The notes beneath the pieces are model-generated. The model made no database searches, had not been told where the DNA came from, and was given only the letters and a program-made list of their open reading frames with translations. Both the position numbers and the translations under genes were made by a program. From Candidatus Dojkabacteria bacterium (GTDB lineage Bacteria > Patescibacteriota > Dojkabacteria > GCA-002793355): a DNA stretch of 35,512 nucleotides. This document shows positions 1-35,512 of this stretch, piece by piece. The stretch lies in contig WFZK01000020.1 in NCBI GenBank assembly GCA_015489595.1, positions 1 to 35,512 of the forward strand, written 5' to 3'. Each line of letters begins with the position of its first letter. Position 1 is the stretch's first letter.

Positions 1-2204
1 ACCTTCCTCTTTATCCACTTTTTAACTTTACCAAAAGCGTCCCCAATCAATCTGGGGACATATGAGAATATCATCCCAATCTGAACAATAGTGAGGAATA
101 TCGCTAGGATAAATCCCAAGATAAGAATAACCCCAAGTTTCACCAACTCCTTGACGATTGTATCCACAAACTTTTCGAGCATTCCACCGATAATAGGTAT
201 CTTCGTTAGGAATTTATATGCCGCATATAGACCCCCACTTAGCGCGCTCAACGCCGTATCAATCATAAATCGTGAAGCTAATGCTGTAATCTTTCTTATA
301 AGTTTTGACAGAAGCCTTCCTAACCCTGTTTTAACGACAAATTTGGATATCCCCTTAAGTGCCAGCTGTTTTGCACCCACAAGCCCCGCTTCTACTGCCA
401 TAGTAGGGAGATCCTTCATATACTTAAGCCAAGCAACTCCCTTTAACCAAGCTTGATAATATTTGTTGTTAAGTATACGCATTGAAATCTGGGCATAGCG
501 GGGCAATGAGGCATAATCTAACTGCCCCCACTTTGAACCATAGGCCCATAGATCGAAAAACAGCCCTCCATCTAAAACTCCCTTAACCAACTGAAAGGGA
601 TGCAAGCGATACATCCACCAAGCCCCCCTCTGGAACTTATTCGCTCTGATATCCAGAAGAGTTGGCCCCCTAAAAGGCAATAAAGTTGCGTTAGGGCTGG
701 TAAAAAGTCCCATTCCAGGCCCTACGAACTTCTTAGCATATTCGCCGGTGGCAGTTCGGGCAAAGTACGAATCCACGAATCTCTGATACACCCCACCTCT
801 TCGCCTAATAGCTTCCCAGTCTAGTTCTGGGGCAGCTGAAATCTCTCGGCCACCTACTCTATACTTTTTCTTGTACGTCCAAAAGGCTGTCGCACCGGAT
901 ACAAACAAAAAGAAATCACCTGTAAGTATTCCTACAGGACTGAACAATCCACCTCTACCCTGATAATCTTTCCACCTTAGGTACCACCAACCGGCTTTTT
1001 CACCCCACCCGTAGTTCTCCTTAGTATTCCTAGCGATATGTACCAGCTTAGAGATACCACGGGTACCAGGAAGCGTCTGCCAAGGAGCTAGAGCCTTCTC
1101 GGCTAGTTCCCCAAAATTTTTCTTCTCAATACCCTCCAGTCCCTTTTCTATAACCTCATCAAGGTTGTTGGGGGCGCCTTGCTGGGTAACAGAATTGAAG
1201 GTGTTTCTAACGATCCCCTCTATTGTATTGACATTTCTCACCCTTGCTCTCTGCAGACGACTACCAGCCGTCTGAATAAATCTAGCTTGAAGATAAGAAG
1301 CCAATCTTTGCTTTATCTGATCATTGCTCAAACCGTTCTGTAGACCATTTTTAATAATATCAACCATATTCCTCTCCAAGGTACGATCTTTAACCAGGGC
1401 TTTAATTACCTTATCTACCTCGCTAGCAGGAACTCCTGCTGCCTGCAACTGAGCCCTTAGATGCCCTTCTAAAAACAAAGAGACACCTTTGTAAACCATC
1501 TTTTCTCCTTTGCCTACCCATTTATCTCTCTGAGTACCAGCTACCTGAGCTAAAAACACAGCCATGTCCTTTCGGGCCCCCGCTGCTAGCGCCACAGCAA
1601 AAACCCCTGCTGCCTGAGTACCTTTCCCAGCAGCTACGATTCGCCTAAAATCCTTAAGTAACTTACGTTTTTTCTTAAGATCTCCAAAATAACTATCCAC
1701 AAAAGCACCAGGTTTGAAAAGCAGGTTGCCCAAACCTGTTACCCCGACACGCATTCCCCCTTCGGCTACTCCTTTAAATTCCACTGCCTTCCCTTCTAGC
1801 TCTTCCTCAACTCCACTCCTTCTTCTTTTCTTTTTACGAAACGTAAGTTTTGAGATGCTGCCTCGACGTCCAACTAGCCTATATAAAAAATTCGATATCC
1901 TTACCTCTACCTGCTCTTCTGGAGTAAGAGGTCTACCAGTTGGGATCTCTGGCTTCCCAAACAGTATGTTCCCTACGTCTACAGCTCTTTCTTTCAAAGA
2001 AGCTGATCTTACCAAACTACCCCAAGCACCCTGGATAGACTTCCCCGTAAGCTGCCACCCCAGCTGGGGTAGGTAAGTAGCAACCTCGCTTATAGGCTCA
2101 AGCAGTACCTGAGGAGCATAACGACCACTATTAGGATCATTAGAGGCAAATAAAATTGAAAACAGGCTACCTAATACATCGAAACTATCTTGATCCTGTG
2201 GCAT
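1..2204 (-). CDS. Partial large protein (C-terminus outside window), basic middle region and hydrophobic C-terminal part; T4SS-associated membrane protein candidate
   Basis: Minus-strand frame stays open from ATG at 2204 to the window edge (MPQDQDSFDVLGSLFSILFASNDPNSGRYAPQ...IGGMLEKFVDTIVKELVKLGVILGLILAIFLTIVQIGMIFSYVPRLIGDAFGKVKKWIKRK). Missing from the ORF track because no stop lies in the window. Ends 8 nt from the next minus gene, so probably one operon. Confidence 0.75.
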   Translation of the reverse strand, partial: MPQDQDSFDVLGSLFSILFASNDPNSGRYAPQVLLEPISEVATYLPQLGWQLTGKSIQGAWGSLVRSASLKERAVDVGNILFGKPEIPTGRPLTPEEQVEVRISNFLYRLVGRRGSISKLTFRKKKRRRSGVEEELEGKAVEFKGVAEGGMRVGVTGLGNLLFKPGAFVDSYFGDLKKKRKLLKDFRRIVAAGKGTQAAGVFAVALAAGARKDMAVFLAQVAGTQRDKWVGKGEKMVYKGVSLFLEGHLRAQLQAAGVPASEVDKVIKALVKDRTLERNMVDIIKNGLQNGLSNDQIKQRLASYLQARFIQTAGSRLQRARVRNVNTIEGIVRNTFNSVTQQGAPNNLDEVIEKGLEGIEKKNFGELAEKALAPWQTLPGTRGISKLVHIARNTKENYGWGEKAGWWYLRWKDYQGRGGLFSPVGILTGDFFLFVSGATAFWTYKKKYRVGGREISAAPELDWEAIRRRGGVYQRFVDSYFARTATGEYAKKFVGPGMGLFTSPNATLLPFRGPTLLDIRANKFQRGAWWMYRLHPFQLVKGVLDGGLFFDLWAYGSKWGQLDYASLPRYAQISMRILNNKYYQAWLKGVAWLKYMKDLPTMAVEAGLVGAKQLALKGISKFVVKTGLGRLLSKLIRKITALASRFMIDTALSALSGGLYAAYKFLTKIPIIGGMLEKFVDTIVKELVKLGVILILGFILAIFLTIVQIGMIFSYVPRLIGDAFGKVKKWIKRK

Positions 2205-2212
2205 TTAAAATT

Positions 2213-3730
2213 TTACATTAAACTACTCACAATGGGTATGCCTGTGCTCTTTAGTAGATCTTTAGCTTCGGCTGTAGCTTGCGCAGCAGTCTGCGAACCT
2301 TTAATACCAAATGTTTCTCTCAAGAAATCTTCTACCTTTGGCACCATCATGATAATTACGAGAGCGATGATGCGAGTAAAACCTATTGCTTCGATTATTC
2401 CTCCTACGCCTGTACCAGCGAAGGTGCCCCCAGAAATAAGATCCATGGTCTGATTTGAAGGAGTACCTGCCTTTAAATCGGCCGCCATTAGAAGCACAGC
2501 AAAATTTAACAGAAAGAACATAGCAGGAGGAGTTACAGCGTATATAAACATTTTAGAAAACCATTGTTTAATAGTAGCCTCTCGGCCAGGTAGGGCTCCT
2601 GCTACAAAAATTAGAGGTGCCAGAATTATCTGAAGAACCATATTTATATACACATTAATGAGCTTCCAGACAACCTTAAATCCAATGAATATCATAAAAA
2701 TTCCAAGACCTAGCAAGATTAAAGAGGCTAACATCCCTCCGATTAAGCCTGTTACTGCTCCTGCCACCCCTTTTAAAGTCTGACCAAGTGGACCCAGAAA
2801 ACCACCCCCGCTATCCCAACCTGCTTTCGCCCCATAGTATATTCCCTTTAAAATAGCCCCCAACGGTGCTCCAAAATGGCTACCTTTCGCCCAGGGCCAA
2901 TTGCCAATGGTAAAAATCTTCACAATACTCCAAATCGAATTTGGATACATAAAATCTCCGGGCCCATGAAAGTATTGCGAAAATCTAGAAAGAAAAAGTT
3001 TAGCTATAAAGAAGGTAAGGAACTTGGAAATATTCAAAAAGAGACCACCTAAAGCAAAACTAAACAATGCTCCAACATACCCGATAATTAACCCCCTGAT
3101 TGCCATACCTACAGTCACCACTGCCTGCCCTCCTATCTTTTGTCTAAACATTACCATAAATCCTGCAGCAATAAGTACAAGGGCGAAGAGTATAGTAGCT
3201 AAACCTAGCATCACTAACCAAAGATCTCTAATAGGAGAAGACTGCATTAATAGCTTGGTTGCCTCGGTACCGGAATTAGGTGAAAATTGAGCGTAAACTA
3301 CACGATCTTTTAAGACTGGCGGCAGAAGAAGCTCGGCATACGTGGTCTCTAAATCCACAGAAGGCCCTACCAGAAAAGCAGTGTATGCAGTATCTGCGGT
3401 AAGCACGGCTAATCCATCCCGCATAAGCGGAGAAATCTTCTGATAATACGGATAAGTTGAGCTGTTCTTAGGAGGCTCTTCAACACCCCATAACAAAGTA
3501 ACAGGGACTGAAATGGAGCCACCTAAATCATCGAAAGAAGACACAGTTATATTGGGATTAGCGTCACCTGAAGAGACTACGCCCAGGCTATGAGCGTCTT
3601 CTGCTGCCTGTTGGGCCAAGGGTTGTGTAGGAGTCGGTGTAGCGGCCTTAACTCGAGGAACAAAACTCAACAAAACAAGCAGTGTAAGAAAATAAAGCAT
3701 CCCCCTCATCCACCACTTCTTGATTTTCAT
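2213..3730 (-). CDS. VirB6/TrbL-like polytopic membrane protein (type IV secretion-like)
   Basis: 505 aa, N-terminal signal/TM segment, multiple hydrophobic helices, Gly-rich loop between TM blocks; layout typical of TrbL/VirB6-type proteins in T4SS-like clusters. Confidence 0.6.
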   Translation of the reverse strand: MKIKKWWMRGMLYFLTLLVLLSFVPRVKAATPTPTQPLAQQAAEDAHSLGVVSSGDANPNITVSSFDDLGGSISVPVTLLWGVEEPPKNSSTYPYYQKISPLMRDGLAVLTADTAYTAFLVGPSVDLETTYAELLLPPVLKDRVVYAQFSPNSGTEATKLLMQSSPIRDLWLVMLGLATILFALVLIAAGFMVMFRQKIGGQAVVTVGMAIRGLIIGYVGALFSFALGGLFLNISKFLTFFIAKLFLSRFSQYFHGPGDFMYPNSIWSIVKIFTIGNWPWAKGSHFGAPLGAILKGIYYGAKAGWDSGGGFLGPLGQTLKGVAGAVTGLIGGMLASLILLGLGIFMIFIGFKVVWKLINVYINMVLQIILAPLIFVAGALPGREATIKQWFSKMFIYAVTPPAMFFLLNFAVLLMAADLKAGTPSNQTMDLISGGTFAGTGVGGIIEAIGFTRIIALVIIMMVPKVEDFLRETFGIKGSQTAAQATAEAKDLLKSTGIPIVSSLM

Positions 3731-3769
3731 GTTAAAATTGTAACGATTGGTTTTCTAATCGTCAAGCCT

Positions 3770-3856
3770 GGAGAGGTGCCGGAGTGGTCGAACGGGCTCG
3801 CCTGGAGAGCGAGTGTACCCGTAAGGGTACCGAGGGTTCGAATCCCTCCCTCTCCG
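3770..3856 (+). tRNA. tRNA-Ser (anticodon GGA)
   Basis: Acceptor GGAGAGG/CCTCTCC, anticodon arm CTCGC-CTGGAGA-GCGAG, long variable arm (TGTACCCGTAAGGGTACC), T-arm GGGTTCGAATCCC. CCA not encoded. Confidence 0.95.
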
Positions 3857-4157
3857 CAGAAATTCCCTAACCTCTCAAAACTACCGAGCTAGACGAGTGG
3901 TAGCCGCAACGACTCCCCCCTTATGCACAAAAAGCTGGAACCAGAATTGCAAAATCCAATTTTGCGTAACCCCCAAAAACAGATTTACCCCTACCAGAAT
4001 GAGGATTCTCAATACGCAAATTTAGAAAACTCGAACATACCCAATCACCTGCAAGCATCTCCTTCCAGCTAAAGTAACTTTCCCTCTCGGCAAATACCTC
4101 TAGCCTAAACAAAAACCCAAAAATTAACCAGTGAACTAAACTTCGTCCCCAGAACAA

Positions 4158-4892
4158 TCACCTTTCCTCTCCTGTTGGAGAAGCTGTAGGCCGAGACGTA
4201 GGGGTAGGCGACACATTAGCAGAAACCCTTCCCTTATACTTTACCACCTGCTCTACCTTCGCCCAATCAGGAACCACTAAAGGAGCCTTGGGATCAATAT
4301 TCCTTACAGGTGGAAAATAATAATGCACCGCATCAAAATCTACACGCCAAGAGAACCTGGTAGGGTCTGAAGATACAATCTTTACCTGATCAAACTCCGT
4401 CGCGTAAGGCCCGGAGACTAAGAAATCTAAAAAAGAAAAAATGTCTTTCTTCGTGCCTCTAAGCTTAAAAGGCCCTCTAATTATCTTTACATTAAGTTTT
4501 GTTTCACCCCGCTGTATATCTTTTGCATCGAATGTAACCTGTCCTTGGGCAAGATCTAAGCTCTCTACAGTCAAGCCATACGAACTGGCAACTTTATTTA
4601 TAAATTTCCCTAATGCTCCTACATTGATATAATCCGGGACAACCTCTACCAATTTTTTCAAAATCTCCGACAATTCTTTAGAGTCCTTGCGAGTTACTGT
4701 CTCATATTTGGTCTTTAGCTTTCTTACCTCCTGCATAGTGCTCTGTGTTTGTTTCTTTAGCTCGTCTATATCTGATTTGGTAGGTATGTATACAAAGACT
4801 ACCAGGAAGATGGTAGTAAAAAACATAATCGCAGGGATAATCATATCTATCATAAACTCTCGTGTCTTACTGCTTTGGGCCATTTTTCTCAA
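4158..4892 (-). CDS. pilO: PilO-like type IV pilus assembly protein
   Basis: One N-terminal TM, coiled coil, ferredoxin-like C-terminal region; overlaps the end of the pilN-like gene, third in pilM-N-O order. Confidence 0.7.
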   Translation of the reverse strand: MRKMAQSSKTREFMIDMIIPAIMFFTTIFLVVFVYIPTKSDIDELKKQTQSTMQEVRKLKTKYETVTRKDSKELSEILKKLVEVVPDYINVGALGKFINKVASSYGLTVESLDLAQGQVTFDAKDIQRGETKLNVKIIRGPFKLRGTKKDIFSFLDFLVSGPYATEFDQVKIVSSDPTRFSWRVDFDAVHYYFPPVRNIDPKAPLVVPDWAKVEQVVKYKGRVSANVSPTPTSRPTASPTGEER

Positions 4893-5439
4893 ACTGTTTA
4901 TATAATTCAGGAAGATTTAAACGACCTTTCAAGACAAATCTTACCCGCCCCCTATCATCTTGAGCAAAGGAGTTGAGATTAAGCTCCATGATTATGTTTT
5001 CATTCTCAAGCAACGAATGCCAGATTTTTACAGCAGTAGAATAATTGTATGCAGAAATATCTACTTTTATAGTCCCTTGTCTATCAATATAGTATTTTGA
5101 CACCACGCCTCGATTAGCCACCTGCTTGTCAATATAATCCGCCACTATAGAAGGCTTATATTTTTTTTGCCCCACATAATCTAACACATAAGTCTTGTAA
5201 GCGATATTATAAAAAGTATCAACCTGAGATTGAATCGACTTCAACTTAGAAAGATACTCTCGTTTCTGCGCCACAGCCTCAGCCAAGCGTCTTTTTTGAA
5301 TCCCTTTGTATAAGAAAAGCCCAGCAGTAAGGGGAATCACTATAGCAAGCCAGATACCAAAGATAATATACATAGTTTTCTTGATTGCAAACTGTTTTTT
5401 CTCTGTCTCCTCAACCTGTGGCAAAAGGTTTATCCCCAT
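4867..5439 (-). CDS. pilN: PilN-like type IV pilus assembly protein
   Basis: Starts MGINLLPQ (PilN/fimbrial assembly INLLP motif), single TM, next to pilM. Confidence 0.85.
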   Translation of the reverse strand: MGINLLPQVEETEKKQFAIKKTMYIIFGIWLAIVIPLTAGLFLYKGIQKRRLAEAVAQKREYLSKLKSIQSQVDTFYNIAYKTYVLDYVGQKKYKPSIVADYIDKQVANRGVVSKYYIDRQGTIKVDISAYNYSTAVKIWHSLLENENIIMELNLNSFAQDDRGRVRFVLKGRLNLPELYKQFEKNGPKQ

Positions 5440-6473
5440 TAGTCAGTCTTTAAACTTAAACCAATGCTTATGCTGTATTCCGGATGCAATTCTTTCTTAA
5501 GCTTTGAATATTTTTCAGCTACATTTAGCTTATTTAGCGGATTAACAACTATAGCTGAATTTAAATGCAGACTCTCTTGGAAATATTCAGAAAGTCCAGG
5601 CAAAAGAGACCCCTGACCGACCATGTACAATGTCTTAGGGATCTCAATTTTAAGATCACTTCTTGAAAACTCTAAACTTCTTAGTATCTCCGCTGACAGC
5701 GAATCCATCACAGGAACTAATGCTTTGTAAATCTTACCCTGAAGCTTATCCTTTAAAAGTCCAAAAGTTCTCTTATATTGCTCAGCCTGGGCATAGGTAA
5801 TATTGTACGTATTCATGATTGCTTTTGTTAAAACCTCTGAACCTGTAGCTATGCTTTGAGAGAAAACCAAATTCCCCTCTATAAAGATCCCTATATCAGT
5901 AGAGGAAGAACCGAAATCTAGGATAATACCACTGTTGCCGTAGTTATACGAAACTGTTCTTATATTTGCCAAAATCTCGGTCTCAACAGCAACTGGAATA
6001 AGTCCTGCTCTTTCTACTGTCTGAACATAAAGATCTACTAAGCTTGCCGGAGCAGCAACGACTAGCACTTTCCTAGCCCCTGTATGAGGATCTGTTTTAA
6101 TCACTATGTAGTCTTTTCTAAATTCATCGATCGGACGAGGCAACATAGGTTTAAGTTTCCAATAAATAGCCTCAGTGAGCTCATCATCTTTCACCTTCGG
6201 AATAGTAATAATCTGACTAAACACCGAAGCTTCTGGAATGGCTACAGCTACATACTTTAAGTCTAACTCGGTCTCACTAACCATGCCCTTAATCATGTTT
6301 ACCACCTTGTTCTGTTGCTTCTGAAGATACTCCGTAAGTCCAACTTTGCTCATCTCTTTTGCCACCAAAGCTTTAAGTGTAGGAGGAGATGTGGATCTCT
6401 CCACGTATGCCAACTTTATGGCATGATTACCGAAATCTAAACCAAAGTGCGCTGGAATCTTTACATTAGACAT
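5439..6473 (-). CDS. pilM: PilM, actin-like type IV pilus assembly ATPase
   Basis: GLDFGNHAIKLAYVE, AIPEASVFSQIITIPKVKDDEL, ILDFGSSSTDIGIF motifs of PilM/FtsA-like ATPases. Confidence 0.9.
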   Translation of the reverse strand: MSNVKIPAHFGLDFGNHAIKLAYVERSTSPPTLKALVAKEMSKVGLTEYLQKQQNKVVNMIKGMVSETELDLKYVAVAIPEASVFSQIITIPKVKDDELTEAIYWKLKPMLPRPIDEFRKDYIVIKTDPHTGARKVLVVAAPASLVDLYVQTVERAGLIPVAVETEILANIRTVSYNYGNSGIILDFGSSSTDIGIFIEGNLVFSQSIATGSEVLTKAIMNTYNITYAQAEQYKRTFGLLKDKLQGKIYKALVPVMDSLSAEILRSLEFSRSDLKIEIPKTLYMVGQGSLLPGLSEYFQESLHLNSAIVVNPLNKLNVAEKYSKLKKELHPEYSISIGLSLKTD

Positions 6474-6542
6474 AGATACTCTTTTTCATATTAGGCATGT
6501 AATATTATATACACAAAAAAGTCATATATTCTACATACGGAC

Positions 6543-6597
6543 GTTTGGGGGCCGGGGCAAAAATCAGAAAAGTCGATTTTTGCCCCGGCCCCCAAAC
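6543..6597. repeat. Palindromic element, 23-bp perfect stem, 9-nt loop
   Basis: GTTTGGGGGCCGGGGCAAAAATC-AGAAAAGTC-GATTTTTGCCCCGGCCCCCAAAC. Confidence 0.9.
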
Positions 6598-6770
6598 AAT
6601 TGCCATACCTACCCTTTTGAATCATCCCTGTGGCAAGCAACCCTCCACTACCAGGAAGACGGCGTACTTTTAAACGTAGCACCTCATGTGGTATTCGCAT
6701 ATCCCCCCTCACACTCTGACAACAAAACATCCTCAGGAGGAGTTAGGATAAAAATCGGTTCTTGCCGCTA

Positions 6771-7013
6771 CTATCCTTCTTTCTTCTTGCTTCTTAGAAT
6801 CTTATTGACGAGAAACCAAGTGGTTATCGCAAGTTGAGGAATATTTTGCCTAGAAAGTTTTCTAACAGGAGCTAAAATGTCGTCAATGTAAACAATAAGT
6901 CTGAGTACTGAGGTTATTTTTCTTTTAAGCTTAGTAAGGATAAGGGCTAAGATAATGAGATTGTAGATAAGAAGTATCAACGCCGCTGCAGCTAGAATTT
7001 CAACTATTGACAT
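6771..7013 (-). CDS. Small single-TM membrane protein, unknown function
   Basis: 80 aa: hydrophobic N-terminal helix, basic tail RSKKKEG, plausible codon use. Confidence 0.5.
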   Translation of the reverse strand: MSIVEILAAAALILLIYNLIILALILTKLKRKITSVLRLIVYIDDILAPVRKLSRQNIPQLAITTWFLVNKILRSKKKEG

Positions 7014-7274
7014 GCAAGATTGTAGCTAAAGATATTAAAAATTAGCAAGAGGGCGGGGGCAAGCTTGTAAAGAGTTTTTTGGCCCACCCCCGAAACGCTC
7101 TTCCTTAGCCGCCCTGGACTATCCTGTCCCCAAGCACTTAACTGCTCCTTTATAGGGCGACCCCATCGCTCTATGTCTCTCTGGTACACAATATTTATCT
7201 CTCCACTACGAACTTTGCACAGCTCCTATAATCTTTATGCAAGCGCCTTGTCCAACCCTTAGTATAACCAAGCA

Positions 7275-7565
7275 CTACTCAACTACCTTCGCTAAGATAT
7301 CCTTTACACTAACAAGGACATACTTTTCACCCTTATACTCTACATCTGTACCCGAGTACTTAGAATAGATCACAATATCACCTACTTTAATACCTTTTTT
7401 AGCAATCTTCTCAGACTCGCCTACAGCTAAAACCTTTGCCACAATAGGAGTATCATCCTGAGCTGTAGCTGGAATGTAAATTCCTGCAGCGGTTTTATTC
7501 TCAGGCTCTACGGTTTGTAGCAAGACCTGATCACCTAAAGGAACAATTGCAACTTTCTTTGCCAT
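7275..7565 (-). CDS. groS: Co-chaperonin GroES
   Basis: 96 aa, PLGDQVLLQTVEPENKTAAGIYIPATAQD...GDIVIYSKYSGTDVEYKGEKYVLVSVKDILA is characteristic of GroES. Confidence 0.95.
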   Translation of the reverse strand: MAKKVAIVPLGDQVLLQTVEPENKTAAGIYIPATAQDDTPIVAKVLAVGESEKIAKKGIKVGDIVIYSKYSGTDVEYKGEKYVLVSVKDILAKVVE

Positions 7566-7599
7566 AGCGCTTGATTTTTACATCTTATATACGTAAAAA

Positions 7600-7628
7600 A
7601 GTATATAATTAGCAGTCTTTATTGTCAA
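7600..7628 (-). promoter_or_regulatory. groES sigma70-type promoter, TTGACA-N17-TATACT
   Basis: Minus strand reads TTGACA (7628-7623), 17-nt spacer, TATACT (7605-7600), upstream of the groES ATG at 7565. Confidence 0.7.
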
Positions 7629-7634
7629 GTGCCA

Positions 7635-7683
7635 GGAAGGCGGGGGCAAAAATCTACTTCTACAATTTTTGCCCCCGCCTTCC
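7635..7683. repeat. Palindromic element, 19-bp perfect stem, 11-nt loop
   Basis: GGAAGGCGGGGGCAAAAAT-CTACTTCTACA-ATTTTTGCCCCCGCCTTCC. Confidence 0.9.
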
Positions 7684-7843
7684 TTAAAATTCCTCACCCA
7701 TGTCGTTTTAGATTCTCCTGCTGGAAGATGACCTTCTGCTACTACAAGGAAAACAACCTAATTGGGGGTGGAAGGGTTCCACACCCTAACAGGCGCCCTG
7801 ATCCGTCATACAGCGAATCCCCCCTGACAGCTTGAAGCAGTAT

Positions 7844-7881
7844 GCGGGCTTAGGCCAAAATCGATTTTGGCCTAAGCCCGC
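7844..7881. repeat. Perfect 38-bp palindrome without loop
   Basis: GCGGGCTTAGGCCAAAATC|GATTTTGGCCTAAGCCCGC, exactly self-complementary. Confidence 0.95.
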
Positions 7882-7888
7882 CATGAGA

Positions 7889-7894
7889 TATACT
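7889..7894 (+). promoter_or_regulatory. -10 box TATACT for the glycosylase gene
   Basis: TATACT, 6 nt (ACTGCA), then ATG at 7901. Confidence 0.5.
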
Positions 7895-7900
7895 ACTGCA

Positions 7901-8764
7901 ATGGTAATTGAAAGGCTAAAAGTCAAACCTAAAAACTTTCTCTTTAGCCTAAACAAAACATACCTACCTGACTTTGATCCTGAACTCACGTTAATGGGTG
8001 GACAGACCTTTAGCTGGAAACCCTTAAGTAGCGAAGGTTTCTTTCTCGGAATCACTCAAACAAAAGCAATTATAGCTAAGTACAAAAGACCTTATCTTCT
8101 GTGGCAAACATTCCCAAACAGGGACGATTTTAAATTCATTGAGGAATATTTTCGAATAAAAGATGATCTTTCAAAAATAAAAACTCAACTTTCCCAGGAT
8201 CCTATAGTGGGTAAAGCTGTTGCTCAGACTCCTGGGCTGAGACTCTTAAAGCAACCGTTTTATGAAACTGTATTCTCTTTCCTACTCTCAAGCAACCGGA
8301 ACATCAAACTTATCCGAAAATCAGTGTGGCTTTTAGCTAAAATTCTTGGAAGGGCCATTAAAATTCCAGGGATAGCCCAAGTGCATCTGTTTCCTACGAC
8401 CGAAGCTGTAGCCAGTGCTAGATACTCACAATTAAAAGAGGCCAAAGTTGGATTCAGAGCTAAATTCCTAAAGCTTACAGCCAGAGCTATCCTCTCAGCG
8501 AGGCAACCCACAAGAGATCTCACGGCATACCCAGGGATAGGTCCTAAAATCGCAGATTGCATAGAAGTATTTGCATTGGGTAATACTTATGTTACTCCTG
8601 TTGATGTATGGGTAAAAAGATTACTTGTTGAGCTTTATGGTTTGCCAGACAATAAACATTATCTTTTTTATAAAAAGTGGCTTAGCAATCGCTTCGGCTA
8701 CCTTACCGCTTATGCAGGACAACATCTGTATGAGTGGTATAGGGGAAGATCCAGGGCAAAATAA
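7901..8764 (+). CDS. OGG1-family 8-oxoguanine DNA glycosylase / HhH-GPD protein
   Basis: HhH-GPD motif LTAYPGIGPKIADCIEVFALGNTYVTPVDVWVKRLL with the OGG1-type Lys (GPKIADC) and Asp (PVDVW). Start placed at 7901; the ORF-track start at 7832 translates the palindrome. Confidence 0.85.
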   Translation: MVIERLKVKPKNFLFSLNKTYLPDFDPELTLMGGQTFSWKPLSSEGFFLGITQTKAIIAKYKRPYLLWQTFPNRDDFKFIEEYFRIKDDLSKIKTQLSQDPIVGKAVAQTPGLRLLKQPFYETVFSFLLSSNRNIKLIRKSVWLLAKILGRAIKIPGIAQVHLFPTTEAVASARYSQLKEAKVGFRAKFLKLTARAILSARQPTRDLTAYPGIGPKIADCIEVFALGNTYVTPVDVWVKRLLVELYGLPDNKHYLFYKKWLSNRFGYLTAYAGQHLYEWYRGRSRAK

Positions 8765-8779
8765 ACGAATGCTACATTT

Positions 8780-8826
8780 GGGGCTGGAGCAAAAATCAGA
8801 AAAAAGTCGATTTTGGCGCAAGCCCC
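8780..8826. repeat. Degenerate palindromic element between convergent genes
   Basis: GGGGCTGGAGCAAAAATC...GATTTTGGCGCAAGCCCC; the arms match at both ends but differ in the middle. Confidence 0.7.
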
Positions 8827-9437
8827 TACGAACCAAATTTCAACCGGTCTGCAAAATCCACGATAAGTACCACCAAACGAGCAAGGGGAATCTCCCCGGA
8901 CCCTAATTTACCCACAGCCAATTTGCCCTGTGCAGTCGCATACAAGAAAGTTGACTCCGAATCCGTATTTTTTACAAACCGAAAAACCCCAATCGTAGGC
9001 CTAGTCCAGGGGACATGTGTTCTGTTGATCAAGTTTTCCCCTAAACCGCTCAACATCAAGGCAAAATGATTATCGAGATCAGTAATATTTAACCAATTAA
9101 AATAAAATGGTGTGGTAGCTACCAGTCGCTTAAGCTGAGACTCCGAATGCAGATCCCCCGGCAATTCGGTAATTAACGGAATTGGAGCCGAAAGACTTTT
9201 CCCTAAAAACCTGTCAGAAATTTGACTAACACTGTAAGAATCTTGGAGCAAAGCACTAGGTTCAACCTCAAGAGCCCTGGCTATCGCGAATATTCTGCCA
9301 AGGGGATTGCTTTTCCCATTCTCATACCTACTAATCATCTCCCACGAAACTCCCAGTTTTTTCGCTAATTCCTTCTGAGTCATGCCCTTCACCCTACGAA
9401 TTTCCCGAATTCTTCGGCCTATATCTTTAAATTGCAT
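8826..9437 (-). CDS. XRE-family HTH regulator with a C-terminal domain resembling a degenerate S24/LexA-like fold
   Basis: HTH: IGRRIREIRRVKGMTQKELAKKLGVSWEMISRYENGKSNP. C-terminal HFALMLSGLGENLI...GKLAVGKL...ARLVVLIVDF recalls S24 repressor domains. Confidence 0.75.
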   Translation of the reverse strand: MQFKDIGRRIREIRRVKGMTQKELAKKLGVSWEMISRYENGKSNPLGRIFAIARALEVEPSALLQDSYSVSQISDRFLGKSLSAPIPLITELPGDLHSESQLKRLVATTPFYFNWLNITDLDNHFALMLSGLGENLINRTHVPWTRPTIGVFRFVKNTDSESTFLYATAQGKLAVGKLGSGEIPLARLVVLIVDFADRLKFGS

Positions 9438-9584
9438 ATAGTATTAAAAAACATTCCACACACAAAGCATATAAAATACAAGTTCATATCGCAAATAAAT
9501 TAGAATTCAATTTCGAAACTACCATAGCCAGGCTGAATCGAATAAAATTGTATATAGCTCAAATAAATTCTAGAAATATACGAT

Positions 9585-9854
9585 ATGACAGATAAATCTA
9601 TATCGATGCCAAAAGTCGAAAAGAATCTACTAGCTCTTATTGACATATTAAGCCAACTTTTCAAAATGCACGTACGCTACAGGAACGTAAACTATCCCCT
9701 CCCAAAGGGTCTGCCTATGCTTTTACAAGAAATAGAGCTTTTATACGAACGCACCAAAAAACAGCTCATGCAGGAATACAACAAACTCTACTCTACTCCT
9801 TCTACCAATCCTGAAAAGGAACAACCAAACCCTCCTTCGTCTCCTCAATCCTAG
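9585..9854 (+). CDS. Small hypothetical protein
   Basis: 89 aa, helical N-terminal part, Pro/Ser-rich tail. Confidence 0.45.
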   Translation: MTDKSISMPKVEKNLLALIDILSQLFKMHVRYRNVNYPLPKGLPMLLQEIELLYERTKKQLMQEYNKLYSTPSTNPEKEQPNPPSSPQS

Positions 9855-9996
9855 TAGGATGTGTAGGGCAAAATGTGCATCTCGCCTCACACCCAGTATT
9901 GGTTAGATTTTTCTACGGTAGAAGATTACCTGCCAGCTGGATGGTTTAAAACAGTCAATTAATGGCAATACACGGGGGCTTACGCCGCCCCAACCA

Positions 9997-10069
9997 TGCC
10001 AAGGGCCGGACTCGAACCGGCGACCCCAGCTTTTTCAGAGCTGTGCTCTACCAGCTGAGCTACCTTGGC
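9997..10069 (-). tRNA. tRNA-Phe (anticodon GAA)
   Basis: Reverse complement GCCAAGGTAGCTCAGCTGGTAGAGCACAGCTCTGAAAAAGCTGGGGTCGCCGGTTCGAGTCCGGCCCTTGGCA; anticodon loop CTGAAAA. CCA not encoded. Confidence 0.95.
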
Positions 10070-10100
10070 GTGTGTGACAATTATAACACCACGGGTAAGA

Positions 10101-10106
10101 TATAAT
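10101..10106 (+). promoter_or_regulatory. -10 box TATAAT, 5 nt before the ftsQ ATG
   Basis: TATAAT-CAAAA-ATG(10112). Confidence 0.6.
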
Positions 10107-10111
10107 CAAAA

Positions 10112-10882
10112 ATGGTATTCTTCAAAAGACAAAGGTCCCAAAATACTCATGCCTTATCCTCCTATAAGTATCGAAGGCTAAAAAAACTCGCCAGGCAAAT
10201 CAGTAATCGCAGCGCAATTCTGAAATTCTTGGTTATACTTATTACCATCCTACTTCTCTCCCAGCTTAAGATAGACCAACTAAAAACAGAATTTACCGCC
10301 CCCCCAAAGTACATAAATCCAAGCCAAATAACCACATGTCTTAAGGTATTTAAAGGCAAAAATCTCTTTTTTACTCCAAGCTCAAAGATCCAAACTAGGA
10401 TAAAAAAATGCGAACCTATGATTGCGACGGTACTTGTCTACAAAATCCCTCCTTCTACGCTTAAAGTTCGGCTAACAGAACATCGGCCATTGCTGCAAAT
10501 AGAGACCCCTAAAGAATGCGCCATCGTCGAAGCGCAGAGGCAAACACTTATAAAGCTTAATAAGTGTTTAACAGATACTAAACTTCCAAAGCTAAAGACC
10601 GAATCACTTTCTTCTACGACCTCTATATCTTTTGTTATAGGCTACCTACAGGCGAACTCACGCAGTTTCCCTAATCAACTAGCACGTAAGTTCGTAGAAG
10701 AAACATACAAAGGCAAAGAGATATTAAAAATTGAATATGAAGACATTAGCGTTCTAGTAGATCCACTAAAAGATCCTGACGAAGAGTTCCTAAAATTTTA
10801 TAATACCTATATAGGTCTAAAACAACAACACAAAAAAGCCAAGGTTATAAACCTCTTGTTTGACAGGATTATTGTAAAATGA
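10112..10882 (+). CDS. ftsQ: FtsQ/DivIB-like cell division protein
   Basis: Basic N-terminus, single TM, POTRA-like region, directly upstream of ftsA-ftsZ. Confidence 0.75.
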   Translation: MVFFKRQRSQNTHALSSYKYRRLKKLARQISNRSAILKFLVILITILLLSQLKIDQLKTEFTAPPKYINPSQITTCLKVFKGKNLFFTPSSKIQTRIKKCEPMIATVLVYKIPPSTLKVRLTEHRPLLQIETPKECAIVEAQRQTLIKLNKCLTDTKLPKLKTESLSSTTSISFVIGYLQANSRSFPNQLARKFVEETYKGKEILKIEYEDISVLVDPLKDPDEEFLKFYNTYIGLKQQHKKAKVINLLFDRIIVK

Positions 10883-10895
10883 TACATTAAAAACA

Positions 10896-12188
10896 ATGGC
10901 ATCACCAAGGATTATAGGGGCTCTAGACCTAGGGAGTGCTAAGACTACGGCTGTAATTGCTGTAGCTGCACCAGATGAACCTCCCAAGGTGATAGGAACA
11001 GCAACAGTCCCATCCAAAGGGGTAAAGAAAGGCATAATAATTAATATTGAAGATGCTGTAAACAGCATAGCTCAAGCTCTAACTGCTGCCGAACGCATGG
11101 CAGATGAAAGCATAGGGGAGATCTTCATCTCTGTAAGCGGGAAATCTATCCTAAGCAAAAACAACAAGGGAGTAATTGCAATCACATCAGAAGAGATTAC
11201 CCACGAAGACGTAATTCGAGCCATAGAAGCAGCTCGTACAATAATGATCCCTCAAGACTATGAATTTTTACACGTCATACCTCGCGAATATACTGTAGAT
11301 TCCCAACCAGGGATTAAATACCCTATAGGAATGAGCGGAGCCAGACTCGAGGTTGAATGCCACTTTATTTTAGCTCCCTCCAGCCTACTAAGAAATTTAG
11401 CAAAATGTGTCCAAAAGTTAGGCCTTAATGTACAGGCGGCTATATACTCCGGCTGGGCTGACACCTACTCAGTACTTACTGATACAGAGAAAGAGCTAGG
11501 TGTAACCCTTGTAGATATTGGAGCCGGTACCACTGATGTGGTAATTTACAATGAAGGAGGAGTTGTATTCTCAAAAACTATCCCCCTAGGCGGGGCCAAT
11601 ATAACCGGAGATATCGCTGCAGGATTCCACTTAGGCTCTCTTGAAGATGCAGAGAAGATTAAACTCCACTACAGAGAGATCATGGAAAAGGCAGCAAGAA
11701 ATGCTCCAGAGAAAGAAGAAGAGAAATCCACTAAAAAGCAAAACAAAGAGTCCCAAGAGACGAGAGATACCTCTGTAGATATTTCAGAATTAAACATCCC
11801 TGACCTTAAAAAGATCTCTGCCAATTTCTTAGATGAAATAATAAGAATTCGAGTTGAAGAGATATTAGATCTAATCAAGAAGGAAGCAAACAATGCTGGT
11901 TTCGATATAGCCACCCCTGCAGGTATAGTGGTAACAGGAGGCACTGCAAAGCTTTACAACATTACGAAAATGATAAAGAACTACCTTAATGTGCCTGCAA
12001 GAATCGGTTTACCAAAAGGTCTTACCGGCATGGTAGATGAATTAAACTCTCCTGAATATGCTACAATTTACGGCATGGTGCTTTATGCAGCTGAAAATCC
12101 GGATGCTACCACATCTGTAAGCCATGGTAGCGAGTCAGAGAGTATAATCGGTAAGATTAAAAGTCTAATAAAATCAATAATGCCGTAA
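10896..12188 (+). CDS. ftsA: Cell division protein FtsA
   Basis: [48 protein letters not shown] motifs; adjacent to ftsZ. Confidence 0.95.
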
Positions 12189-12189
12189 G

Positions 12190-13305
12190 ATGCTGGTCCA
12201 ACCAACAAGCAATATCGCCGCCAAGATCAAAGTAGTAGGAGTAGGCGGAGGTGGATGTAATGCCATAAACACAATGATATCTGACTACAAAATTGAAGGC
12301 GTAGAATTCATTGCTGTTAATACAGACATCCAGGCATTAAATAATTCCCTTGCTCCTGTAAAGATTCAAATAGGCACAGAACTTACAGGAGGCTTGGGAG
12401 CAGGTGGGAATCCAGAAGTTGGTAAACAAGCTGCAGAGGAAAGCGCAGAGGAGATTCAAAGTGCCCTTCAGGATGCAGACATGGTGTTTATAACAGGAGG
12501 AATGGGAGGAGGTACAGGCACAGGAGCAATCCCAGTAATCGCAGAAATCGCCAAAAACAGCGGAGCACTAACGGTCTCAGTAGTCACTAAGCCATTTGAT
12601 TTTGAGATGAAGCGAAGAATGGAGCTTGCTTTAGAGGGTATCTCTAGGCTTAAAAATGCTACAGACACCATGATAGTAATTCCAAATCAGAAGCTTCTAG
12701 ATATCATAGATAAGAATATCCCCTTCAAAGATGCGATGAAAAAGGTAGACGAGGTACTCGCAAATGCAGTGCTGAGCATATCGAGCTTGATTACCCAAAC
12801 AGGTTTTATCAATCTAGATTTTGCTGACGTGAAGACAGTATTAAAGGATGCAGGCACTGCTATGCTCGGGATTGGTAGGGCGTCTGGAGAGAATCGTGCG
12901 GTACAGGCAGCAAGGCAGGCTATTACAAGTCCATTGCTTGAGATGTCAATTCAGGGTGCAAAGGGTGTACTCTTCAATATCCGCGGCGGTGAAGATCTTA
13001 CAATGACTGAGGTTAGCGAAGCAGCAGGGCTTATCACAGACATGCTTGACCCGGAGGCTAATGTAAAATTCGGCGCTGTAATAGATGAAGATATTCAAGA
13101 CGGTACCATTCACATCACAGTAGTTGCAGCGGGCTTCCCTTCAAGCCCACAGATAAGCACAAGCACACCTAGTACATCCACACAAACCGAGACACCTATC
13201 TCAGAAGAACAGTCTGAGACTCCAACAACATCCGTGCCATCAGACTCCGAATCTATTCCAGAAGACTTTCTGGACATCCCCGCTTTTAAACGAAGGAGGA
13301 GATAG
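12190..13305 (+). CDS. ftsZ: Cell division protein FtsZ
   Basis: Tubulin signature [37 protein letters not shown]-terminal peptide [13 protein letters not shown]. Confidence 0.99.
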
Positions 13306-13334
13306 CAGAAGGTAAATCCAGAACCTGTTTAAGA

Positions 13335-13378
13335 GGGCTTACGCAAAAATCGACTTTTTTCGATTTTTGCGTAAGCCC
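13335..13378. repeat. Palindromic element, 19-bp perfect stem, 6-nt loop
   Basis: GGGCTTACGCAAAAATCGA-CTTTTT-TCGATTTTTGCGTAAGCCC. Confidence 0.95.
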
Positions 13379-13412
13379 CAACCCTTCGACGCTAAGATCT
13401 CTAGCTTAATGT

Positions 13413-13418
13413 TAAAAT
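13413..13418 (+). promoter_or_regulatory. -10-like TAAAAT, 5 nt before ATG 13424
   Basis: TAAAAT-CCACT-ATG. Confidence 0.5.
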
Positions 13419-13423
13419 CCACT

Positions 13424-14683
13424 ATGCCAGTAAAACTTCTAAGACTAACTACGGTTTCTATTCCAATTATTTTGGGAATGTTAAGCGTCCTTACCCTCTA
13501 CACCACCATTCCCCTAGATCAACCCAATCGCGATGTTTACGTTAAACAGATAATCTTTCTTGTCTCAGGGGTTATTCTTCTTGGCCTTATAATGTTTACT
13601 AATCTAGCTGAATACTTCGCCTACCTCCCATTTTTACTGATCTCCAATCTTGTCGGAATAATCCTACTTTCCGCTCTTTTTGTTGCTCCGTATACAGTAG
13701 CAAGCACCCACCGCTGGTTTGCCATTGGTCCATTTACTCTTCAGCCCTCTGAACTTATAAAACCAGTCTTTGTGATCAGCCTAGCTTACATCTTAACTCA
13801 AAAAATCAATAGAAAACTTATAGTTTATGCGGTCTATGCTCTTGTTTATGCGGCCTTAATATTTCTTGAGCCTGATGCTGGAACTACACTACTCTACATT
13901 CTATTGGCTATTGTAACCTTTATTTTATGGAGTCTTAAATACCCTGTAGCCAAAGCAACATACCGATCTCTTGTCTTCTTGTTTGTATTAAGCTTGGCCA
14001 TAACCCTCTTAGGCCTAAAATTAATCTTTGCTGCTGCAATTGTGCTTGCAGGCTGGATTATCTTGTTTTTTTCCACTCCTGACTATGCAAGGGTGTACTT
14101 TTTTCTCGCTACCTTTTTTATCTTGCTACTTAACTTAATTGCAGTTGGAGTATGGAAATTTAATCTCCTTAAGCCTTACCAGAAACAGCGGATCGAGCCA
14201 TTCATCAAAGCAGTACAACAAAGAGGAATAAAGGGGCTCTTTAGCGCAGAAAATCTAGAACCCAGCTCGCATATAAGACAGGCCAGAATAGCCATAGGTT
14301 CCGCAGGAGTCAAAGGGAAAGGCCCATGGCAAGGAACACAGACACGGCTTAGGTTTTTACCCGAGTATACGACCGACTTTATATACGCTGCCTTTTCCGA
14401 AGAATACGGTTTAATAGGGGCATTTTTGCTTATTATGCTTTACCTTACTTTTATCACCGGGATCTTTCTGCTTGCTCTTACTCAAACAAATGAGTTTAGA
14501 TTCTTGGTAATCTCTGCTGTAGGCACTCTATTTCTTGCAGAGACGGTTATAAACATTGGTATGAACCTCGGAGCGCTTCCAACCAAGGGGCTTCCACTTC
14601 CATTCTTAAGCTATGGAGGCTCTGCAATGCTTACTAATTTCGTTCTCACCGGGCTTGTTGTAAAATACAGCAGGCTGGCATAG
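13424..14683 (+). CDS. ftsW: FtsW/RodA/SpoVE family peptidoglycan polymerase
   Basis: Polytopic; GLPLPFLSYGGSAMLTNF and TDFIYAAFSEEYGLIG signatures; follows ftsQAZ. Start moved from TTG 13367 (inside the palindrome) to ATG 13424. FtsW versus RodA not resolved. Confidence 0.85.
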   Translation: MPVKLLRLTTVSIPIILGMLSVLTLYTTIPLDQPNRDVYVKQIIFLVSGVILLGLIMFTNLAEYFAYLPFLLISNLVGIILLSALFVAPYTVASTHRWFAIGPFTLQPSELIKPVFVISLAYILTQKINRKLIVYAVYALVYAALIFLEPDAGTTLLYILLAIVTFILWSLKYPVAKATYRSLVFLFVLSLAITLLGLKLIFAAAIVLAGWIILFFSTPDYARVYFFLATFFILLLNLIAVGVWKFNLLKPYQKQRIEPFIKAVQQRGIKGLFSAENLEPSSHIRQARIAIGSAGVKGKGPWQGTQTRLRFLPEYTTDFIYAAFSEEYGLIGAFLLIMLYLTFITGIFLLALTQTNEFRFLVISAVGTLFLAETVINIGMNLGALPTKGLPLPFLSYGGSAMLTNFVLTGLVVKYSRLA

Positions 14684-14746
14684 CTCAGCTGGTAGAGCAT
14701 CCCTCTCGTAAAGGGAAGGTCGTGGGTTCGAGTCCCACTGCCAGCT
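14674..14746 (+). tRNA. tRNA-Thr (anticodon CGT)
   Basis: Acceptor GCTGGCA/TGCCAGC, D-arm TAGCTCAGCTGGTAGAGCA, anticodon arm TCCCT-CTCGTAA-AGGGA, T-arm GTGGGTTCGAGTCCCAC. CCA not encoded. Confidence 0.93.
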
Positions 14747-14751
14747 GGCTT

Positions 14752-14802
14752 GTGGGGGCATGAGGCAAAATATAAATGCTACATTTTGCCTCACGCCCCC
14801 AC
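14752..14802. repeat. Palindromic element, 20-bp stem with one mismatch, 11-nt loop
   Basis: GTGGGGGCATGAGGCAAAAT-ATAAATGCTAC-ATTTTGCCTCACGCCCCCAC. Confidence 0.9.
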
Positions 14803-14887
14803 AAGTAAAATTGTCTTTCCCCTGGTTACGAAAGGCCCCCTCCCAAGAACAAGATTTAAAAACAGCCGAAGGAATGACAATTCAAAG

Positions 14888-14930
14888 GGGCTGGGGCGAA
14901 AATCGACTTTTTCGATTTTTGCCCCAGCCC
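14888..14930. repeat. Palindromic element, 19-bp perfect stem, 5-nt loop
   Basis: GGGCTGGGGCGAAAATCGA-CTTTT-TCGATTTTTGCCCCAGCCC; abuts the stop codon of the minus gene ending at 14931 (one G:T-type pair in the A-rich core). Confidence 0.9.
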
Positions 14931-16829
14931 TTATGAGACTGATACCTCTACGGTAATCCTATTGGTCTGAACGGGAACGTACCAAAGATTTCTAGGAATC
15001 CAAGAAGGATCAAACTCCATCTTCGGCTCCTTCTTAAGATATGGAAGCTTCTTTAAGATCTCATACGCCTGCTCCCACTTCTTGCCAGCTATCTTTAGTT
15101 TGATCGCTTCCTTGTCTATCTTAGGAGTTATCTGGCCGCTGGCCTCGATAACTAAGACGGCTGAATTTCTATCTTTGGCGATTTTGATCTGTTTTACCTT
15201 TACCGAAAGATTATTAACCTCAACATCGGTGTCATCTTTTAGCTTAAGCTTTTTCTTGTACTCTTTAATCAACAGATATTCGGCAACTTTGTTTAAGGAA
15301 TCTTGATGGTAATACAAAGCAGAGCTCTTTGTGCTTATCTCTAAGTATGCTTCAGTTGCTTCAGAGCCTATCTTGGGATTAACCTTAGGATCACCATCAA
15401 GCTCGTGCTTTACGGAATCTTTAATAAACACATAGCCGTCTTCTTTGTTAGCATCTTTTAGCTCTTCTTCAGCTTGGGCGAAAAGTGCCTTTTTTAATGA
15501 GTCTACTCCTTTCTTGACATCCTCTTTACCCACAACTGTATATTCGCGCTTAGTGCCTCCTGAAAACGAGGTCTGATTGCTTGCCACAAGCCCGCTGGCA
15601 TTGTCTACTCCGATTGTAAAAGAATGTCCTGCATCTAGATTGTATTCATCCCCATACTTCTCTGCCCTCACTGGCACATCTGCCCCCCCTCCGGCAGGTA
15701 CAGTCACCTCTGAAGTTGACTTAAACTTAAGTCCATTATCACTTGTAAACTCTGTTCCACTTGGAAGAACTACATCCGAGGTAGAACCATTCACTACCCT
15801 GATTGTTCCTGTAGCATAATCTCCTGAGACCACCCTTTGGGTGGCTTTAATCGTAGAGGAGCCTTTTCTGGTTACTTCTGTCTTTATAAGTGGTATCTGC
15901 TTAGCTTCTAGATTAGCAGCGACGTGAGCTACACCTGCCTCCACCTGATCTTTTATTGAAACAGAGGTGCTGGCTACGACCAGCTTTACATAGACTCTAG
16001 GCATGTATTTGTAGTACACATAAGCAGAAGCCCCGCCTATAACACCAACAAGAGTCAAAACTATACCTAAGAATTTTAGGATTTTGCCTATAAATTTATG
16101 GGCTCTTTTGCCGGATCCTAATTTACCTAGAGAAGATTTTCCAATAGGAGGTCCAGGAGGTTTAGAGCCAGAACCAGAGGAAGCACCCCCAGTTGGGAGC
16201 ATGACTCCCGGTGGCTGCGGGCCCCCATCCGGCTGAGCCGGGGCGGGGGCAGGCCGCTGCGCGGCCTGCCCCCGCCCCTTTTTATCACCCGAGGAAACCA
16301 CCTTGGCAAAATCAAGCCCTGTGAGCTTAACCTTGGTGAGCTCCGGCTTACTATGCTGCAATTTTAGAGTTGTCTCTCCCTTTTCTTCAGCTTTAACCCT
16401 CTGCGAAGCCACATCTTGCCCAACTTTAGGCGCAGAAACCGTAGCAGTAGACTCCGTCAGCTTCTGTTTAGGCTCTTGTTTTAAAGTTACCGGGGTTTTT
16501 GACCTGTAATGCGACGCCTGATAAGAAAGTACCTGAACCTTGGCCTGCTGCCAAAGCGAAGCATCTATGCGATCCCTAGAAGTCGTAACAACAAACCCAG
16601 CATCTTTGGCTGTTTTTACATAATTAGGCTTATCAGGGACAACCAAAACAACCTCTTTACCTATCTCTAGAAATTTATCGTGCAGAGTTTTTAAACCTAC
16701 CCTACTGACAAGTAAATCATTCCCCTCAGGAATCTCTAGTATAACCCTGGAAACCTTAGCAGCTTTAACATAGGATAAGACCACATTAATGCTATCTTCA
16801 GGGTCTACCCTGACGATCTTCGCGCTCAT
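14931..16829 (-). CDS. Baseplate-J/gp47-like protein with N-terminal alpha/beta domain, disordered linker and single TM
   Basis: C-terminal part VVLPSGTEFTSDNGLKFKSTSEVTVPAGGGADVPVRAEKYGDEYNLDAGHSFTI resembles baseplate J-like domains; TM at ILKFLGIVLTLVGVIGGASAYVYY; Pro/Gly-rich linker. Confidence 0.6.
   Translation of the reverse strand: MSAKIVRVDPEDSINVVLSYVKAAKVSRVILEIPEGNDLLVSRVGLKTLHDKFLEIGKEVVLVVPDKPNYVKTAKDAGFVVTTSRDRIDASLWQQAKVQVLSYQASHYRSKTPVTLKQEPKQKLTESTATVSAPKVGQDVASQRVKAEEKGETTLKLQHSKPELTKVKLTGLDFAKVVSSGDKKGRGQAAQRPAPAPAQPDGGPQPPGVMLPTGGASSGSGSKPPGPPIGKSSLGKLGSGKRAHKFIGKILKFLGIVLTLVGVIGGASAYVYYKYMPRVYVKLVVASTSVSIKDQVEAGVAHVAANLEAKQIPLIKTEVTRKGSSTIKATQRVVSGDYATGTIRVVNGSTSDVVLPSGTEFTSDNGLKFKSTSEVTVPAGGGADVPVRAEKYGDEYNLDAGHSFTIGVDNASGLVASNQTSFSGGTKREYTVVGKEDVKKGVDSLKKALFAQAEEELKDANKEDGYVFIKDSVKHELDGDPKVNPKIGSEATEAYLEISTKSSALYYHQDSLNKVAEYLLIKEYKKKLKLKDDTDVEVNNLSVKVKQIKIAKDRNSAVLVIEASGQITPKIDKEAIKLKIAGKKWEQAYEILKKLPYLKKEPKMEFDPSWIPRNLWYVPVQTNRITVEVSVS
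16240..16278. repeat. GC-only-arm palindrome inside the CDS, 18-bp perfect stem, 3-nt loop
   Basis: GGGGCGGGGGCAGGCCGC-TGC-GCGGCCTGCCCCCGCCCC followed by TTTTT; encodes the RGQAAQRPAPAP linker on the minus strand. Confidence 0.95.
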
Positions 16830-16855
16830 AAGTAGACTATTTTAGCACATTTAGC

Positions 16856-16861
16856 TATACT
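16856..16861 (+). promoter_or_regulatory. -10 box TATACT, 5 nt before ATG 16867
   Basis: TATACT-TTATT-ATG. Confidence 0.55.
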
Positions 16862-16866
16862 TTATT

Positions 16867-18120
16867 ATGCCGCTATTTTTCCTTAAACGAAAATCTAAAC
16901 CCAAGAAACCAGAGTACTTCATTTCCCTGGATATAGGTACTGAGGTTCTTAAGGGCCTTTTGTTTACTAGTAGCCCCTTAGGAGTAAACGTTTGGTACTC
17001 GTACCATGTTCAGCAACAAACCAAAGCCATGCGCAGCGGGACCATACTTAATCCTGAAATCGTCCGAGAAAACGCTGAACTTGTAATATACAAGCTGTTT
17101 GAAAAGATCAATCCAGAGTTAAGGCCCAAGACCATGGTCCTTGGCCTTGCGGGGGAACTAGTAAATGGAATCTCAATTACAGTGGACTACGATAGAGGGC
17201 AAAGAGCGAACACACCGATAGATGAAGATGAAGAAAGATACATTATAAAAAGCGTATTTTCGCAAATAATTGAACAAGGGAAGCAAGAGTTAGCAAACAG
17301 GCTTAATACGACAGTAGAAAATGTTGCTGTACTTCATATCAGTATCACGGGGTTTAAAGTAGACAACCGCAACACTAATGCCTTAATCGGCGAAACAGGC
17401 ACCAATGTAAGGCTCTTTATGTACGCCTCCTTTGCTCCGCTCGATCAGATTAAAACCCTGTACAGCATTGCGTCTCAGCTAGGACTCAGTATAGAAGCCA
17501 TAGTTGTTCAACCCTTCGCAGTGGCTAAAGCATTCGCAGGGAGCTCAGAGCCTAATTTTTCAGGGATCTTTATAGACATAGGAGGTGGCACAACAGATGT
17601 TGCTTTAGTGCAAAACGGTAATCAGATCCAAACCCAGATGTACGCCTTCGGAGGCAGAGCATTTACTAACAGGATAGCTAAAGAATTTAATCTGCCGTAC
17701 AACCTCGCAGAACAGCGAAAGCTTAAATATTCTGCAGGAGAACTGCCCCTCTCTGTGAGGGATCAATTAAGAAATGTGATAATCCCAGACGTTAAGTTGT
17801 GGATAGACTCTCTTAAGATAGCTCTAGAGCAGATGGAGGAAGTTGAAGAATTCCCACCTATATTTTATCTGTGCGGTGGAGGGGCAATGCTACCAGACAT
17901 AAAAGAACAGATGCTTCTGTATCCCTGGCACAAGCACCTACCCTTTCCAAAGGCTCCCAAAGTAACGATAGTAACCCCTGAACGTTTAGATAAAGTCTAC
18001 GATAAAAGCGGCACCTTAGTCAGCCCCTACGATGTAACTCCAGCCTCACTGGCGCGGTTTTTGTGGGATACAAAGTACAATCCTAAGATGCACCTTGTAG
18101 TATCTCCTGTGACAGAATAG
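16867..18120 (+). CDS. FtsA-like actin-family ATPase (additional paralogue)
   Basis: FISLDIGTEVLKGLLF, GIFIDIGGGTTDVALVQNG, FYLCGGGAMLPDIKE actin-like motifs. Confidence 0.85.
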   Translation: MPLFFLKRKSKPKKPEYFISLDIGTEVLKGLLFTSSPLGVNVWYSYHVQQQTKAMRSGTILNPEIVRENAELVIYKLFEKINPELRPKTMVLGLAGELVNGISITVDYDRGQRANTPIDEDEERYIIKSVFSQIIEQGKQELANRLNTTVENVAVLHISITGFKVDNRNTNALIGETGTNVRLFMYASFAPLDQIKTLYSIASQLGLSIEAIVVQPFAVAKAFAGSSEPNFSGIFIDIGGGTTDVALVQNGNQIQTQMYAFGGRAFTNRIAKEFNLPYNLAEQRKLKYSAGELPLSVRDQLRNVIIPDVKLWIDSLKIALEQMEEVEEFPPIFYLCGGGAMLPDIKEQMLLYPWHKHLPFPKAPKVTIVTPERLDKVYDKSGTLVSPYDVTPASLARFLWDTKYNPKMHLVVSPVTE

Positions 18121-18164
18121 GGGCAGGGACAAAAATCAAAAAGCCGATTTCTGCCCCCACGCCC
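18120..18164. repeat. Degenerate palindromic element
   Basis: GGGGCAGGGACAAAAATC...GATTTCTGCCCCCACGCCC, at the stop codon of the plus gene, between convergent genes. Confidence 0.6.
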
Positions 18165-18263
18165 GAATAAGCCCAGACTACCTAACTGAACCCACCTTTC
18201 GTGATAGTAAAAAATTGTCTTAAAAGCAAGCTCTAGAAAACAGAAAGACTGAAAGCCTTTCAC

Positions 18264-19937
18264 TCAGACCTTCTTAGAAAAGGTCCGCTTCTTACGCAGC
18301 GCCTTTCTACCCTCGCAATCTACCACAGTGATCTCAGGGGTAAGCCCGTATTCGCGTCTGAAGAAACTCCCAGTCTTACGATAAATTAAACGCTTAGTGT
18401 CTTGCTTACCCTTCAAATAAAAAACCTCAGAAAGAGTCTTCTTAAGCTTCTCTGTTGCTTCTGGAACCAAATGCGCGGGTAAAACCCCTTTTGCTACTAC
18501 CTCAAGCTTTTTAGACCTACTGCACCCTACGACCACAACCACATGCCCAAAGCCTGCCATATTGTATCTGGTGGTCACGATATTATCCCGCGTGGATACT
18601 AACTCCGACCCAATTACATAGACAGGATGAGTGCGTATCTTCTTCTCAGGCACCACTCCTTTAGAAGTAAACTTATACACACTCCCCTCAGAGGGGACAA
18701 GAATCTTCCTAGAAGGGATTCCCGCCTCCATTAATAGATTCCTGTGTTGGAAAAGAAAAGAGGTGTAGCCGTGAACAGGAATATAATATTTAGAATTTAA
18801 AAGAATAGCCATCTGCTTGAGCTCCTCCTGGTATGCATGGCCACTTACGTGTACATCCATTAGTCTGCTGTTTATTACAGTAGCGCCAGTCCTGGACAAT
18901 CTATCCATCAACTCCTGAACAGGTACGACATTTGTAGGAATAACCGAAGAAGACATAATTATAGTATCTGTACTTTTGAGCTTAATATAGGCATGCTCAC
19001 CTCGGGCCATCCGGGTTAGGGCTGCCATATGCTCCCCTTGGCTCCCTGTAGCTATAATAACTACCTGATTATCAGGATATTTATCCACGTCCTTTACATG
19101 TATGATCAGGTCCTTCTGAGGCATCAAATATCCTATCCGCATTGCTATCTTTACATTGGTTTCAAGACTTCTTCCTGTAAAAGCAACCTTCTTATTAAGC
19201 TTTTTGGCTATCTCCATGATTCCGATCAAGCGAGACACGAGGGAAGAAAACATCCCAATGATCACTCGTCCCTTAGCATTAGCTAAAATGCTTTCTAGCA
19301 CGCCTATAATTGAAGTCTCTGACTTGGAGTATCCAGCTTCATACACATTAGTAGAATCTAGCAGGCTCACGAGAACTCCCTGTAAAGCCCACTTTTCTAA
19401 AATGTCAGTATCAGACGGAGGCTCGTTAATCGGGGTGGCATCAAACTTAAAATCCCCTGTGTATACGATCTTGCCAAAAGGAGAGTCAACTGCAACTGCA
19501 AAACACTGGGGGATGCTGTGGGTCACATGAGCAAAGTGGACTCTAAACGGTCCAATATTGACTATATCTCCGCTGTGAACCTTAGTTAATTTTGCCTGCT
19601 TGTGTTTTTTTACCTCCCTTAATTTCTCCTTGATGAACTCGATAGCAAACCTACTTCCATAGATAGGCGGGTTACCCAGCTTATCTATAACATAAGGCAA
19701 ACCTCCCACATGATCCATGTGAGCGTGTGTGATCACTATCCCTGCGATTTTTCTTCTATTGTGCTCAAGCCAAGAAACATCAGGTAGTATGCCATTTATG
19801 TTAAAAACACCTACGTCAGGGAACCCAATGCCGTAATCAATCACCAACAATTTGCCATCTTTTTCAACCACATAGCTGTTTCTTCCGATGGTAGTAACCC
19901 CGGAAAGGGTGATTACTCTTACATCCTTACTCATCAT
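18264..19937 (-). CDS. rnj: Ribonuclease J
   Basis: MBL/beta-CASP: VITHAHMDHVGGLPYVIDKL, VYTGDFKFD, DVHVSGHAYQEELKQM, YYIPVHGYTSFL. Confidence 0.95.
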   Translation of the reverse strand: MMSKDVRVITLSGVTTIGRNSYVVEKDGKLLVIDYGIGFPDVGVFNINGILPDVSWLEHNRRKIAGIVITHAHMDHVGGLPYVIDKLGNPPIYGSRFAIEFIKEKLREVKKHKQAKLTKVHSGDIVNIGPFRVHFAHVTHSIPQCFAVAVDSPFGKIVYTGDFKFDATPINEPPSDTDILEKWALQGVLVSLLDSTNVYEAGYSKSETSIIGVLESILANAKGRVIIGMFSSLVSRLIGIMEIAKKLNKKVAFTGRSLETNVKIAMRIGYLMPQKDLIIHVKDVDKYPDNQVVIIATGSQGEHMAALTRMARGEHAYIKLKSTDTIIMSSSVIPTNVVPVQELMDRLSRTGATVINSRLMDVHVSGHAYQEELKQMAILLNSKYYIPVHGYTSFLFQHRNLLMEAGIPSRKILVPSEGSVYKFTSKGVVPEKKIRTHPVYVIGSELVSTRDNIVTTRYNMAGFGHVVVVVGCSRSKKLEVVAKGVLPAHLVPEATEKLKKTLSEVFYLKGKQDTKRLIYRKTGSFFRREYGLTPEITVVDCEGRKALRKKRTFSKKV

Positions 19938-21019
19938 CCTAAAACTCCCATATCATCAGGCAGATATTTTTTCACATTGTCGGGGGTAATCACAACCTTA
20001 TCTACCCCACCCGTGAGTATATCATACGCCACCTGTCTTGCCAGATTAGCAAGAGTACGCTCAAGCTGTCGTATCCCAGCGTCATAGCCCATAGGTCGAA
20101 CAATAAGAGGCCAAGCCTGGTCCGTAATTACAAGCTGCTCACGCTTAAGGCCTGTCTCCTTTAAGATCCTAGGCAGTAGATAATCCTTGCCTATCTTAAT
20201 CTTCTCTTCATCTGTATAGCTTGTAAATCTGATAATTTCTAACCTATCAAGCAAAGCTGCAGTGAGTGTCCCCAGAGTATTCGCAGTTGTTATAAAAAAG
20301 ACTTTGGAAAGATCGATTGGATAATCAATGTATCTATCTACAAAACTAGAATTTTGTGAAGGATCTAGAATCTCTAACAAAGCTGCCTGAATGTCGCGGT
20401 TTAGGGCCTTATCACCGCTGGCCTTATCTATCTCATCGAGCAATATCACCGGATTCATTGATCCTGCTCTAACCAGTGCTTTTACAATAACACCAGGCTC
20501 AGCATCTGGATAAGTTCGCGGCTTGCCTCTAAGTTGAAGAATGTCTCCAAAGGCTGCCATTGAGATCTTTTGAAAGCTTCTTCCTAGAGCACGGGCAATA
20601 GACATAGCAATTGTGGTCTTCCCTAGCCCTTGCAGCCCTACAAAGCAGAGTACAGGAAATCTCTCTACAACAGGCCCCTGTTTTTGCTGCTTTTCATTCA
20701 TTGATCGGAGCTTAATAGTAGCTATGTAGGTTAAGATCTTGCGCTTTACCTTCTCAAGCCCATAGTGAGTTCGATTCAGCTCGTTCTTAACAGTTTCAAT
20801 GTCTAAATTATCAGGGGTATACTTTCCCCAAGGGATCCTTACTATCCAATCTATGTATTTTGAGACTATCTCATATTCTGTAGAGTAAACTCCGCGCTTT
20901 GCAGCGTTATACAAACGTACAAGCATTTTGTACGCCTCTGCCTTCAAGGGCTTAGGAACGTTCGAATTCTCTAGTTTGTTAAACAGATCCTTAATATCTG
21001 CAAACTCATCCAACTGCAT
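19934..21019 (-). CDS. Lon-type AAA+ ATPase lacking the LAN N-domain and S16 protease domain
   Basis: YIDWIVRIPWGKYTPDNLDIETVKNELNRTHYGLEKVKRKIL, Walker A GLQGLGKTT, Walker B VILLDEIDK, TANTLGTLTAALLDRLEIIRFTSYTDEEK are Lon-specific; the ORF ends right after the AAA+ lid. Confidence 0.9.
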   Translation of the reverse strand: MQLDEFADIKDLFNKLENSNVPKPLKAEAYKMLVRLYNAAKRGVYSTEYEIVSKYIDWIVRIPWGKYTPDNLDIETVKNELNRTHYGLEKVKRKILTYIATIKLRSMNEKQQKQGPVVERFPVLCFVGLQGLGKTTIAMSIARALGRSFQKISMAAFGDILQLRGKPRTYPDAEPGVIVKALVRAGSMNPVILLDEIDKASGDKALNRDIQAALLEILDPSQNSSFVDRYIDYPIDLSKVFFITTANTLGTLTAALLDRLEIIRFTSYTDEEKIKIGKDYLLPRILKETGLKREQLVITDQAWPLIVRPMGYDAGIRQLERTLANLARQVAYDILTGGVDKVVITPDNVKKYLPDDMGVLG

Positions 21020-21032
21020 ATTCTATTATCCT

Positions 21033-23192
21033 TCAGACTTGTTTCATAGACAACCTTAATCTACCCTTCTCGTCTATCTCAATTATCTTAGCCCTCACAC
21101 GCTGACCTATCTTTAGCACTGTATGAATATCTTTTATGTACATGTCGGAGATCTCAGAGATATGAATCATGCCTAAGGTATCTGTCCCGTCAAGTAACTT
21201 CACAATAGCGCCAAATGGCTTGAGGTCTACCACTTCAACATCATATACTTCACCTATTTTATAGGTCTTTTTAGCAGGCTTTAATTTATGTTCTGTCTCC
21301 AATGCGTCCTTTATTAACTCTTTAGCTTTTTCTAAGCTAGCTTTATTCACAGCGGTGATTATTACTTCTCCGTTCTCCTCGATATAGATCTCAGCGCCTG
21401 ACTCTTTCATGATCTCCTTTATTATCTTGCCCCCTGGACCGATTAATCTTCCGATATCATCTGGATCTATCTTTATCTTAGCCACCCCCGGAGCATACGG
21501 AGAAAGCTCTGGCCTTGGCTCAGGGATCACCTGCTTCATTTTTTCTAAGATAAACAAACGGGCCTTCTTGGCAGCCTCAAGAGCCTGATCAAATACCTCT
21601 ACGGGCAGAACTCCTTTCTTCTGATCCATCTGAATGGCTGTAATCCCATCTTCTGTGCCTGCTACCTTAAAATCCATCTCACCGTAGAAATCTTCTTGTT
21701 CCTGAATGTCTGTTAAAAGCTTAAATTCTCCGGTTTCATCATCCATTATGACGCCGATGCTTATGCCTGCTACTGGCTTCTTTATCGGAACTCCAGCATC
21801 CATTAAAGCCAAGGAGCTTCCACAGGTTGATGCCATTGAGGTAGATCCCCCTGAACCCATTACCTCGCTTACGACCCTTATTGTATAAGGGAACTCGTCT
21901 TTAGAAGGCAACACAGCTAGTAAAGCTTTTTCAGCTAAGGCTCCATGACCTACCTCCCTACGGCCAGGATAGTATCTGACCCTTCCTGGTTCTCCATAAG
22001 CATAAGGAGGAGCGTAGTATTCATGCATGTATCTTTTCTCCTCGTCTCCGCTTAACTCCTCAAGCTGGAGCTGCTTCTGAAGGGAATCAAGAGTCACAAC
22101 ACTTAAAACCTGAGTTGGACCACGCTTGAAATTGGCACTTCCGTGAGCTCGAGGCAGAAGCCCCACCTCGATCTCAAGGGGTCTTATCTCATCGAAATCT
22201 CGGCCGTCTATTCTCCTATTCTCCTCAAGCACAGACTTGCGGACGTATTTTTTAAATATCTTTGCGATTGCTCTTTTTAGCAAAGCTTCGAATTCTGAGG
22301 TATCCTCTTCTTGCTCGGCTTGCTCACTTACCATCTCTTCTTTAATAGTCTCCTCTAGCTCCTCAAGCTGTTTTACCCGCTCTTCTTTATCTGGATTCGA
22401 TAACGCCTCATAAAGTCTCTTACCGTATCTTTCTTCTAGCTTTTCTATTAGATCAACGGGGACTACCACCCTGGTGCCTTCTTGTTTCTCAACACCAAAT
22501 TCTTTAGTAAACTCTTCCTGGGCATCAAACCAGACCTTAGCTTTATCAATAGCAAAACGCATTGCATCCTTGACTATCTTTTCCGGAATCTCACGCATCA
22601 CTGCGTCGAACATAACTATTCCTTTAGGCTCTACTCCTAGAAACAGATTCATAGCCTCTTTATCTATAACATTTTCACCTTCAGCATCCCAAAGGGGGAC
22701 GGATTTATTATTAATGTAAAGCTCACCGTTCTCACCTATAGAAACTCGTACACCTGCTAATGGACCATCAAACTCTATGCTTGAGGCCATCAAGGCAGCC
22801 ACAGTGGTATTAAAGCCTAGTATCAGCGGATCAAATTCAGGATCATAAGAGAGTACATTGACAAAGATTTGAACTGTATCTACCAGACCTTCTGGAAACC
22901 TGGGTCTTATGGCTCTATCAATAATTCTGGCTTTAAGAATAGCACTGTCTGCAGGATGTCCTTCTCTTTTTACATAGGGAGAAGCAGCGATTTTCCCTGC
23001 TGCATACAGCCTCTCAAGATATTCAACCTGAAGTGGGAAAAAGTCAAGAGTTTTGTCCCCTTCACCTCTTAGAACAGAAACATTAACAGCCGTACCTCCC
23101 CATACAGCAAAGATTGAACTATCAGAAAGGGCGCTAAACTTTTTGTAGAACCATTTGACAGGTTGTCCACCTACCTTAAACGTATATTCCAT
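21033..23192 (-). CDS. pnp: Polynucleotide phosphorylase
   Basis: 719 aa with RNase PH repeats, KH (IGRLIGPGGKIIKEI) and S1 domain; adjacent to rpsO. Confidence 0.98.
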   Translation of the reverse strand: MEYTFKVGGQPVKWFYKKFSALSDSSIFAVWGGTAVNVSVLRGEGDKTLDFFPLQVEYLERLYAAGKIAASPYVKREGHPADSAILKARIIDRAIRPRFPEGLVDTVQIFVNVLSYDPEFDPLILGFNTTVAALMASSIEFDGPLAGVRVSIGENGELYINNKSVPLWDAEGENVIDKEAMNLFLGVEPKGIVMFDAVMREIPEKIVKDAMRFAIDKAKVWFDAQEEFTKEFGVEKQEGTRVVVPVDLIEKLEERYGKRLYEALSNPDKEERVKQLEELEETIKEEMVSEQAEQEEDTSEFEALLKRAIAKIFKKYVRKSVLEENRRIDGRDFDEIRPLEIEVGLLPRAHGSANFKRGPTQVLSVVTLDSLQKQLQLEELSGDEEKRYMHEYYAPPYAYGEPGRVRYYPGRREVGHGALAEKALLAVLPSKDEFPYTIRVVSEVMGSGGSTSMASTCGSSLALMDAGVPIKKPVAGISIGVIMDDETGEFKLLTDIQEQEDFYGEMDFKVAGTEDGITAIQMDQKKGVLPVEVFDQALEAAKKARLFILEKMKQVIPEPRPELSPYAPGVAKIKIDPDDIGRLIGPGGKIIKEIMKESGAEIYIEENGEVIITAVNKASLEKAKELIKDALETEHKLKPAKKTYKIGEVYDVEVVDLKPFGAIVKLLDGTDTLGMIHISEISDMYIKDIHTVLKIGQRVRAKIIEIDEKGRLRLSMKQV

Positions 23193-23266
23193 AACTTTTC
23201 TTTCACATTTTAATTTATACCCAGCTGCCCTAATTATACATGGATGGATATTAAAAACAAAGGGCG

Positions 23267-23281
23267 AGGGCTTTGCCCTCA
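23267..23281 (-). terminator. Short GC hairpin between rpsO and pnp
   Basis: Minus-strand GAGGGC-AAA-GCCCTC followed by GCCCTTTGTTTTT. Confidence 0.45.
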
Positions 23282-23363
23282 GACGAAAAAACCAATCAAA
23301 AAAAGAAACACCCTCCTATATAAAAAAATAAACCTTTTTCTTTTGCCCGGTTTTCTGGGCATT

Positions 23364-23633
23364 TTATTTCCTTAAGCCGAGCTTCTTAATAAGGCTCTGA
23401 TACCTTTTCGCATCAAGCCTCCTTAAATAATCAAGAAGCCGCTTACGCCTACTGACGAGCTTGATAAATCCGCGCTTGGAATGAAAATCATGAGGATGCT
23501 TTTTAAAGTGCTCGGCAAGGGCATTAATTCTGTATGTGAGTAAGGCGATCTGAACCTCAGGAGACCCTGTATCGCCTTCGTGCCGGGCAAACTCCTCAAT
23601 GATCTTCTTTTTTTGTTCGGTAGTAAGCGACAT
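23364..23633 (-). CDS. rpsO: 30S ribosomal protein S15
   Basis: 89 aa, [53 protein letters not shown]. Confidence 0.98.
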
Positions 23634-23784
23634 TTACAGGTGGTTTAAGTTAACTATTTTTTGAGGTTTATATTAATGTAGCACCCTTCTTAAAATTTAG
23701 CAAGCTTTGCACCGCACTCCCTCAACCCCTTTGCTTGACACTTAAATGACATCCGTCCTATATTATATCCTACGCAGATAGATT

Positions 23785-24945
23785 TTACAACTCTAGAGTC
23801 TTCTTTATCTTTTCGGCTAGCTCGGAAATATCCAAGTCAGGAGACTCCTCAACTTTAGACTCTTCTGATTTAGTGGATTCGGGCTCTGGTTTAGCTTGAG
23901 GTTGAGTAGCCGACTTGTCTGTCACAGGAATCTCTTTTTCCTCAGGAGCTATAGTATGGCTAACACTTTTCTCCACGATGGATTCTCCTTCCCTTAAAAC
24001 ACTCAAGACTACCTCTTTGGCCTCTTTTAGACTCATCTTATCAAGCATCCCTTCTGCCCAATTTTTAGTTGAAAAAACATTTAACTTAGAAGCAAAATTC
24101 GGCAGACTTTTACCAATGATTCTCAGGTATACCGAATCACCAGTGGAGATTAAAGAGACTATAGGCTTATCAACCCCATGGTATAGTAGATATACTAGGT
24201 CGGCCCATAAAGGCATAGAGGGTCTAAAATTCTCAGGATCAACCACCAAGGACCCAATAATTGCGTCGGACTCCAGTTCCCAATTCTCAAGTGCTCTTAT
24301 GTTAAAGTTGGTATCCTTTACAAGTACAGCACTGCTGAAAAGCTCTCTTATTTTCCCAAAATCCACCCTAAAATCTCCGGAGAGTACACCTAGAACTAAG
24401 TGGTTATAAACATCCAACATAAAAAGATCCTTTAAACAATCAGGTAGTAAAGCGTCGCTGGTTAAAAAGTCTTGATCGAAATCAGCTAAACTAATCACAT
24501 GGTCGTCTTTAATGTAGCCATAGCCGGATAGTCCATAGACTTCGCTGTAATCTTCTAGCTCAGAAACATAACCAAATTGAATAAAAGGAGTCTTGCCTGC
24601 TTTGACAAATTGAATCATCTGGGGATCAATTTCAATGCTTTCTCCCGTGGGTTCAAGGTAAATTACTAAGTTATCGTCCTCTAAATCGACCTTCAACTTT
24701 TTTACCTGTTTCTTAGCACCCTTAATCACTATCCTATAGTCTTTTTCAATTTTCAGTTCTGACTTGTATGGAATCTTACACTCTTCTAATAGATTTTTAA
24801 GCCAAGGTATCACAGCGCCTGGCACATAAAGGGGTAGATTGTGTTTGTGAACTAATGCTAAAGCCCGCAGAGCTTCAAACCAACCTGCTTTTCCAGATAA
24901 AACTACAGATATCCCTTTCTTATTTAAAACCTCTGAAAGTTGCAT
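23785..24945 (-). CDS. Hypothetical protein with acidic disordered C-terminal tail
   Basis: 386 aa; alpha/beta N-terminal part, Glu/Ser/Pro-rich linker and terminal helix DLDISELAEKIKKTLEL. Confidence 0.7.
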   Translation of the reverse strand: MQLSEVLNKKGISVVLSGKAGWFEALRALALVHKHNLPLYVPGAVIPWLKNLLEECKIPYKSELKIEKDYRIVIKGAKKQVKKLKVDLEDDNLVIYLEPTGESIEIDPQMIQFVKAGKTPFIQFGYVSELEDYSEVYGLSGYGYIKDDHVISLADFDQDFLTSDALLPDCLKDLFMLDVYNHLVLGVLSGDFRVDFGKIRELFSSAVLVKDTNFNIRALENWELESDAIIGSLVVDPENFRPSMPLWADLVYLLYHGVDKPIVSLISTGDSVYLRIIGKSLPNFASKLNVFSTKNWAEGMLDKMSLKEAKEVVLSVLREGESIVEKSVSHTIAPEEKEIPVTDKSATQPQAKPEPESTKSEESKVEESPDLDISELAEKIKKTLEL

Positions 24946-24950
24946 TAAGT

Positions 24951-24956
24951 ATTATA
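24951..24956 (-). promoter_or_regulatory. -10 box TATAAT, 5 nt before ATG 24945
   Basis: TATAAT-ACTTA-ATG on the minus strand. Confidence 0.6.
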
Positions 24957-25044
24957 GCATAATACTACAGGGACTCTATCTCAGGCCAGAATGGAATAGA
25001 AGCCAGTTGCGTGGCCTAAATTTCAGGCTCCTTTAGCTTTAGTC

Positions 25045-25833
25045 TCATTTATGAATGACCTCAACGTCTAAATTTGTTACCAATTCTGTACACATATCTA
25101 AGGCCTTAGGATTTGCGCATATGAACTTCCCAATATATTTAACCGACTGAAAATCTCGAGTTATAGCCGAATAGGCCCAAGGGGGTTCTACTGTTTCGCC
25201 AAGCGCATTTACCCTCGTATTGTAGATCTTACCCACCAGAGTAATGTAGCCGTCTTTAAGTTTAGCCCAATGCGCTTTGCCCAATCTTATCGTCTCAAAT
25301 TCTTTGCCTAGTAGTTTCTCTATGTGAGCTGGATACGCCTCAGAATACTGCCCTATTTTAAGGAGAAGGTGGTTATCTGGACCATATATCTCAGCATAGT
25401 AATCATCTAAAACCTTCTGTGTGGTAAGAAACCTAGCGTTTACTCTATATTCAAAAATGTTCCCTTCTGTATCTTTAAGCTTAAAGGATCTTACGACGTG
25501 TTTGGCCGCGAGTTCTACTTGCATGTTCTTAACTACCTGAGTACATTTATCTAAAAGCTTTACATCAGCACAGCGAAAAGTGGCCATAAGTTCTGAATTA
25601 ACATAAGCAGACGCCCACGATTTTTTATCCGAAGGAACTCTACGAAGCTCTATTGATCCATAATCGGTCTTGATCCACACCACCTCTCCTAAATCTTTTG
25701 TTTTGAAGGTTTTGGACAAGAATTTAGGAGCATTCCCGGGGAATGCCTCAGGAAGCACCCTTACGGTCATAAACAGTTTCTTATCTTTAAGGTACAGCTC
25801 GGCTGTATCGATCCTTCTGGGAGAAACCTTCAC
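25045..25833 (-). CDS. C-terminal part of a duplicated-domain hypothetical protein (GTG start overlaps the upstream stop)
   Basis: Two internal copies ending ADVKLLDKCTQVVKNMQVEL and ANPKALDMCTELVTNLDVEV. Confidence 0.65.
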   Translation of the reverse strand: MKVSPRRIDTAELYLKDKKLFMTVRVLPEAFPGNAPKFLSKTFKTKDLGEVVWIKTDYGSIELRRVPSDKKSWASAYVNSELMATFRCADVKLLDKCTQVVKNMQVELAAKHVVRSFKLKDTEGNIFEYRVNARFLTTQKVLDDYYAEIYGPDNHLLLKIGQYSEAYPAHIEKLLGKEFETIRLGKAHWAKLKDGYITLVGKIYNTRVNALGETVEPPWAYSAITRDFQSVKYIGKFICANPKALDMCTELVTNLDVEVIHK

Positions 25834-26144
25834 AGAATATCAAAAGGTACGGATACAGTAAACTCATAGATGTTCCCGCCCAAAAACTCAAAAAGCTGAA
25901 ATGCCTGAGTGTGAAGAGATGGCTTAGGAGCCTCATTATTAGATGGTTTTCGCGTAGAGGTAGGTTGCTCAACAGTGGAAGTGAGAGTCGCAGTAATCTG
26001 TTCAACCGTGGTAGGAATAAACTGCGGAGGCTGTGAAGAAATAGAGGCTGAGGGGTTGACAGCAAAGTATACCACGGCCCCGGTGACTGCGGCAGAGGCC
26101 AAAGCCGAAGCTAAACTAGCAAGGACGAGCTTTTTGTCTATCAT
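25830..26144 (-). CDS. N-terminal part (signal/TM plus start of first repeat) of the same duplicated-domain protein
   Basis: TM at LASLASALASAAVTGAVVYFAV, Thr/Ser/Pro linker, then FQLFEFLGGNIYEFTVSVPF matching FKLKDTEGNIFEYRVNARF in the downstream ORF. Confidence 0.6.
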   Translation of the reverse strand: MIDKKLVLASLASALASAAVTGAVVYFAVNPSASISSQPPQFIPTTVEQITATLTSTVEQPTSTRKPSNNEAPKPSLHTQAFQLFEFLGGNIYEFTVSVPFDIL

Positions 26145-26149
26145 CGCAA

Positions 26150-26155
26150 AATATA
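26150..26155 (-). promoter_or_regulatory. -10 box TATATT, 5 nt before ATG 26144
   Basis: TATATT-TTGCG-ATG on the minus strand. Confidence 0.45.
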
Positions 26156-26233
26156 TAACTTTATCTGCTAAATTATAGCACTAGTAAGGCAAACTGCGGG
26201 ATTCCCCATACGGGGCTGGGGCAAAACCCACTC

Positions 26234-26647
26234 TCAAAAATTAAGCAACAAAGCACCTATAAACATAAATACAGCCCCAAGAACACTTTTAAGGGTAAGC
26301 TTCTCACTTAAAAACAAAGCTGCTCCAATTACCAGAATCACTACACTCAGCTTATCAATCGCATAAACCCCTTTAACCGGGCCGTGCTTTAGAGCGATAA
26401 AATAGAAAGTCCAAGACAGAGCCCCGGAGATTGCGGCCAGTATAAGGAAGATTGTATCGTGGGAGCTGAGCTTAGGGATTTTAAGCTTGTTAGTGGCGGT
26501 GGCGATGGCGATCATAATGATCGCCATCGCCACCGCTCGTAGCGTTGTCATTGTAACTGGATCTATATTTTTAAGCGCAATTTTGCCTGTAATACTTACC
26601 AGCGCCGCAAACAAAGCAGAAAGCAGAGCAAATATCACCCACATCAT
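26234..26647 (-). CDS. EamA/DMT-type small transporter
   Basis: MMWVIFALLSALFAALVSITGKIALKNIDPVTMTTLRA...GALSWTFYFIALKHGPVKGVYAIDKLSVVILVIGAALFLSEKLTLKSVLGAVFMFIGALLL. Start set at 26647 because the ORF-track N-terminus translates a palindrome. Confidence 0.85.
   Translation of the reverse strand: MMWVIFALLSALFAALVSITGKIALKNIDPVTMTTLRAVAMAIIMIAIATATNKLKIPKLSSHDTIFLILAAISGALSWTFYFIALKHGPVKGVYAIDKLSVVILVIGAALFLSEKLTLKSVLGAVFMFIGALLLNF
26496..26536. repeat. 41-bp perfect palindrome inside the EamA CDS, 20-bp arms, 1-nt centre
   Basis: GCGGTGGCGATGGCGATCAT-A-ATGATCGCCATCGCCACCGC. Confidence 0.97.
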
Positions 26648-26691
26648 TGTAGCTATTGTACCATGACCCGCAGGGGCTTTAAGCGAAAATT

Positions 26692-26735
26692 GGGAGTGGG
26701 GCAAAACCAATCTTTTACGATTTTGCCCCACTCCC
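26692..26735. repeat. Palindromic element, 15-bp perfect stem, 14-nt loop
   Basis: GGGAGTGGGGCAAAA-CCAATCTTTTACGA-TTTTGCCCCACTCCC. Confidence 0.9.
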
Positions 26736-26890
26736 CTAAGTAACTCCCCCCTTGTCTGCCTTAAACCATCCTGCCCACAGGCAACTTCTCTATCATGGGA
26801 AAGGTAACCTGCTTTAGGACATGAAGCCGGGGTTATAGAGAATTAATTTGACCCTAGCCCCGTCATTGTCTCTATGCCGGCTGCTCTAAT

Positions 26891-27532
26891 CTAGCTAATA
26901 GCTTGCTTGATCTTCTTTAGAAGCTCCGCAGGAGATACAACCGGATACTCTAACTTCTGCACAACCTCTTCTATCTTAAACTCAGAGATAGGAGCATCCT
27001 TAAGCTTCTCCAACAACGCTTCTGAGGAATCAATAGGGTAATCAACTCCTTTAGTATGCTTAAGCACCAAATACGCCCACGGAGCATCGCAATACTCTAA
27101 AGCCTGCTGCGCCATCTCATGACCGTACTCTGCAACGGCTTTAGCCTGCTCTCCAGCCTTCACTTTCTGATATGCAAGTTTAGCAATCCCTCCTGCAACG
27201 TGGACTCTCAGACTTTTCTTCTCCTCCTCTGTTAGCTCGTCTAAATGTTCCACCTTATACAGAGCCTTATCTGGATCTGCTCTTAGAATATTCCTGGTTG
27301 TATTAAGTGTAATCCCGAGAAAATCAGCAATCTCATTGTCTAGCTTAAGATACTCATTTTTCAAAACAACAGCAAAACACGCTCTTGCTAAACTCGGAAG
27401 CCACGTAAGGGTGCGATATTCTGCCAAGTTGTGCAACCCTCCAAGCAATTCTATAGACTTATAAAACACCTGTTCCACAAGCCTATTTAGTTCGCGTTTA
27501 TTTACGTCTGTTTGAGGAGTAACTGTGATCAT
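26891..27532 (-). CDS. HTH-like protein partnered with KaiC-like ATPase
   Basis: LDNEIADFLGITLNTTRNILRADPDKALYKVEHLDELTEEEK helix-turn-helix-like segment; 22 nt downstream of the KaiC-like gene. Confidence 0.6.
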   Translation of the reverse strand: MITVTPQTDVNKRELNRLVEQVFYKSIELLGGLHNLAEYRTLTWLPSLARACFAVVLKNEYLKLDNEIADFLGITLNTTRNILRADPDKALYKVEHLDELTEEEKKSLRVHVAGGIAKLAYQKVKAGEQAKAVAEYGHEMAQQALEYCDAPWAYLVLKHTKGVDYPIDSSEALLEKLKDAPISEFKIEEVVQKLEYPVVSPAELLKKIKQAIS

Positions 27533-27554
27533 AGCAATTTAATTAACATTTTAT

Positions 27555-28451
27555 TTAAGCAGTCTGCTGCCTAAGTTCACTTAAAGGCTTAAGGATCTCT
27601 ACAAGTCCAGATTCTGTAATTCTCATAAGGTGGGTCCTACTATCATGGCCTGCCATTCTGCACCCATCTATTCTGAAAAGCCTTACCACCTCGCCAATTG
27701 GCAAACCATACTGTCTGGCTTTAAAGGTTGTATCTATTACCTCTTTGGCCAAAACCATTGTGCCGTCGACTATATGGCCTACTGCGTATCCTCCGGCCGC
27801 CTCAGCGGTTTGAAGCTCATGCCCGCTTCTTTTCTGCGAGACAAATAGCGCAGTTTGATACCACTTCTTCATGAAGTTAAACATTCTCCGGACTACGCTT
27901 CTTGCAAGCATCTCTTTGTGCTCATAAAAACCAGTTACAGAATCGATAACAGTATAGTTTACTTTAAACTGCTTAATAGCATAAGCTATCGTTGCTAAAA
28001 GATCAGGCAGGTTTTCTCTTAAGCTAGAATAAGAAGCAGCGTCGATAAGTACAATATTATCCTCCAGATTCTTAAACTCATAACCCATGGCTGCTGCTCT
28101 TGCCGCAAGCCCAGCGGCAACAAAATTCGCTGGAGATTCGACGGTTATAAACAACACTTTCTCATTCTGAGCGGCACGGGCTATTGTAAATTGCTCTACC
28201 ATCAAAGATTTACCCGTATCGGAAACTCCTGTAATGTTAAACACCGAATATTTAGGAATACCGTTAAGCTTTACCTTTTCTAGCTTTCCGTCTACCTCTT
28301 TGACAGTAAAGAAAAGATCGTCTAAGCCCTTAATTCCAGTGGGAACACCTTCTAATTCTGGTGCTTTTGCATAAGCCTTTGATCCTGTAAATATAGCCTC
28401 TTTTACTACCTTTGGATCTTTGTATTCGTAGCTTTGATAGATCTGATCCAT
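27555..28451 (-). CDS. KaiC-like RecA-superfamily ATPase
   Basis: GVPTGIKGLDDLFF, Walker A NITGVSDTGKSLM, VLFITVESPANFV, YTVIDSVTGFYEHKEML. Confidence 0.85.
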   Translation of the reverse strand: MDQIYQSYEYKDPKVVKEAIFTGSKAYAKAPELEGVPTGIKGLDDLFFTVKEVDGKLEKVKLNGIPKYSVFNITGVSDTGKSLMVEQFTIARAAQNEKVLFITVESPANFVAAGLAARAAAMGYEFKNLEDNIVLIDAASYSSLRENLPDLLATIAYAIKQFKVNYTVIDSVTGFYEHKEMLARSVVRRMFNFMKKWYQTALFVSQKRSGHELQTAEAAGGYAVGHIVDGTMVLAKEVIDTTFKARQYGLPIGEVVRLFRIDGCRMAGHDSRTHLMRITESGLVEILKPLSELRQQTA

Positions 28452-28456
28452 ATAGT

Positions 28457-28462
28457 ATTCTA
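28457..28462 (-). promoter_or_regulatory. -10-like TAGAAT, 5 nt before ATG 28451
   Basis: TAGAAT-ACTAT-ATG on the minus strand. Confidence 0.5.
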
Positions 28463-28549
28463 ACCAGATCTTAGCAAAGTGTCAAGTAGACTGCTAAACA
28501 AAATATAGAAGGTGAAAATCCCCTTGTACCGCTATGATAAACTTCAAAT

Positions 28550-29461
28550 ATGAAAATCGCAAAGTTCATAGAACTAATCGACAAAACCCTTACTGGCATC
28601 CTCCAGTCTTACACCCTCCCCAGTCAACCAGGAGTAGCTTTCTCAGGAGGTATAGATAGTACAACCATAGCCTTTAAACTTAAAAAACTAGGCTTTAGGC
28701 CTATACTCCTTACCGCTGGATCCTCTCGCAGCAAAGAGAAAACTCACGCCGAGCAGATAGCGAAGAGATTAGGACTCGAATTCATATTCGTTGAAGTAAC
28801 CCCTGAGTTTATTCAGAACAATCTAGATCTTATATACAACGTTCTTCAACAGAAAACCCCACAGGAGATAAAACAGTTAGCTTATAAAACACGCCCACGA
28901 TTCCCCGGATTGGAAACATATCCTAATGCCATGGACGTAACTATAGGCTTATGTATGTATGCCATTGCAAAGCACCCAAAAGCTCCCAAAACAATCATCA
29001 CCGGCCATGGCGCAGGGGATTTATTCTTAGGAGCATACAAAGTATACAAAATCCCTAGGGATCAACTTCAAGACTACATTGTTAACCAGGCTCTCCCCAG
29101 CGGCAAAGTAGATATATTCAGAGACTCTTTAATAGCAAAACAGGCGGGAAAAACACTTTTAAACCCATTGCTTGAAGAAGAATTTGTCAAGATAGCTCTA
29201 GAGATCCCTGTTTCTCTTAAGCTTAAAAACAATATTCGAAAATACATTTGGCTAAAATATGCAGAATGGTTAGGGGTCCCTAAAATGGCCCTACAAAGAA
29301 GACCAAAGGCTATGCAGTACGGCTGTGGATTTTTAAAGGAGGTTCAGAAAATGCTAAAAATTAAAGCTGCTGAAAATGCAAAAACCAGAGACCAACCTAG
29401 AAAAGAGAGAGCAAAAAAGCTCGCAAGAACAAAGATTATCCCTAACGCAAGTTCAGAATAA
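28550..29461 (+). CDS. Stand-alone asparagine-synthase-type ATP-pyrophosphatase domain protein
   Basis: GVAFSGGIDSTTIAFKLKKLGFRPILLTAGS PP-loop and TIITGHGAGDLFLGAYK; no N-terminal glutaminase domain. Confidence 0.75.
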   Translation: MKIAKFIELIDKTLTGILQSYTLPSQPGVAFSGGIDSTTIAFKLKKLGFRPILLTAGSSRSKEKTHAEQIAKRLGLEFIFVEVTPEFIQNNLDLIYNVLQQKTPQEIKQLAYKTRPRFPGLETYPNAMDVTIGLCMYAIAKHPKAPKTIITGHGAGDLFLGAYKVYKIPRDQLQDYIVNQALPSGKVDIFRDSLIAKQAGKTLLNPLLEEEFVKIALEIPVSLKLKNNIRKYIWLKYAEWLGVPKMALQRRPKAMQYGCGFLKEVQKMLKIKAAENAKTRDQPRKERAKKLARTKIIPNASSE

Positions 29462-29766
29462 AGATACTTTCTAGAAAGCTTTGCCCCACAGTATCTGCAT
29501 CGGCCCCCAGTTAGTAAAAAAGATATTACAGGGATTAAGTCGATTGCCCCAAGAGGATGGCCACATTCGTCGCATCTAGACCTTCCGCAGCAAAGTGAGC
29601 GCCAAAAGCTAGTCCCTAGTTTGTGCTTTCGTACGAACCTGTCTTTAACTAGTTTTAAAAACGAGGCCAAACTTGCGCCTAGGAAAAAGAAGAAAACAAT
29701 CCGTAACAAAACGACAGAGTAATATCCTTCCGTAGAGCTTAAAAGACTCCCTCTAAACAACATCAC
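29344..29766 (-). CDS. Prepilin peptidase N-terminal (DiS_P_DiS) domain protein, no A24 protease domain
   Basis: CDECGHPLGAIDLIPVISFLLTGGRCRYCGAKLSRKYLYSELALGIIF is the PilD N-domain with two CxxC motifs. Confidence 0.75.
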   Translation of the reverse strand: MMLFRGSLLSSTEGYYSVVLLRIVFFFFLGASLASFLKLVKDRFVRKHKLGTSFWRSLCCGRSRCDECGHPLGAIDLIPVISFLLTGGRCRYCGAKLSRKYLYSELALGIIFVLASFFALSFLGWSLVFAFSAALIFSIF

Positions 29767-29790
29767 TTCAATTTTATCTAACTTATTATC

Positions 29791-30303
29791 CTAAGCTATC
29801 ACAGAATAAAAACCTACCACTGCCAAGCTTACATGAACATTAAGAGAAGCGCCTTTGCCATACATCGGAATAAACACCGTATGATTAAGCTTAGCCAGCG
29901 TCTTTTCTACTATACCATAGGTCTCATTGCCAACCACTAAAGCGTAAGAATCGGGATACCTAAACCTAAAATACGGAGCTGAGTCGGTGGTCTGTTCTAT
30001 ACCGATAAGAGGTACGTTTTTAGTCTTAAGATAATTAATAGCCTTAGCGGTGGTTTTAAAATACCTCCAGTGGACAGACTTTTCCTTATGCCTAGAGACC
30101 TTTTTTAGATCCTTGCCAAAAGGAGGCTTGTGACTAATACCGGTTAAAATAAGCTCTCTTACACCCAAAGCATCAGCTATTCTGAACATTGAAGCCACAT
30201 TTCTAGCGTATTGAATGTTTTCAGCCAAAATATATATCTCCTTGCCGTGCCTGAATTTTTTGTTTAAACGCTTAATCTCACGCTTTAAAAGTTGTTTGTT
30301 CAT
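29791..30303 (-). CDS. SpoU/TrmH-family RNA 2'-O-methyltransferase
   Basis: ENIQYARNVASMFRIADALGVRELILTG, ALVVGNETYGI, FIPMYGKGASLNVHVSLAVV. Confidence 0.9.
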   Translation of the reverse strand: MNKQLLKREIKRLNKKFRHGKEIYILAENIQYARNVASMFRIADALGVRELILTGISHKPPFGKDLKKVSRHKEKSVHWRYFKTTAKAINYLKTKNVPLIGIEQTTDSAPYFRFRYPDSYALVVGNETYGIVEKTLAKLNHTVFIPMYGKGASLNVHVSLAVVGFYSVIA

Positions 30304-30316
30304 ATCTATATGTTAC

Positions 30317-31225
30317 TTAATCTAACACCAATGTAAAGGTATTTTCCCAGGTAACTAAATGTCTAGCTCGAGGGACTACCTTTAAACGGGTCCAGATGTT
30401 TTCAAGCCTAGCCTTCTCCCCTACTGTCCTTGCGTGCGGAAACACCCTTGTAACCTGCACAAATCCGGCGATTCTTTCTGGGATAAATCTAGCCAGATTC
30501 AAAAGCCACCAGGGAAAACCCACCGGATTATCTCCTCGAGCCTCGAATTCATATTTAAAACGACTCTGATCACACTCAAACCTGTATTCTTGTTCTTTAA
30601 ATTCGTCCAGCTCCCTTAGCATATAAGCATACCACTCTTTATACCATCTGGTTATCCATGAATTGGCCTGCAGAAAATCCAAATATAAGGATACTTTTTC
30701 CAAATATAGAGGAATTGCTTCTACCACCTGAGTTGCAAAACTTAAATCTTCAGTAAAAAGCTTGCCCACAGGCAAAGCAGAGAAAAAATTAAGACAGAGC
30801 TTATCTTTCACGTCTGCATCTGTCCGCCTACGCATCAGATTTCCAAGCTTAAGGATAAGTAGAAGCCGCGTAGTAAAAAGTCTGCCAGGATCAGTCCAGA
30901 TCCATAAGTCGATATCATCTTCAGGTAAAGCATTAAAAGAAGCGACAGAACCGGTAACAAAAACTCCTTTTACATAAGGTACACTTAGGATCAAATCAAG
31001 CAACCTACGCGCCCAACAAAGCTTTTTGAAACTCTCGTTGTAGAGTTTAGAATATCTCTGCACAAAATCGTCAACTTTCTCCCCTGTAAAAAACTTGCGG
31101 AGGAATAGCCACGGGTACACAAATTTAAATTCCTTGTCTTCTGTGTATACTCTACTTCTTAAGCTATTAATAGGGAAGCCAAATTTAAACTTGTAAGAAG
31201 CTAGCTGCAGAATCGAAGCATCCAT
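30317..31225 (-). CDS. Nucleotidyltransferase-domain protein
   Basis: GVFVTGSVASFNALPEDDIDLWIW (GS-x(n)-DxD nucleotidyltransferase motif). Confidence 0.7.
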   Translation of the reverse strand: MDASILQLASYKFKFGFPINSLRSRVYTEDKEFKFVYPWLFLRKFFTGEKVDDFVQRYSKLYNESFKKLCWARRLLDLILSVPYVKGVFVTGSVASFNALPEDDIDLWIWTDPGRLFTTRLLLILKLGNLMRRRTDADVKDKLCLNFFSALPVGKLFTEDLSFATQVVEAIPLYLEKVSLYLDFLQANSWITRWYKEWYAYMLRELDEFKEQEYRFECDQSRFKYEFEARGDNPVGFPWWLLNLARFIPERIAGFVQVTRVFPHARTVGEKARLENIWTRLKVVPRARHLVTWENTFTLVLD

Positions 31226-31249
31226 ATACCCTGATTATACATCTTAAGG

Positions 31250-31255
31250 TATACT
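31250..31255 (+). promoter_or_regulatory. -10 box TATACT, 5 nt before ATG 31261
   Basis: TATACT-ATTAC-ATG. Confidence 0.6.
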
Positions 31256-31260
31256 ATTAC

Positions 31261-32031
31261 ATGGCTGAACACGCGATTCCGCAAAACATAATGGAGTATG
31301 AATTTAAACTCTTCGCTGGCCTTACGTGGAAACAATTCATATACGCTGCGATCGGCGGAGTGCTTACATTTATCATTTTTCAACTGACTCTAGGCAAAAA
31401 AATTCCGGCTATTTTCGGGTGGCCGCTGCTGTTTATAACAGCAGCGGCCACCCTGGCCCTTACATTTTTTACGTACGAAAAAAGATCATTAGATCAATGG
31501 ATCCAAGACTATCTAAGGGCTATGTCTATCCCACTTATCAGAGTTTGGAAAAAAGACTACAAACCTGTGAAATACGATCCCGAAAGAAGATACAAGCCAG
31601 AAACATTTCCTGACTATCTTAGCGTATACTTTAAAAAAGAAGTTGAAATAAGCTCCGCACACAAGAAAGTTGAACACACATTAAAACAGATCCAGCAACC
31701 AAAGGTCATAAACATAAACCCCAGCAATTATACTCAGTTTTCAACCATTAATATCAAAATCCCAGAGACCCCTAACACAGTGGCCTTTAGGCTCGTAAGC
31801 AACAACCAGCCCGTAGAAGGGGTTGTTGCAAGGCTCTATGATATAAACAACAAAGAACTCCGCGCCCTAAAGAGTACTCCTCATGGCATAATTTACTTTA
31901 ACAAACCACTAAACAACGGAACCTACAGAATTGTATTTAATCATCCTAAAATCAGGTTCCCTGAGGTGCACATAACCTTTCAAAACAACACCTACCCTCT
32001 GTTTAACATAGTTGGTGAGCAAAATGGCTAG
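31261..32031 (+). CDS. PrgI-family membrane protein with C-terminal beta-sandwich-like extension
   Basis: AIPQNIMEYEFKLFAGLTWKQFIYAAIGGVLTFIIFQL...two TM; immediately upstream of VirB4-like genes. Confidence 0.75.
   Translation: MAEHAIPQNIMEYEFKLFAGLTWKQFIYAAIGGVLTFIIFQLTLGKKIPAIFGWPLLFITAAATLALTFFTYEKRSLDQWIQDYLRAMSIPLIRVWKKDYKPVKYDPERRYKPETFPDYLSVYFKKEVEISSAHKKVEHTLKQIQQPKVININPSNYTQFSTINIKIPETPNTVAFRLVSNNQPVEGVVARLYDINNKELRALKSTPHGIIYFNKPLNNGTYRIVFNHPKIRFPEVHITFQNNTYPLFNIVGEQNG
31417..31453. repeat. 37-bp perfect palindrome inside the PrgI-like CDS, 17-bp arms
   Basis: GGGTGGCCGCTGCTGTT-TAT-AACAGCAGCGGCCACCC. Confidence 0.97.
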
Positions 32032-32638
32032 ATACGTAAAAAGCCCTACTCAAGATTTTCTAGAGATCGAAGAGGTACTTGCAGACATGCTAATTACCCG
32101 CAACGGCACATTCGCCGTAATTATAAAAACAAATGCAGTAAACTTTGAGTTGCTCTCTCCAGAGGAGCAGGAGCTTAAAATAAAAAACTTCGCCTCTTTT
32201 ATCAACTCACTGGACTTTGACCTTCAGATACTTATTGAAACCCAAAAGGTAAGCCTTCACAAATATGCTGAGTACATAGAACAATTAGAAAACCCTACTC
32301 TTTCGCCAGGACTCCAACGCCAGCTTAAAATCTACAAAAGATTTATTCGAAAGCTGGTAACAACCCAGAACATCCTCGACAAACAGTTTTATCTCGTGAT
32401 TCCGTACAGGACCGCAGTAACATACACTTCAAGCCTGCCCGTCGCCAGGAAGAAGGTCCTTATAGAGCAGGCGCTAAACTTTTTAATCCCCAAACGGAAC
32501 CATGTACTAAAGATGTTGAATATAATGGGGCTTAACGGAAAGCAACTCACCACAGCCGAGATCATCAAATACTTCGTAAAAATATATAATCCTGGAATCA
32601 AAAAGATTAAATTCGAAAGTACAAGCATAGATGTTTAG
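32012..32638 (+). CDS. TraC-like / VirB4 N-terminal-domain protein
   Basis: SPTQDFLEIEEVLADMLITRNGTFAVIIKTNAVNFELLSPEEQE; overlaps prgI and virB4. Confidence 0.65.
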   Translation: MVSKMARYVKSPTQDFLEIEEVLADMLITRNGTFAVIIKTNAVNFELLSPEEQELKIKNFASFINSLDFDLQILIETQKVSLHKYAEYIEQLENPTLSPGLQRQLKIYKRFIRKLVTTQNILDKQFYLVIPYRTAVTYTSSLPVARKKVLIEQALNFLIPKRNHVLKMLNIMGLNGKQLTTAEIIKYFVKIYNPGIKKIKFESTSIDV

Positions 32639-34466
32639 CTTATTCAAAAACAAAAAAAGCTCTTCAACTTCTGGAAAGATTACAACTACCGAGAAAAAAC
32701 TCACATATACCCTTAAAGACCTTATTGCCCCTAACCTTCTAGAGATAGATTTTAAAGACATAAAAATAGATAACCGATACTACAGGATCTTTATCGTGGT
32801 TGGCTACCCCAGAAAGGTCGACAACACCTGGCTTTCGCCTCTTATCAATTTTGAACACGAGCTAGCTATCTCAATGTTTTATTATCCTTTGGACTCAGAT
32901 GAGATTATTAATAAGCTAAAAAGAAAAATAGCAGAGCTTGAAGCAAGCTTAGCTAATGAGTACCAAGCAGGCAAAGTCCTTGACCCTAAAAACAAAGTGG
33001 CCCTAGAGGACGCACAAAGGCTTATGGAAGATATTGCCTCGGGACAAGAAAAATTTTTCAACACAGGCTTTTACATCAGACTTTCCGCTGACACTAAAAA
33101 AGAGCTTGACCTAAGAAGCAAAAATCTGGTTTCAACGCTGGCAGCCATAGGGCTAGAGGTAGTTCCTGCAACCTTAAGACAAGATCTTGCTTTGCACACT
33201 ACTCTTCCCAAAGCCCAAGACAAGATATTCCAGGTAAGAAACATGGACACAAGCTCACTTGCTAAAACGTTCCCCTTTGTAAGCTCTGAACTTACAATGG
33301 ACAAAGGCATCCTATATGGTATTAATCTTCACAACCACTCGCTTGTAATCTACGACAGATTCGAAGCGCCAAATGCAAATGAGGTGGTGTTTGCGACCTC
33401 AGGCGCTGGAAAAAGCTACTATGTGAAACTACAAGCCCTCAGATACCTGATTACCGGAACCCAGATATTCATAATAGATCCAGAAAGGGAATACGATAAA
33501 CTAGCCGAGGCTGTAGATGGAAGCTATATAACCTTCTCACAGGATTCAGAAGCTAAGATAAACCCCTTTGAATTCATAAGATCTACAGATTCCACCGACA
33601 AGAATATTCTCAGAGATAAGATACTTAGCTTGCACACCTTCTTTAGAATAATGTTCGGCGGAGAGATAAGTAACAAAGCCTCCGCCGTACTTGACAAAGC
33701 CCTAATCTTAACCTACAAAGAGCGTGGCATTACCACTGATCCTGACACTTGGAAAAACGACCCACCACTTTTGGAAGACTTATACAAGATCTTAAAAGGC
33801 ATGGTAGAGCCTGAAGCTCAAGACATGGCAAGCAGACTGGAAAAATACGTAATGGGCTCTGGCGCTGGGGTATTTAACATGCCCACCAACATTGACATAA
33901 ATAACAATTTTATTGTCTTTAGTATCAGAGATCTAAGAGACGAATTGCGTCCTATGGCAATGTATGTAATTCTAGACTTTATCTGGACCAAAATCAGAGA
34001 AAAACGCAGACGCAGACTTCTGCTCATAGATGAGGCCTGGACCATGATGCAATACGAAGACTCTGCAAAGTTTGTGTTCGGAATTGCAAAAAGAGCAAGA
34101 AAATACTATTTAGGCCTCACCGCAATAAGCCAAGATGTGGATGAATTTTTAAATTCAAAGTACGGGAAGGCCGTAGTGACCAATGCCAGCTTAAAGATGC
34201 TACTTAAACAAAGCTCTGCTGCTATAGACCTGGTTGCGCACACATTTAATCTATCAAGTGGTGAGAAAAACTTCTTACTCTCTGCACACAGAGGAGAAGG
34301 TATATTCTTCGCTGAGCAAAACCACGTAGCAATGCAGGTTATCTCAAACAACGCTGAGCACAGGTTAATTACCTCAGATCCGAAAGAATTAGAAAAGATG
34401 AAGTCTTCAGATATTTCTAAGCTAGACATAGAAGAAGCATCAGATGTCTTCAATCCAGAGGGGTAA
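32631..34466 (+). CDS. VirB4-like T4SS ATPase
   Basis: ATSGAGKSYYVKLQALRYL (Walker A), IFIIDPEREYDKLAEAVDGSYI, RRRLLLIDEAWTMMQ, LTAISQDVDEFL. Confidence 0.92.
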   Translation: MFSLFKNKKSSSTSGKITTTEKKLTYTLKDLIAPNLLEIDFKDIKIDNRYYRIFIVVGYPRKVDNTWLSPLINFEHELAISMFYYPLDSDEIINKLKRKIAELEASLANEYQAGKVLDPKNKVALEDAQRLMEDIASGQEKFFNTGFYIRLSADTKKELDLRSKNLVSTLAAIGLEVVPATLRQDLALHTTLPKAQDKIFQVRNMDTSSLAKTFPFVSSELTMDKGILYGINLHNHSLVIYDRFEAPNANEVVFATSGAGKSYYVKLQALRYLITGTQIFIIDPEREYDKLAEAVDGSYITFSQDSEAKINPFEFIRSTDSTDKNILRDKILSLHTFFRIMFGGEISNKASAVLDKALILTYKERGITTDPDTWKNDPPLLEDLYKILKGMVEPEAQDMASRLEKYVMGSGAGVFNMPTNIDINNNFIVFSIRDLRDELRPMAMYVILDFIWTKIREKRRRRLLLIDEAWTMMQYEDSAKFVFGIAKRARKYYLGLTAISQDVDEFLNSKYGKAVVTNASLKMLLKQSSAAIDLVAHTFNLSSGEKNFLLSAHRGEGIFFAEQNHVAMQVISNNAEHRLITSDPKELEKMKSSDISKLDIEEASDVFNPEG

Positions 34467-34938
34467 AGAGACAGAGCCTAGGCCGGAAGAGATCGAAATA
34501 GAAATCGGGGAACTAAAGTTATCCAAACAACTGGTTGATTCCATGAGAAGGCTACAGCAACAAGGGGTTTTAAGATTATGGCAAGATCTTCAACTCCAAA
34601 AAATGGGGAAGGGAGAAGGACTAGAAGAAATTATACCCGGTTACTTTACAACTTATTTCGTCGCCTCTATTAGCCACAGCTTCCTGGGTTTAGAAATATG
34701 GGCACTACCCCCCAACCTTCCGCAAAAGATACTCAAAGGGAGGTTATTTATCAGCGACCCACCAATTGATCTAGTTGTCTCCCCGCTTGGATCCTTCCAA
34801 GATAGTACCACCGAAATTCAAGTAGCAACAGCAATAGCCGTATCATTCCCTCCAGAAAACGACCTGCCTTTACCTCGGACGAGCCTCAGGTATTACTATA
34901 CCCACCGAAACCGTCCCCAGATCAAAGTCCCACTCTGA
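34444..34938 (+). CDS. Hypothetical protein, 5' part of a possibly frameshifted gene
   Basis: Overlaps the virB4-like 3' end; codon-like composition; ends inside a second long open frame. Confidence 0.6.
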   Translation: MSSIQRGKETEPRPEEIEIEIGELKLSKQLVDSMRRLQQQGVLRLWQDLQLQKMGKGEGLEEIIPGYFTTYFVASISHSFLGLEIWALPPNLPQKILKGRLFISDPPIDLVVSPLGSFQDSTTEIQVATAIAVSFPPENDLPLPRTSLRYYYTHRNRPQIKVPL

Positions 34939-35387
34939 TACCTATCCTCTCCATCACCTGGGATGCTTATGGAGACCCAGAAAGACTACAGGTAGGGGAA
35001 ATACAGCGAATTCAGACTCTACAGGGACTCATCTATAATGCCTCTTTCCAGCCAAACGAAATTCAGCCCACCCCTCATAAAAAACCCAGAACTCCAGATG
35101 CCCCAATCGACATTCCAACGATCTTCACCTTCGTCACCTGGGGAAACACTGTATACGTGGCAACTACTAACCCCTACAGTTCCGAATTTCACGCAGCAGA
35201 AGAAGGGGCAGAAGAATCCCCCATCATGACCTCACCTGAATGGGATACCCACGCAGATGATCCCTATACAACCGCTTCTAGACCATTTATCCCGATACTT
35301 AGAAAGTTAGTACCTAAGAGACAACCTCCGCATGGGGAAAAAATCATGCAGCAAGAGGAAAATCTGTACCGGTCCAAAAAGAGTTGA
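34806..35387 (+). CDS. Open frame in -1 phase, probable continuation of the 34444 gene
   Basis: No stop from 34806 to TGA at 35387: ...TSDEPQVLLYPPKPSPDQSPTLIPILSITWDAYGDPERLQVGEIQRIQTLQGLIYNASFQPNEIQPTPHKKPRTPDAPIDIPTIFTFVTWGNTVYVATTN...; first standard start codon noted by the ORF track is GTG 35157. Confidence 0.55.
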   Translation, partial: YHRNSSSNSNSRIIPSRKRPAFTSDEPQVLLYPPKPSPDQSPTLIPILSITWDAYGDPERLQVGEIQRIQTLQGLIYNASFQPNEIQPTPHKKPRTPDAPIDIPTIFTFVTWGNTVYVATTNPYSSEFHAAEEGAEESPIMTSPEWDTHADDPYTTASRPFIPILRKLVPKRQPPHGEKIMQQEENLYRSKKS

Positions 35388-35404
35388 GACAAAATAAAAA
35401 ATAG

Positions 35405-35457
35405 GTGTGGTTCCCGCTACAATAATTTAAGGAGATAAATTGTTAGGGGAACCACAC
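35405..35457 (+). promoter_or_regulatory. Inverted repeat enclosing a Shine-Dalgarno at the start of the last gene
   Basis: GTGTGGTTCCC (35405-35415) ... AAGGAG ... GGGAACCACAC (35447-35457). Confidence 0.65.
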
Positions 35458-35512
35458 ATGAAAGAATACAAATTCAGAATATTATACGAAAAATTCTCTA
35501 ACAATGCATACG
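35440..35512 (+). CDS. Partial CDS running off the window, unknown product
   Basis: AAGGAG-ataaa-TTG (35440), in frame with ATG at 35458: LLGEPHMKEYKFRILYEKFSNNAY. Confidence 0.5.
   Translation, partial: MLGEPHMKEYKFRILYEKFSNNAY

Follow-up and report, generated by a model that had tools for sequence, protein, structure and literature searches.

A stand-alone Lon-type ATPase between pnp and rnj

The window (the whole 35,512-nucleotide stretch of Candidatus Dojkabacteria DNA analyzed here) carries on its minus strand the gene for a Lon-type AAA+ ATPase, referred to below as the motor, between the genes for polynucleotide phosphorylase and ribonuclease J. The open reading frame has an ATG start, is intact, and lies exactly where an earlier sequence-only reading had placed it. 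Residue counts given here and below are from 91 motors and 20 full Lons; a full Lon cut by a contig end (L044) is not among the motors.

23364..23633 (-): rpsO, ribosomal protein S15, opening the conserved rpsO-pnp-motor-rnj order
21033..23192 (-): pnp, polynucleotide phosphorylase (Pfam), upstream, with a 13-nt gap to the motor
19934..21019 (-): stand-alone Lon-type AAA+ ATPase, 361 aa (open reading frame, Pfam, TIGR00763, phmmer, structure model)
Motor residues 1–110 (-): three-helix bundle/linker
Motor residues 119–266 (-): AAA core
20612..20638 (-): Walker A, GLQGLGKTT, residues 128–136 (GxxGxGKT in 91/91 motors)
20492..20518 (-): pore loop 1 equivalent, RTYPDAEPG, residues 168–176, including Tyr170 and Glu174
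20432..20437 (-): Walker B, Asp195-Glu196 (91/91 motors)
20393..20422 (-): pore loop 2 equivalent, residues 200–209 (aromatic of full Lon lost in 90/91 motors)
20243..20245 (-): arginine finger, Arg259 (91/91 motors)
Motor residues 267–352 (-): lid
20069..20098 (-): family signature RPxG[FY]D, residues 308–313, running into sensor 2 Arg317 (91/91 motors); Lon has a YTREAG-type sequence there
Motor residues 353–361 (-): short tail
18264..19937 (-): rnj, ribonuclease J (Pfam), downstream, sharing 4 nt with the end of the motor gene

The 13-nt gap between pnp and the motor, together with the 4-nt overlap between the motor and rnj, makes co-translation probable. Elsewhere in the window, an FtsA/PilM-like gene lies beside one for a 632-aa protein (14931–16829, minus strand), part of which resembles baseplate J (Pfam Baseplate_J, 40.7 bits); this pair is kept in several Dojkabacteria.

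The window protein matches the Pfam profiles AAA (71 bits) and Lon_lid (43 bits), both over cut-off and both also found in 24/24 aligned family members; neither LON_substr_bdg (LAN) nor Lon_C (S16) was matched. The endopeptidase La profile TIGR00763 aligned over positions 253–570 of 795 only, and its score of 328 bits falls far short of the 608-bit cut-off. The best solved relatives in phmmer searches are LonA AAA+ modules (3m6a, E=9e-78), and an AlphaFold model built from an alignment of 24 relatives (mean pLDDT 89.6) has LONP1/LonA AAA+ modules as its closest structures (query TM ~0.8). The window protein is the counterpart of the LonA three-helix bundle, AAA+ core and lid, encoded as a gene of its own. 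The sequence-only reading had described just this arrangement, a Lon helical region and complete AAA+ module with lid on a chain free of LAN and S16, and the profile and structure comparisons agree with it on each point.

Search for a detached protease

The same reading had named a separate S16 protein, or a protease domain in a shifted downstream frame, as things to look for. Searching the window genome (825 kb, 47 contigs, 93.5% complete) with Lon_C gave no match, whereas the same search was positive in 13/14 control genomes. No frame-shifted protease domain adjoins the motor in the window, where the neighbors are RNase J (the downstream frame, by Pfam) and PNPase. Weak Lon_C matches were obtained in 19/39 Dojkabacteria genomes, in open reading frames of ~440–540 aa, a size that fits RadA/ComM; the four that were read as sequence proved to be ComM (L052, L054) and RadA (L060, L064). 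A separate S16 domain was rejected on these grounds. The LAN profile (LON_substr_bdg) was likewise absent, both from the window genome and from all 39 Dojkabacteria genomes searched.

One competing idea is that the motor is one half of a two-part protease, docking on a peptidase made as its own chain, for example ClpP, feeding it and replacing Lon. ClpP is found in nearly all sampled Dojkabacteria, and the C-terminal end of the motor is on the side that carries the protease in Lon. The motors also share a fixed end point, often Tyr or Trp, with VYS-type tails in some Dojkabacteria; these VYS-like termini led us to consider an HslV/proteasome-type partner, which was rejected because that peptidase (PF00227) occurs in 0/39 Dojkabacteria genomes and the tail is not conserved across the family. 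Against ClpP as the partner, ClpC-like ATPases that would serve it are apparently present (long open reading frames with weak AAA matches), many motor carriers also have an ordinary Lon, and the residues with which Lon grips its substrate are lost (see below). A two-part protease is therefore very improbable in our estimation. A second motor paralogue with a ~75-residue Pro/Gln/Ser-rich C-terminal tail was observed in three genomes of Dojkabacteria family f2 (L115, L116 and L117; genomes G008, G015 and G021).

The motor is a widespread and constrained family

The motor was found in 37/39 sampled Dojkabacteria, in 36 of them intact, while the other two genomes match only distantly related AAA proteins. 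In a larger set of 380 Patescibacteria genomes, 103 carry the motor at ≥410 bits, a threshold that separates it from full-length Lons (frames of ~780–850 aa), which score at most 387 bits. Some 70 of these carriers lie outside Dojkabacteria; those named are Microgenomates, with copies of 347–371 aa in Shapirobacteria and Gottesmanbacteria, within a family length range of ~340–450 aa. At least 30 of the 380 genomes hold a motor and a full Lon together. Outside Patescibacteria, a pattern-limited contig scan returned only full-length Lon.

A branch with 100/100 support separates all motors from the full Lons in an unrooted tree (40 motors, 20 full Lons), in which the Lons of motor-carrying genomes group with other bacterial Lons; the comparison with full Lon that the sequence-only reading had proposed thus places the motors in one clade. 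Constraint on the gene is strong. Comparison of the window with a 78%-identical relative gave dN values of 0.19 (motor), 0.20 (rpsO), 0.22 (pnp) and 0.29 (rnj), synonymous sites being saturated, so that the motor evolves about as slowly as rpsO and more slowly than rnj, which rules out decay.

Two observations favor the notion that the gene is an assembly artefact, a pseudogene or a Lon that has decayed or been truncated: the motor is shorter than Lon, and one copy, that of KatS3mg085 (G019; AP024679.1, L051 4983–6073, and L118), is spread over three frames that overlap, in a record whose title calls it a complete genome. That copy reflects either frameshift errors or a young pseudogene. Intact frames with the same ends in ~100 genomes, invariant catalytic residues and a clade of their own, in addition to the low dN, leave this explanation with next to no probability. 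Taken together, the sequence comparisons indicate that the motors are an ancient, strongly conserved, Lon-derived family that forms a clade separate from true Lon. Two genomes of family f30 (L245 in G092 and L208 in G075) have a more divergent motor of 348–349 aa, and both also have a full-length Lon.

A viral origin was considered and rejected, since IMG/VR holds no close copy and yielded a single partial AAA match at 30% identity. Membership of an anti-phage defense family is not supported either. A PADLOC match to the anti-phage protein DolB is weak (36.9 bits), and the motor's neighbors are housekeeping genes.

An intact ATPase with an altered pore

Every residue expected of a working ATPase is retained: the Walker A Lys-Thr, Walker B Asp-Glu, sensor 1 Asn, arginine finger and sensor 2 Arg are invariant in 91/91 motors. 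Loss of these residues, which the sequence-only reading had named as evidence against itself, was not observed in any of them. Retention of the arginine finger (Arg259) implies that subunits come together and share ATP sites.

The pore-facing loops are a different matter. In human LONP1, both pore-loop aromatics touch the substrate, and mutating either lowers degradation (PMC8163871). The pore-loop-1 aromatic is Tyr in 20/20 full Lons; among the motors, 8/91 have Tyr and 13/91 Phe, the other 70 having Asn, His, Arg, Glu, Ser and other residues. The following residue, Val or Ile in 20/20 full Lons, is mostly Pro in motors. At pore loop 2 an aromatic is present in 1/91 motors as compared to 20/20 full Lons, a position at which Yersinia pestis Lon has Met (PMC8163871). 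Other positions have become newly conserved in motors, namely Glu174 (89/91), Pro309 (87/91) and Gly311 (89/91). The window protein reads RTYPDAEPG against RTY[IV]GA[LM]PG in Lon; its Tyr170 is retained and is followed by Pro-Asp. The pore region had been described as drifted in the sequence-only reading, and this is borne out, with the qualification that the window copy keeps the Tyr that most of the family lacks.

Because these aromatics are mostly lost across the 91 motors, Lon-style threading is unlikely for the family, and we infer that the motors probably do not thread polypeptides as Lon does. The principal competing explanation is a general unfoldase or disaggregase working without a protease, in the manner of ClpB or a lone ClpX, in which a polypeptide is threaded through the ring and then released. 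It is in line with Lon AAA+ modules being protein translocases, with the full retention of the motor's ATPase residues, and with the structural relationship between LonA and ClpB modules (PMC6722904). The aromatic at position 170 of the window protein, with Tyr or Phe there in 21/91 motors, speaks for it as well, and some grip may remain in these proteins. The absence of the pore-loop-1 aromatic in 70/91 motors, the Pro that mostly takes the place of the next Val/Ile, the loss of the pore-loop-2 aromatic in 90/91 and the missing LAN substrate-binding domain all argue the other way. We regard a threading unfoldase as unlikely, albeit with an appreciable chance of being correct.

The sequence-only reading had summed up the protein as a Lon motor repurposed as an "unfoldase/remodeller". 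Complete ATPase residues and conservation over a large clade support repurposing rather than decay. As to the rest of that label, the lost pore aromatics count against the unfoldase half, and for the family a "remodeller" appears better supported than a "threading unfoldase".

Gene neighborhood of the motor

The rpsO-pnp-motor-rnj order of the window is shared by other members of Dojkabacteria family f1. Among 56 loci from outside Dojkabacteria, pnp and rnj are both within three genes of the motor on the same strand in 34, and at least one of the two is in 48. Over a longer stretch the genes run infB-rpsO-pnp-motor-(family-4 uracil-DNA glycosylase)-rnj-ftsK. In 22 loci the uracil-DNA glycosylase gene comes directly after the motor, and this holds also where pnp or rnj is not adjacent; many of these loci are outside Dojkabacteria, and others belong to Dojkabacteria family f4 (e.g., L162 and L100). 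The divergent motor of family f30 occupies the same slot, downstream of pnp and a zinc-ribbon gene, with rnj-ftsK next in L245. In most other Dojkabacteria families the motor is sited elsewhere, for example after yidC-jag-rplY.

The rpsO-pnp-motor-(uracil-DNA glycosylase)-rnj-ftsK setting points to a possible role in RNA decay or translation. Adjacent pnp and rnj are also found in a good part of the Patescibacteria that have no motor, which means that the neighborhood may be inherited gene order and not a sign of function. A strict dependence of the motor on pnp is contradicted by one genome (G383), in which the locus reads infB-rpsO-zinc ribbon-motor-uracil-DNA glycosylase-rnj-ftsK (L244, on G383:C17): pnp is missing from its usual place and was not found elsewhere in the genome, and the motor is retained. 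The two Dojkabacteria that have no motor (G003 and G014) also have no pnp (2/2, p=0.0017). In both of these single-contig assemblies rpsO was undetected too, as was RNase J in G003; since rpsO is absent as well, the co-loss is best explained by a block that is missing (unassembled) or deleted, and we set it aside as functional evidence.

The same neighborhood invites a further explanation, that the motor acts on DNA or RNA directly, either by translocating nucleic acid or by binding it as a regulator. PNPase, RNase J and S15, its operon neighbors, act on RNA; a family-4 uracil-DNA glycosylase gene adjoins it in 22 loci; and nucleic-acid binding is known for Lon proteases. Profile searches of the protein gave no nucleic-acid-binding domain, however, and the neighborhoods vary among Dojkabacteria families. 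We consider direct action on nucleic acid quite improbable.

Proposed function and significance

The reading we favor, tentatively and at a little less than an even chance, is that the motor is a separate, Lon-derived ATPase that serves as a remodeling or loading partner, does not thread its clients, and would find the likeliest of these among the RNA-decay or ribosome assemblies encoded in its operon. The analysis establishes the identity of the motor, its lack of protease and LAN, its complete ATPase residues, its altered pore, its conservation as one clade and its operon; its hexameric state, ATPase activity and mode of remodeling are what we infer. The motor would most likely assemble as an open or closed homo-hexamer with ATP sites between subunits. 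With a pore that has no aromatic grip, it probably would not thread or unfold chains into a protease; its ATP cycles would more likely power the reshaping or loading of a partner complex, through local pulls or through opening and closing of the ring. The most speculative step concerns the clients, which may be the protein–RNA assemblies of the operon, that is, ribosomal particles or the decay machinery of PNPase and RNase J; this choice is a guess from gene order.

A bolder proposal, which we hold to be distinctly unlikely, is that the motors are an undescribed class of AAA+ protein, a Lon motor minus protease, substrate domain and polypeptide grip. Across much of the Patescibacteria it would use ATP to remodel an RNA-decay complex that consists of PNPase and RNase J or is linked to the ribosome, and would thus hold the place that an RNA helicase has in other bacteria.

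The open-access papers searched (on Lon in Dojkabacteria and the Candidate Phyla Radiation, on Lon lacking its protease domain, and on RNase J and PNPase in Patescibacteria) contain no description of a protease-free Lon motor family. The fold and the parent Lon family are already known; what would be new is a conserved, protease-free gene family that coexists with Lon. A motor-only family this deep and widespread indicates that the Lon motor can live alone, and its combination of intact ATPase and changed pore is a natural experiment on the role of the pore loops. Should the operon link to PNPase and RNase J be functional, the motor would be an unrecognized ATP-driven part of RNA turnover in Patescibacteria, which are among the largest and least studied bacterial groups. 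The annotation of motor genes as "Lon protease" is wrong.

Comparison with known systems

Lon is the textbook case of a motor and a protease on one chain. Like the LonA protease (MEROPS S16, TIGR00763), the motor has the three-helix bundle, AAA+ core and lid in the same fold; it is 39–43% identical to the AAA+ region of the full Lons found here, and all ATP-binding and hydrolysis residues are common to both. Unlike LonA, it has neither LAN nor the S16 Ser-Lys domain, its pore loops 1 and 2 are changed, it scores under the endopeptidase La cut-off, and it forms a separate clade.

The nearest match in extent is EcLon(235–584), the AAA+ fragment of E. coli Lon, which crystallized as an open helical hexamer (PDB 6n2i; PMC6722904). 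The motor covers almost exactly the same stretch of Lon, with the same start and end, but the fragment is a laboratory truncation and not a gene, and its pore loops are those of normal Lon. ClpB, ClpX and other protease-free AAA+ unfoldases resemble the motor in lacking a protease domain of their own; they differ from it in belonging to other AAA+ clades, in their accessory domains and in their pore loops, and searches show only weak similarity. ComM/YifB and RadA, S16-fold relatives, combine an ATPase with a Lon-related fold as the motor does, but they keep an S16-like domain, have a different ATPase, and share no kinship with the motor.
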